The notes under the pieces: model-generated
Told to the model about the DNA's origin: nothing
What the model saw: only the letters and a program-made list of their open reading frames with translations
Database searches by the model: none
From: Cyanobacteria bacterium K_DeepCast_35m_m2_155
Lineage (GTDB): Bacteria; Cyanobacteriota; Cyanobacteriia; PCC-6307; Cyanobiaceae
Direction: 5' to 3'
Length of the DNA stretch: 49,416 bases
Assembly: GCA_016882285.1 (NCBI GenBank)
Contig: VGQS01000003.1
Span: 1-49,416, forward strand
In this document: positions 1-49,416 of the stretch, in pieces
Numbering within the stretch: position 1 is the stretch's first letter
How the letters are laid out: each line of letters opens with the position of its first letter
Program-made: the position numbers and the translations under genes

Positions 1-57
1 CCTCACGAAAACTTCGTCTTCCCTGAAGAGGTACTGCCCCGTGGAAACGCCCTTTAA
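1..57 (+). CDS. psbD: Photosystem II D2 protein, C-terminal end only
   Basis: The first 57 bases read in frame as the last 18 residues of D2 (ending [11 protein letters not shown]) followed by TAA. D2 is a reaction-centre core subunit of photosystem II in the thylakoid membrane. The rest of the gene lies outside the window. Its last 17 bases overlap the GTG start of psbC in another frame, the conserved psbDC arrangement of cyanobacteria and plastids, so both are expected on one transcript with coupled translation. Confidence 0.93.
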
Positions 58-1429
58 TTCCGGATTGATTTCGGTCGGGGGTAAGGACCTCGACTCAACG
101 GGTTATGCCTGGTGGGCCGGTAACGCCCGCCTGATCAACCTCTCGGGCCGCCTGCTGGGCGCCCACGTCGCCCACGCCGGTCTGATGGTGTTCTGGGCCG
201 GCGCCATGATGCTGTTTGAGGTGAGCCACTTCACCTTCGACAAGCCCATGTATGAGCAGGGCCTGATCTGCATGCCCCACGTGGCCACCCTGGGCTACGG
301 CGTGGGACCCGGCGGTGAGGTCACCGACCTCTACCCCTTCTTCGTGGTCGGTGTGTTGCACCTGATCAGCTCGGCCGTGCTCGGTCTGGGCGGTCTGTAC
401 CACGCCATCCGCGGCCCAGAGATCCTGGAGAACTACTCCTCGTTCTTCTCCCAGGACTGGCGCGACAAGAACCAGATGACCAACATCATTGGTTATCACC
501 TGATTCTTCTGGGTGTGGGCGCCCTGCTGCTGGTCTTCAAGGCCATGTTCTTCGGCGGCGTCTACGACACCTGGGCCCCCGGTGGTGGTGACGTTCGCCT
601 GATCACCAACCCCACCCTTGATCCCGGTGTGATCTTCGGTTACCTGGGCCGCGCCCCCTTCGGCGGCGAGGGCTGGATCATCGGGGTCAACTCGATGGAA
701 GACATCATCGGCGGCCACATCTGGGTCGGCCTGATCTGCATCTTCGGTGGCATCTGGCACGCCGTCACCAAGCCCTTCGGCTGGGTGCGCCGCGCCTTCA
801 TCTGGAACGGTGAGGCCTACCTGAGCTACAGCCTCGGCGCCCTGAGCCTGATGAGCTTCGTGGCCTCGGCCTACATCTGGTTCAACAACACCGCCTATCC
901 CTCGGAGTTCTACGGCCCCACCAACGCCGAAGCCTCCCAGGCCCAGAGCTTCACCTTCCTGGTGCGCGACCAGCGCCTGGGCGCCAACATCGGTTCGGCC
1001 ATGGGCCCCACCGGTCTAGGTAAGTACCTGATGCGCTCACCCACCGGTGAGATCATCTTCGGTGGTGAAACCATGCGTTTCTGGGACTTCCGTGGTCCCT
1101 GGCTGGAGCCCCTGCGCGGCCCCAACGGCCTGAGCCTCGACAAGCTCCAGAACGACATTCAGCCCTGGCAGGTGCGCCGCGCTGCTGAGTACATGACCCA
1201 TGCCCCCAACGCGTCTCTGAACTCGGTGGGCGGCATCATCACCGAGCCCAACTCGGTGAACTTTGTGAACATCCGCCAGTGGCTGGCTGCGACCCAGTTC
1301 GTGCTCGCCTTCTTCTTCCTGGTGGGTCACCTCTGGCACGCCGGCCGCGCCCGCGCTGCTGCTGCCGGTTTTGAGAAGGGCATCGACCGTCAGGCCGAGC
1401 CCACCCTGGCCATGCCAGATCTCGACTGA
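41..1429 (+). CDS. psbC: Photosystem II CP43 chlorophyll-binding core antenna
   Basis: CP43 is the inner antenna of photosystem II and also supplies ligands to the Mn4CaO5 water-splitting cluster. The 462-residue product starts at a GTG inside psbD, as is usual for this gene. The large lumenal loop is present, and GGETMRFWD at about residues 341-349 carries the glutamate (343 here) and arginine (346 here) equivalent to E354 and R357 of standard numbering. Histidines suited to chlorophyll ligation sit in the membrane segments (for example GLYHAIRG near 121 and [10 protein letters not shown] near the C-terminus). Length and sequence are fully typical. A clear terminator follows, so psbDC probably ends its transcript here. 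Confidence 0.98.
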
Positions 1430-1454
1430 TCCACTGCGATCAACAGGAGACCCC

Positions 1455-1486
1455 AAGCCCTCGCTGCAAAGCGGGGGCTTTTTTGT
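1455..1486 (+). terminator. Rho-independent terminator after psbC
   Basis: AAGCCCTCGC pairs with GCGGGGGCTT (one wobble pair) around a short loop and runs straight into a T-rich tract, 25 bases after the psbC stop. This is a strong intrinsic terminator for the psbDC transcript. Confidence 0.88.
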
Positions 1487-1558
1487 TGTTGATGACGGCG
1501 GCCGGCCCAGGCGCAGGAGCTTGATCAGAATTCAGGACAACGTTCAACACGTTCTGCG

Positions 1559-2338
1559 ATGGATCAGCGCCACCCCTTTGGCATCAAGGTTTCTCTGCTG
1601 GCTCTGCTGCTGAGCGGGACTCCGGCGCTGGCGATTCCCAATCCCTACCCATCGCCGTACGCGCAGCCGATGCCGGGGCAGACGCTGCTGTTCCCCTCGG
1701 CCGGGGTGGTCTGCGACCAACCCGCCCAACGCTGCTTCGACAGCATGGGGCTCTCGCTGGGGCTCACTCGCCAATACTTCGGTGCCTTCGCTGAGCAGAA
1801 CGCGCAACGCGACCTGGGCGGACGGCGTCCTGCCGCCGTGTTCAGTCTCAGCAACGGCAGCCGCTGCGACGTGCGGCAGCTCACCTGCTGGAGCGGCAAT
1901 GACTTTGGTCAACCCAGCATCAACCGCCAACTCACCAGCCAGTTGTTTGGCGGTATGCCCGGACCGAATCCTGACCCGTCGCCGCAGCCCGCACCAAGCG
2001 GTTACACAGGGCAATGCAGGCTGATGCGCGGCATCAGCAACGTGTTCAACGGTGCCTGTGCCCTCAATGAGGAGCGGCAGGGTTACCAGCCGCGTTTTGA
2101 GGTGCAGTTTCAGAACGGCCCGCGTTACGTCTTTGAGCAAAGCGGCGGTGGCTATCAGATCGCCGATGGGATGGGCGGGCGCTGGCCGGTGCAGTTCAGC
2201 GACAACGGCCGCAGCGGGCAGTTCCGCTGGGCTGACATGGTGCTCCAGGTCACCCAGAACAACTACCGCCCCGAAAGCAACCCCAATGCACGCATGGGAC
2301 GCGCGATCGGCAACCTACTGATCGATCTGTTCAACTAA
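1559..2338 (+). CDS. Secreted YcgJ/Fels-1-like protein
   Basis: The 259-residue protein has an N-terminal signal peptide (hydrophobic stretch to about residue 25, ending ALA), so it is probably exported to the periplasm. Residues about 43-125 resemble the YcgJ/Fels-1 prophage-like domain: cysteines in VVCDQPAQRCFD and SRCDVRQLTCW and the GLSLGLTRQYFG block are what this assignment rests on. A proline-rich linker near residues 133-148 leads to a second half with two cysteines (GQCRLMRG and NGACALNE) that I do not recognise. The biochemical role of the family is unknown. The gene is a single unit after the psbC terminator, with its own promoter expected between 1487 and 1558. Confidence 0.7.
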   Translation: MDQRHPFGIKVSLLALLLSGTPALAIPNPYPSPYAQPMPGQTLLFPSAGVVCDQPAQRCFDSMGLSLGLTRQYFGAFAEQNAQRDLGGRRPAAVFSLSNGSRCDVRQLTCWSGNDFGQPSINRQLTSQLFGGMPGPNPDPSPQPAPSGYTGQCRLMRGISNVFNGACALNEERQGYQPRFEVQFQNGPRYVFEQSGGGYQIADGMGGRWPVQFSDNGRSGQFRWADMVLQVTQNNYRPESNPNARMGRAIGNLLIDLFN

Positions 2339-2423
2339 GCCAGCGGCTCAAGCGAGCACGCTCAGGCCTGTCGCCCAGGCAACACCAAGCTCCAGCAGCA
2401 GGGGAACTGTCTTTCGCAACAGA

Positions 2424-2681
2424 TCAGAAGCTGAGATTGATCACGTTGTGCCCCTTTGGAGCCGATGGCTTTTTGAACTCGAGCGGGAGTGCTTCATCAT
2501 CGGCAATCTCCACGCTGTAGCGAGCCGAGGCCGCCTGAAGATGCGCCTGCTCAGCGGTCAGGCCGAGATCGGCCGGGGGGAGAGCCGTCGAGAGCATGAT
2601 CGGCTCCATGGCGGAGGCGTTCAGGGTGAGTCCGCTACCGACAAAGAGTCCGCAGGCAGCCGCAAGCGCAAAGGTCTTCAT
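2424..2681 (-). CDS. Small exported hypothetical protein
   Basis: An 85-residue product whose first 24 residues form a textbook signal peptide (MKTFALAAACGLFVGSG then NASA). The mature part is about 60 residues, mildly acidic, with no cysteines or recognised domain. It lies alone, convergent with the YcgJ-like gene. I do not recognise the family; the call rests on the clean signal peptide and on the absence of a better frame on either strand. Confidence 0.55.
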   Translation of the reverse strand: MKTFALAAACGLFVGSGLTLNASAMEPIMLSTALPPADLGLTAEQAHLQAASARYSVEIADDEALPLEFKKPSAPKGHNVINLSF

Positions 2682-2749
2682 GGCCAGATGTATGAGGAGA
2701 GCCTTGTCTTCGCCTTAGCTACGGCGAAAGAGACATGGCAACTGGGTTG

Positions 2750-3313
2750 TTAACACTCTGCTGATAACCAACAGCGCAACAGCGGCAGGCTCAATCCGAT
2801 CACGTTGGAGAAGCAGCCATCGAGGCGCTCGACCAGCGCTCCACCGCGCCCTTCTAGAGCGAAGCCGCCCGCGCACTGCAACGGCTCGCCAGTGGCCACA
2901 TAGGCCTCGATCTCCGCATCGGTGAGATCGGCAAACAGCACCCGCGTGGTGACCGCGGTGACCCGCTCTCCGCCTCCGGGTGACAGCAGGGCATGGCCGG
3001 TGTGCAGCTCCCCCCAGCGGCCCCGCATCCGCTGCCACCTGGCGATGGCCTCCGCTGCGTCAGCCGGTTTGCCAAACACCTGCCCCTCAAAGGCCAAGAC
3101 CGAGTCGCAGCCCAGCACCGCTGCGATCTCTGGAGCAAGCCCGCCCTGCAGCACCGCAGCCGCCTTGGCGCGGGCCAGCAGTTGCACCAGCTGGACTGGA
3201 TCGGGATGGCCGATGGCCTCTTCATCGACGCCACTGACCTGCACGCGATGGGGAATGGCGGCCTGCTCAAGCAGCCGGCGCCGGGCAGGCGAGGCAGAAG
3301 CCAGCAGCAGCAT
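2750..3313 (-). CDS. maf: Maf-family nucleotide pyrophosphatase
   Basis: Maf proteins hydrolyse non-canonical or modified nucleoside triphosphates to monophosphates and are thought to keep them out of nucleic acids. I chose the ATG giving [18 protein letters not shown], the conserved N-terminus with the S-x-S-x-x-R substrate loop; longer readings would add about 20 residues with no family support. The conserved GCDSVL block carries the presumed catalytic aspartate, followed by the GKP motif. [11 protein letters not shown] and FSNVIGLSL near the C-terminus are family hallmarks. At 187 residues the length is normal. It is divergent from the downstream Npun_F0494 gene. Confidence 0.93.
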
Positions 3314-3365
3314 GGCGCCAAGGGGAGATCGCAAGCATGAGAATGGCAGCACCAGGCCGTTCTGT

Positions 3366-3746
3366 GTGACCACCGCTGCCCCAACAAGCGCGGATCCGCG
3401 TGCGCTCAGACGCGCCCGCAGGGCCGTGCAATGCCTGCCGTTCAGGCTGGCCTTCTACCAGGAGCTCGAGCGCGGCGCCCTCAGCAGCAGCCAGCTGCAC
3501 GCGCGAAGCGACTGGCAGCACCTGTGCCGCAGACGCCTGGGCAGCCGCCGCTGCGAAGACCTGTTCATCTGGCTGATCCAGCTGGGCGTGCTGCGCCGCG
3601 AGGTCGACGGCCAGGGCCTCACCGAGCGGGTGCGGCTCACGCCCCTGGGCCGCGAGGTACTGGAGCCCTGGCCCCTCGACATTCCTGCGGCCACGCCATG
3701 GCAGCACCTGCACCACTGGCTGGGGCGGCACCGGCCGAGGCTGTGA
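3366..3746 (+). CDS. Npun_F0494-family cyanobacterial protein
   Basis: A 126-residue product from a GTG start; an in-frame ATG at 3312 would add 18 residues but overlaps the start of the divergent maf, so GTG is preferred. The core [16 protein letters not shown], then [19 protein letters not shown] and LTPLGREVL, matches what I remember of the Npun_F0494 family of cyanobacteria. The central part looks like a winged-helix fold (an L-x-x-L-I-x-L-G-V-L-R-R helix followed by a short hairpin), so nucleic-acid binding is possible. That is inference; no function is known to me. Confidence 0.72.
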
Positions 3747-3781
3747 GCAGTACGTTCAAGTGATGAGGCCTCAACACCCTG

Positions 3782-4051
3782 TTAAAGGCCCCATGTGCTC
3801 TTCCACCCAAGCGCGGCATGGCCTATGCGCTTGTTGCCATCCAGGAAGGCATGGTTCTGGATCAATGAAAAACCCAGACAGGCAACCTGATCCACCAGGG
3901 TCGGATACAACTGCTCCCCAGCAAATGTTTGCCTGGGCTGGGCCAGGGCAGCTTCCAGTAGACCCAGATCTCTGACGCCGTGCAGACCTCCGCTCTCCTC
4001 GATCAACCGTCGTTGAAGCTCAAGCACCTCTGCCAAGGACAGCCAGCGCAT
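3782..4051 (-). pseudogene. Doc/Fic-type death-on-curing toxin, C-terminally truncated
   Basis: The 89 residues match the N-terminal two thirds of a Doc toxin (Fic fold, normally about 125 residues, which phosphorylates EF-Tu): LYPTLVDQVACLGFSLIQ, then the Fic motif NHAFLDGNKRIGH at about 66-78. Directly after GHAAL the frame runs into GWKSTWGL and a stop, where relatives continue with the helices that complete the fold. I could not find the missing part in the other frames of the next 100 bases, so this looks like a deletion rather than a single frameshift. It starts inside the antitoxin stop (TAATG). Activity is unlikely. Confidence 0.7.
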
Positions 4052-4245
4052 TACGCGAGCCGCTGATAGAGCTCCTTGTTTTTTGCAAGGACTCGCTGGG
4101 CCGCAGCCTCAAAGGCAGCGTCGTGCAGAGCGAGTAGGTCGCGCACCGCTGCTGCAGCGAGGTCCGTCTCACTGACCTGCAGCCGTTTGGCAGCAGCAGA
4201 GAGGGCTTGTGCTTGCTGATCGCTGAGCTCAATCGCAATCGTCAT
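4051..4245 (-). CDS. Antitoxin partner of the Doc-type toxin
   Basis: A 64-residue protein with an N-terminal beta strand (MTIAIEL) followed by helices and a charged C-terminal tail (AFEAAAQRVLAKNKELYQRL). The layout is that of the small ribbon-helix-helix-like antitoxins paired with Doc in cyanobacteria, where the tail would wrap the toxin. Its stop overlaps the toxin start by one base, the usual translational coupling of type II toxin-antitoxin operons, and autoregulation from the 4246-4379 region is expected. With the toxin truncated, this is probably a relic, or an orphan antitoxin that could still counter a related toxin. Confidence 0.68.
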   Translation of the reverse strand: MTIAIELSDQQAQALSAAAKRLQVSETDLAAAAVRDLLALHDAAFEAAAQRVLAKNKELYQRLA

Positions 4246-4379
4246 ACCTCCACCCTGTCAACGTGCTGAGCTCCACCTTGGCACGACTGCGCTGGAACAG
4301 CAGGTGAACCACTCGCCAAGGAGAATGCAGCCATTGCTCTGAGTCATTTCAACTGTCTCTGCCGCATCCCACCCCTCTG

Positions 4380-5846
4380 ATGGTGCTGGGCACCAGCAGC
4401 GGTGCCGGTAAGTCATTGATGACGGCGGCGCTGTGCCGGGTGCTGCGGCGCCGCGGCGAAACGCCGCTGCCCTTCAAGGGACAGAACATGAGCAACAACG
4501 CCTGGGTCGACCCCGATGGTGGGGAAATGGCCTACTCCCAGGCGCTGCAGGCCTGGGCGGCGGGCCTGGAGCCCCAATGCGCCATGAACCCGGTGCTGCT
4601 CAAACCCCAGGGGGATTCCACCAGCGAGGTGATTCACCTGGGCCAATCGGTCGGCAGTGCCCGCGCCGAGCACTACTACCGCGACTGGTTTCGCCCTGGC
4701 TGGGCGGCGATCCGCCAGGGGCTGAGCGAGCTGCAATCAGCCCATCCCGGCGGGAGGCTGGTGCTCGAGGGGGCGGGATCGCCGGTGGAGGTGAACCTGC
4801 AGCCGCGCGATCTCACCAACCTGCGGCTGGCCCAGTACCTGCGGGCCCGCTGCATCCTGGTGGCCGACATCGAGCGCGGCGGGGTGTTTGCCCAGCTGGT
4901 GGGCACCCTGGCATTGCTGCGGCCTGTGGAGCGGCCCTTGATCAGCGGCCTGCTGATCAACCGCTTCCGCGGCCGGCGCGAACTGTTTGATGAGGGGCGC
5001 CGCTGGCTGGAAGCCAACACGGGCATCCCGGTGCTGGGGGTGATGCCCTGGCTCGATGAGCTGTTCCCCCCCGAAGACTCGCTCGATCTGCTTGAGCGCC
5101 GCGGCCGCAAACGCGGCGCCGAGCTCGAGATCGCCGTACTCAAGCTGCCCTCACTGAGCAACTTCTCCGATCTCGATCCGCTCGAAGCCGAACCCACCGT
5201 GCAGTTGCGCTGGGTGGCACCCGGCGAAGAGCTGGGAGCGCCGGATGCGGTGGTCGTGCCCGGCAGCAAACAGACCCTGAGGGATCTGGCAGCCCTGCAG
5301 CAGAGCGCTGCACTGTGCGGCGACCTGCAGCGCTTTACGGCAGGCGGGGGCCATGTCTTCGGGATCTGCGGCGGCATGCAGCTGCTGGGCCGTGAGCTGC
5401 ATGACCCCGAGGGACTCGAAGGCAGCACTGGCCACAGCGGCAGCAGCGCCGGCCTTGATCTGCTGCCGTTGCGCACCGTGTTTGGCGGCAGCAAAGCCCT
5501 GCGCCAGCGCAGCAGCCAGGCGCTGTGGCCGGGTGAACCGCTGCCGATAGAGGGGTTTGAACTGCATCGCGGCAGTAGCACCCCGCTTGAAGCCTGCCAA
5601 CCGCTGTGCAGTGAAAACGATCTGGGCTGGGTGCACGGCACGGTGGCCGGCACCTACCTGCACGCGGTGTTTGAAAGCGGCCCGTGGAGGCGGCGCTGGC
5701 TCAACCAGCTGCGCACGCGCAAGGGGTTGCCGTTACTGAGCGAACAGCAACCACACCACAGCCGTCAGCGCGAGGCACTGCTCGATCGCCTCGCCGATGC
5801 CTTCGAGCAACACGTGAACCTCGAGCCGTTGCTGAAGACGCCGTGA
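4380..5846 (+). CDS. cobQ: Cobyric acid synthase (glutamine-hydrolysing)
   Basis: CobQ/CbiP amidates the b, d, e and g side chains of adenosylcobyrinic acid a,c-diamide using glutamine and ATP, a late cytoplasmic step of cobalamin synthesis. The N-terminal dethiobiotin-synthetase-like ATPase domain begins with GTSSGAGKS (P-loop), followed by [12 protein letters not shown]. The C-terminal class I glutaminase-like domain has its nucleophile in FGICGGMQ (Cys at about 330) and the partner histidine in GTYLHAVFE (about 428). Length (488) is normal. The ATG used gives [12 protein letters not shown] directly. The stop overlaps the GTG of the ferredoxin gene (GTGA), so the two are coupled. CobL of the same pathway is encoded at 30-31 kb. 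Confidence 0.96.
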
Positions 5847-6082
5847 AAGACGTCGTGATCCACTGGCCGGGCGGACACACCAGCCGTTGCACCCCGGGCA
5901 CAGATTGGCTGGCAGCAGCGCGCGAGGCGGGCTTTTCGATCCCAACGGGCTGCCTGGGCGGCAGCTGCGGGGCCTGCGAACTCGATGTCAATGGCACCAC
6001 CATTCGCGCCTGCATCGCCACGGTGCCTGCGAGCAACAGCGGCGAGCTCACGGTGGAGTTGACCACTGATCCCTATTGGTGA
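5843..6082 (+). CDS. Small 2Fe-2S ferredoxin
   Basis: A 79-residue ferredoxin from a GTG that overlaps the cobQ stop. The cluster ligands are Cys 37, 42, 45 and 57 ([16 protein letters not shown] then RAC), spacing C-x4-C-x2-C-x11-C. The last spacing is much shorter than in photosynthetic PetF ferredoxins and resembles the 2Fe-2S domains of SdhB-like and molybdenum hydroxylase proteins. It is probably a soluble electron carrier for a dedicated partner. Coupling to cobQ suggests co-expression with cobalamin synthesis (for example a reductive step), but that is inference from position. Any start further upstream would lie inside cobQ. Confidence 0.88.
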
Positions 6083-6106
6083 ACACCGGGATTGCCGCCC
6101 ATGCGC

Positions 6107-7270
6107 TCAGCGCTGAATGAGCCCGCCGCCCAGCACCACCTCACCGGCGTAGAACACCGCCGCCTGACCGGGGGTGATCGAAAACTGCTCATCGGCAAAC
6201 ACAAGCCGGCAGCGGTGGGGCCGGCCCGCCGCCGCATCGACGTCAGCCGGCGCCAGAGGAGACAACTGCGCGGCAACGGCTGCACTGCGGTAGCGAACCT
6301 GTACCTCAACGTCGATGGGCTGCGCAGGCGGCTCGATCGACACCCAGTTGACCGCACCCACCACCGCCTCGCTGCAGGCCGCCTCGCTGCGGGGGGCCAC
6401 GACCACCCGGTTCATGGCCCCGTCGAGCCGCACCACGTGCAAGGGCTCGCTCCAGGCCACACCGAGGCCCTTGCGCTGGCCGATCGTGAAGTGCTCGATG
6501 CCGTCATGGCTGCCCACCACGGTGCCATCGGCCAGCACGATCTCGCCGTCCCTGGGCGGCAGGTAAGCATCGAGGAAGGCCTTCATCGAGCCGTGATGAT
6601 CGGCCAGGCAGAGGTCCTGACTCTCGGGTTTCTGCGCGGTGCGCAGGCCATGGCGCGCAGCCTCAAGGCGCGTGTCGGGCTTGGTCAGCTCCCCCAGCGG
6701 GAACACCAGCCGGCCCAGCACCGGCTGCGGCAGGTCATAGAGGAAATAGCTCTGGTCCTTGTGGGCATCGAGCCCGCGCAGCAGTTGGTGACGGCCGTTG
6801 TCGCTCTGCTCGCCGTGGCGCACCCGCGCGTAGTGGCCGGTGGCGATGCGCTCGATGCCGCGCTCGCGCTCGGCCCACTGCAGCATCGGGCCGAATTTGA
6901 CCTCGCGGTTGCAGCGCGAGCAGGGCAACGGCGTGATGCCATCGCCGTAGCCCTGCACCAGAAAATCGACGATCTGCTGCTTGAAGTGCTCGCGGAAGTC
7001 GACCACGTGATGGGGCACGCCGAGTTGCTCACAGATGCCGGCCGCATCGACCAGCCCCTCGGCGCAGCAGGCCCCCTTGCCGCTCATCAGCCACAGGGTG
7101 AGCCCCTCAACCGACCAGCCCGCCTCCACCAGAAGTGCCGCCGTGAGCGAACTGTCGACCCCGCCCGAGAGCCCCACCGCCACCCGGTGCTCACCCGGCC
7201 AGGCGCGCAGGTGCTCCAGCACCACGGCGCCCGCGGCAGTGACGGCAGGTCCAGCGGTCAATGGAGCCAA
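6107..7270 (-). CDS. mnmA: tRNA 2-thiouridylase MnmA
   Basis: MnmA (TrmU) adenylates and thiolates U34 of tRNAs for Lys, Glu and Gln, using sulfur relayed from a cysteine desulfurase. The PP-loop GLSGGVDSS lies at residues 33-41. The two active-site cysteines are expected in [11 protein letters not shown] and in [10 protein letters not shown], both present. The C-terminal beta-barrel ends with [11 protein letters not shown], the usual family tail. The 387-residue length is typical with a short N-terminal extension; a start a few codons later is possible. It is convergent with the ferredoxin gene and divergent from nnr. Confidence 0.95.
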
Positions 7271-7355
7271 GACAACGAGCCCAACGCAAACAGCGGCAAG
7301 TGCGGCACAAGTGGGCCGCCGCTTCCATCATGAAACCGAGAGATGCCGCGTTGCC

Positions 7356-8951
7356 TTGAACGCCCCCTGCTGGCCCGAGCGCGACAGCGCCCACCTGCTG
7401 GTCACAGGCGTCCAGATGGCCGCGCTCGAACACGAGCTCTTTGCCAGTGGGCTGCCGGTGGAGGCGCTCATGGAAAAAGCGGCCCTGGCGGTGGCAGCGG
7501 CGATCCAGGCCGACTGGGGCGAGCGGCTGGCCCGCCATGGCGCCGTGGTGCTGGCAGGGCCCGGCCACAACGGCGGCGACGGGCTGGTGGTCGCCCGCGA
7601 GCTGCATCTGGCCGGCATCGACGTGGCGATCTGGAGCCCGTTTGAGCGGCACAAGCCGCTCACAGCAGCTCACCTGAGCCATGCCCGGTGGCTGGGCATA
7701 CCCGTTGAACAGGCAGCCCCCGACCCAGCGGGGCCGGCGCTGTGGATCGATGCCCTGTTCGGCATTGGCCAGAGCCGCCCCCTGGCTGAGCCCACCGCCA
7801 GCCTGCTGGAGCAGCGCCACAGGCTGACGCCGGGAGCTCTGGTGGCGATTGATGTACCCAGCGGGCTCGATGACACCAGCGGCGCGCCGCTGGGCGCGAC
7901 CACAGCCATGGCTGCAACCACCTACACAATCGGCCTGATCAAACGCGGCCTGGTGCAGGACGGCGCCCTGGCCGCCGTCGGCCGGCTGCAGCGCATCGAT
8001 CTGGGTCTGCCGGCGCCGCTGCTGCAAAACCTGGAAGCGGCGACGCCACTGGGGCTGTCTGCAGCCGACTGCGGCAGCGGCGTCGCGTTGTTACCGCCGC
8101 TGGATCCAGCAGCCAGCAAATACGAGCGCGGCCGGCTGCTGGTGATCGCCGGCAGTGACGCCTACCGCGGCGCCGCACTGCTGGCGCTGCTGGGCGCCGA
8201 TGCCAGCGGCCTGGGCAGCCTGCGGGCTGCCCTGCCGCAGAGCCTGGCGGCGGGGCTGTGGCAGCAGCTGCCCCATGTGGTGCTGCAACGCCAGCTCAAC
8301 TGCAGTGGTGAAGGTGCCCTGCGGCTCAGCGAGCTGGCCGCAAGCGATCTGGAGCGGCTTGATGCGGTGCTGCTGGGCCCCGGCATCGGTGCGCTGAAGC
8401 AGGGCGCCCACGGGGCAGAGGCCGAAGCTGCCGCCTGGGATCTGCTGCAGCGCTTCAGCGGGCTCTTGGTGCTCGATGCCGATGGCCTCAACCGCATCAA
8501 CCCCGACTGGCTGCAGCAGCGCCGCGGCCCCAGCTGGATCACACCGCACCGGGGTGAATTTGCTCGGCTGTGGCCGCAGTGGGCTGAGCTGCCGCCGCTC
8601 GATGCCGCGCCACGGGCCGCCGCCGCCAGCGGAGCGGCGGTGCTGCTCAAAGGCGCGCGCAGCGTGATCGCCGCCCCCGACGGCCGCTGCTGGCAACTGC
8701 TCGAAGCGGCCCCCAGCAGCGCCCGCGCCGGCCTGGGAGACGTGTTGGCTGGCTATGTCTCTGCCCAGGGAGCCATGGCCCTGGCGAGCGGCGCGCACGG
8801 CGATGCGACAGGGCTGGCAGCGGCCGCCTGCGCCAATGCCTGGGCCGGCACCATGGCTGCCGGCAGCGGTAGCACGAGCCCAGCCGCCGTGGCCCAGCAG
8901 CTGGGTCAGCAACTGAGTCAGAAACGAAAAACAGAAGTGATTCTCAAATAA
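7356..8951 (+). CDS. nnr: Bifunctional NAD(P)HX epimerase / dehydratase (Nnr)
   Basis: Repairs hydrated, inactive NADHX and NADPHX. The N-terminal YjeF epimerase domain (about 1-215) shows ALMEKAALAVAAAI and GPGHNGGDGLVVAREL. The C-terminal ATP/ADP-dependent dehydratase domain begins near KYERGRLLVIAGS and ends with GLGDVLAGYVSAQGA, the ribokinase-like motif carrying the catalytic aspartate; the usual GTGD is GLGD here. No ATG lies before the conserved LLVTGVQMAALE, so the TTG at 7356 (531 residues) is the likely start; an ATG at 7416 would cut off the first conserved block. It is transcribed away from mnmA. Confidence 0.9.
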   Translation: MNAPCWPERDSAHLLVTGVQMAALEHELFASGLPVEALMEKAALAVAAAIQADWGERLARHGAVVLAGPGHNGGDGLVVARELHLAGIDVAIWSPFERHKPLTAAHLSHARWLGIPVEQAAPDPAGPALWIDALFGIGQSRPLAEPTASLLEQRHRLTPGALVAIDVPSGLDDTSGAPLGATTAMAATTYTIGLIKRGLVQDGALAAVGRLQRIDLGLPAPLLQNLEAATPLGLSAADCGSGVALLPPLDPAASKYERGRLLVIAGSDAYRGAALLALLGADASGLGSLRAALPQSLAAGLWQQLPHVVLQRQLNCSGEGALRLSELAASDLERLDAVLLGPGIGALKQGAHGAEAEAAAWDLLQRFSGLLVLDADGLNRINPDWLQQRRGPSWITPHRGEFARLWPQWAELPPLDAAPRAAAASGAAVLLKGARSVIAAPDGRCWQLLEAAPSSARAGLGDVLAGYVSAQGAMALASGAHGDATGLAAAACANAWAGTMAAGSGSTSPAAVAQQLGQQLSQKRKTEVILK

Positions 8952-9133
8952 CAGCAAAGCAACACAATCAAGAACACGTCAAATCGATTGCCGCGCAGTG
9001 GTTCTGGCGAAGCAACCCGAGAGCGACTCCGCGCAGTTTGTATTGATTTGCAATCCAAACCTAAAGCGTTGCTGAAAACACACCCATTCACAACAAACAA
9101 AAGAGATAGTCGTAGGCCACCACGGGAGTGGGC
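8952..9133 (+). other. AT-richer leader upstream of the sigma factor gene
   Basis: About 180 bases clearly richer in A and T than the surrounding coding DNA, with no plausible reading frame. The 9-mer CCGCGCAGT occurs twice, 38 bases apart (8991-8999 and 9029-9037). The stretch most likely holds the promoter and a long untranslated leader for the sigma factor. I could not pick a convincing -10/-35 pair. A GGGAG at 9124-9128 is a good ribosome-binding site for the ATG at 9134. Confidence 0.45.
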
Positions 9134-10060
9134 ATGACTGCCTCAACGCTGCAAGGAAGTGACGGCACACGCCGCCGCGGCAGCGATCCGATCAGCTGGT
9201 ACCTGGCCACCATTGGCCGCGAGCCCCTGCTCACCGCAGCCGAAGAGATCGAGCTGGGCAATCAGGTGCAGGCCATGATGCAGCTCACCGAGGCCGGCGA
9301 GCGCGAGTTCAGCGACCAGGAGCGCAAGAGCATTCGCATTGGCCGCCGTGCCAAGGCCCGCATGATGAAGGCCAACCTGCGCCTGGTGGTCAGCGTTGCC
9401 AAGAAGTACCAGGGCAAAGGCCTTGAACTGCTCGATCTGATTCAAGAAGGGTCGCTGGGCCTGGAGCGAGCGGTGGAAAAGTTCGACCCCACCCGCGGCT
9501 ACAAGTTCTCGACCTACGCCTTCTGGTGGATCCGGCAGTCGATGACGCGGGCCATCGCCTGCCAGTCGCGCACGATTCGGCTGCCAGTGCATCTGGGCGA
9601 GCGGCTCAGCGCGATTCGCAAGGTGAGCCTGGATCTGGCCCACAAACTGGGCGCCATGCCGAGCCGCCGCGAGATCGCCGAAGCCATGAACATGCCCATG
9701 GACGAACTCGATGGGCTGCTGCGCCAGGCGCTGACCACCTCAAGCCTCGATGCCCCGGTCAATGGCGACGAGGGTCGCAGCTTTTTGGGTGATCTGATTG
9801 CCGACAATGCCGATGAAGAGCCGCTCGATCGGGTCGAGCGGGGCATTCATCAGGAACAACTGGGACGCTGGCTCAGCCACCTGAGCGAACAGGAACGGCA
9901 TGTGCTGCAACTGCGCTTCGGGCTCGACGGCGAAGAGCGCCACACCCTGGCCGAAATCGGCCGCATGCTCGATGTCTCGCGCGAGCGCATCCGCCAGGTC
10001 GAGCTCAAGGCCCTGCGCAAGCTGCGCAACCTGACCCGCAGGCTGCCCAGCAACCTGTAG
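9134..10060 (+). CDS. Group 2 RNA polymerase sigma-70 factor
   Basis: A 308-residue RpoD-like, non-essential (group 2) sigma factor; cyanobacteria carry several to switch transcription with light and nutrients. Region 1.2 is DPISWYLATIGREPLL, region 2 includes ANLRLVVSVAKKYQGKGLEL and STYAFWWIRQSMTRAI (-10 recognition), and region 4 ends with a helix-turn-helix LDVSRERIRQVELKALRKL (-35 recognition). The acidic region 1.1 of the housekeeping factor is missing, which places it in group 2. ATG 9134 is preferred over GTG 9128 because GGGAG at 9124-9128 sits at the right distance. The promoters it serves cannot be read from sequence alone. Confidence 0.93.
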   Translation: MTASTLQGSDGTRRRGSDPISWYLATIGREPLLTAAEEIELGNQVQAMMQLTEAGEREFSDQERKSIRIGRRAKARMMKANLRLVVSVAKKYQGKGLELLDLIQEGSLGLERAVEKFDPTRGYKFSTYAFWWIRQSMTRAIACQSRTIRLPVHLGERLSAIRKVSLDLAHKLGAMPSRREIAEAMNMPMDELDGLLRQALTTSSLDAPVNGDEGRSFLGDLIADNADEEPLDRVERGIHQEQLGRWLSHLSEQERHVLQLRFGLDGEERHTLAEIGRMLDVSRERIRQVELKALRKLRNLTRRLPSNL

Positions 10061-10066
10061 ATCTGA

Positions 10067-11182
10067 TCAGTCTTCAGCCCAGATGTAGCGAGTCAGCTCT
10101 GCGGGTTTGGGCTCAGGCGCAGCCAGAGCGAACTCGACGCAGTCGGCCACCTCGGCGTCGATCTCTTTGTCGATGGCGGTCAGCTCATCGGCGGTGGCGA
10201 GCCCCTGCTCGACCAACTGGCCAGCGAGCCGCTTGATGGGGTCACGCTTGGCCCAGAACTCCTTCTCGGCTTCGGCGCGCAGTTCGTCGGGGTCAGCCAG
10301 GGAGTGGCCGCGGTAGCGATAGGTGAGGCACTCGAGCAGGGTCGGTCCCTCGCCGGCGCGGGCGCGCTCGATTGCCCGCTGAGCAGCACCGCGCACCGCC
10401 AGCACATCCATGCCGTCGACCTCTTCGCCGGCCATGCCGAACGCAGCCGCCTTGCGCCAGATCTCAGGGTCGCTGGTGGCGCGGTTGTGGTCCATGCCGA
10501 TGGCCCACTTGTTGTTCTCAACAACAAACAGGATCGGCAGCTTCCACAGCGCCGCCATGTTGAGGCATTCGTAGAACTGACCGATGTTGCAGGTGCCGTC
10601 GCCAAAGAAGGCCGCTGTCACCGCATCGCTGGAGGCATCGCCCAGGGCGTCACGCTTGTAGCGGCTGGTGAACGCCGCACCCAGGGCCACTGGAATGCCT
10701 TCACCGATGAAGGCATAGCCACCGAGCAGATGATGCTCTTTGGAGAACAGGTGCATCGAGCCGCCACGGCCCTTGCTGCACCCGGTCTCCTTACCGAACA
10801 GTTCGCTCATGACCTCGCGGGCCGGCACCCCTGCGCTCAGGGCATGCACGTGGTCGCGGTAGGTGCTGCAGAACCAGTCGTGCTGGGCTTTCATCGCCTT
10901 GATGACGCCCGTGCTGACGGCCTCCTGGCCGTTGTAGAGGTGCACGAAGCCAAACATCTTGCCGCGGTAGTACATCTCGGCGCACTTGTCTTCAAAGCGC
11001 CGCCCGAGAACCATGTCGCGGTAGAGCATCAGGCCCTCGTCGCGGCTGATCACCGCCGGGGCCGACGGATAGAGGTTCTCCAGTCGCTCGGCATGGGGGC
11101 CGGCCACATGGGTGGAATCGGCCGAGCAGGCGGGGGCACCAGAGGCGGCCGCGAGATCAGTGCTCATGTCTGCCTGGGTCAT
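10067..11182 (-). CDS. pdhA: Pyruvate dehydrogenase E1 component, alpha subunit
   Basis: The alpha subunit of the thiamine-diphosphate-dependent E1 decarboxylates pyruvate and passes the acetyl group to E2; the beta subunit must be encoded elsewhere. The 371-residue product carries the ThDP/Mg motif [18 protein letters not shown], the active-site entrance [19 protein letters not shown] and the phosphorylation-loop-like [15 protein letters not shown]. The ATG giving [11 protein letters not shown] is chosen; the open frame continues about 150 codons upstream, but that stretch overlaps the divergent ftn2 gene and has no family similarity. pdhA and ftn2 share the roughly 95-base region 11183-11277. 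Confidence 0.95.
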
Positions 11183-11277
11183 AGGGCAACTGTACGAGGT
11201 CCTTTCACAACTTCCGCGCAGGGGCAAGCCAAAACCGTTGACCCTGCTTACAGTCAGCGCCGAGATTGCGTCCAAGG

Positions 11278-13263
11278 TTGGAACTTCCGATCGATCACTT
11301 CCGGTTGCTCGGGGTGAGTCCAACCACCGATGCCCAGGCGGCGCTGCAGATGCTGCAGCTACGCCTCGATCGGGTGCCCAGTGACGGCTACAGCCTCGAA
11401 ACCCTTGATGCGCGCGCCGAACTGCTGCGCAACAGCGCCGATCTGCTCTCAGATCTGGCGCGGCGGCAGCGTTACGAAAGCGATCTGACCGCCCTGGGCA
11501 GTGGCGGAGCTGTGATTCCAGCTCTCGACGTTCCCAGCAGCCTCGAGGTGGGTGGACTGCTGCTGCTGCTGGAAGCCGGCCAACCGCTCGAATGCTTTGA
11601 ACTGGCCAGCCGCGCACTGCAGCCGCCGCGCGCACCGGCCCTGGGCAGCAGCCGCGAAAGCGATCTGACCTTGATCGCCGCCCAGGCGGTGTTGGCAGGG
11701 GCCGATGAACTGCAAAGCCAGCGCCGCTTTGAAGCCGCTGCCCAGCTGCTGCAACAGGGCCAGCAGCTGCTGCAGCGCACCGGCCAGCTGCCCCAACAGC
11801 GCCAGCAGCTCAGCGATGCCGTTGCCGCCATGGCCCCGTACCGGGTGCTCGATCTGTTGAGCCGCCCGCTGACGGCGACTGCCGAACGCGCCGAAGGCCT
11901 GCGCCTGCTGGCCGAGCTGGTGAGCAAGCGCGGCGGCCTCGATGGCCATGGCGATCAGCAGCTGAGCCGTGATGAATTTCAAACCTTCTTCAAACAGATC
12001 CGCAGCTTCCTGACGGTCCAGGAGCAGGTCGATCTGTTCACCAGTTGGGCTGACGGCTCACCGCTGGCCGACTTTTTGGCCACGACAGCCCTGACTGCTT
12101 CGGGCTTTGTGCAGCGCAAACCCGAGCGCATTGCCGCGGCACTGGCTCGGCTCGAGGCCAGCAGCCAGCGCGGCACCGAAACGCTCAAGGCCGCCCTGCA
12201 ACTGCTGCTGGGCCAGGTGGAACTGGCGCAGCAAAGCTTTCAAAGCGGCGCCAGCCCAGAGCTGCTGAGCTGGGCCGCCCAGCAGAGCAGTGATCCACTG
12301 GCGCAGCTGTGCGCCTACTGCAGCGACTGGCTCACGCGCGACGTGCTGCCCGGCTACCGCGATCTGGAGGCCGATGCCGACCTGGACGCCTACTTTGCCG
12401 ACCGCGACGTGCAGGCCTTCATCGAGGCCAAAGACCCAGGCGCCGCAGCCCCTGAGGCACCAACGTCAGTGGCGAGCAGCAATCCCTTCGAAGGGCTGTT
12501 CAGCAGCCTTGGCCTGCAGGGCAGCGAGGCTGCCAGCGCAGACGCGGTGTTGCAAAGCCCCCCGCCTGAAGCGCTCTTTGATGACGACGAGCTCGCTGAG
12601 CTGGACGCCTCTGCAGAGGACGAATCAGTCGGCTTTGCTCCGCCATGGCGCACTTGGCAGCTGCCGGCCTGGAGCCTGCCCCAGTGGCCCCACGAGCGCT
12701 GGAAGCAGGCTGCCGCCGTTGCGCTGGGCGCCGGGGTGCTGGCGGGCGCGGGTGCACTGATCGTGCGCCAGAGCTGGCGGGCGCCCCAAGCGCTGGTGGT
12801 GCAGCCCGCTGCCGTGCCCGCCCAACCAGCGGCCCCTGCAGCCCCTGTTGCCCCCGCGCAGGAGCTGCCGCTGAGCGCGGCTGAACCAAGCGATGGGCAG
12901 CTCAAGGCACTGCTCGAAGCCTGGCTCGCCGCCAAAGCTGCCGTGCTGGCCGGCCGCGACAGCACCCTGCCGCTGGCTGATCTAGCCCGCCCGAGCCAGG
13001 TGCAGCGGCTCGAGGCTGAGCGCAGCAGCGATGCGGCCCGCGGCGAGACCCAACGCGTTGAGGCCACGGTGAGCAGCTTTGAGGTGCTCGAGCGCAGCCC
13101 CAATCGCATCGCCGCGCGCGTCAGCCTGGCCTACAGCGACAGCCGCCTGAGCAGCACTGGCGCCACCCTCGCCCGCACCGACGCCACGACCCTGGTCAAC
13201 CGTTATGTGTTTGCCCGCGATGGCGGCACTTGGCGCCTGGTGGCCTTCAGCCGAACCAGCTGA
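11278..13263 (+). CDS. ftn2: Cell division protein Ftn2/ZipN (ARC6-like)
   Basis: ARC6/Ftn2 anchors and stabilises the FtsZ ring at the cytoplasmic membrane in cyanobacteria and chloroplasts. The N-terminus ([20 protein letters not shown]) is a divergent J-like domain. A long helical middle follows, with EWLAR-like repeats replaced by Gln/Leu-rich helices. A single membrane segment lies around residues 480-500 ([17 protein letters not shown]), then an Ala/Pro-rich linker and a C-terminal IMS domain (about 540-661, with [18 protein letters not shown] and [17 protein letters not shown]). Start: TTG 11278 gives the expected [11 protein letters not shown] 11266 is an alternative. Total 661 residues, in the family range. 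Confidence 0.88.
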
Positions 13264-13322
13264 GTCAACAGCGCCTGCAGCCTTGACTTTTTACGATCGG
13301 ATCACTTCTCGGCTCCTTTGCG

Positions 13323-14792
13323 GTGTTTGACGAGCTTTCGGCGCGGTTTGAAGAGGCGGTCAAGAGCCTCAGGGGCCAGGCCACGATCAGCGACACCAAC
13401 GTTGAAGGCGCGCTCAAGGATGTGCGCCGCGCCCTGCTCGAGGCCGATGTCAGCCTGCCGGTGGTGCGCGAGTTCGTCGACGAGGTGCGGCGCAAGGCCG
13501 TCGGCACCGAGGTGGTGCGCGGCATCAGCCCCGATCAGAAGTTCATTCAGGTGGTCCACGACCAGCTGGTCGAAACCATGGGCGGCGAGAACGCGCCCCT
13601 GGCCGCCAGCGGCAAGGCGGGAGAGCCCTCGGTTGTGCTGATGGCAGGTCTGCAGGGCGCGGGCAAAACGACTGCCACTGCCAAACTCGGTCTGCACCTC
13701 AAAGAACAAGGCCGCAAGGCGCTGCTGGTGGCAGCCGACGTCTACAGGCCGGCCGCGATCGACCAGCTGCAGACGCTGGGGGGCCAGATCGGCGTTGAGG
13801 TGTTCAGCCTCGGCGCCGAGGCCAAACCCGAAGACATCGCCGCCGCCGGCATTGCCAAGGCCAAGGCCGAAGACTTCGACACGGTGCTGATCGACACCGC
13901 CGGTCGCCTGCAGATCGACGCGGCGATGATGGAAGAGATGGTGCGGATCCGCACCACCGCCCAGCCCGATGAGGTGCTGCTGGTGGTCGATTCGATGATC
14001 GGCCAGGAGGCCGCCGAGCTCACCCGCGCCTTCCATGAGCAGGTGGGCATCACCGGCGCCGTGCTCACCAAGCTCGACGGCGACTCGCGTGGCGGCGCGG
14101 CCCTGTCGATCCGCAAGGTGAGCGGCGCGCCGATCAAGTTCATCGGCACCGGTGAAAAGGTCGAGGCGCTGCAGCCCTTTCACCCTGAGCGCATGGCCAG
14201 CCGCATCCTCGGCATGGGCGATGTGCTCACCCTGGTCGAAAAGGCCACCAAGGAGGTCGAGCTGGCCGACGTCGAGCGCATGCAGCGCAAGCTGCAGGAG
14301 GCCTCGTTCGACTTCTCTGACTTTGTGCAGCAGATGCGCCTGATCAAGCGCATGGGCTCGCTGGGCGGGCTGATGAAAATGATCCCGGGCATGAACAAGA
14401 TCGACGACGGCATGCTCAAACAAGGTGAAGAGCAGCTCAAAAAAATCGAGGCCATGATCGGCTCGATGACCGAGGCCGAGCGCCAGGATCCAGACCTGTT
14501 GGCAGCCAACCCATCGCGGCGGCGGCGCATCGCCAGCGGCTGTGGGCACACGGCCAGCGAGGTCGACAAGGTGCTGGCCGACTTTCAGAAGATGCGCGGT
14601 TTCATGCAGCAGATGACCCGCGGCGGCGGCATGCCCGGGATGCCAGGCCTGCCCGGCATGGGCGGCGGAATGCCAGGCATGCCCGGAATGTCCGGTATGG
14701 GTGGCATGGGTGGCATGGGTGGTCAAGGCGGCGGCGGGTCCCGCAAAGCCCACCGCCCCCCAAAAAAGAAAAAGGGGTTTGGGGACCTCTGA
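13323..14792 (+). CDS. ffh: Signal recognition particle protein Ffh
   Basis: Ffh binds 4.5S RNA and hydrophobic signal sequences and delivers ribosomes to FtsY at the membrane. The N domain occupies about 1-100. The GTPase G1 loop GLQGAGKTT is at 109-117, with [14 protein letters not shown] and [13 protein letters not shown] as further G motifs. The M domain begins near residue 330 and includes MKMIPGMNK. The C-terminus has a long Met/Gly/Pro-rich tract at about residues 436-467, then a basic tail ending [12 protein letters not shown] start; no better in-frame start exists. It is followed after 47 bases by rpsP, and ffh-rpsP-phoH is likely one transcription unit. Confidence 0.97.
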
Positions 14793-14839
14793 CCCCAGGC
14801 GGTACACTTTTCGTTCGGACATCCACCGGCACGGCCACA

Positions 14840-15265
14840 ATGATCAAGCTCCGCCTGAAGCGGTTCGGTAAGAAGCGGGAAGCGAGCTTCCGCCTCGTGG
14901 CCACCAACAGCACCTCGCGCCGCGACGGACGCCCCCTGCAGGAGCTGGGTTTCTACAACCCCCGCACCAAAGAGACGCGCCTCGATGCCGAAGCCATTCG
15001 TCATCGCCTGAGCCAGGGCGCCCAGCCGACCGACAGCGTGCGCTCGCTGCTTGAGAAGGGTGGTCTGCTTGAGAAGACCGTGCGCCACGCCGAGGTGGTG
15101 GGCAAGCAGAAGCAGGCCATCGCCCGCGAAGCTGCTGCCAAGCAAGCCGCTAAAGACGCTGCTGCTGCCAAGGCTGCTGAGGCAGCCGCCGCCAAAGAGG
15201 CCGCTGAAGCTGCTGCCGCTGCAGAGGCCGAGCCCCCTGCCGAAGAGGCTGCCGCCGAAGCCTGA
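14840..15265 (+). CDS. rpsP: 30S ribosomal protein bS16 with a long Ala-rich tail
   Basis: The first 80 or so residues are a standard bS16 ([20 protein letters not shown], then LGFYNPRT), which helps assemble the 5' domain of 16S rRNA. From about residue 90 to 141 there is an extension made almost only of Ala, Glu and Lys, predicted to be a long charged helix and absent from the E. coli protein (82 residues). Such tails occur in other cyanobacterial bS16 proteins; a function is not known to me. The gene is between ffh and phoH, 12 bases before phoH. Confidence 0.97.
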
Positions 15266-15277
15266 ACCACGCACTAG

Positions 15278-16279
15278 ATGGCTGGGGCCAACTGGGTTCT
15301 GCCGCTTGACGATCCCGAATCGGCCCTGGCCCTGGCGGGTGAAGCCGAAACCAACCTGCGCCGCATTGAAGCGCTCACAGGCACGTCGCTTGTTCTGCGG
15401 GGTCTTGATTTAGTCGTGCGCGGCACCCAGAGCCAATTGGAGCGCTCTGCCGCCTTGATCGAACTGCTCAGGCCCATTTGGGGTGAGGGCCAGAGCATTG
15501 GCGCTGTTGATCTGCAGACGGCGCTCACCGCCCTCGACACCGGCCGCGGCGAAGAGCATCAGCAACTCGGCAAACAGGTGCTGGCGCGCAGTACGAGCGG
15601 CCGGCTGCTGCGGCCCCGCACCCTGCGGCAAAAGTCGTATGTCGAGGCCATGGAGCGCCACGACCTGACCGTGGCCCTGGGCCCGGCCGGCACCGGCAAG
15701 ACCTTTCTGGCCACCGTGCTGGCGGTGCGCATGCTGCAGGAGCGCAAGGTCGAAAAGCTGATCCTGACCCGCCCGGCCGTCGAAGCCGGCGAACGCCTGG
15801 GCTTTCTGCCGGGTGATCTGCAGCAGAAGGTCGACCCCTACCTGCGTCCCCTGTATGACGCGCTGCACACCCTGCTGGGCCCCGAAAAGGTGGCGGCCCT
15901 GCTCGAGAAGGGCGTCATCGAGATCGCACCGCTGGCCTACATGCGTGGCCGCACCCTGGCTGATGCCTTTGTGATTCTCGATGAGGCTCAGAACACCACC
16001 ACCGCGCAGATGCGCATGGTGCTCACCCGTCTGGGCGAGCACTCGCGCATGGTGGTGACCGGTGACCCCACCCAGATCGACCTTCCAGCGGGGGTGACCA
16101 GCGGCCTGCAGGAAGCTGCCGAGGTGCTCGAGGGCATCGAGGGCGTGGCCATCTGCCGGCTCACCGCCACCGACGTGGTGCGCCACCCGCTGGTGCAGCG
16201 CCTGGTCAATGCCTATGCCGAACGCGACAAACGCAACGGCGGCCCCAGCTCCACCAGGCCCGCGGCCAACCGCCGCTAA
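15278..16279 (+). CDS. phoH: PhoH-family ATPase
   Basis: A cytoplasmic P-loop ATPase of the PhoH family. Proposed roles are RNA metabolism and the phosphate-starvation response, but the biochemical task is not settled. The Walker A GPAGTGKT is at residues 135-142 and the Walker B FVILDEAQN near 230, followed by GDPTQIDLP. The 333-residue length and the N-terminal KH-like segment (about 20-70) are standard. It is 12 bases downstream of rpsP. A perfect 7-bp hairpin follows at 16291-16315. Confidence 0.95.
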   Translation: MAGANWVLPLDDPESALALAGEAETNLRRIEALTGTSLVLRGLDLVVRGTQSQLERSAALIELLRPIWGEGQSIGAVDLQTALTALDTGRGEEHQQLGKQVLARSTSGRLLRPRTLRQKSYVEAMERHDLTVALGPAGTGKTFLATVLAVRMLQERKVEKLILTRPAVEAGERLGFLPGDLQQKVDPYLRPLYDALHTLLGPEKVAALLEKGVIEIAPLAYMRGRTLADAFVILDEAQNTTTAQMRMVLTRLGEHSRMVVTGDPTQIDLPAGVTSGLQEAAEVLEGIEGVAICRLTATDVVRHPLVQRLVNAYAERDKRNGGPSSTRPAANRR

Positions 16280-16290
16280 AGCAGCCCTTG

Positions 16291-16315
16291 GGATCTCGAA
16301 CCCTTAGGGAGATCC
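16291..16315. repeat. Perfect 7-bp inverted repeat 3' of phoH
   Basis: GGATCTC and GAGATCC enclose an 11-base loop that itself contains CC..GG. It starts 12 bases after the phoH stop and has no T tract on either side, so it is not a standard terminator. It could mark a processed 3' end or protect the transcript. Confidence 0.35.
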
Positions 16316-16396
16316 ACACCTCAGAGCGCTAAGGCCACCCTGCAAAGCCTGGCCATCGCTGGCAGGATGGACGCAGTTCCTCCTCCCTGGACCGAC

Positions 16397-17134
16397 ATGC
16401 CGGCCAGCAGCAATTTCCAACAGGCCATCCGCGAGGCGCAAAGCAGCGCCCTGGTGGGGCCCAACGTCGTCAACAAGGCCCTGCCCTACGTGGGCGGCGG
16501 CATGGTGCTCACCGCCGGTGGCGTGCTGGGCGGCCTTGCCCTCATGGCCTCAAACGCAGCGCTGTTCATGCCGCTGTTCTGGGTCGCCCTGATCGGCAAC
16601 TTCATTCTGTTTTTCGTGGCCCAGAACATCGCCAAAAAAGGTGATAACGCCACAGCCCTGCCGCTGCTTGCGGCCTACAGCCTGATCACCGGTTTCACCC
16701 TGAGTGGCATCGTCGGCTATGCCGTTGCCGCTGCTGGCATCGGTGCTGTTGGCACCGCAGCCCTGGCCACCGGCATCACCTTTGTGGTGGCCTCGGTGAT
16801 GGGACGCCGCATGAGCGACAACGTCGGTCAGGCCCTGAGCGGCGTTGTCGGTCTGGGCATTTTGGGCCTGGTGATCGCCATGTTTGTGCAGATCATCGGC
16901 AGCTTCTTTGCCCCTGGCATGTTCACCACCGGCGGCTTTGAGCTCGCCATCGCCGGCTTTGGCACCGTGCTGTTTGTGGGAGCCGCGTTCGTCGACTTCT
17001 ACACCATGCCCCGCATGTACCGCGACGACCAGTACCTGGCCGGCGCCCTGGGCATGTACCTGACCTACATCAACCTGTTCATCTTCATTCTCCGCCTGGT
17101 GATCGCCCTGCAGGGCGGCGGCCGCCGCGACTGA
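16397..17134 (+). CDS. Bax inhibitor-1 / YccA-family membrane protein
   Basis: An integral membrane protein of the BI-1 family, which includes YccA (a modulator of FtsH) and the pH-dependent calcium-leak channel BsYetJ. Six to seven hydrophobic helices are visible from about residue 35 (for example MVLTAGGVLGGLALM and the region LITGFTLSGIVGYAV). The family-typical C-terminal half has VDFYTMPRMYRDDQY before the last helix, with aspartates in the position of the BI-1 pH sensor. I prefer ATG 16397 (MPASSNFQQ, 245 residues); ATG 16367 would add 10 residues. An ftsH is encoded at 39 kb, a possible functional partner by family knowledge only. Confidence 0.88.
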   Translation: MPASSNFQQAIREAQSSALVGPNVVNKALPYVGGGMVLTAGGVLGGLALMASNAALFMPLFWVALIGNFILFFVAQNIAKKGDNATALPLLAAYSLITGFTLSGIVGYAVAAAGIGAVGTAALATGITFVVASVMGRRMSDNVGQALSGVVGLGILGLVIAMFVQIIGSFFAPGMFTTGGFELAIAGFGTVLFVGAAFVDFYTMPRMYRDDQYLAGALGMYLTYINLFIFILRLVIALQGGGRRD

Positions 17135-17143
17135 AGTCAGGGC

Positions 17144-17686
17144 TCACTCAGCCACAGCGTCCACAGCCGCCGCAATGGCGGCTTTTTGCTGGGCGTCGTA
17201 GCCCCAGCGCTCGAGAAACGCCACATCGTCGCCCTGGTTCGAGGCGGCAGCGGCGAACAGGGTCTCCAGGCGCGCCTTGACCGCCGCACCCGGCAGCAGC
17301 CGCAGCAGCTCGGTGCAACGGGCCGCCACCCGCTCAGAAGCCCCCTGCTGACTGGTGTCACCAGCGCGCTGATGATGCAGCGCCATGGCGGTGCTCATCG
17401 CCAGGTTGCGGGCACTGAGGTCCACCACCCCCTCGCCAGCGGCAGCCAGCTGGGCAACCAGGGGCTCGGGCAAGCGGTCCATCAGCGGGCAATCACCCGC
17501 CAGGCTCACCACAAAGAAGCCACGAGCGCCATCGCGGCTGGCCACCAGTTCACCAACCCGATCGGCGAGCACCTCATCACTGAGTTCTCCGGTGTCCCAG
17601 AGGCCAAGCCACTGGACGGTGATCTCCATGGCCTGCTGGAACGTGGGCTCTTGAGGATGCATCGCAACGGCAGCGGGATCGGTCAT
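17144..17686 (-). CDS. Conserved-looking hypothetical protein
   Basis: A 180-residue soluble, mostly helical protein with no signal peptide or membrane segment. Recognisable stretches such as AMEITVQWLGLWDTGELSDEV and ARGFFVVSLAGDCPLMD do not match a family I can name. It is convergent with the BI-1 gene (9 bases apart) and divergent from era, with the TGACCATGGTCA tandem palindrome roughly 95 bases upstream of its start. An alternative start at an internal Met (MHPQEPTFQQ) would shorten it by 8 residues. Confidence 0.7.
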   Translation of the reverse strand: MTDPAAVAMHPQEPTFQQAMEITVQWLGLWDTGELSDEVLADRVGELVASRDGARGFFVVSLAGDCPLMDRLPEPLVAQLAAAGEGVVDLSARNLAMSTAMALHHQRAGDTSQQGASERVAARCTELLRLLPGAAVKARLETLFAAAASNQGDDVAFLERWGYDAQQKAAIAAAVDAVAE

Positions 17687-17779
17687 CGAGGCAAGCGGGC
17701 AAGGCCGCCTGTGCGCCTATCCACCCTAGTGTTTGCAGGTGATCTGAGCGTCAAGGGCGGCATCATTATTGATCGCTTG

Positions 17780-17810
17780 TGCAGTTGACCATGGTCATGA
17801 CCATGGTCAC
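17780..17810. repeat. Tandem TGACCATGGTCA palindrome, copy 1
   Basis: A 31-base element, TGCAGT followed by two overlapping copies of the perfect palindrome TGACCATGGTCA and a final C. The identical 31 bases recur at 45358-45388, and a single-unit version lies at 34381-34406. Here it is between two divergent genes, the hypothetical gene ending transcription at 17144 and era. A TGCA also follows shortly downstream, making the outer context symmetric. It looks like an operator or a small dispersed repeat; which one cannot be decided here. Confidence 0.8.
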
Positions 17811-17907
17811 TTGCAGGAGAGTCGTGGCAGGCAACCCGCCCCGCGAGAGCTGCGATCGCCGCGAACACGCCTGTGCCCCCACAGGGCCTGATCCGTAGGG
17901 TGAAGGG

Positions 17908-18903
17908 ATGGAGCCAGCCCCACCCAGCGCGTCAAACCCGCCCCCTGACGATGTGGCAGCAGAGAGCTTCCAACTGGGGCAGAGCCCGCCGGGCTTTCGC
18001 TCGGGCTTTGTCGCCCTGGTGGGGCGGCCCAACGTGGGCAAATCGACCCTGCTGAACCAGCTAGTGGGGGAGAAGGTGGCGATCACCTCACCGATCGCCC
18101 AGACCACCCGCAACCGCCTGCGGGCGATCCTCACCACCCCACAAGCCCAGCTGGTGCTGGTCGATACACCGGGCATCCACAAGCCCCACCACCTGCTGGG
18201 CGAGCGCCTGGTGCAGAGCGCCCGCGGCGCCATCGGCGAGGTGGATCAGGTGTTGCTGCTGGTCGATGGCAGCCAGATGGCCGGCCGCGGCGATGGCTTC
18301 ATCGTTGAGTTGCTGGCCCGCACCAGGGTGCCGGTGCAGGTAGCCCTCAACAAATGGGACCAGGTCGCCCCCGATCAAGCCGCTGAGCTCGAGGCCAGTT
18401 ACCACGACCTGTTAGCGGGTGAGGGCGAACGCGCGCCGCTGGCGTGGCCATTGCACCGGGTCAGCGCCCTCAACGGCGAGGGCACCAGCTCCCTGGTGCG
18501 TGCCCTGGCGTCCCAGCTACCCGAGGGACCGCACCTGTACCCACCCGATGCCGTCAGCGATCAGCCCGAACAGCTGCTGCTGGCCGAGCTGATCCGCGAG
18601 CAGGTGCTCACCCACACCCGCGAAGAGGTGCCCCACTCGGTGGCGGTGCAGATCGAGCGCATCGTTGACGACGGCCCGCGGACCGCCGTGCTGGCCACGG
18701 TGCTGGTGGAGCGCAGCAGCCAGAAGGGCATCCTGATCGGCAAGGGGGGACGCATGCTGCGCGAGATCGGCAGCGGCGCCCGCGCCCAGATGCAGAAGCT
18801 GATTGATGGTCCGGTGTATCTGGAGCTGTTTGTGAAGGTGGTGCCGGGCTGGCGCCGCAGTGCCGCGCGGCTGGCCGAACTGGGCTACCGGGGCGACAGC
18901 TGA
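17908..18903 (+). CDS. era: GTPase Era
   Basis: Era binds the 3' end of 16S rRNA and is needed for 30S subunit maturation. The G1 motif GRPNVGKS is at residues 39-46, DTPGIHKPHH gives G3, and NKWDQ gives G4. The C-terminal KH RNA-binding domain includes GILIGKGGRMLREIG and VYLELFVKVVPGW. About 30 residues precede the G domain, slightly longer than in E. coli (301). Ordinary in every other respect. The bilin lyase gene starts 12 bases later. Confidence 0.97.
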   Translation: MEPAPPSASNPPPDDVAAESFQLGQSPPGFRSGFVALVGRPNVGKSTLLNQLVGEKVAITSPIAQTTRNRLRAILTTPQAQLVLVDTPGIHKPHHLLGERLVQSARGAIGEVDQVLLLVDGSQMAGRGDGFIVELLARTRVPVQVALNKWDQVAPDQAAELEASYHDLLAGEGERAPLAWPLHRVSALNGEGTSSLVRALASQLPEGPHLYPPDAVSDQPEQLLLAELIREQVLTHTREEVPHSVAVQIERIVDDGPRTAVLATVLVERSSQKGILIGKGGRMLREIGSGARAQMQKLIDGPVYLELFVKVVPGWRRSAARLAELGYRGDS

Positions 18904-18915
18904 GAGAATCGCCCC

Positions 18916-19425
18916 ATGAGCGATTCCCGGCCTGCTGCTGTGGCTGACTTTCCGCCGACCTGCATTGAAACGTTTTTGCGCTGCTGCGACGGCGAGTGGA
19001 TGAGCCTGCGCAGCCAGTTCAGCCTGGGCATCGCCAGCGATGACGACAGCTGGCACAGCAGCGAACGCGGCGAACTGCAGGTGCACTACATCGAAGCCCA
19101 GGACAACATTTCGCCGGGCGGCCTGCGCGTCAGCACCACGTGCGATGGCAACGTGCAGAGCCCGCGCAGCCTGCACTTTGCGGCCGACGGCAGCTTTGCC
19201 AGCGACGCTGATGGCAGCAGCCCAGAGGTGCAGGGCCGCTGGACCCTGTGGCCCGACGGCAGCCTGGAGCTGGTGAGCCAGGCAGGCGGAGCCGAACGGC
19301 ACGAGAAGATCTGGTTCACCAAGCCCAACCTCAGGTTGCGCTCGACGGTGGAGCACCGCGTCGACGGCAGCCCCGCTCGCGCCAGCTTCAGCTCCGAGAT
19401 TCGCCGCGTCAGCCGGCCCGCGTGA
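18916..19425 (+). CDS. CpcS/CpeS-type phycobiliprotein bilin lyase
   Basis: This family (a 10-stranded lipocalin-like barrel) attaches phycobilins to a cysteine of phycobiliproteins, typically Cys82 of beta subunits or of allophycocyanin. Family features: IETFLRCCDGEWMSLRSQF near residue 17, a middle strand set with ERGELQVHYIE, and WFTKPNLRLRSTVE near 138-151. At 169 residues the length is normal. The substrate (CpcS, CpeS or CpeU type) cannot be assigned from the sequence alone. The TGA overlaps the trmD ATG (TGATG), so the two are coupled. Its presence supports a phycobilisome-bearing cyanobacterium. Confidence 0.88.
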   Translation: MSDSRPAAVADFPPTCIETFLRCCDGEWMSLRSQFSLGIASDDDSWHSSERGELQVHYIEAQDNISPGGLRVSTTCDGNVQSPRSLHFAADGSFASDADGSSPEVQGRWTLWPDGSLELVSQAGGAERHEKIWFTKPNLRLRSTVEHRVDGSPARASFSSEIRRVSRPA

Positions 19426-20120
19426 TGCGCCTCGATGTGGTGAGCCTGGCCCCCGAGGCCATCGCCCCACTGCTGCAGCTGGGGGTGATCGGCCGGGCCT
19501 TTGACGCGGGCATCGCCAGCCTGCACACCCACAACCCCCGCGATCACGCCAACGACAAGTACCGCAAGGTCGACGACGTGCCCTATGGCGGCGGGGCGGG
19601 CATGGTGCTCAAACCCGAGCCCGTGTTTGCGGCCTTCGAGGCGATTCCGGTGCTGCCGCAGCGGCGGGTGCTGCTGATGAGCCCCCAGGGCAAAGTGCTC
19701 GAGCAGGCTGACCTGCGCCGCTGGGCCACGGGCTATGAGCAGCTGGTGCTGCTCTGCGGGCACTACGAAGGCTTTGATGAGCGCATTCGCAGCCTGGCTG
19801 ATGAAGAGGTGTCCCTAGGCGACTTTGTGCTGACCGGTGGCGAGCTACCCGCCGCGGTCATCGTCAACGGCGTGGTGCGGCTGCTGCCAGGCACCGTGGG
19901 CACCGCCAGCTGCTTAGAAGACGAAAGCCACAGCGCTGGGTTGCTGGAGCATCCCCACTACACCCGCCCGGCCGAGTTCAGGGGCATGGCCGTACCCGAG
20001 GTGCTGCGCAGCGGCGACCATGGCGCCATCGCCCGCTGGCGCGCCGAGCAACAGCAGCAGCGCACCCAGCAGCGCCGGCCCGATCTCTACGCGCGCTGGC
20101 AGGCGCAGCAGCAGCAGTAA
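19425..20120 (+). CDS. trmD: tRNA (guanine-N1)-methyltransferase
   Basis: TrmD methylates G37 next to the anticodon with S-adenosylmethionine, preventing +1 frameshifts. The trefoil-knot SAM site is visible as PYGGGAGMVLKPEP, then GHYEGFDERI and LGDFVLTGGE. The ATG is the one overlapping the upstream stop (TGATG) and gives MRLDVVSLAPE, the family N-terminus. The 231-residue protein ends in a Gln/Arg-rich tail (RWRAEQQQQRTQQRR). ispF begins 45 bases later. Confidence 0.96.
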   Translation: MRLDVVSLAPEAIAPLLQLGVIGRAFDAGIASLHTHNPRDHANDKYRKVDDVPYGGGAGMVLKPEPVFAAFEAIPVLPQRRVLLMSPQGKVLEQADLRRWATGYEQLVLLCGHYEGFDERIRSLADEEVSLGDFVLTGGELPAAVIVNGVVRLLPGTVGTASCLEDESHSAGLLEHPHYTRPAEFRGMAVPEVLRSGDHGAIARWRAEQQQQRTQQRRPDLYARWQAQQQQ

Positions 20121-20165
20121 CGCGCCTTCCTAGGGTCGTGGAACAACCTGATCCCTCTGCGCCCT

Positions 20166-20651
20166 ATGCAGCTGCGCGTTGGCAACGGCTACGACATTCA
20201 CCGGCTGGTGCCGGGCCGGCCGTTGATCCTGGGCGGCCAGCGGCTGGAGCACCCGGCTGGGCTGGGGCTCGATGGCCACAGCGATGCCGACGTGCTGGTG
20301 CACGCGGTCATGGATGCGCTGCTGGGGGCCCTGGCGATGGGTGACATCGGCAAGTACTTCCCGCCCGACGACCCCACATGGAAAGGGGCCAACAGTCTGG
20401 TGCTGCTCGAGCAGGTCAACGCGCTGGTGGCCGGGCGCGGCTGGCGTGTGGTCAACATCGACAGCGTGATCGTCGCCGAGCGGCCCAAGCTCAAGCCCCA
20501 CATCGGCGCCATGGCCGCCGCCATCGCCGCGCGCCTGGGGGTTGAGCCCGAGCAGGTGGGCGTCAAGGCCACCACCAACGAACAACTGGGCGCCGAAGGC
20601 CGCGAAGAGGGCATCAGCTGCCACGCCGTGGCCCTGCTGCAGAGCCCATGA
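20166..20651 (+). CDS. ispF: 2-C-methyl-D-erythritol 2,4-cyclodiphosphate synthase
   Basis: IspF makes the cyclic diphosphate intermediate of the MEP isoprenoid pathway, which feeds carotenoid, phytol and quinone synthesis. The metal-binding D-x-H is in GNGYDIHRL at the N-terminus, and the remaining ligand and active-site block is [20 protein letters not shown]. The C-terminal [17 protein letters not shown] is the family signature. Length 161 is normal. The stop overlaps the following TIGR03792 gene by 4 bases (ATGA). Confidence 0.97.
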
Positions 20652-21109
20652 GCACAGCGCGGCGCCTGCTGGCCGTACTGCGCACTGCGCTGGCCGGTGC
20701 GCTGGTGCTGATCGCCCTGGCCGCTGCGCTGGTGCTGGTGCCGCAGCCAGGTGCCTGGGCGGCCAGCCCTAAAGCGATCAGCCCTGAATTTGATGTGGCC
20801 GTGGTGGAGCACATCAAGCTCAAGGTGCCAGAAGAGGCACGCCAGGCCTGGCTCGAGGCCGAGCGCCAGAGCTGGGAGCCCTGGCTGCTGCAACAGGATG
20901 GCTTTCTGGGGCGCGAGTTGCTGTGGGACAGCAGCTCAGAAGAGGGCACCCTGCTGATTCGCTGGGCCAGCCGCGAGCAGTGGAAAGCGATCCCCGAGGC
21001 CGAGATCGAGGCGGTCCAGGAGCGCTTCGAGCAGCTGGCCAAGGTCGCCACCGGCAGCGCTGACAACCCGTTTCCGGTGGTCTTTGAAGGCGAACTGCTG
21101 CCGCCATGA
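20648..21109 (+). CDS. TIGR03792-family exported protein
   Basis: A 153-residue protein with an N-terminal hydrophobic segment (about 12-33, [18 protein letters not shown]) and a likely cleavage site after GAWA, so it is exported or membrane-anchored. The mature part ([35 protein letters not shown]) fits the cyanobacterial TIGR03792 family, which has a dimeric alpha/beta-barrel (antibiotic monooxygenase-like) appearance. No reaction is known. ATG overlaps the ispF stop, and its own stop overlaps larB, so ispF, this gene and larB are translationally coupled. Confidence 0.78.
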
Positions 21110-21804
21110 CCAGCGACCACCAGCTTGATCTGGGGCGCCGCGGCCGCCTCGGCATGGTCGAGGCGATCTGGGGCGAGCACAAGAGTGCCGACCAGCTGGC
21201 GCGCATCATCAGCACCCTGCATGGCCAGGGTGAACTGGCGCTGGCCACCCGCGTCAACGCCGAGAAGGCGGCTGCAACCTTGAGCCAGCTGGAAGGCAGC
21301 GGCAGCGTTGAAGTGCGCTACGACGCGCAGGCCTATTGCCTGCACACAGCCGTGCTGCCCGCCCCAGATCCGGCACTGGGCACGGTCACGATTGTGAGCG
21401 GCGGCAGCAGTGATCTGTGCGTGGCGCGCGAAGCCCAGCTGGCGCTGCAGTGCCACAGGATCAGCAGCGAGCTGGTGCTCGACGTGGGCGTGGCGGGCCT
21501 GCACCGGCTGCTCGATCGCCTCGAGCAGCTGCGCGGCGCGTCGGTGCTGATCGCCTGCGCCGGCATGGAGGGCGCCCTGCCCACGGTGCTGGCGGGCTTG
21601 CTGCCCCAACCGATCATCGGCGTGCCCGTCTCGGTGGGCTACGGGGTGAGCGCAGGTGGGCAGGCCGCGCTCAGCGGCATGCTGGCGAGCTGCGCGCCGG
21701 GCCTGAGCGTGGTCAACATCGACAACGGCTATGGCGCGGCGATGGCGGCGCTGCGCATCCTCAACAGTGGCCTTAACAGTGGGGCGGGCGTAGAGGGCCC
21801 TTGA
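21106..21804 (+). CDS. larB: LarB-type AIR-carboxylase-like protein
   Basis: LarB carboxylates and hydrolyses nicotinic acid adenine dinucleotide to give the precursor of the nickel-pincer nucleotide cofactor of lactate racemase. The 232-residue product shows the family blocks LDLGRRGRLGMVEAIWGEHK, VTIVSGGSSDLCVAREA, ACAGMEGALPTVLAGL and SVGYGVSAGGQAAL. No larC, larE or larA occurs in the window, so the gene may serve another carboxylation or the partners lie elsewhere; larB alone is frequent in cyanobacteria in my recollection. Coupled by ATGA overlap to the TIGR03792 gene. Its 3' end overlaps a possible small minus-strand gene. Confidence 0.87.
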   Translation: MTSDHQLDLGRRGRLGMVEAIWGEHKSADQLARIISTLHGQGELALATRVNAEKAAATLSQLEGSGSVEVRYDAQAYCLHTAVLPAPDPALGTVTIVSGGSSDLCVAREAQLALQCHRISSELVLDVGVAGLHRLLDRLEQLRGASVLIACAGMEGALPTVLAGLLPQPIIGVPVSVGYGVSAGGQAALSGMLASCAPGLSVVNIDNGYGAAMAALRILNSGLNSGAGVEGP

Positions 21805-21934
21805 CGGGCTGCTCCAGCTCGAGCAGCTGCTGCAGCCACAGCTGCATCGAACGCGGCATCAGCCCCTGCTCGTAACGCTCGATCGCCCGCTGCAGCACTG
21901 GTGTGTTGACCCAACTGAGCGAGCGAGGTGCCAT
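21773..21934 (-). CDS. Possible 53-residue protein antisense to the larB end
   Basis: Reading down from an ATG at 21934 gives a 53-residue protein beginning MAPRSLSWVNTPVLQRAIER and ending KGPLRPPHC, with a clean amphipathic helix (SMQLWLQQLLELEQP). Its stop lies 32 bases inside the larB 3' end. It is basic and aromatic in a gene-like way and fills an otherwise empty 250-base gap upstream of the DUF1517 gene's stop. I do not recognise a family. A chance frame cannot be excluded. Confidence 0.42.
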   Translation of the reverse strand: MAPRSLSWVNTPVLQRAIERYEQGLMPRSMQLWLQQLLELEQPVKGPLRPPHC

Positions 21935-22052
21935 CGCGACCGATGCCAGAGAACGCCAGTGTGGAGAGCCTCAACAGGCGCTGCAAGGGGGCGCAGAGCG
22001 GTCTCTGCTGAGTCTCCTGAGAAGCCCAGCAGGCATCACTGTTGGCAAGCCT

Positions 22053-23051
22053 TCAGAGATGCTGAAGCTGGGGGTAGGCGGTGAGCAGCTCTGCGGTGCT
22101 GAGCACCTCGCCAGCCCCTTCGGGCTGCCAGATCACCTCAAGGGCGATCAGCGCATCCGTGCCGATAGCGCCCAGCTGCTGCAGGGCTGTGCGCAACTGC
22201 TCACCGCTGCCGGCTCCCGGCAAGCGCAGGCGGCGGCGGCTGGCTACCAGCAGGGTCACCGCGATGAAATCGCTGGTGGCGTCGCTCTCGCCTGCGGCCA
22301 CGGCAGCGTCGCTGCGGCGGGTGCCGGCCACGTTGCTGGTGACCTCGCGCTCGAGCTTGCTGCGCTCGGCCATCGAGAGGCGGTTGAAGGTCGACTCGGC
22401 GCTGGCAAAGGGGACCTCTCCCTCTTCGCTGCTGGCATAGACCCACAGATCGGGGTGGCGCAACAGCGCCAGGGTGGTCTCCTGCAGCACCTGCTGCAGA
22501 CCCGCTGGGCTGCTGGTATCGGCCGCGCCGGCCAGGCGCCGCAGATCGCTCTGCAGCTCGCGCGCCGAAGCAAGCAGACCCACCTGAATCTGGGCGATGG
22601 TCACCGGTCCATCGGCAGGGGCGCCGTAGGCCAGATCGCCGCCGCGCATGCCGGCGGGCAGGGCACCACCGCCACCGCCCCGCAGGGCATTGGCGATGAC
22701 ACCAACGACCGCCATCAAGATCAAAAAGCCGAACAGCCCGCCGCCGCCAAAGCCAAAGATCGGAATCAGAAACGGAAAGCCGATTCCGCCACCGCCGTAA
22801 CTGCCTCCATAGCCCCCTCCGTAACCACCGCGGTAGCTGCCACCGCCGTAACTGCGGGGCATCGACGGGGCTGCACGAAAACTGCCGCCACCGATGCGGC
22901 CGCCGCTGGCGGCCAGCGCCGGAGCCGGGGCCGCCGCCAGCAGCACCGCCAGCATCAGCGGCATCGCCACACAGGCGAGCAGCCGCCGCGGCCAGGGGCG
23001 ATTCACGGCTGCTGCAGGGTGCTTCGCGCCCACGATCGGCTGCTGCATCAA
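22053..23051 (-). CDS. DUF1517-family membrane protein
   Basis: A 332-residue protein of the DUF1517 family found in cyanobacteria and plastids. It has a signal-like hydrophobic N-terminus (about 23-48, ending APALA), a Gly/Tyr/Ser-rich low-complexity stretch (about 50-90), a membrane segment at about 90-120 (GFPFLIPIFGFGGGG onward), and a soluble C-terminal domain with VTIAQIQVGLLASAREL and DLWVYASSEEGEVPFA. The function is unknown to me. A start at the second Met is equally possible. It lies 9 bases after thiS on the same strand, so it may be the last gene of a thiE-thiS-DUF1517 unit. Confidence 0.85.
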   Translation of the reverse strand: MMQQPIVGAKHPAAAVNRPWPRRLLACVAMPLMLAVLLAAAPAPALAASGGRIGGGSFRAAPSMPRSYGGGSYRGGYGGGYGGSYGGGGIGFPFLIPIFGFGGGGLFGFLILMAVVGVIANALRGGGGGALPAGMRGGDLAYGAPADGPVTIAQIQVGLLASARELQSDLRRLAGAADTSSPAGLQQVLQETTLALLRHPDLWVYASSEEGEVPFASAESTFNRLSMAERSKLEREVTSNVAGTRRSDAAVAAGESDATSDFIAVTLLVASRRRLRLPGAGSGEQLRTALQQLGAIGTDALIALEVIWQPEGAGEVLSTAELLTAYPQLQHL

Positions 23052-23060
23052 GGCTGAAAT

Positions 23061-23306
23061 CTAGGAACCACCGCCCACGATGGTGACCACCTCGAGCACA
23101 TCGGATTCCACCACCAACTGATCGGCCCAGCTGCTGCGCGGCAGGATCACCCCGTTGAACTCGACCACGACCAGCTGGGGTTTGTAGCCCAGCGAGGCGA
23201 GCAGCTCAGGCAGGCAGAGACCTGCTTGGCAATGACGCTGTTCGCCATTGACGGTGATGCTGATCGATGGGGTCTGCTCGCTGGCCACGGCGGGTGGTTC
23301 TGCCAT
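23061..23306 (-). CDS. thiS: Sulfur carrier protein ThiS
   Basis: ThiS is a ubiquitin-like protein whose C-terminal glycine is adenylated and thiocarboxylated to donate sulfur to the thiazole ring of thiamine. Recognised by SITVNGEQRHCQ, LPELLASLGY, VVEFNGVILPRS and the end VVTIVGGGS. The 81-residue product has about 15 extra N-terminal residues, and its last residue is a serine after GGG instead of the usual terminal GG. If read correctly, it would need trimming or would use a different activation. Its ATG overlaps the thiE stop. Confidence 0.9.
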   Translation of the reverse strand: MAEPPAVASEQTPSISITVNGEQRHCQAGLCLPELLASLGYKPQLVVVEFNGVILPRSSWADQLVVESDVLEVVTIVGGGS

Positions 23307-24373
23307 CAGTGCGGCGTCCCCAGAGCTTGCAACAGCTCTGCGGCAGCGGCGGCAGGATCGGCGCTGGCGGTGATGGCCCGCACCACAGCCACGCGCGCGG
23401 CGCCGGCAGCGCGCACTGAGGCAACGGCGGCCGCATCGATCCCGCCAATCGCAAAAAACGGAATCGCACTGCTGGCAGCCGCCTGCCGCACGTAGTCGAG
23501 GCCCACCGGCTCACGGCCGGGCTTGGTGGGGGTGGCATGCACCGGCCCGACGCCCACGTAGTCGCACCCATCGGCGATGGCCTGCTGCAGCTGCGCAGGG
23601 GCGTGGGTGCTGCGGCCGATCAGGCGCTCGGGGCCCAGCAGCCGGCGCGCCAGCGCAGGCGGCAGATCGCCCTGGCCCAGGTGCACACCATCGGCTTCGG
23701 CCGCCAGGGCCAGATCGATGCGGTCATTGACGATGAACAGCGCCCCATGGCGGCTGCACAGCTGGCGCAGGGCGCGGGCCTGCTGCAGCCGCGTGGCGTC
23801 GTCGAGGCCGCTGTCGCTCTTGGCGCGGTACTGCAGCAAGCGCACGCCGCCGCGCAGGGCCGCCTCGGCCATGGCCTCAAGCCCTGCCATGGGCCCTGCG
23901 ATCAGATACAGGTGGCATTGCCCAAGCAATGCCCGGCGCGCATCGCCGCCTGAGGCGGCCAGGCGCACCGCCTGCAGCAGCTCGACCTCCAGGTCATAGA
24001 GCTGATAGCGAATCGCGGCAGCCTCGGTCGCCAACGCCGCGTTGTCACTGCGGCCAAATTCTTCGAGCACCCGCAGCGCCTCTGCCACGCGGGAGGCATT
24101 GGCGCCCACCACCTGCGAAGGGTCCTGCCGCTCGAGCTGGGCGGGGTGGCCCATGCCTGCGGCTGGATCACTGGCGGTGTGGCGCGCCAGCTTGTAGCGA
24201 TCGTCATGCAGCCGTCCCAGACGCTGGCGCATGTCCTTGCAGCGGGCCACCAGATCGGCCCGGTCGAGGGCAAAGCGAGCCCAATCCTCGAGCACCCGCA
24301 ACCCCTCGCGGGCGCGATCGAGGTTGGCATCCAGCAACCGTTCGATCTCAGAACTGCTAGGGGTAGGGGGCAT
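23306..24373 (-). CDS. thiE: Thiamine phosphate synthase with N-terminal ThiD2-like domain
   Basis: ThiE joins the thiazole and pyrimidine moieties to thiamine phosphate. Residues about 1-130 form the ThiD2-like domain typical of cyanobacterial enzymes (DANLDRAREGLRVLEDWAR, QDPSQVVGANASRVAEALR). Residues about 150-355 form the TIM-barrel synthase with LIAGP, LLQYRAKS, LFIVNDRIDLALAAEADGVH, LGQGDLP, IGRSTHAP, YVGVGPVHATPTKPG and FFAIGGI. The start MPPTPSSSEIERLL is chosen over an ATG 10 codons upstream because it leaves room for the divergent small gene at 24394. The stop overlaps thiS (ATGA). Confidence 0.94.
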   Translation of the reverse strand: MPPTPSSSEIERLLDANLDRAREGLRVLEDWARFALDRADLVARCKDMRQRLGRLHDDRYKLARHTASDPAAGMGHPAQLERQDPSQVVGANASRVAEALRVLEEFGRSDNAALATEAAAIRYQLYDLEVELLQAVRLAASGGDARRALLGQCHLYLIAGPMAGLEAMAEAALRGGVRLLQYRAKSDSGLDDATRLQQARALRQLCSRHGALFIVNDRIDLALAAEADGVHLGQGDLPPALARRLLGPERLIGRSTHAPAQLQQAIADGCDYVGVGPVHATPTKPGREPVGLDYVRQAAASSAIPFFAIGGIDAAAVASVRAAGAARVAVVRAITASADPAAAAAELLQALGTPH

Positions 24374-24393
24374 GGCGATGAGTGCAGGCGGCA

Positions 24394-24513
24394 ATGGCTC
24401 CAATCAGCCCCGACAGCGACAACCCGATGCTGGTGCTTGTTTCAGGGATTCTGCTGCTTGGCGGCATTGCCGCCTTCATCAGCTGGGGGCTGAGCAACGC
24501 CTACCCCGGTTAG
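24394..24513 (+). CDS. 39-residue single-pass membrane protein
   Basis: A short gene running divergent from thiE and convergent with ribF. The product begins MAPISPDSDNPM, has one hydrophobic helix of about 20 residues (LVLVSGILLLGGIAAFISWG), and ends LSNAYPG. An AGGCGG sits just before the ATG. The size and shape are those of the low-mass subunits of photosystems, cytochrome b6f or NDH-1, but I cannot match it to PsbX, PsbY, PetN, PsaI, PsaM or similar, so no name is given. Its last 72 bases overlap the 3' end of ribF. Confidence 0.62.
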   Translation: MAPISPDSDNPMLVLVSGILLLGGIAAFISWGLSNAYPG

Positions 24514-25425
24514 GGCCCGGGCCTGCTGGGCATCGCGACCGATCTGGGCCTTGAGCGCCGCGAGCCCATCGAAACGTTGCTGCTGACGCAACAGGGCCAG
24601 CGGTTCAATGCTGAGCTCGGTACCAAGCAGCTCAAGCTGCCGGTCCAGCAGATGCACCTCGACCGCTGATGGTGCCGCTGGATCAATCGTGGGCTGCGGA
24701 CCCAGATTCATCACCGCAGCCATCGCCTCAGACTGCCCAGGGAGCCAGGCGCGGGCGGCATAGACCCCCTCGCGCGGCAAGAATTTGCGGCCGTCAACCT
24801 GCAGGTTGGCGGTGGGCCAGCCCAGCTCCCGACCGAGGCCGCGGCCGCTGACCACCCGCCCTTGAAAGCGGTAAGGCCGCTGCAACAGCGCCGCCGCCTG
24901 TTGGAGCTCGCCCGCGGCGAGGGCCTCGCGGATGCGGCTGCTGCTGTGGCGGCCGCCCGCGTCGCAGAGGGTGGGCACGACCTGCACCGCAATGCCCATG
25001 GCGGCTGAGAGCCGCTGCAGATCGCCGGCTGAACCCGAGCGCCCGGCACCAAAGCGAAAGTTCTCACCCACAGCGATGAAGCCAGCCCCCAGCTGATCCA
25101 CCAGCACCTGCTCGACAAAAGCCTCGGGGCTCAGTGCCGCCAGCACCTGATCAAAGGGCACCAGCACCAGCTGGGCGATGCCCAGGGGCTCAAGCAGCAG
25201 CAGCTTTTCGGCGGGCAAATCGAGCCGCAGACGCGGCTCGCCGTAGAGCACCTCGCGCGGATGCGGCCAGAAGCTCACCACCGACGGCACCAGCTGCGGA
25301 TCGGCAGCAGCAGCCGCTGTCACCGCAGCGATCACCTGGCGATGGCCCTGGTGCAAGCCATCAAAACTGCCAAGCGCCAGGGCCGCGGGCCGTGCAGCTT
25401 CAGCAGGGGTTCGCAGCGGAATCAC
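24442..25425 (-). CDS. ribF: Bifunctional riboflavin kinase / FAD synthetase
   Basis: RibF phosphorylates riboflavin to FMN and adenylates FMN to FAD. The N-terminal nucleotidyltransferase domain has ALGSFDGLHQGHRQVI and SFWPHPREVL, then VGENFRFGAGRSG. The C-terminal kinase domain has GRVVSGRGLGRELGWPTANL and GVYAARAWL. The last 25 or so residues (AQPPADEGGNAAKQQNP) are not family-conserved and overlap the small membrane-protein gene on the other strand. 327 residues is slightly long because of that tail. ribD of the same pathway is at 35.4 kb. Confidence 0.95.
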   Translation of the reverse strand: MIPLRTPAEAARPAALALGSFDGLHQGHRQVIAAVTAAAAADPQLVPSVVSFWPHPREVLYGEPRLRLDLPAEKLLLLEPLGIAQLVLVPFDQVLAALSPEAFVEQVLVDQLGAGFIAVGENFRFGAGRSGSAGDLQRLSAAMGIAVQVVPTLCDAGGRHSSSRIREALAAGELQQAAALLQRPYRFQGRVVSGRGLGRELGWPTANLQVDGRKFLPREGVYAARAWLPGQSEAMAAVMNLGPQPTIDPAAPSAVEVHLLDRQLELLGTELSIEPLALLRQQQRFDGLAALKAQIGRDAQQARALTGVGVAQPPADEGGNAAKQQNP

Positions 25426-25535
25426 CTCAGATCAGTGCAGCAGCAACGCAACAGAACCCAACGCTGAGGCGGGACGAAGCGATCCTCCCATGGCAACTTT
25501 GGGACACCCCGCGGGCGGCAAGCCCCATCCCTGCC

Positions 25536-26117
25536 ATGGCCGACCGACTCGACCTGCAGCTGATCTCGGCCGCCTTGCGCCGCATGGGCTGGGTGCGGTT
25601 CTGGGCCCAGGTGGTGCTGGGGGTGGTCGTGGTGGGGGTGCAGCTGTTCAACAACATTGGTGGGCGACTGGCCGCCAACTCGTCGCGGGCCCTGGGCCTC
25701 GGTCCTGGAATTTCGCTGACCACGCTCGCCTTTCTGGTGCTGCTGTGGTGCATCTGGCACAGCTGGAATGTGGTGCGCTACGGCCGCGCCCTCAACTCGA
25801 CAGCGCGCCCCAGCAAGGGTGAAACCGCCCAGATGCTCAAGCGCGGTCTGCTGGCCGATCTGGTGGGGGTGACCCTGGCCGTTGTGGGGTATCAGTCACT
25901 GGCGGGCAGCCTGTTCGTGCAAGCCTCCCAGCAGGTGCCGGGCTTTTTCGGCGCGCAGATTCAGGCTGCGCCAGGGGCCGGCGGCCGCGTGATCGGCCTG
26001 CCGATCACCTCGATCGAAATGCTCTCGGTGCTGGGCAACACCCAGGTGCTGTTCGCCCACCTGATCGGGCTGTGGATCAGCCTGTGGCTGCTGCAACGCA
26101 TCTACCGCGCCAGCTGA
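25536..26117 (+). CDS. DUF3611-family membrane protein
   Basis: A 193-residue polytopic membrane protein. Four hydrophobic segments are visible (about 23-42, 58-80, 108-130 and 165-188). The N-terminal [20 protein letters not shown] and the charged loop [20 protein letters not shown] support DUF3611, a family of cyanobacteria and plastids without known function. The ATG at 25536 is the start; the open frame upstream overlaps ribF. Its last 16 bases overlap the end of surE, so the two genes converge tail to tail. Confidence 0.82.
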
Positions 26118-26902
26118 GGCAATGGCGGCAACGCGGCCGCCTCACCCCGCCAGAACAGCTCGGGCTGCAGCGGTGTCAACGAGACACCGCCAGCGGCCAC
26201 ATGGGCCACATCGACGGGCCAGTCGGCAGGGCCTGCGACCTGAGCCTCCAGGTCATTGGCCACCTCGCCGGCCAGCCAGAAATAGGTGCGCCCGCGCGGA
26301 TCGACCCGCTCCACAAACTGATCGGTGTAGCGGCGCACCGCCTTGCGGCACCAGCGCAGAGCGCCGATCTGCGGGGCTGGCAACGGGGGCACGTTGAGGT
26401 TCAGCAAGGTGTTGAGCGGCCAACCCTGCTGCAGCATCTGCTCGGCGACATCGAGGGCGATCGCCGCCGCCGGTTCGAACTGGCGCCACTGAAAGTCGGC
26501 GCTGCTGACCGCCAGGGCCGGCAGCCCCTCGATCGTGCCCTCCATGGCGGCACTGACCGTGCCCGAATACAGGGTGTCGGTCCCCAGGTTCGGGCCGTGG
26601 TTGATGCCCGACAGCACCAGATCAGGCCACTCATCAAGCAGGGCAAACAGGGCCAACTTGACGCAGTCGCTGGGGGTGCCGCTGCAGGCCCAGGCGCGCA
26701 CACCCGGTGCAAACAATTCATCGGCACGCTCGGCCCGCAGGGGGGTCTGCAGCGTCAGCCCGTGGCCGGTGGCCGAGCGCTCCTGATCGGGGCAGACCAC
26801 ACTCACCTGGTGTCCCCGCGCGAGCGCCTCTGCCGCCAGGGTGCGAATGCCGCCGGCAAAGACCCCATCGTCGTTGCTGATCAGGATCTTGAGCGGAGGC
26901 AT
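26102..26902 (-). CDS. surE: 5'/3'-nucleotidase SurE
   Basis: SurE is a metal-dependent phosphatase acting on nucleoside monophosphates and linked to stationary-phase survival. The metal-binding ISNDDG is at the N-terminus, then [11 protein letters not shown] and [25 protein letters not shown]. The start at [13 protein letters not shown] matches the family; an ATG five codons upstream is possible. 266 residues is normal. It is divergent from pheS and convergent with the DUF3611 gene. Confidence 0.96.
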
Positions 26903-27014
26903 CAAGGGCGGATCCAATGCACTGCAGGCTAAGGAGCGAAGCGGCTGGCGCCTGCGGTTTCAGGGGCAGAAGGTGCTGCTGCCTACAGTCGGCCGATTGA
27001 ACAGCGGCTTGCCC

Positions 27015-28022
27015 GTGAGCGCTCCGATCACCCTCAGCCAGCTCAGCGAGCAGCTCGAGCACCTCGAAGCTGAGGCGGCCCGCAGCATCGAAGCCGCCGC
27101 CACCGCCGCTGAACTCGAGGAGTTGCGCGTCGGTCTGCTGGGCAAGAAGGGGCGCCTGTCAGGGGTGCTCGGGGCCATGGGCAAGCTCTCTGCCGAGGAG
27201 CGGCCCCTGGTGGGCCAGCGCGCCAACGTGCTCAAGGAGCAGGTGCAGAGCCTGCTGACCGCGCGCCTGGATGCTGTGCAGGAGGCGGCCATGGCCGCCA
27301 AGATCGCCAGCGAAACGCTCGATGTCACCGCGACCAGCAGCTACGTGCGGCCGGGGCATCGCCACCCGTTGATCAGCACGACCGAAGAGATCGTCGACAT
27401 CTTTGCCGGGCTGGGTTACGAGGTCTCTGAAGGCCCTGAGATCGAAACCGACTACTACAACTTCACGGCCCTCAACATCCCGCCGCACCACCCGGCGCGC
27501 GACATGCAGGACACCTTCTACCTGGAGGACGGCCGCCTGCTGCGCACCCACACCTCGCCGGTGCAGATCCGCTACCTGGAGAGCAACCCGCCACCGGTGC
27601 GCATCGTGGCCCCCGGGCGCGTTTACCGCCGCGACGCTGTCGATGCCACCCACTCGCCGGTGTTCCACCAGGTCGAGGTGCTGGCGATCGATGAGGGGCT
27701 CGACTTCAGCCACCTGCGCGGCACGGTCATGGCCTTTTTGAAGGCGTTTTTTGGCGACCTGCCGGTGCGCTTTCGCGCCAGCTACTTCCCCTTCACCGAA
27801 CCCAGCGCCGAGGTCGATGTGCAGTGGCGCGGCCGCTGGCTCGAGGTGATGGGCTGCGGCATGGTCGATCCGGCCGTGCTCGAGGGCCTGGGCCTCGATC
27901 CCGAGCGCTGGAGCGGTTTTGCCGCGGGGCTTGGGGTCGAGCGGTTTTGCATGGTGCGCCACGGCATCGACGACATCCGCCGGCTGTACACCAGCGATCT
28001 GCGCTTCCTAGAGCAGTTCTGA
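27015..28022 (+). CDS. pheS: Phenylalanyl-tRNA synthetase, alpha chain
   Basis: The catalytic alpha chain of the class II PheRS; the beta chain (pheT) is not in the window. An N-terminal coiled coil (about 5-90) binds tRNA. The catalytic core begins at [19 protein letters not shown], with class II motif 2 in [12 protein letters not shown] and motif 3 in [13 protein letters not shown]. The GTG at 27015 gives 335 residues and the N-terminus [20 protein letters not shown]; two TTG codons just upstream are less likely. pheS is followed by nadK after 70 bases. Confidence 0.96.
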
Positions 28023-28092
28023 GGCTTGATGCAGCGGCCCAGGCAGGTCGCAGCGGGCAGCCATAAACTCAGTGTGTGTCTGCGAGCGATCG

Positions 28093-28995
28093 GTGCCCCG
28101 CGTCGGACTGATCGTCAATGACGGCAAGGACCTGGCCCTGAGCACGGCCGATGCCATCGAAGCCCGTTTCACGGCCGCCGGCCATGGCGTGGTGCGGGTC
28201 AGCAGCTCGGGCGGCATGGTGGGCTTTGCCAACCCCGACCAGCACCTGCGCACCCAGGGCTACAGGGCCTGCGTGCCGGGCAGCTTCGCCTCTGACCTGT
28301 CGCTGGCGATCGTGCTGGGCGGCGATGGCACGGTGCTGTCGGCAGCGCGCATGACCGCGCCGATCGGCGTGCCGATCCTGACCATCAACACGGGCCATCT
28401 GGGGTTTCTGGCTGAGGCCTACCTCGATCAGCTCGATGCGGTGATCGAACAGCTGCTGGCCGGCGACTGGAGCATCGAAGAGCGCACGATGCTGGTGGTC
28501 AGCGTCATGCGTGGTGAGCAACGCCGCTGGGAGGTGCTCTGCCTCAACGAGATGGCCCTGCACCGCGAGCCGCTGACCAGCATGTGCCATTTCGAAGTGG
28601 CGATCGGCCGCCACGCCCCGGTCGACATCGCCGCCGACGGGGTGATCCTGGCCACCCCTACCGGCTCGACGGCCTACGCCCTGAGTGCTGGCGGTCCGGT
28701 GATCACACCCGACTGCGCGGTCCTGCAGCTGACCCCGATCGCGGCCCATTCGCTGGCGTCGCGCGCCCTGGTGTTCAGCGACAGTGAGCCGGTGACGATT
28801 TTTCCGGCCACACCTGAGCGGCTGATGATGGTGGTCGACGGCAGCGCCGGTTGTTACATCTGGCCTGAAGACCGGGTGCTGATCCGCCGCAGCGACGATC
28901 CGGTGCGCTTTGTGCGTCTCGCTGACCACGAGTTCTTCCAGGTGCTGCGCAACAAGCTGGGCTGGGGCCTGCCCCACGTGGCCAAACCGGGCTGA
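28093..28995 (+). CDS. nadK: NAD kinase
   Basis: NadK phosphorylates NAD to NADP, the electron acceptor of photosynthetic ferredoxin-NADP reductase. The GGDG motif lies in [13 protein letters not shown], and the second conserved block is NEMALHR, with [20 protein letters not shown] as the substrate loop. I choose GTG 28093 ([15 protein letters not shown], 300 residues), which matches the family start; a GTG at 28072 would add seven residues containing two cysteines. The stop overlaps the response-regulator ATG (TGATG), so the two are translated together. Confidence 0.96.
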
Positions 28996-29651
28996 TGGGC
29001 GGCGCCACGGTGCTGCTGCTGGGCCGCCAGGCCGAGGCCCTGGCCTCCAGACTCGAGGCCTCGGGGTATCAACCCCTGCTGGGCGGCACCTCAAGCGCCG
29101 AGCAGCTGCCCGACGTTGTGGTGCTGGCCGCCAGCGCAGCCGGGCACATCGCCCAGCTGCGCAGCCTGTACGGCAGCACACCGATCCTTCTGGATCTGGT
29201 CGACGACGGGCTCGAGCAGCGCAGCCATTGCCTCAGCAGCGGTGCCGACGATTTCTGGCTGTCGGGCCAGGGGCCCAGCGATCTGCTGGTGCGGCTGCGA
29301 CTGCACCTGAGCCTGCGCCGGCAAGCGGAACCCGAGCGGGTGTTGCAGGTGGCCGACCTGGTGCTCACCCCCAGCCGCCGGCAGGTGCGCCGCGGGCCGC
29401 GCAACGTGCCGCTCACCGCCCGCGAATACCAACTGCTGCTGCTGCTGATCGAGCGCGCCGGCCAGGTGCTCAGCCGTGAGGAGATCCTGGGGCGGGTCTG
29501 GAGCGACCAACAGGGCGCAGCCAGCAATGTGATCGAGGTGTATGTGCGCTATCTGCGCCAGAAACTGGAGGCCGCAGGCGAACGCCGCCTGATCCACACC
29601 GTGCGCGGCCAGGGCTACAGCCTCTGCGATGGCATTCCCCAGATCCCCTGA
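28995..29651 (+). CDS. OmpR-type response regulator with degenerate receiver
   Basis: The C-terminal half (about 115-212) is a standard OmpR winged helix: LTAREYQLLLLLIERAG, SREEILGRVW, NVIEVYVRYLRQKLE and HTVRGQGYSL. The N-terminal 105 residues have the length and alternation of a receiver, but the acidic pair after strand 1 is missing (VLLLGRQAE) and the phosphoacceptor aspartate after strand 3 is replaced (DVVVLAASAAG). It therefore probably works without His-Asp phosphotransfer. No kinase gene is nearby. Coupled to nadK by TGATG, it might respond to redox or nucleotide state, but this is a guess from position. Confidence 0.88.
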   Translation: MGGATVLLLGRQAEALASRLEASGYQPLLGGTSSAEQLPDVVVLAASAAGHIAQLRSLYGSTPILLDLVDDGLEQRSHCLSSGADDFWLSGQGPSDLLVRLRLHLSLRRQAEPERVLQVADLVLTPSRRQVRRGPRNVPLTAREYQLLLLLIERAGQVLSREEILGRVWSDQQGAASNVIEVYVRYLRQKLEAAGERRLIHTVRGQGYSLCDGIPQIP

Positions 29652-29652
29652 C

Positions 29653-30153
29653 GTGACTGCTGAGCGCAAACCCCTGCTTCGCCTCAGCCTCACCGCTGCC
29701 CTGCTGGCAACCAGTGGCGTGAGCCTGGCGCCGGCCGTGGCAAGCCCCAACAGAGCCCAGCAGTTGCCCCTGGAGGCGCAATGGTGCCTGCAACCGCAGA
29801 CCTGCATCCTGCTGGAGGTGGCCGATGAACCGCACGAACAGGCCAAGGGGCTGCAGCATCGCGCGCCACTGCCGCCGCTGCGGGGCATGTGGTTCCCCTT
29901 TCGCTCCGACATCTTGATGCGGTTCTGGATGCACCAGACGCCGTCACCGCTCGACATGCTGTTCATCGACGACGGGCGTGTGATCGCGATCGAGGCCAAC
30001 GCCACACCCTGCGCAAGGCTGCCCTGCAGGTCGTATGGGCCCGATCAGCCTGGGGATGCCGTGATCGAGCTCGCCGCCGGCGAGGCTGCGCGGCTGGGCA
30101 TCAGCGTGGGCACCGCCGTGCAGATCAAGCCGCTGCCGGCTTCTGCGCGCTGA
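29653..30153 (+). CDS. DUF192-family exported protein
   Basis: A 166-residue protein with a signal peptide (LLRLSLTAALLATSGV, cleavage near AVAS). The mature part is the DUF192 fold: EVADEPHEQAKGLQHRAPL, then MWFPFRSDILMRFWMHQTP and LDMLFIDDGRVIAIEANATPC. The family is a small beta-barrel, exported, function unknown. GTG 29653 lies 1 base after the preceding stop and is preferred; an upstream ATG at 29629 would overlap the response regulator. The 3' end overlaps the end of cobL by 29 bases (convergent). Confidence 0.87.
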   Translation: MTAERKPLLRLSLTAALLATSGVSLAPAVASPNRAQQLPLEAQWCLQPQTCILLEVADEPHEQAKGLQHRAPLPPLRGMWFPFRSDILMRFWMHQTPSPLDMLFIDDGRVIAIEANATPCARLPCRSYGPDQPGDAVIELAAGEAARLGISVGTAVQIKPLPASAR

Positions 30154-31435
30154 GCACCAGCACTGGGTTCAAAGGCGCCAGGCGCGTGCCATCGGCCAGG
30201 GGAGCCCCGCGCCAGGCCTGGATCTGCGTGACGCTCAGCTCCAGTCCTGCGCGCTCCAGCAGCGGCCGCAGCTCGGCCAGTGCTTCCAGCGTGGCCAGTG
30301 GAATCACGATCACCCCACCAGGCCGCAGCCTCCCGCAGGCCGCTGCGGCGATCGCGGCGCGCGTGCTGCCGCCCCCACCGATCAGAACACGATCGGGATC
30401 GGGCAGCTGGGCCAACGCCTCTGGGGCACGGCCCTCGAGCGCCCCGCCTGCAGCCAGGCTTGCCGCAACCCCGAAACGCTCGGCATTGCGGCGGATCAGC
30501 GCCGCACCACCACCGCGCTGCTCGAGGGCCCAAAGCGTGAGCCCAGGCCGCAGCCGCAGCGCTTCGATACCGACGCTGCCCACCCCGGCGCCGATGTCCC
30601 AGAGCACCCCTATTGGCGGCAGGCGCAGCTCAGCCAGGAGCTGAATGCGCACCTCGCGCTTGGTCATCAACCCGGGGCGATCGCTGTGCTGCAGCCAGAG
30701 GCCATCAGCGATGCCAAACAACGGCAGATCAGCGAGGGACGGGGCTGGGGGCGCAGCAGCGATCAGCACCACCAGATGCAGCGGATCGAGATCCGCAGGC
30801 AGCGGCTGCTGCGGCGCCAGCTGCTGCACCCGCTCATCGGGATGCCCCAGGCGCTCACACAACCAGAAGCCATAGGCCGCTTCAAGCCCCGCGGCCTGCA
30901 GCATGCAGCGCACCGCCCCGGCACCACCGCGGTGGGGATCGGTGAGCACCACCAGGGCCGCCGGGCGCTGCTGCAAGCGCGCCGCCAAGGGCTCGCTCTC
31001 ACGGCCATGCAGGCTGATCCACTGGGCGTCCTGCCAGGGCCGGCCGATGCGGGCAAAGGCCAGCTGCAGGGAGCAGGGAGCCGGCTGAATGCGCAGCGCC
31101 CCAGCGCCAAAATGCTCGAGCAGCAGCCGCCCGATCCCAAACCACAGGGGATCACCGCTGGCGAGCACCACGATGCTCAGACCTGCCTGGCGGGCAGCCT
31201 CGAGGCGCTCAAGCAACACGGCAGGCTGATCGCTGCTGAGCAGCTCAGGATGCAGCTCACGGCGCTCAAACCACTGCGCCTGGCGGGCCAGCAGCCGCTG
31301 CGGCAAGGCCACCAGATCGGCCGCCATGAGTTGATCCTGCAGGGCAGCCGGCAGGCCATCGACCCCCGAGGCATCGGTTCCGACCACAACGATCGGCAGC
31401 AGCGGCGGTGAGCTCGGCAGGGATCGGACTCGCAA
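30125..31435 (-). CDS. cobL: Bifunctional precorrin-6Y C5,15-methyltransferase / decarboxylase
   Basis: CobL (CbiE fused to CbiT) methylates C5 and C15 and decarboxylates precorrin-6Y on the way to cobalamin. The CbiE tetrapyrrole-methylase half (about 1-210) shows IVVVGTDASG, VVLASGDPLWFGIGRLL and WISLHGRE. The CbiT half (about 245-430) shows TKREVRIQLLAELRL, WDIGAGVGSVGIEAL and VLIGGGGS. No good ATG sits before the conserved start; TTG 31435 behind GGAGG is the best choice, as the frame further upstream overlaps the divergent small gene at 31512. It complements cobQ at 4.4 kb. Confidence 0.9.
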   Translation of the reverse strand: MRVRSLPSSPPLLPIVVVGTDASGVDGLPAALQDQLMAADLVALPQRLLARQAQWFERRELHPELLSSDQPAVLLERLEAARQAGLSIVVLASGDPLWFGIGRLLLEHFGAGALRIQPAPCSLQLAFARIGRPWQDAQWISLHGRESEPLAARLQQRPAALVVLTDPHRGGAGAVRCMLQAAGLEAAYGFWLCERLGHPDERVQQLAPQQPLPADLDPLHLVVLIAAAPPAPSLADLPLFGIADGLWLQHSDRPGLMTKREVRIQLLAELRLPPIGVLWDIGAGVGSVGIEALRLRPGLTLWALEQRGGGAALIRRNAERFGVAASLAAGGALEGRAPEALAQLPDPDRVLIGGGGSTRAAIAAAACGRLRPGGVIVIPLATLEALAELRPLLERAGLELSVTQIQAWRGAPLADGTRLAPLNPVLVLSAQKPAAA

Positions 31436-31511
31436 GGCACCTCCCCATGTTGCGGCGTGATCAACCCGCTGCCCGACAAGATTGGACAGACGATGCCAAC
31501 CGCCCATCCCC

Positions 31512-31727
31512 ATGGCCGAACGCCGCCGCCGCATCCATGAGCTGGTGCTGGCGTTGATCGCCCAGCAGAGCGATCTGGAGCTGCTCGATGGCGACGACGC
31601 GCTGCCCAACCAGAACCCGGCCAGCTGGATCGAACGCAACCGGCGGCTGGTGCAGCGCTACCAGGGGCTGGTGCGCACCGCTGTGACCCTGGACGCCCTG
31701 ATCGATCAGGAGGCCGGCGGCGATTGA
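31512..31727 (+). CDS. Small conserved-looking hypothetical protein
   Basis: A 71-residue charged, helical protein from MAERRRRIHELVLALIAQ, through WIERNRRLVQRYQGLVRTA, to DQEAGGD. There is no membrane segment. It lies divergent to cobL and 61 bases before the GH116 gene. I do not recognise the family; the codon composition and compact helical design are gene-like. An ATG 10 codons upstream (31482) is possible but less likely. Confidence 0.6.
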   Translation: MAERRRRIHELVLALIAQQSDLELLDGDDALPNQNPASWIERNRRLVQRYQGLVRTAVTLDALIDQEAGGD

Positions 31728-31788
31728 GCTGTGCTGCGCCATCTCTGACAAGCTGTCGCCATCGCACGACCCCTGCCGGAACCAACCG

Positions 31789-34323
31789 ATGGCGCGCCTT
31801 GGCCTTTCGAAGCTTGTTGCGCTGCTCAAGCAGGGCCTTGGCAAGCGCACGTCAGCCGACGCGGCTGAGACGCAACCGCTGAGCTGCGCCTGGAACCGTC
31901 CGTTGGGCCTGGGCTGGGAGCAGCCCTACACCGTGCGCTACGCCAGCAACCTCGACGACGGCCCCAACCACGGCATGCCGCTGGGGGGCTTCGGCGCAGG
32001 CTGCATCGGCCGCGCGCCTGACGGCAGCTTCAACCTGTGGCACCTCGATGGCGGTGAGCACTGGTTCGGCACCCTGCCTGACTGTCAGTTCGCCCTGTTT
32101 GAGAGCGACGGCAACGCCAGTCGCGCCCACGCGCTGGCCGTCAAGCCCGAGCGCGATGCCAGCCGGCCGCAGGCCGGCAAACCCCTGGGCGCCTGGAGCT
32201 GGTACCCCGCCAGCACTCCCGAGCACAGCACCGGCCTCTATGAAGCGCGCTACCCCCTGAGCCGCATGCGCTACCAGGGCGTCTTCAGCGCCCAGGTGAG
32301 CTGCGAGGCCTACAGCCCGATCATTCCAGGCGACTACCAGCGCACCAGCTACCCGCTGGCGGTGTTCGCCTGGCGCCTGCACAACCCAACGCGCAAGCCG
32401 CTGGAGCTGTCGCTGCTGTTGAGCTGGCGCAACACGGTGGGCTGGTTCACCAACACCGACCCGTCGGCCTCAGTGCATTTCCGCGACGACGGCAGCCCCG
32501 AGCACAACTATGTGCCGGCGATCGGCGCAAGCGAAGGGCAGCGCAACCGCTGGCATGAGCAGGGCGGCATGAAGGCGATCGTGCTCGATGGCGACCACTC
32601 CAGACCCGTGCAGGAAGGCGAAGGCCAGTGGTGTCTGGCGGTGCCGGATGAAACCACCCTGGCCGCCCATGGCATCAGCGCCGAGGTGCTGCGCTGCAGC
32701 CGCTGGGACCCCAGTGGCGATGGCGCCGAGATCTGGCGTTCCTTCGCCCGCGATGGCTCGATCCCTGAGAGCAACGACGACCGCCGCAGCCGCAGCGGCG
32801 AACCGGCCAGTGCCGCGATCGCCGTGCGCCTGCGGCTCGAGCCCGGCGCCACCGCCGAGATTCCTGTGGTGATCAGCTGGGATCTGCCGGTGACAGCGTT
32901 TGCGACCGGAACCCGAGCGCTGCGCCGCTACACCGACTTTTTCGGTACTAGCGGCACCCATGCCGCGGCCATCGCCGCCGAGGGCCTCGAGCACTGGCGC
33001 AGCTGGCGCCGTGCCATCGAGGCTTGGCAACAGCCAGTGCTCGAGCGCAGCGACCTGGGCGAGCCCGTGCGCATGGCCCTGCTCAACGAGCTCTACGACC
33101 TGGCCAGTGGCGGCAGCCTCTGGAGCGCCGCCAGCCCCGACGATCCGGTGGGGCGTTTCGGGGTGCTCGAGTGCCTCGACTACGCCTGGTACGAGAGCCT
33201 CGATGTGCGGCTGTACGGCTCGTTTGCGCTGCTGCAGTTGTGGCCCGAGCTCGACAAGGCGGTGCTGCGCAGCTTTGCCCGGGCGATCGGAGCGGCGGAC
33301 CCCACACCGCGGCCGATCGGCTGGTACTTCACCCAGGGCAAGGGCCGCGTCGAGGCAGCCCGCAAGGTCAAAGGGGCCACCCCCCACGACCTGGGTGCCC
33401 CCAACGAACGCCCCTGGGATGCCACCAACTACACCGCTTACCAGGACTGCAACCTCTGGAAGGACCTGGCCAGCGACTTTGTGCTGCAGGTGTGGCGCAC
33501 CTTCAAACTCGCCAAAGGAGGCGAGGACGTGCGCTTTCTGGCCGACTGCTGGCCGGCGGCCGTCGAGGCCCTGACCTACCTCAAGAGCTTTGACGCCAAC
33601 AACGACGGCCTGCCCGACAACGGTGGCGCCCCCGACCAGACCTTTGACGACTGGCCGCTGAAAGGGGTGAGCGCCTACTGCGGCGCCCTGTGGATCGCGG
33701 CGCTGGAGGCGGCCCTGGCCATGGCCCAGCGGCTGCAGCTGGAGCTGGGGCTCGACACCAGCGAGCAGCAGCGCACCTTCGGCGACTGGCTGGGCCAGAG
33801 CCGCGCCAACTTTGACGCCCTGCTCTGGAACGGCGAGTACTACAACATCGACGCCGAAAGCGGCACACCGGTGGTCATGGCCGACCAGCTGTGCGGCGAT
33901 TTTTACGCCCGGCTGCTGGGCCTACCGGCGGTGGTGGCCGATGATCGCGCCCGTTCGGCACTGGGCGCCATCAAGCAAGCGTGCTTCGAGCGTTTCGAAG
34001 GCGGCAAACTCGGGGTCGCCAACGGCCTGCGCCGCGACGGCACGCCGCTTGATCCCAACGGCACCCACCCGCTCGAGGTGTGGACCGGCATCAACTTTGG
34101 CCTGGCCGCGTACTACCGCCTCATGGGCGACACAGCCACCGCCCTGGCCATCACCGGCGCGGTGGTCGAGCAGGTCTACAGCGGCGGCCTGCAGTTCCGC
34201 ACCCCCGAGGCGATCACCGCGGCGGGCACCTTCAGGGCCTGCCACTACCTGCGCGCCATGGCGATCTGGGCGCTGTGGGCCACCCACACCGACTGGCAGC
34301 CGATCGGGCCGGAACAGGCTTAA
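31789..34323 (+). CDS. GH116-type beta-glucosidase / glucosylceramidase-like protein
   Basis: An 844-residue relative of GBA2 (non-lysosomal glucosylceramidase). The N-terminal beta-sandwich domain includes GMPLGGFGAGCIGRAPDGSF near residue 63 and TSYPLAVFAWRLHNPT near 185. The C-terminal (alpha/alpha)6 catalytic domain has LDYAWYESLDVRLYGSFALL (about 462-481) and DNNDGLPDNGG..DQTFDDWPLKGVSAYCG (about 602-630), the two blocks in which GH116 enzymes hold their nucleophile and acid/base. I did not assign exact catalytic residues. There is no signal peptide, so a cytosolic substrate such as a glucosylated lipid or glucosylglycerol-type compound is possible. Confidence 0.86.
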   Translation: MARLGLSKLVALLKQGLGKRTSADAAETQPLSCAWNRPLGLGWEQPYTVRYASNLDDGPNHGMPLGGFGAGCIGRAPDGSFNLWHLDGGEHWFGTLPDCQFALFESDGNASRAHALAVKPERDASRPQAGKPLGAWSWYPASTPEHSTGLYEARYPLSRMRYQGVFSAQVSCEAYSPIIPGDYQRTSYPLAVFAWRLHNPTRKPLELSLLLSWRNTVGWFTNTDPSASVHFRDDGSPEHNYVPAIGASEGQRNRWHEQGGMKAIVLDGDHSRPVQEGEGQWCLAVPDETTLAAHGISAEVLRCSRWDPSGDGAEIWRSFARDGSIPESNDDRRSRSGEPASAAIAVRLRLEPGATAEIPVVISWDLPVTAFATGTRALRRYTDFFGTSGTHAAAIAAEGLEHWRSWRRAIEAWQQPVLERSDLGEPVRMALLNELYDLASGGSLWSAASPDDPVGRFGVLECLDYAWYESLDVRLYGSFALLQLWPELDKAVLRSFARAIGAADPTPRPIGWYFTQGKGRVEAARKVKGATPHDLGAPNERPWDATNYTAYQDCNLWKDLASDFVLQVWRTFKLAKGGEDVRFLADCWPAAVEALTYLKSFDANNDGLPDNGGAPDQTFDDWPLKGVSAYCGALWIAALEAALAMAQRLQLELGLDTSEQQRTFGDWLGQSRANFDALLWNGEYYNIDAESGTPVVMADQLCGDFYARLLGLPAVVADDRARSALGAIKQACFERFEGGKLGVANGLRRDGTPLDPNGTHPLEVWTGINFGLAAYYRLMGDTATALAITGAVVEQVYSGGLQFRTPEAITAAGTFRACHYLRAMAIWALWATHTDWQPIGPEQA

Positions 34324-34380
34324 TCCAAGAGGGTTGAGCCAACCCGATCGGAGCGTGGTAGCAAGCTTTCAAGGCCTTAC

Positions 34381-34406
34381 TGCAGATGACCATGGTCATC
34401 TGTGCA
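34381..34406. repeat. TGACCATGGTCA palindrome, copy 2 (single unit)
   Basis: The perfect 12-base palindrome (34387-34398) sits inside a nearly symmetric 26-base element that begins TGCAGA and ends TCTGTGCA. It shares the TGCAG prefix and core with the tandem copies at 17780 and 45358. It lies in the 192-base gap between the GH116 gene and the DUF3122 gene. Confidence 0.75.
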
Positions 34407-34515
34407 AGCGCGCCAACACCTTGATGCCGCCATGCCAGAACCCGGCTGCCCGCCTCGCCGCGGCGCCCCGCTTCCATACGCTGGCCACACATCTGCCCAT
34501 GGGGAAGGCCTGTTG

Positions 34516-35001
34516 ATGCGCCCGCTACTGGTTCTGCTGTCGTGCCTGCTGATGCTGCTGGGACCGATCCAGCCCGGTTGGGCCCAGCTGCACACCCATC
34601 TCGATGAGAACGGCAGCGAGGTGGTGCGCAGCCTTGAGAGCCTGCGCGATCTCGACTATCAAAGTTGGCAGGTGGTGGCCTACCGCAGTGGCCCGCCAGG
34701 GCCGGATGCGCCGCTGACGCTGCGCATCGTTGGCTATCCCGGCAAGGTGCGGCTCGATCACCCAACCGACCTGCAGGTGAGTGCCGGGCGCCGCCATTGG
34801 GATCTGCCCGACATCACCACCGCCAACCCCAAGCTGGCGGCCGACAGCCGCGATGCCGCCGCCGAATTTGACCTCAAACCGCTGATCAACGATCTGGCCA
34901 ACGATCGCCCGCTGCGGCTGGCCCTGGGGGGGGTGTTTGTGGAGCTGCCGGTGCCGCCCTTTGTGGTGGCCGAGTGGCGCAGCCTGGTGGAGGCGGTCTG
35001 A
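34516..35001 (+). CDS. DUF3122-family exported protein
   Basis: A 161-residue protein with a clear signal peptide (MRPLLVLLSCLLMLLG, cleavage near GWAQ). The mature part, LHTHLDENGSEVVRSLESLR then YQSWQVVAYRSG and RLDHPTDLQV, fits DUF3122 of cyanobacteria, function unknown. ATG 34516 is chosen because the signal peptide starts there; an upstream in-frame extension lacks similarity and would place a non-signal segment in front. It is convergent with the small membrane protein gene at 35017. Confidence 0.8.
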   Translation: MRPLLVLLSCLLMLLGPIQPGWAQLHTHLDENGSEVVRSLESLRDLDYQSWQVVAYRSGPPGPDAPLTLRIVGYPGKVRLDHPTDLQVSAGRRHWDLPDITTANPKLAADSRDAAAEFDLKPLINDLANDRPLRLALGGVFVELPVPPFVVAEWRSLVEAV

Positions 35002-35016
35002 GCCCAACTCTGACCT

Positions 35017-35379
35017 TCAGAATTCGGCTGCAATCAGCTCGCGCAATCGCCTGACGTTGCCATCGGTTGGCTCGAGCAGGACCTCCGCAACCGCTCGGCT
35101 GTATCGAGTTTCTCGATCGAGGCGATATACCTGGCGTTCTCTTCTCTCAACCTGGCGGTCTCTTCGATCATTTCCACGGTCCCACTCAAGGCCGAGATCA
35201 ACCAGGAGAGCCGCTGACGCCAAGACAAAGGCCGCGAGGCTCCAACCCAACAGGGCAGAGGACGCTTGGGCTTGGTTGGGCGCTGCAGTGGTTCCATCGA
35301 CAAAAAAGCGCAGGAGAGCCGCCAGGGCATAGAAGAAGGTAACCAGAACCCTGGGCAACAGAGCAAGAAAAGCCAGCAT
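35017..35379 (-). CDS. Small two-helix membrane protein with charged coiled coil
   Basis: A 120-residue product with two hydrophobic segments (about 2-26 and 45-65) followed by a strongly charged helix of about 45 residues rich in Arg, Asp and Glu (EWDRGNDRRDRQVERRERQV), likely a cytoplasmic coiled coil. I recognise no family. The Met at 35379 is used because it starts directly at the first membrane helix. It is divergent from ribD (19 bases apart). Confidence 0.58.
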   Translation of the reverse strand: MLAFLALLPRVLVTFFYALAALLRFFVDGTTAAPNQAQASSALLGWSLAAFVLASAALLVDLGLEWDRGNDRRDRQVERRERQVYRLDRETRYSRAVAEVLLEPTDGNVRRLRELIAAEF

Positions 35380-35398
35380 GGTGATCTGAGCCTTCGCA

Positions 35399-36544
35399 AT
35401 GGCGGCTATCTCTTCAGTGCCACCCCCCGTTTCAACGGCCGATGCGGCGCAGTGGCTGCCGTGGATGCGGCGCGCCCTGGAGCTGGCGGCCCTGGGGGCG
35501 GGGCGCACCAGCCCCAACCCCTTGGTGGGGGCCGTGGTGCTCGACGCCGCTGGCACCTTGGTGGGCGAGGGCTACCACGCCTGCGCCGGCACCCCCCACG
35601 CCGAGGTGCATGCGCTGCATCAGGCGGGGCCGCGAGCCCGGGGCGGCACCTTGATCGTGACGCTTGAGCCCTGCTGCCACCACGGACGCACCCCGCCCTG
35701 CGCCGATGCGGTGATCGCCGCCGGCATCGCCCGGGTGGTGGTGGCGATGGCCGACCCCAACCCCCAGGTGGCCGGCGGCGGCATCGCCCAGCTGCGCGCC
35801 GCCGGCCTCGAGGTGATCACGGGGGTCGCTGATACCGAAGCCCAGGCCCTGAACCGCGCCTTTGTGCACCGGATCCAAACGGGCCGCCCGTTGGGCATCT
35901 TGAAGTGGGCGATGAGCCTCGATGGCCGCACCGCCCTGAGCAATGGCGCCAGCCAGTGGATCAGTGGCCCGCCGGCACGCGCCTGGGTGCACCAACTGCG
36001 GGCACACTGCGATGCGGTGATCGTGGGCGGCGGAACCCTGCGGGCCGATGACCCCCTGCTCACCAGCCGCGGCCAGCGCGAGCCCGAGCCCTTGCGGGTG
36101 GTGATCAGCCGCAGCCTGGAGCTGCCCGAGACCGCCCAGCTGTGGGACACCTCCTCGGCAGCGACCCTGATCGCCCACGGCCCCGAGGCACCCGCCGAGG
36201 CTCGCGCCAGGCTTGCGGCCCTTGCGGCGGCGCACCCTGGGGTGCAAACGCTGGAGCTGGGCGCCTGCAGCGCAACGGCGTTGCTTGAGGCGCTGGCAGC
36301 GCGGGGCTGCAATCAGGTGCTGTGGGAATGCGGCCCCGAACTGGCCGCCGCGGCCCTGCGTGAGGGCTGCGTGCAGCAGGTGGCCGCCGTGATCGCCCCC
36401 AAGCTGCTGGGCGGCACCCCGGCCCGCACGCCCCTGGGCGACCTGGGCTTCACCGCCCTCGATCAGCTGCCCCTCTGGCAGGCCTCAGCGCCCCAGCAGC
36501 TGGGCGCGGACCTGCTGTGGACGCTCACCCAGGAGGCCCCATGA
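35399..36544 (+). CDS. ribD: Riboflavin biosynthesis deaminase / reductase RibD
   Basis: RibD deaminates and then reduces the GTP-derived pyrimidine intermediate of riboflavin synthesis. The N-terminal deaminase has the zinc motif TPHAEVHAL and PCCHHGRTPPC. The C-terminal reductase begins near LGILKWAMSLDGRTAL, with WISGPPARAWVHQLRA and DAVIVGGGTLRADDPLL, and ends WECGPELAAAAL..VIAPKLLGG. The 381-residue length is normal. The stop overlaps the mscS ATG (ATGA). Confidence 0.95.
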   Translation: MAAISSVPPPVSTADAAQWLPWMRRALELAALGAGRTSPNPLVGAVVLDAAGTLVGEGYHACAGTPHAEVHALHQAGPRARGGTLIVTLEPCCHHGRTPPCADAVIAAGIARVVVAMADPNPQVAGGGIAQLRAAGLEVITGVADTEAQALNRAFVHRIQTGRPLGILKWAMSLDGRTALSNGASQWISGPPARAWVHQLRAHCDAVIVGGGTLRADDPLLTSRGQREPEPLRVVISRSLELPETAQLWDTSSAATLIAHGPEAPAEARARLAALAAAHPGVQTLELGACSATALLEALAARGCNQVLWECGPELAAAALREGCVQQVAAVIAPKLLGGTPARTPLGDLGFTALDQLPLWQASAPQQLGADLLWTLTQEAP

Positions 36545-37593
36545 GCACCACCGCAAGCACCCTGCTGGCCCTGCCGATTTTGCTGAGCACCCTGGCGGCT
36601 GCTGCGCTGAGCTGGCTGCTGCTCGATCTGCTGGGCCGCCGCAACGGCAGCGCCAGCCTGGGGCGCCGCCTGCTGCTGCGCTGCCGCCTCAGCGTCAGTG
36701 CCACGGTGCTGCTGGCAGGGCTGAGCTGGTGGCTGCTGGAACTGGGCGGGCAGCTGGGCGCCGATCTACCCCGTAGCGGCGAGCAGGTGCGCAACGCCCT
36801 GATCTCCCTGGGGTTGATGTGGACGCTGCTGCGCTGCAAAGGGGTGCTCCTGCGTTACGTGCAGGAGCACCAGGGGCTGTGGCCGCCGGGCAGCAGCCGC
36901 AGCCAGTACCTATTTGACCTGATCAACAAGCTGATCACCACAGCGGTGGTGCTGATCGGTGTGGTCGAAAGCCTGCGGCTACTGGGGGTGTCGGCCGGGG
37001 TGCTGTTTGCCGCCAGCGGCTTCAGCGCGGCGGCGGTGGGCTTCGGCGCCCGCACCCTGATCGAGAACCTGCTCAGCGGCGTGATGCTCTACATCAACCG
37101 CCCGTTTGTGGTGGGCGATCAGATCACCATTCCCGAGCAGAACCAGCAGGGCACGGTCAGCCGCATCAGCGCTTACTACACCGAACTGCTCACCCCCGAC
37201 CGCCAACCGCTCTACATCCCCAATGCGGTGTTCGCCAGCCAGGCGGTGATCAACGCCCGCCGGCGCGAGCAGCGCGAACTGGTGCTCGAGCTGCTGCTGC
37301 GCCCTCAGGACCATGGCGCCATTGAAGCCATCACCGCCGAACTGCAGGCCCAGCTGGCCCAGACCCCTGGTGTAGCCCCCGAGCTGCCCCGACGGGTGCA
37401 TGCGGTGGGCATCGACGCTGCCGGCCTGCACCTGCGGCTGCAGTGCTTCTGCAGCAGCGACCTCGATCAGGCCCTGGCGCTGCAGCAACAGCTGCTGCTG
37501 GCCATGGCCGCCGCCATCGAACGACACGGCGCCGCACTGGCCCAACCGCTGGCTGGGCTCAGATCAGCTCCGGATGACGCGGATCTCCCTTGA
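36541..37593 (+). CDS. MscS-family mechanosensitive channel
   Basis: A 350-residue small-conductance mechanosensitive channel, which releases solutes during hypo-osmotic shock. Hydrophobic helices lie at about 5-28, 45-65, 80-95 and 125-145. The pore-lining TM3 is GFSAAAVGFGARTLIENLLS, rich in Gly/Ala as in the family, followed by the beta domain RPFVVGDQITIPEQNQQGTV and NAVFASQAVINARRRE. The ATG overlaps the ribD stop. Its last 35 bases overlap the 3' end of the convergent DUF427 gene. Confidence 0.92.
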   Translation: MSTTASTLLALPILLSTLAAAALSWLLLDLLGRRNGSASLGRRLLLRCRLSVSATVLLAGLSWWLLELGGQLGADLPRSGEQVRNALISLGLMWTLLRCKGVLLRYVQEHQGLWPPGSSRSQYLFDLINKLITTAVVLIGVVESLRLLGVSAGVLFAASGFSAAAVGFGARTLIENLLSGVMLYINRPFVVGDQITIPEQNQQGTVSRISAYYTELLTPDRQPLYIPNAVFASQAVINARRREQRELVLELLLRPQDHGAIEAITAELQAQLAQTPGVAPELPRRVHAVGIDAAGLHLRLQCFCSSDLDQALALQQQLLLAMAAAIERHGAALAQPLAGLRSAPDDADLP

Positions 37594-38053
37594 ACGGCCC
37601 TTCCACCTGGGAGGTGATCCAGCCGCCGTAAAAGCCGCCGGGCTGGGGCGTGACGCGCTCGCCCGCCAGCCAGACCGCATCCATGAGCCCTGGATACAGG
37701 GCAAACCAACCGGCAATCGGGGTAAAGGCTTCTGTGGGCTCGGGGTACTGCCACACCGCCCGCTGCAGTCGCCGATCAGCCACCACCACATCGCAATAGC
37801 GGGCCACCCCCTTCCACTCGCAGAAGCTGCGGCCTGCGGCCGGCTGCAGCAACTCAAGCCGCAGTGCCGCAGGCGGCAGATACACGGTGGGCGGATGGAA
37901 CGTCTCGCACACCTTGAAGATCTGCAGCGGCCCGCCCTCGCCCCCGGCGGCAGCGGTGTCGCACAGCACCTGGCCCAACGCCTCCACTCGCACGCTGTCG
38001 TGGCTGGCGCGCAGCTCGGGCGGCCTTGGGTACTCGGCGACGCGTTCAGCCAT
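37559..38053 (-). CDS. DUF427-family protein
   Basis: A 164-residue soluble protein of the DUF427 family: CETFHPPTVYLPPAAL, RSFCEWKGVARYCDVV, AVWQYPEPTEAF and AGWFALYPGLMD. In one relative a DUF427 domain is reported within RNA- or nucleotide-associated contexts, but no general function is established. The ATG at 38053 starts 8 bases inside the upstream Nif11 gene, so it is probably translated by coupling as the third gene of a SRAP-Nif11-DUF427 unit. Confidence 0.88.
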   Translation of the reverse strand: MAERVAEYPRPPELRASHDSVRVEALGQVLCDTAAAGGEGGPLQIFKVCETFHPPTVYLPPAALRLELLQPAAGRSFCEWKGVARYCDVVVADRRLQRAVWQYPEPTEAFTPIAGWFALYPGLMDAVWLAGERVTPQPGGFYGGWITSQVEGPFKGDPRHPELI

Positions 38054-38291
38054 AGACAAAGTGGCGCAGCTTGCGCGCCTCCTCTCCCGCCCGGCGCTGC
38101 AGCTCCTGGTCGCTGAGGGCCTGCTCCGCGCGCGCCTGCGCGGCGATCACATCGGCCTCATCGACGGCATACCCCGCGCCGCGGGCCAGGGCCAGAAACG
38201 CAGCGATCTCCAGGGGCTGCTCCAGCTGGGGCTGCAACTGCGGATCCTGGCGGGCGGCCGTCACAAAGGCATCCAGTTGCTCGAGGCTCAC
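38046..38291 (-). CDS. Nif11-domain protein without a leader cleavage motif
   Basis: An 81-residue protein whose first ~60 residues match the Nif11 domain: VSLEQLDAFVTAARQDPQL, then EIAAFLALARGAGYAVDEAD. Nif11 domains serve as leaders for modified peptides (for example prochlorosins) or occur alone. Here the tail after the domain (QARAEQALSDQELQRRAGEE onward) has no Gly-Gly or Cys/Ser/Thr-rich core, so it is unlikely to be a lanthipeptide precursor. GTG start overlapping the SRAP stop (GTGA); its own stop overlaps the DUF427 start. Confidence 0.78.
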   Translation of the reverse strand: MSLEQLDAFVTAARQDPQLQPQLEQPLEIAAFLALARGAGYAVDEADVIAAQARAEQALSDQELQRRAGEEARKLRHFVYG

Positions 38292-38968
38292 AAGGGAAGG
38301 TTCAACTGGGCCTGGTCTAACGGCGCCGCGGTGGTTGCGCTGGAACCTGCAACAGGCTGGATGCTCCACTCCGCAGGATCCCAGGGCTCCAGCAGAGGCT
38401 CCAGCGCCCGCAGGCCCGGGCCGTCGACCTGCTCCAGCCAGGGTTCTTCGAGCCCATGCGGAACGATCACCGGCATGCGGTCGTGCAACGGCGCCACCAG
38501 GGCGTTGGGCCGGGTGGTGAGCACGCAGCAGCTCTCGAGCTCGCTGCCGTCGGGGCCGATCCAGCGTTCCCACAGACCCGCCAGCCAGAACAGCTCACCG
38601 CCAGCCGGGGCGATGCGGCGCCCCTTTTCAAAAAAGGCCGTCGCCGGCATCAGGCAGCGCCGGTGACGCCAGGCGCCGCGAAAGGTGGCTTTCTCGGCCA
38701 CGGTTTCGCTGCGGGCATTAAAGGGGCGAGGCCGGCGCTTGCCATCGGGCCCCGGTGCCAGAGGGTCCTTGACCCAATCGGGCAACAGACCCCACAGCAT
38801 CAGCGCCGCCTCCTGGCGGCCATGCTCACTGCGCAACGCCAGCAGCGGCTCACCCGGCAGCACCAGCGCGCGCGGGGCGTAATGCTGCGCCAGCCCGGCC
38901 GGCAGCGGGCAGGCCAGCTGCGCTGCCACAGCCGCCAGGGGAGCCTCAAGGGCAAAACGTCCGCACAT
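38288..38968 (-). CDS. SRAP-domain protein (HMCES/YedK-like)
   Basis: SRAP proteins covalently trap abasic sites in single-stranded DNA through Cys2, shielding replication forks. The 226-residue product begins MCGRFALEAP, placing the catalytic cysteine right after the initiator. Further family residues are NARSETVAEKATFRGAWRHR (Asn), a glutamate in ATAFFEKGRR (usually YEW) and the histidine in APLHDRMPVIV. It is divergent from ftsH and the first gene of a coupled minus-strand set with Nif11 and DUF427. I see no SOS box in its upstream region. Confidence 0.92.
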   Translation of the reverse strand: MCGRFALEAPLAAVAAQLACPLPAGLAQHYAPRALVLPGEPLLALRSEHGRQEAALMLWGLLPDWVKDPLAPGPDGKRRPRPFNARSETVAEKATFRGAWRHRRCLMPATAFFEKGRRIAPAGGELFWLAGLWERWIGPDGSELESCCVLTTRPNALVAPLHDRMPVIVPHGLEEPWLEQVDGPGLRALEPLLEPWDPAEWSIQPVAGSSATTAAPLDQAQLNLPL

Positions 38969-39075
38969 GCCTGCCTAACCCCGTTCGGATACCCACCCCC
39001 GAGGCGGATCGGCTCCGCCTAGGGCGGTCCTAGCTTGGGCCCACTGTCGCGTGAAGCCAAAAGGCCCGCAGCACC

Positions 39076-40956
39076 ATGCCGATTCGTCAGGACGACAACC
39101 AGCCGAACCGGCGCATCGGCATCGTCAACCTGGTGCTGATCGGCTTTGGTGTGCTGCTGCTGTTCAGCAACTTTTTGCCGAATCCGGCGATGCAGGTGCC
39201 GCGGGTGCCCTACTCGCTGTTCATTGACCAGGTCAACGACGACAACGTCAAGCGGGCTTACATCACCAGCGATCAGATCCGCTACGAGCTCAAGGCCCCG
39301 CCGGCCGAAGACGCGCCCACGGTGCTCTCGACCACGCCGATCTTCGACATGGATCTGCCCCAGCGGCTCGAGCAGCACGGCGTCGAATTTGCCGCCGCCC
39401 CGCCCAAAAAACCAAGCTTCATCACCACGGCGCTGAGCTGGGTGGTGCCGCCCTTGATCTTCATTTTGGTGCTGCAGTTCTTTGCCCGCCGCAGCGGCAT
39501 GGGCGGCGCCCAGGGGGCCCTCAGCTTCACCAAGAGCAAGGCCAAGGTGTACGTGCCCGATGAGGAATCGCGCGTCACCTTCGCCGATGTCGCCGGTGTC
39601 GATGAGGCCAAGGACGAGCTCACCGAGATCGTCGACTTCCTCAAAACCCCAGAGCGCTACACCGCCATCGGCGCCCGCATCCCCAAGGGGGTGCTGCTGG
39701 TGGGCCCTCCCGGCACCGGTAAGACCCTGCTCTCCAAGGCCGTGGCCGGTGAGGCGAGCGTGCCGTTCTTCATCATCAGCGGCTCGGAGTTCGTCGAGCT
39801 GTTCGTGGGTGCGGGCGCGGCGCGGGTGCGCGATCTGTTTGAGGAAGCCAAGAAAAAGGCGCCCTGCATCATCTTCATCGACGAGCTCGATGCGATCGGC
39901 AAGAGCCGCGCCGGCTCGATGGGTGTGGTCGGCGGCAACGACGAGCGCGAGCAGACCCTCAACCAGCTGCTCACCGAGATGGACGGCTTTGCCGCCAAAG
40001 ACAAACCGGTGATCGTGCTGGCCGCCACCAACCAGCCCGAAACCCTTGACGCCGCGCTGCTGCGCCCAGGCCGCTTTGACCGTCAGGTGCTGGTCGACCG
40101 CCCCGACCTGAGCGGTCGCCGCACGATCCTCGACATCTATGCCAAGAAGGTAAAGCTGTCCGGTGAGGTGGATCTGGACCGCATCGCCCAGGCCACCGCC
40201 GGCTTTGCCGGTGCTGACCTGGCCAACCTGGTCAATGAAGCCGCGCTGCTGGCCGCCCGTGCCAAGCGCACCCAGGTGGAGCAGGGCGACCTCAACGAGG
40301 CGATCGAGCGCGTCGTCGCCGGTCTTGAGAAAAAGAGCCGCGTGCTCCAGCCCGACGAAAAGAAAGTGGTGGCGTATCACGAGGTGGGCCACGCCATCGT
40401 CGGCCACCTGATGCCTGGCGGCAGCAAGGTCGCCAAGATCTCGATCGTGCCCCGCGGCATGAGCGCCCTGGGCTACACCCTGCAGCTGCCCACCGAAGAG
40501 CGCTTCCTCAACTCCAAGGACGACCTCGAAGGCCAGATCGCCACGTTGCTGGGCGGCCGCAGCGCCGAAGAGGTGGTCTTTGGCGCGGTGACCACCGGCG
40601 CCGCCAACGACCTACAGCGCGCCACCGACATTGCCGAGCAGATGGTCGGCACCTACGGCATGAGCGAAACCCTGGGCCCCCTGGCCTACGACAAGCAGGG
40701 CGGCAGCCGCTTTCTGGGCGGCGCCAACAACCCCCGCCGCGCCGTGAGCGACACCACCGCCCAGGCCATCGACCGCGAGGTGCGGGGTCTGGTCGACCGC
40801 GCCCACGACCGGGCCCTGGCGATCCTGCGCCACAACCGCGATCTGCTCGAGCGCATCTCGATGGAGATCCTCGACAAGGAAGTGATCGAAGGCGACACGC
40901 TCAAGAGCCTGCTCTCGGAAAGCACGATGCCCGAAGAGGCGTTGTCAGGCGCCTGA
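39076..40956 (+). CDS. ftsH: ATP-dependent zinc metalloprotease FtsH
   Basis: A membrane-bound AAA+ protease; in cyanobacteria FtsH complexes remove damaged D1 during photosystem II repair and regulate other membrane and soluble proteins. Two membrane helices (about 14-34 and 118-136) flank a lumenal/periplasmic loop. Walker A GPPGTGKT is at 210-217, followed by the pore loop region [20 protein letters not shown] and Walker [12 protein letters not shown]. The zinc site HEVGH is at about 435-439. 626 residues is typical. The paralogue type (FtsH1-4) cannot be fixed without a tree. The cupin gene starts 37 bases later. Confidence 0.97.
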
Positions 40957-40993
40957 GCCCTCAACAGAATGCGGGCAGGTTGGCGATCGACGG

Positions 40994-41497
40994 GTGGATC
41001 TGGAGCACTTGCTCGCCAACATTGCCCAGCACCGGGTTGAGGCGCCAGAACCATCGAAATGCCGATGGTCTGCCGATCAAGCCGCAGGCGAGGGGTTGCA
41101 CTACAGCAACCGCAATGAGCGCCTGGGGATCAACTTTCAGGTTGAGAAGCTGGCTTTTGCCGGCCTCCAGGTCATGGACCCGCGGGTGGTGGTGATCGCT
41201 GCAGGCTGCTGCAACGAGAAACATCGCCACGCCCATGAGTCGATCTTTGTGGTGCTCAGCGGCGAAGCCGAGATCCAGATCGGCCAGCAAACCACCGTGC
41301 TGGGGCCAGGTGCTGTGGCCTATGTGCCCCGCTGGGTCGTGCACCAGAGCCGAAACCGATCGGCTACCGAGCCGTTGACGCTGCTGGCGATCACCGACTT
41401 CGGACTGACCTCGGCCGTGCTCGGTGATTACGACTCCCGCACACGGCTGAAAGCCGGCGGCGTCGACGCCTTTGCGCAAGATCCCCAGACCCCCTGA
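40994..41497 (+). CDS. Cupin-domain protein, first gene of a four-gene set
   Basis: A 167-residue single cupin. Motif 1 is EKHRHAHESIFVVLSGEAEI (about 76-95), with histidines fitting the metal site, and motif 2 is PGAVAYVPRWVVHQSRN (about 105-121). The N-terminal 70 residues lead into the barrel (RWSADQAAGEGLHYSNRNER). Such proteins bind a metal and act as dioxygenases, isomerases or ligand sensors; the substrate is unknown. GTG start. It lies 37 bases after ftsH and 4 bases before the diiron-fusion gene, so it is probably transcribed with the next three genes. Confidence 0.85.
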   Translation: MDLEHLLANIAQHRVEAPEPSKCRWSADQAAGEGLHYSNRNERLGINFQVEKLAFAGLQVMDPRVVVIAAGCCNEKHRHAHESIFVVLSGEAEIQIGQQTTVLGPGAVAYVPRWVVHQSRNRSATEPLTLLAITDFGLTSAVLGDYDSRTRLKAGGVDAFAQDPQTP

Positions 41498-41501
41498 ATC
41501 G

Positions 41502-42653
41502 ATGAGCTTTTTCAACACCCTGCCCAGCGACCTGCAGCAGGCGCTTCAGCAACTCGGTCTGCGGCGTCAGCTGGAACCTGGGGACGTGCTGATCGCGCGT
41601 GGGGGCTTTGACAAGAACCTGTTCGTGCTCGAAAGCGGCGAGCTGCGGGTCGACACCAGCCGCAACGGGCAGGAGCTGAGCATCGCGCTCAAGCCCGGCG
41701 ACGTGGTGGGCGAGATGGCCTTTCTCGACAACCGGCCGCGCACGGCAACCGTGATCGCCAGCAGGCCCAGCACCGTGCTGGCCTTTGACCGCGAGGCCAC
41801 CTTCCAGCACCTCAGCGACAGGCCGCTGGAACTCAACGAGCTGATCAATCGCCTGGCCGGCCTGCAACGCAGCCGTCTGCAGGACGCTGCCGCCAAGGAC
41901 CAGCGCGAGCATGGCGCCATCGTCGATGCGCTGGCCGCTGAAGCGCTCGCGCACCGCGCCGTCAACCATCCGTACCTGCAGGCGCTGGCGTCGGGGGACC
42001 TGCCCGACACCACCGCAGCCCTGGCCGATTTTGCCCGCCACTACTACGGCTACTCCGCCCACTTTCCCCGCTACCTCACCGCCCTGATCTCCAAGCTGGA
42101 GCGCCCCGATCACCGCGCCGCCCTGCTCGAAAACCTGACCGAGGAGTCGGGTCAATACGAAGACGAGGAACTGGCTGAACTGCAGCAGTGCGGGGTGCAG
42201 AGCGAATGGATCGTCGGCATTCCCCATCCGCAGCTGTTCCAGCGGTTCCGCCGGGCCCTGGGGGTGGACAACACCGATGCCGCCGATGACCACATCGAAG
42301 TGGTGTGCTGGCGGGAGCTGTTCCTCTCGATCCTGACCAACGGCTCACCGGCCGAAGCGCTCGGCGCCCTGGGCTTGGGCACCGAGACGATCGTGCAGAC
42401 CATCTACCAGCCGTTCGTCGATGCGATCGATTGGATCGGCAGCCTCAGCCCCGAAGACGCCGTGTTCTTCCCGTTGCACACCGCCGTCGACGACCATCAC
42501 CAGGCCACCCTCAAGGCGATCGCCACCGATTTCGCCGCCACAGCCCAGGGTCGTGCCGATCTCGCCAAGGGGATGCGCAAGGCTCTCGCCCTGCGCGATG
42601 CCTTCTGGGGCTGGCTGCATGAGCGAGCCAAAGCCCAGCCCGCCGCAGCCTGA
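41502..42653 (+). CDS. Cyclic-nucleotide-binding domain fused to a haem-oxygenase-like diiron oxidase
   Basis: A 383-residue fusion. Residues about 12-115 are a CRP/cNMP-type beta-barrel with a good phosphate-binding cassette (PGDVVGEMAFLDNRPRTATV), but no DNA-binding domain follows. Residues about 135-380 are an all-helical haem-oxygenase-like domain (Haem_oxygenase_2 / HDO type): NHPYLQALASGDLP, FARHYYGYSAHFPRYLTAL, ENLTEESG, PHPQLFQRF and a final H-x3-D-x2-H at about 326-333, which together could hold two irons. HDO enzymes cleave or oxidise amino-acid and fatty-acid-derived substrates. A cyclic nucleotide or similar ligand may gate the oxidase. Start MSFFNTLP is preferred over a GTG/TTG upstream overlapping the cupin gene. 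Confidence 0.85.
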   Translation: MSFFNTLPSDLQQALQQLGLRRQLEPGDVLIARGGFDKNLFVLESGELRVDTSRNGQELSIALKPGDVVGEMAFLDNRPRTATVIASRPSTVLAFDREATFQHLSDRPLELNELINRLAGLQRSRLQDAAAKDQREHGAIVDALAAEALAHRAVNHPYLQALASGDLPDTTAALADFARHYYGYSAHFPRYLTALISKLERPDHRAALLENLTEESGQYEDEELAELQQCGVQSEWIVGIPHPQLFQRFRRALGVDNTDAADDHIEVVCWRELFLSILTNGSPAEALGALGLGTETIVQTIYQPFVDAIDWIGSLSPEDAVFFPLHTAVDDHHQATLKAIATDFAATAQGRADLAKGMRKALALRDAFWGWLHERAKAQPAAA

Positions 42654-42659
42654 ACCACC

Positions 42660-43433
42660 ATGAGCAACGCCATCAGCACCCAGGACCTTTACGACCAGGC
42701 GGCCGCGCAGTGGAGCCGCAGCGAGCAGCTGCTGCTCAGCGATTTCACCGCCCGGCCGCGGGTGCTCGAAGCCGCTGGCGATGTCCGCGGCCAGCATCTG
42801 TGGGATCTGGGCTGCGGCGAGGGGTATGTGGGCCGGCAACTGGCGGCGGGCCAGCCGCGCCGCATCGACGGATTTGACCTCTCCGAGGAGATGATTGCCA
42901 GCGCCCGTCAGCAGGCCGGAGCGCTGGCTGCCGAGCAGGGCGGACCGCTGCACTACGCCACGGCCAACCTGTCCGACGCCAGTCAGTTTCCCGAGGGTCA
43001 ATGCGATGGCGCCATCGCCGTGTTTCTGTTCAACTACCTGAGCATCGCGGCCATGGAGGCGGTGCTGCAGCGTTGCCATCAGGCGATCCGCCCGGGCGGC
43101 GTCCTGATCTTCACGGTGCCGCACCCGGCGCTGGCCTTTCTGCGGCCGGCGGAGCCGCCGTTTTACCTGGAGCCCCAGGGGCACACCTACCTGGGCAGCA
43201 GCGACGTGCAGTTCGAAGGGCGCATCTGGCGCCGCGACGGGGTGAGCAACCCGGTGCGCTCGATCCACAAGACCTTTGCCGACTACATCGGTGCGCTGCA
43301 GCGCAGTGGCTGGAGCGCGCTGCCCGTGGTGCAGGAACTGGGCGTCACCGCCGAACACCTGCAGGTGGATCCCGCCTTCTTTGCGCCGCTGCAGGGCTGC
43401 CCGCTGCACCTGCTGTTTCAGCTGCGACGCTGA
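42660..43433 (+). CDS. Class I SAM-dependent methyltransferase
   Basis: A 257-residue Rossmann methyltransferase. Motif I is LWDLGCGEGYVGRQL (about 47-61), an acidic residue after strand 2 is in GFDLSEEMIASAR, and motif IV/post-motifs are CDGAIAVFLFNYL and RPGGVLIFTVPHPAL. The C-terminal part (PPFYLEPQGHTYLGS, RSIHKTFADYIGALQRSGW) is typical of small-molecule methyltransferases of the UbiE/Coq5 type. The substrate is not known. It starts 6 bases after the diiron fusion gene and ends 5 bases before the dioxygenase gene. Confidence 0.9.
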   Translation: MSNAISTQDLYDQAAAQWSRSEQLLLSDFTARPRVLEAAGDVRGQHLWDLGCGEGYVGRQLAAGQPRRIDGFDLSEEMIASARQQAGALAAEQGGPLHYATANLSDASQFPEGQCDGAIAVFLFNYLSIAAMEAVLQRCHQAIRPGGVLIFTVPHPALAFLRPAEPPFYLEPQGHTYLGSSDVQFEGRIWRRDGVSNPVRSIHKTFADYIGALQRSGWSALPVVQELGVTAEHLQVDPAFFAPLQGCPLHLLFQLRR

Positions 43434-43438
43434 GCCCG

Positions 43439-44308
43439 ATGCCGTCCCCGAACGCACGCATGACCAAGCCGTTCAGCTGGAGCGCTGCCGAACTCGCCAG
43501 CAGGCCCCAGTGGCGCTTCAACGGCAGCCCTGAGCTGCTCAAGCTTGATGCGGCCGCGCTGAACGCCTGGATGGAACCGGTGATCACCGAGCTGACCCAG
43601 GGCTCGGGTGCCGCCCTGATCCAGGGGTTGGGGCAGGTCAGCGAGCCCGACCTGCGCGCGCTCTATCTGGCGATCGGGCGCTGCATCGGCAGCGTCGACA
43701 CCACCTATGGCGAGCTCTACGACGTGGTCGACACCGGCGCGTCGTACCTCGAGAAGGCGATTCCGGTCTCCCAGACCAACGCCTCCACCTCGGTGCACAC
43801 CGACAGCTCCCGGCTCGAGACCCATCCCCGCTGGGTGGGCCTGGCCTGCGTGCGGCAGGCACCGGTGGGCGGGGGCTCGCGCATCGTGTCGGCGGTGGCC
43901 GTGCACGACCACCTGGCGGCCCACGACCCTGCAGCGCTGGCGAGGCTGCAGCAGCCTTTTTTCCGCGATGTGGTCACACCCGGCAGCGAGACCAATGCCC
44001 TGGAGCTGATCCGCGGCAATGCCTTTGCCGTATACAGCCAGGCCGATGACGGTCCGACCCTGCGCTACATGCGCTATTGGATCGAAAAGGCCCATCAACG
44101 CCTCAACCAGCCGCTCGAGCCCCTGGATCTGGCCGCCTTCGACCGGCTCGATCAGACCCTCAACGACCCACGCTTCCGCTACGACTTCGATCTGGCGCCC
44201 GGCGATCTGCTGTTCATCGACAACCACAAACTCGCCCACGACCGCGATGCCTTCGTCGATGACCCGCAAGCACCGCGGCTGATGGTGCGGCTGTGGCTCA
44301 ATGCCTAG
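43439..44308 (+). CDS. TauD/TfdA-type Fe(II)/2-oxoglutarate dioxygenase
   Basis: A 289-residue non-haem iron dioxygenase. The iron ligands are H120 and D122 (SVHTDSS) and probably H267 (NHKLAHDRDAF); R284 (LMVRLWLN) fits the 2-oxoglutarate carboxylate site. LAPGDLLFIDNHKL is the usual strand before the distal histidine. Relatives hydroxylate amino acids, sulfonates or natural-product scaffolds. Start ATG 43439 (MPSPNARMTKPF); ATG 43460 is possible. It closes the cupin - diiron fusion - methyltransferase - dioxygenase set, 52 bases before argF. Confidence 0.9.
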   Translation: MPSPNARMTKPFSWSAAELASRPQWRFNGSPELLKLDAAALNAWMEPVITELTQGSGAALIQGLGQVSEPDLRALYLAIGRCIGSVDTTYGELYDVVDTGASYLEKAIPVSQTNASTSVHTDSSRLETHPRWVGLACVRQAPVGGGSRIVSAVAVHDHLAAHDPAALARLQQPFFRDVVTPGSETNALELIRGNAFAVYSQADDGPTLRYMRYWIEKAHQRLNQPLEPLDLAAFDRLDQTLNDPRFRYDFDLAPGDLLFIDNHKLAHDRDAFVDDPQAPRLMVRLWLNA

Positions 44309-44360
44309 ACCTTGACGCCGGGGCCCTCGATCGCGGATAAGGGTTCTTTGAGACCGGCCC

Positions 44361-45323
44361 ATGGTCAGCGCCGCCACCTCGAATGCTGTGCCGCAGAGCC
44401 TGCGCGCCCTGGCGGGCAGCGACCTGCTCTCCTCGGCTGATCTAAGCGCCGAGCAAACCGCAGCCCTGCTGCAGCTGGCGGCCGATCTCAAAGCGGGCCG
44501 CACCCTCATCGACCTGGGCGGCAAGGTGCTGGGGCTGATCTTTAGCAAGGCGTCCACCCGAACGCGGGTGAGTTTCACCGTGGCGATGGCGCGGCTGGGC
44601 GGGCAGACCATTGACCTGAACCCCCAGGTGAGCCAGGTGGGGCGCGGCGAGCCGGTGGCCGACACGGCCCGGGTGCTGAGCCGCTACGTCGATGCGCTGG
44701 CGATCCGCACCTTCGGCCAGGACGAGCTGGCCGAGTATGCGCACTGGGCGTCGATCCCGGTGATCAACGCGCTCACCGATCTCGAGCACCCCTGCCAGGC
44801 CCTGGCCGATTACCTCACCCTTGCCGAGGCCTTCGGCGATGCGCGCGGCCTCACCCTCACCTACCTGGGCGATGGCAACAACGTCGCCCATTCGCTGATG
44901 CTGTGCGGCGCCCTGCTGGGGGTCAACGTGCGCATCGGCTGCCCAGCGGGCTACGCGCCAGACCCGCAGGTGCTGGAGCACGCGCAACAGCTGGCTGCCG
45001 CCCAGGGCTGCACGGTGAGCGTGCTGCACGAGCCGCTGGCAGCCGTGCGCGGCGCCCATGCCCTCTACACCGATGTGTGGGCCTCGATGGGCCAGGAACA
45101 GGAAAAGGCCGAGCGCGAGCGGGCCTTTGCCGGCTGGTGCCTCAATGAAGAGCTAATCGCCGAGGCCGACAGCCGCGCCATCGTGCTGCACTGCCTGCCC
45201 GCCTACCGGGGCCTGGAGATCAGCGCCGGGGCCATGGAGGGCAGCGCCAGCCGCATCTTTGATCAGGCCGAAAACCGCCTGCACGCCCAGCAGGCCCTAC
45301 TGGCGGCCCTGCTGGCGGGCTGA
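44361..45323 (+). CDS. argF: Ornithine carbamoyltransferase
   Basis: ArgF makes citrulline from ornithine and carbamoyl phosphate in arginine synthesis. The carbamoyl-phosphate loop is SKASTRTRVSF (about 62-72), HPCQALADYLTL binds the substrate phosphate side, and the ornithine loop is DVWASMGQE with HCLPAYRG near the end. 320 residues, standard. In relatives that I remember, ftsH, argF and lexA lie close together; here the four-gene oxidase/methyltransferase set separates ftsH and argF. Confidence 0.96.
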   Translation: MVSAATSNAVPQSLRALAGSDLLSSADLSAEQTAALLQLAADLKAGRTLIDLGGKVLGLIFSKASTRTRVSFTVAMARLGGQTIDLNPQVSQVGRGEPVADTARVLSRYVDALAIRTFGQDELAEYAHWASIPVINALTDLEHPCQALADYLTLAEAFGDARGLTLTYLGDGNNVAHSLMLCGALLGVNVRIGCPAGYAPDPQVLEHAQQLAAAQGCTVSVLHEPLAAVRGAHALYTDVWASMGQEQEKAERERAFAGWCLNEELIAEADSRAIVLHCLPAYRGLEISAGAMEGSASRIFDQAENRLHAQQALLAALLAG

Positions 45324-45357
45324 AGCACCCGGGGGGAAGAGCCTCGATCGAGCCTTC

Positions 45358-45388
45358 TGCAGTTGACCATGGTCATGACCATGGTCAC
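45358..45388. repeat. Tandem TGACCATGGTCA palindrome, copy 3
   Basis: The same 31 bases as at 17780-17810, without a mismatch, in the gap after argF and before the 3' end of the convergent small membrane-protein gene. The flanking bases differ from copy 1 on both sides, which makes the 31-base boundary sharp. Confidence 0.8.
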
Positions 45389-45437
45389 GAACACAACGCC
45401 GGCCAACAGAGTCCTCTCTCACCACGGGCCCTTGGGC

Positions 45438-45686
45438 TCAGGCGGCAGCGGCCGTCTTGCGCCGCTGATTGGCCACCAGCACGGCAGCGCCGCCAGCGGC
45501 CACGACCAGGCCGCCACTGAGCGCCAGAAACACCAGGGTCTGCAGCAGCAACAGGGCAAAGCCCAGAGCCGAGAAGGCTGTGATGCGGATCTTGGCCTTG
45601 ATCAGCAGGGTCAGCAGCAGCAGCACCGTGGCCTTGAGGGCCAGCACCTTGGCGGCGCTGAACGGGCACAACGGGTTGAACAGCAT
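45438..45686 (-). CDS. Small hydrophobic membrane protein
   Basis: An 82-residue protein with two hydrophobic helices (about 12-33 and 37-70; AFSALGFALLLLQTLVFLAL is part of the second) and a short basic tail (NQRRKTAAAA). It begins MLFNPLCPFSAAKVLAL. I do not recognise a named family. It is convergent with argF and follows the hypothetical gene at 45725 by 38 bases on the same strand. Confidence 0.6.
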   Translation of the reverse strand: MLFNPLCPFSAAKVLALKATVLLLLTLLIKAKIRITAFSALGFALLLLQTLVFLALSGGLVVAAGGAAVLVANQRRKTAAAA

Positions 45687-45724
45687 GACGCGATCGCAGC
45701 TGCTCCCATGTTGGTGGCGGGCAG

Positions 45725-46117
45725 CTAAAACCGCGGCTCCAGCGGCATCATCAAAGACAGCAGCTGCAGCCCCTGAAGAGCGGCATCGGTGCCGTTGCCG
45801 GCCGACACGACCGCCAACTGGGCATCGTCCAGTGGAACGCCCTCACCCACGAGGCGCTCAAAGCGCTCGAGCAGTGACGGCTGCACCGGAATACCGCGAC
45901 TGGCCGCCAGCGCGACCAGATCGGCGCGGCTGCTGAGCCGCTCGAACTGAGCCCGAAAGTGTCCCCCGGGCTCGTTGAGCGCGCAAATCAACTCGGCGAG
46001 CGAATTGAGTTCAGAGGGGCGCAGCGCACCCAACTCAGCCACAGGGTGATCAGAGAGGGTGCGGCGGATCTGCTGCAGCACCTCGGGCGGGCAGACAGCA
46101 GGGGCAGAGGTCGCCAT
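45725..46117 (-). CDS. Hypothetical helical protein, divergent from lexA
   Basis: A 130-residue soluble helical protein. The stretch FRAQFERLSSRADLVALAASRGI has a weak look of a Nif11 domain, but the usual N-terminal block is absent, so I do not assign it. It is divergent from lexA, and the SOS-box-like site at 46199-46212 lies 82 bases from its ATG, so shared LexA control is conceivable. Confidence 0.62.
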   Translation of the reverse strand: MATSAPAVCPPEVLQQIRRTLSDHPVAELGALRPSELNSLAELICALNEPGGHFRAQFERLSSRADLVALAASRGIPVQPSLLERFERLVGEGVPLDDAQLAVVSAGNGTDAALQGLQLLSLMMPLEPRF

Positions 46118-46198
46118 ACGTCACAGCGGCGAGGGTCTAGCCGCAACGTAGTCAGCACATCGATCAACCCCCAACACTCGACAAACAGCCCGCCAAGC

Positions 46199-46212
46199 GG
46201 TACATCTGTATC
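46199..46212 (+). promoter_or_regulatory. Putative LexA (SOS) box before lexA
   Basis: GGTACATCTGTATC matches the cyanobacterial LexA consensus RGTAC-N3-D-GTWCB as I remember it, at all but one position (T instead of C near the end). It ends 18 bases before the lexA ATG, where autorepression would act. Confidence 0.55.
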
Positions 46213-46230
46213 AACGCGTGCCCCTTGCCC

Positions 46231-46848
46231 ATGCCTGCCGGCCCCACCGAGCCCCTCACCAGCGCGCAGCAGGAGCTGTACGACTGGCTGGCCGATTACA
46301 TCGGCGTGCATCGCCACAGCCCCTCGATTCGCCAGATGATGGAAGGCATGGGCCTGCGCTCACCGGCGCCGATCCAGAGCCGGCTCAAACACCTGCAGCA
46401 AAAAGGCTGGATCACCTGGCAGGAGGGCCAGGCCCGCACCCTGCAGCTGCTGGGCAACATGGCCGCGGGCATCCCGGTGCTGGGGGCGGTGGCCGCTGGC
46501 GGCCTGGTGGAGACCTTTGACGACGTGAGCGAGCGGCTCGAACTCGAGCCGGTGCTGGCCACCAAGGGCCTGTTCGCCCTCACCGTCAATGGCGATTCGA
46601 TGGTCGACGCCCACATCGCCGATGGCGACGTGGTGCTGATGGAGCCGGTCAACGATCCTGCCCGGCTGCGCAACGGCACGATCGTGAGCGCACAGGTCGC
46701 CGGCAGCGGCACCACCCTCAAGCACTTTCACCGCCAGGGCGGCACCGTGACCCTCGAAGCCGCCAACCCCGCCTACCAGCCGATCGTGCTGCCGGCCGAC
46801 CAGGTGGCCGTGCAGGGCAAGCTGGTGGCCGTGTGGCGCCAGGTGTAG
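46231..46848 (+). CDS. lexA: LexA-type repressor
   Basis: A 205-residue LexA: winged helix at about 10-70 (YDWLADYIGVHRHSPSIRQM with RLKHLQQKGWI as its end), then the self-cleavage site in GAVAAGGLVE (Ala-Gly), the catalytic serine in VNGDSMVDAHIADGD and the lysine in TTLKHFHRQGG. All elements for RecA-stimulated self-cleavage are visible, although in some cyanobacteria LexA regulates carbon, redox or salt genes rather than DNA repair. ATG 46231 is used; a TTG two codons earlier is possible. A near-consensus SOS box lies directly upstream. Confidence 0.95.
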   Translation: MPAGPTEPLTSAQQELYDWLADYIGVHRHSPSIRQMMEGMGLRSPAPIQSRLKHLQQKGWITWQEGQARTLQLLGNMAAGIPVLGAVAAGGLVETFDDVSERLELEPVLATKGLFALTVNGDSMVDAHIADGDVVLMEPVNDPARLRNGTIVSAQVAGSGTTLKHFHRQGGTVTLEAANPAYQPIVLPADQVAVQGKLVAVWRQV

Positions 46849-46940
46849 CGAGCGGGCCGCGTTGTAAGCTCTCCTGACGCCAGGCAAGGCCTCCGGGCCA
46901 GGGCAGAACGACCAGCGTTCCACCCGCCACGCGTACCCAC

Positions 46941-47013
46941 GGGGCCATAGCTCAGCTGGTAGAGCACCTGCATGGCATGCAGGGGGTCAGCGGTTCGAGT
47001 CCGCTTGGCTCCA
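46941..47013 (+). tRNA. tRNA-Ala, anticodon GGC
   Basis: A complete 73-base cloverleaf: acceptor arm GGGGCCA pairing with TGGCTCC, D arm GCTC-GAGC, anticodon stem CCTGC-GCAGG with loop ATGGCAT (anticodon GGC), and a T arm with TTCGAGT. The discriminator base is A, and CCA is not encoded. It marks the border to the accessory region that follows. Confidence 0.95.
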
Positions 47014-47040
47014 TTCCTTCAGACCTCTTGCGGTGCAGGG

Positions 47041-47071
47041 GGTCTTGAAAAAAAGGCTTTAGCTCAAGACC
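47041..47071. repeat. Perfect 8-bp inverted repeat downstream of the tRNA
   Basis: GGTCTTGA (47041-47048) and TCAAGACC (47064-47071) enclose a 15-base loop that starts with an A run. It begins 28 bases after tRNA-Ala. There is no T tract after it on the plus strand, so it is not a clear terminator. Confidence 0.4.
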
Positions 47072-47085
47072 AAAGGGATTGATGC

Positions 47086-47106
47086 TTGGGCGCAAATTTG
47101 GGCGCA
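47086..47106. repeat. Tandem direct repeat TTGGGCGCA
   Basis: Two exact copies of TTGGGCGCA separated by AAT (period 12). It lies 73 bases 3' of the tRNA gene, in a spot where integrase genes and attachment sites are often found, but no integrase frame is present. Confidence 0.45.
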
Positions 47107-47249
47107 GACAGGTGGACATCAATGACCGAAAGGGGGCCAGGGCTTAGGAGGCAGGGAGGTACGGGCATTGACGTCTTGAAAGCTGATCCATAGCCAGAGC
47201 AGTGTCGAACCATGAGCACAGGGCAAAATGTGGGGCTATCAATCCTGAG

Positions 47250-47904
47250 ATGGGCTGGAAGCAGTCCCTGGTATCGCTGGCCCTGGTGGCGGGTCTCCCC
47301 TGCAGCGCCCTGGCCCACGGTGGTGGCCTAAATGCTGACGGGTGCCATACCAACAAAAAAACCGGCGACTACCACTGCCATAGAGGTGGTTCGGGAGGAA
47401 GCACCAGTAGGGGAGGTGGAAGCTCGATCTACATCGCCCCTGCAGCCAGCCCCCCGCCCAAAAAACAGCGGCCAAAGGTCCCTGAGGCTTCAGGTCCTGT
47501 CGTCATGATCTCGGTTGGGGATGGCGACACCATTCGAGTGAAAACTGCCACTGGTCAACCTGTCACCATTCGTCTTGCCTGCATCGATGCTCCGGAAACC
47601 GCTCAAGGCGAAAGCGGAGCGACGGCGACTGGCTATCTGCGGATGTTGTTGCGGGGGTGGCCTCGAGATCATTCCGCAGACGGTTGATCGCTACGGCCGC
47701 ACCGTTGGTGAGGTCATCGCAGGAGGACGCAACGTGAACCTTGAAATGGTTCGTGCTGGAGTTCCTTACGCATATCGGGATTACTTGAGCGGATGTGATG
47801 AGAACGCTTATCTCAACGCCGAAAACCAAGCGGAGATGAGGCGTCTCGGCGTATGGCGCTACGGGGGCGAGCAGCGTCCGTGGGATTTCAGGAAGCAGCG
47901 CTAG
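47250..47904 (+). pseudogene. Staphylococcal-nuclease-like protein, broken by a frameshift
   Basis: The first frame (from ATG 47250) encodes a signal peptide, a His/Cys-rich segment (GGLNADGCHTNKKTGDYHCH) and the start of the nuclease fold: VGDGDTIRV and IRLACIDAPE, with the family Arg and Glu. It then stops at 47687. The second frame carries the rest: QTVDRYGRTVGEVIAGG, LNAENQAEMRRLGVWR, ending at 47904. The frames join smoothly if the five-G run at 47653-47657 had four Gs (giving LRGGLEIIPQTVDRYGR). So this is either a recent homopolymer frameshift or a sequencing error. Intact, it would be an exported thermonuclease. Confidence 0.82.
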
Positions 47905-47921
47905 TCACTGGCAGTAAGACC

Positions 47922-47933
47922 CGACAAATGTCG
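47922..47933. promoter_or_regulatory. Inverted repeat upstream of peptide gene, copy 1
   Basis: CGACAAATGTCG: 5-base arms CGACA/TGTCG around two bases, 74 bases before the ATG at 48008. The same arms occur at 48893 before copy 2 with one changed spacer base, while the next ~20 bases differ between copies. That pattern suggests a conserved regulator site or promoter part. Confidence 0.45.
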
Positions 47934-48007
47934 CTTGCGCCTGCCAGCTGGTGCGGAGATGCTGTGTTCACGTTCCACAAGGGACACCACCTCACACCCC
48001 CAATACC

Positions 48008-48271
48008 ATGACCACCACCACCGACACCCTTCAAACGGCCGAAGTTCAGGAGCTGACCGATGAGCAACTGGAGCAGGTCAACGGCGGCTTCTTCTGGTTC
48101 TTCATCCCCATGATCTCCAAGATCGTCACAGTGGCCGCGAAGGCCATCGCCGGCCACTTCGCCAGCCAGGGCAGCACAAAATCCGCCAAGGCGCTGGGTG
48201 CTTCCGACGACGTTGCCGAGGCCATCGGCATGGGTGTCGACGTCGCCGGCGAAGGCGTTGGCCTGCTCTGA
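48008..48271 (+). CDS. Double-glycine-leader peptide (bacteriocin-like), copy 1
   Basis: An 87-residue precursor. The 27-residue leader ends in ELTDEQLEQVNGG, with Leu at -12, Leu at -7, Val at -4 and Gly-Gly, the pattern cut by C39 peptidase-containing ABC exporters. The 60-residue core begins FFWFFIPMISKIVTVAAKAI and continues in a Gly/Ala/Asp-rich part ending GEGVGLL. It has no cysteine, so no disulfide or lanthionine. It could be a class II bacteriocin-like or signalling peptide. ATG MTTTTDTLQ is used. No exporter or immunity gene is in the window. The product is identical to copy 2. Confidence 0.82.
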   Translation: MTTTTDTLQTAEVQELTDEQLEQVNGGFFWFFIPMISKIVTVAAKAIAGHFASQGSTKSAKALGASDDVAEAIGMGVDVAGEGVGLL

Positions 48272-48303
48272 ACAGCCCCCACCACGGTCCTCACCACACA
48301 CTC

Positions 48304-48329
48304 AGCCCCTGCTTAGGCGGGGGCTTTTT
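48304..48329 (+). terminator. Terminator of peptide gene copy 1
   Basis: AGCCCCTGC pairs with GCGGGGGCT (one wobble) around TTAG and is followed by five Ts, 33 bases after the stop codon. Confidence 0.85.
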
Positions 48330-48339
48330 CATGGTGCTT

Positions 48340-48567
48340 TCACCACTGCGCCCCCACCCGCTTCCAGCCAGCCTTCTGCAATCCCTTCCACTCGATCAGC
48401 GCCGCATCCCTGGGCACCCGTCGGCGGCGTTGTAGCAGGGCGGGTGCCCCTGGCATCGGTCTGCCGTGGTCGATGAACACCCACTGCACATACCAGCCGC
48501 TGGAAAGATCGCGGTGGTAGCGCCGCACCTCACGCTGATCCGGTGCCTGCAGCCAACCCTCGGTCAT
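48340..48567 (-). CDS. DUF1651-like small protein
   Basis: A 75-residue protein: MTEGWLQAPDQREVRRYHRD, WVFIDHGRPMPG, APALLQRRRRVPRDAAL and a C-terminal WKGLQKAGWKRVGAQW. The order (a GWL start, an RFHRD-like strand, a P-x-LL-x-x-R-R block, and a final W..L...GW....W) fits DUF1651, a family I associate with marine picocyanobacteria. The function is unknown. It lies between the two peptide cassettes on the opposite strand, its stop 10 bases beyond the first terminator. An ATG six codons upstream is possible. Confidence 0.65.
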   Translation of the reverse strand: MTEGWLQAPDQREVRRYHRDLSSGWYVQWVFIDHGRPMPGAPALLQRRRRVPRDAALIEWKGLQKAGWKRVGAQW

Positions 48568-48663
48568 CCACCGTTCTCGACACACTGCTGAGCATCAGGC
48601 GCAGCTGGTGCAGGACTCAACTCCTGAGCCGACCTCGTGACCAGTCCAACCTGAATTGAACTG

Positions 48664-48858
48664 ATGACTTCATTCTCTCAGCCCCTTAGGGGCGTTGCTG
48701 CTGCTGTGTCCGCTTCTGAGCGGATGATGCGCAAGCCGCAGCGCCTCTGCTCCACCGTCTCGTGGCAAACCGCCCTGCGGCTGCAGGAGCGCGCCGATTA
48801 CGAGGGGCGCAGTTTGTCGAACCTCATGGCCTATCTCCTTGACGCCGCGACGGGCTGA
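48664..48858 (+). CDS. Small ribbon-helix-helix-like protein
   Basis: A 64-residue protein whose last ~38 residues (LCSTVSWQTALRLQERADYE then GRSLSNLMAYLLDAATG) have the strand-helix-helix plan of MetJ/Arc/CopG-type DNA-binding domains, as in small cyanobacterial antitoxins or repressors. The first 25 residues are Ser/Arg-rich and not conserved in my memory; the true start may be the Met-Met near residue 21. No toxin gene is adjacent. It lies directly upstream of the second peptide cassette and could act on the inverted repeats. Confidence 0.58.
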   Translation: MTSFSQPLRGVAAAVSASERMMRKPQRLCSTVSWQTALRLQERADYEGRSLSNLMAYLLDAATG

Positions 48859-48892
48859 ATCGCAGCCGCTGGGGTGCCCTCAGGCCAAGACC

Positions 48893-48904
48893 CGACAACT
48901 GTCG
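48893..48904. promoter_or_regulatory. Inverted repeat upstream of peptide gene, copy 2
   Basis: CGACAACTGTCG: the same 5-base arms as at 47922 with one spacer change. It lies 75 bases before the second ATG. Confidence 0.45.
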
Positions 48905-48979
48905 CTTGAGACGGCCATGGATCGCGGAGATGCTGTGTTCACGTTCCACAAAGGAACACCACCTCACACCCACAACACC

Positions 48980-49243
48980 ATGACCACCACCACCGACACC
49001 CTTCAAACGGCCGAAGTTCAGGAGCTGACCGATGAGCAACTGGAGCAGGTCAACGGCGGCTTCTTCTGGTTCTTCATCCCCATGATCTCCAAGATCGTCA
49101 CAGTGGCCGCGAAGGCCATCGCCGGCCACTTCGCCAGCCAGGGCAGCACAAAATCCGCCAAGGCGCTGGGTGCTTCCGACGACGTTGCCGAGGCCATCGG
49201 CATGGGTGTCGACGTCGCCGGCGAAGGCGTTGGCCTGCTCTGA
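48980..49243 (+). CDS. Double-glycine-leader peptide (bacteriocin-like), copy 2
   Basis: Encodes the same 87 residues as the gene at 48008: leader ending QLEQVNGG, core starting FFWFFIPMISKIV. No nucleotide difference was seen across the 264 bases. Either the duplication is very recent, gene conversion keeps the copies equal, or the assembly repeated the segment. The unique DNA between the copies and the small differences in their leaders argue against a simple assembly artefact. Confidence 0.82.
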   Translation: MTTTTDTLQTAEVQELTDEQLEQVNGGFFWFFIPMISKIVTVAAKAIAGHFASQGSTKSAKALGASDDVAEAIGMGVDVAGEGVGLL

Positions 49244-49275
49244 ACAGCCCCCACCACGGTCCTCACCACACACTC

Positions 49276-49301
49276 AGCCCCTGCTTAGGCGGGGGCTTTT
49301 T
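49276..49301 (+). terminator. Terminator of peptide gene copy 2
   Basis: Identical hairpin (AGCCCCTGC, loop TTAG, GCGGGGGCT) and T run as in copy 1. Confidence 0.85.
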
Positions 49302-49416
49302 CATGGCGAGCTCACCTCGTGGGGCACGCTCCTGAAGCGCCACAGCCATGTGAACCCATTGATGGCGTAACGCTGAACACGGGCGGCTGCGCCAAGCTGG
49401 GCAACCAATGTTTGCG
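49301..49416 (-). CDS. Possible C-terminal end of a gene cut by the window edge
   Basis: Read from the right edge on the minus strand, an open frame of 37 codons gives QTLVAQLGAAARVQRYAING, continuing FTWLWRFRSVPHEVSSP and a stop at 49303-49301, just inside the terminator T tract. The aromatic and basic mix looks like a real protein end, but it is short and I recognise no family. Confidence 0.3.
   Translation of the reverse strand, partial: QTLVAQLGAAARVQRYAINGFTWLWRFRSVPHEVSSP

Follow-up and report, generated by a model that had tools for sequence, protein, structure and literature searches.

The window analysed here is a 49,416-nucleotide stretch of contig VGQS01000003.1 from Cyanobacteria bacterium K_DeepCast_35m_m2_155 (Cyanobiaceae). 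Between ftsH and argF of this small lake-type cyanobacterium lie four genes, encoding a small cupin, a cNMP-binding protein with a haem-oxygenase-like diiron oxidase (HDO) domain, a methyltransferase (MT) and a TauD-type dioxygenase (Table 1); the cupin, HDO and TauD proteins are three different predicted iron oxygenases. Start and stop codons, reading frames and gaps were verified base by base: all four genes lie on one strand, 37 bases after ftsH, separated from one another by 4, 6 and 5 bases and followed after 52 bases by argF, the whole set occupying 3.3 kb. Their products all exceed the curated Pfam cut-offs, and pN/pS values of 0.23-0.52 across the four genes (vs relatives), well below 1, show that they are under purifying selection. 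A consensus scan found one promoter-like site, against 0.1 expected, which is no proof of function.

Table 1. Coordinates of the four genes, their flanks and associated features in the window.
Feature	Position	Strand	Basis or remark
ftsH	39076-40956		upstream flank of the four-gene set
promoter-like site TTGTCA-17-CAGAAT	40942..40970	+	spans the end of ftsH, 23 bases 5' of gene 1
gene 1, small cupin, 167 aa, GTG start	40994..41497	+	Pfam Cupin_2 7e-16
gene 2, cNMP-binding + HDO, 383 aa	41502..42653	+	Pfam, AlphaFold2 model
cNMP-binding domain of gene 2	41562..41807	+	Pfam, residues 21-102; phosphate-binding cassette VGEMAFLDNRPRTATV
HDO domain of gene 2	41934..42629	+	alignment to CADD
gene 3, class I SAM-dependent MT, 257 aa	42660..43433	+	Pfam Methyltransf_25/11/12
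gene 4, TauD-type Fe(II)/2-oxoglutarate dioxygenase, 289 aa	43439..44308	+	Pfam TauD 4e-35
argF	44361-45323		downstream flank of the four-gene set

The product of gene 2 matches two Pfam families, cNMP_binding (3e-19) and Haem_oxygenas_2 (PF14518; 2e-21). Its AlphaFold2 model (pLDDT 78) resembles CADD (Z 18.3), HrmI (18.1), BesC (17.9), FlcD (17.1), HamA (15.7) and UndA (15.2), and also matches CRP-type cNMP domains; from this model, the protein is predicted to contain the haem-oxygenase-like alpha bundle of the HDO family. Alignment to CADD predicts a 3-His/3-carboxylate (3H/3C) set of diiron ligands, E215, H242, E295, H326, D330 and H333. Of 22 relatives, 21 retain this set, counting the replacement of D330 by Glu in two g87 copies. 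The sole exception (G023) is an orphan HDO without a cupin or TauD partner. Support at the base of the tree of these relatives is weak, and only its close groupings and the ligand columns were relied on. In L021, L019, G235 and the fusion proteins described below, the cNMP domain is lost, truncated or degenerate. The term 'cNMP-gated' used in the original prediction can thus apply to some copies but not to these; where present, the N-terminal domain would be a removable regulatory add-on.

The cupin has the metal motif HxH...H (H77, H79, H117), an intact triad predicted to form a 3-His metal site. H77, H79, H81, E82 and H117 are unchanged in five relatives, and the tail 'LAITDFGLTSAVLGDYDxRTRL' is conserved. 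In the PDB, gentisate dioxygenase, 5-nitrosalicylate dioxygenase and further cupins are matched by the cupin profile; the nearest solved relatives include ring-cleaving dioxygenases, as would suit a catabolic role. The MT (Methyltransf_25, 6e-16) has DLGCGEG as motif I and 44-65% identity to its cassette partners. TauD scores 122.5 bits against a Pfam cut-off of 27, and its Fe/2OG triad, HTD (H120, D122) ... H267, is invariant. In the PDB, its profile matches FrbJ (1e-21), 7n7v, gamma-butyrobetaine dioxygenase (2e-13) and TmpA (7e-10); its predicted model (pLDDT 62.5) was too weak for a structure search.

The four-gene set is rare and accessory in the source organism's family (2-3%). Among 400 genomes of this family, the cupin is present in 11, the MT in 9 and TauD in 8; the HDO accompanies the cupin in all 11, and the MT accompanies TauD in all 8. 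Cupin and TauD share seven of the 400 genomes (Fisher p 8e-12) and TauD and MT share eight (p 6e-16), kinship being ignored in both tests. The search for this neighbourhood across cyanobacteria, which the original prediction had proposed, recovered the full set at the ftsH-argF site in four other species (G267/L016, G343/L021, G366/L019 and G259), with the order permuted to MT-TauD-cupin-HDO in G366/L019 and a 4-base overlap at all three junctions in G259. It was absent from five same-genus genomes examined. Away from ftsH-argF, the proteobacterial MAGs L022 and L023 carry the full set as HDO-MT-TauD-cupin, and a second cyanobacterial family has an HDO::cupin-MT-TauD operon. Fusion of cupin and HDO occurs in either order: cupin::HDO in G059 and G291, and HDO::cupin in G613, G628 and G452, with G615 showing the same-frame motifs. 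We looked for the scattering and loss of linkage in all relatives that the prediction had named as evidence against it, and found that linked sets recur.

The cupin and HDO also occur as a core with the other genes missing (G204, G235, L018). MT and TauD were not found in G204, G235, G249 or G297, and none was seen adjoining the L018 pair, indicating that the full set is not obligatory. The recurrence at ftsH-argF, elsewhere and as fusions supports the earlier view of one conserved functional unit, with the amendment that the set divides into two modules, a cupin+HDO core and a separable MT+TauD pair. In G249, 32 kb lie between cupin and HDO, and G242 has HDO-MT-TauD, the cupin being missing both from its 6.7 kb contig and genome-wide at E<=1e-20. 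In-frame stops in the L019 cupin and in the L016 MT and TauD stem from either MAG errors or decay.

Since the four genes recur jointly, and partly fused, in unrelated bacteria, it is very probable that they target one small molecule. Our main reading, to which we assign a probability of about 60%, is that the genes have spread horizontally, are probably transcribed together and encode an oxidative tailoring pathway acting on one small soluble metabolite. The HDO would use O2 at its 3H/3C diiron site for the oxidation (N-oxygenation, C-C cleavage or desaturation) of a small substrate that is probably amino-acid-like, and its product would be handed directly to the 3-His cupin, to be rearranged or oxidised further. 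In full cassettes, the MT and then the FrbJ/gamma-butyrobetaine-hydroxylase-like 2OG dioxygenase would cap and hydroxylate the product. An amino-acid-like substrate is likely because the HDO substrates known so far are amino or fatty acids (PMC13108848). The best reading of the core, by analogy, is that HDO and cupin would act in tandem, following the logic of SznF with no detectable sequence kinship. As had been anticipated, a literature search found no described pathway with this combination of enzymes, and the set includes no carrier protein, NRPS or transporter.

A more literal version of the analogy would have the HDO N-oxygenate a guanidine or amine and the cupin rearrange the product to an N-N bond (N-nitroso or diazeniumdiolate); the role of MT and TauD would be to provide or modify the amino-acid precursor. 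SznF/StzF (streptozotocin), GrbD and ChmM combine an HDO and a 3-His Fe cupin in one polypeptide, as do some relatives here; SznF is the single characterised HDO with a cupin domain according to a 2026 review, making this architecture its mark among characterised HDOs (PMC13108848). The HDO::cupin fusions have the domain order of SznF, the cupin has the H-x-H...H triad required by the SznF cupin (PMC11705231), and the gene 2 model matches the N-oxygenase HrmI. Methylation is part of the SznF/StzF pathway, SznF needing a methylated arginine, and an MT is present in full cassettes here. However, SznF was not among the seven PDB chains matched by the HDO domain at E<=10, nor among the 38 matched by the cupin profile at E<=0.01, a judgement drawn from these separate searches and not from the combined HDO+cupin profile (60 of 95 matches displayed). 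SznF was also unlisted in the structure comparison of the gene 2 model, which excludes nothing. In the alignment, no invariant counterpart appears for the extra Glu of the SznF 3H/4C site; the candidate, E222, is Ala, Gly, Ser, Ile or a gap in 6 of 22 sequences. The MT shows no match to a PRMT family among Pfam and NCBIfam profiles, and the sets here further differ from SznF/StzF by the cNMP domain, the added TauD, another MT type, the lack of an NRPS and a small separate cupin in most copies, that of the window included. We consider this literal version rather unlikely. The closest solved HDOs by sequence are CADD/PabS (p-aminobenzoate synthase; 2.6e-6) and BesC (1.8e-5), which resemble gene 2 in fold and have 3H/3C ligands in common. 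The HDO nevertheless scores 58.7 bits against a cut-off of 200 for the CADD profile TIGR04305 and 28.3 against 500 for the BesC 4-chloro-allylglycine synthase NCBIfam equivalog, and the fused cNMP or cupin domains and the MT and TauD neighbours distinguish it from this branch. The sacrificial Tyr27 and the Lys152 of CADD align to Leu and Phe (alignment to 1rcw); with these residues missing and the score too low, a CADD-like role in folate synthesis was rejected. The ham (fragin-valdiazen) cluster has separate adjoining HDO (HamA) and cupin (HamB) genes, as here, and HamA is a fold match of gene 2, but the cluster requires an NRPS, an AurF-type N-oxygenase and HamE, and HamB is reported to be non-essential for valdiazen (PMC11659414).

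The TauD matches point towards quaternary-ammonium or phosphonate metabolism, in which the MT would make an N-methylated amine and TauD hydroxylate it in the manner of gamma-butyrobetaine hydroxylase, TmpA or FrbJ, its nearest relatives and members of the same TauD subgroup. What we take to be two cage aromatics of human BBOX, Y177 and W181, align to Y90 and Y94, but the presumed third, Y205, aligns to a Ser. The scores are also at most about 50 bits against cut-offs of at least 400 (50.5 vs. 414.75 for the gamma-butyrobetaine dioxygenase NCBIfam equivalog), the gene neighbours differ, and such metabolism would not account for the HDO-cupin core, found in some genomes with neither MT nor TauD, so that we find this role unlikely. 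Quite improbable too is a catabolic or detoxifying cassette, in which the cupin would act as a ring-cleaving dioxygenase and the remaining enzymes would prepare an environmental compound: the matches to gentisate and 5-nitrosalicylate 1,2-dioxygenases and the accessory distribution are compatible with it, but no hydrolase, isomerase, CoA enzyme or transporter recurs beside the copies read, and cupin-HDO fusion is more in keeping with two enzymes acting in tandem on an unstable intermediate. G047, G082 and G127 have an empty ftsH-argF site, and G204 and G235 carry a subset of the genes there, as might be expected of an integration hot spot collecting unrelated accessory genes with no common pathway. 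This is very unlikely given that L022, L023, G291 and the g87 genomes carry the four families away from this site, differently ordered and as fused proteins. Finally, the cNMP domain has PADLOC matches to PycTIR and PycC, which might suggest a Pycsar-like anti-phage system in which this domain would be the sensor and the HDO the effector. These matches span only the generic cNMP domain, several homologues lack it, no cyclase was seen adjoining the copies read and none (PF00211) was found in the organism's own, incomplete assembly, making such a system extremely unlikely. A defence role was rejected, the generic cNMP domain alone being matched and the 'mad2' match of the MT being limited to the SAM-binding core.

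Beyond the tailoring pathway itself, we tentatively raise the possibility that, in lake picocyanobacteria and a further family of cyanobacteria, the set represents a second, independently evolved HDO-cupin tandem catalyst. Together with a dedicated MT and 2OG oxygenase, and needing neither NRPS nor carrier, it would make a new, small oxidised nitrogen metabolite, which may contain an N-N or N-O bond. To our knowledge, only about a dozen HDOs have a known function. A sequence-unrelated lineage pairing HDO and cupin, fused both ways, would provide a natural test of shared HDO-cupin chemistry, and the set points to an overlooked small metabolite in lake cyanobacteria. Given its small size and lack of a carrier protein, it could be expressed whole and its product searched for by metabolomics.

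HDO or cupin relatives were not found on viral contigs, nor a DNA match to the locus in phage records, giving no sign of phage carriage; plasmids carry distant homologues of the HDO and MT only. A RiPP reading was rejected, since TldD/PmbA and SagB-type dehydrogenase neighbours are not recurrent at other copies and the window has no space for a precursor gene. TldD/PmbA adjoins the L022 set, and the SagB-type dehydrogenase lies tail-to-tail with the g87 operons.

The cassette between ftsH (37 bases before it) and argF (52 bases after it) is exactly as the original prediction had described it: the coordinates, flanks and gaps of 4, 6 and 5 bases were confirmed, and all four genes score over the cut-offs of their Pfam families. 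Their pN/pS ratios against relatives lie between 0.23 and 0.52.

Genes of the cassette (HDO, haem-oxygenase-like diiron oxidase; cNMP, cNMP-binding domain; MT, class I methyltransferase; TauD, TauD-type 2OG dioxygenase)
Gene	Position	Strand	Remarks
cupin	40994-41497	+	complete, GTG start, over Pfam cut-off
cNMP-HDO	41502-42653	+	complete, over Pfam cut-off
MT	42660-43433	+	complete, over Pfam cut-off
TauD	43439-44308	+	complete, over Pfam cut-off

A profile search of 400 genomes of the window's family found the cupin in 11, TauD in 8 and the MT in 9. HDO was present in all 11 cupin genomes and the MT in all 8 TauD genomes (Fisher p = 8e-12 for cupin-TauD and 6e-16 for TauD-MT, values that ignore relatedness). 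The cassette was absent from the five other genomes of the window's genus; in G047, G082 and G127, of this genus, ftsH adjoins argF without it. Given this rarity and this absence from same-genus genomes, the cassette is an accessory set in the family. Several metagenome-assembled genomes (MAGs) bear names that indicate a lake or reservoir origin (Loclat, Pavin, Kiruna), suggesting a freshwater habitat for the window organism too.

The cassette, whole or partial, lies between ftsH and argF in seven genomes. Searching for the same neighbourhood across cyanobacteria, as the original prediction had proposed, yielded the full set at this site in five: the window, G267 (contig L016), G343 (L021), G366 (L019; order MT-TauD-cupin-HDO) and G259, where all three junctions are 4-base overlaps. 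G204 and G235 have only cupin and HDO here. The gap itself (window positions 40957-40993 and 44309-44360), which holds different versions of the cassette in four or more genera and is empty in same-genus genomes, is a place between core genes where insertion has recurred. L016 also carries, between HDO and MT (5220-5563), a broken-frame remnant of a second HDO copy, probably a decayed duplication. Several copies come from MAGs, and in-frame stops in L016 and L019 may be errors of metagenome assembly.

Away from ftsH-argF, the order is HDO-MT-TauD-cupin in L022 and L023, proteobacterial MAGs that are nearly identical to each other; HDO-cupin occurs in the deltaproteobacterial MAG L018, HDO-MT at a contig end in the UBP10 MAG L017, and HDO-MT-TauD in G242. 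A cupin::HDO fusion precedes MT and TauD in G291, in a stretch with small genes that we read from their translations as toxin-antitoxin-like and transposase-like; G059 has the same fusion, and its MT and TauD, a diverged pair, sit on a separate contig. The reverse HDO::cupin fusion stands without other set genes in the partly contaminated genome G452. Four genomes of g87, a genus of another cyanobacterial family (f6), have HDO, MT and TauD in line; a 503-aa HDO::cupin fusion was read in G613 and G628, its motifs lie in one frame in G615, and G707 gave no match to the exact cupin motif. The permuted order, the fusions in both directions and the recurrence at unrelated sites are strong evidence that the genes serve one function. 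Some genomes have just cupin and HDO, which makes these two its core. Two neighbours were also observed: shortly after HDO-cupin in L018, an M3 oligopeptidase that carries a fused cNMP-binding domain (L018:5153-7369), and, in all four g87 genomes, a SagB-type dehydrogenase placed tail-to-tail to the operon of HDO-cupin, MT and TauD (L059:3888-5402, L061, L062, L063).

Residues E81, H88, E142, H174, D178 and H181 of CADD, the metal ligands in its structure, align to E215, H242, E295, H326, D330 and H333 of the window HDO. Of 22 relatives, 21 retain all six predicted ligands if the E found in place of D330 in the two g87 copies is accepted. The exception is an orphan HDO in the single-contig genome G023 (L014:9145-9966), with three metal ligands lost (R326, H330 and R333 in window numbering) and a frame open over 273 codons. 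As TauD was not found and the MT gave only a weak match in G023, this apparent decay fits a need for partners. Cupin H77, H79 and H117 and the TauD HTD...H motif are kept across relatives. The closest matches of the cupin profile include gentisate and 5-nitrosalicylate dioxygenases, together with other cupins; those of TauD are FrbJ, 7n7v, gamma-butyrobetaine dioxygenase and TmpA, although it scores far below their cut-offs.

An AlphaFold2 model of gene 2 (pLDDT 78) matches CADD, HrmI, BesC, FlcD, HamA, UndA and RohS in its HDO part and CRP/HCN cNMP domains at its N-terminus, a shared fold being no proof of function. The term 'cNMP-gated' can apply to some copies only: the window has an intact phosphate-binding cassette motif, VGEMAFLDNRPRTATV, but L019 has a truncated domain and L021, G235 and the fusion proteins have none. 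The domain is best seen as a putative removable regulator. PF00211 adenylate cyclase was not found in the window's own assembly (1.74 Mb, 165 contigs, 83% complete) and is present in two same-genus genomes.

HDOs of known function take amino or fatty acids as substrates, and their reactions are N-oxygenation, C-C cleavage, desaturation or rearrangement (PMC13108848); SznF, an HDO and cupin in one polypeptide, hands over an unstable dihydroxylated guanidine (PMC11705231). As HDO is likewise fused with a 3-His cupin in relatives, HDO may produce an unstable oxidised intermediate and hand it to the cupin; most simply, MT and TauD would then cap and hydroxylate the product. We hold as a rival that the pair performs SznF-type chemistry proper, which the domain pairing in relatives and the cupin His triad fit; however, no sequence kinship to SznF was found and the fourth carboxylate ligand is not supported. 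A search of 5.39 million open-access papers gave no description of the four-gene set, in line with the original prediction, which knew of no described pathway with it, nor does a 2026 review on the secondary metabolism of Microcystis refer to cupin or HDO.

Distant HDO cousins occur with MTs in sugar-type clusters. On an Indioceanicola plasmid (L056:5866-11544) the pair accompanies a glycosyltransferase, an ATP-grasp-like protein, a TylF-like MT and a DegT aminotransferase, adjoining genes read as flagellar hook genes; in G396 (L083:2661-9213) it accompanies a glycosyltransferase, an LPG_synthase_TM protein and DegT; and in G046 (L015:1-3048) HDO lies beside an Indioceanicola-island-like protein, a TylF-like MT and a glycosyltransferase. 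These glycan-type clusters, whose gene sets vary, have the look of a sugar-modification module not yet described. A Pantoea agglomerans plasmid of 38 kb encodes an HDO fused to a class-III aminotransferase (L057:5896-7896), annotated only as ectB. The cousin clusters and this fusion hint at an old pairing of HDO and MT and at substrates that resemble amino acids or amino sugars.
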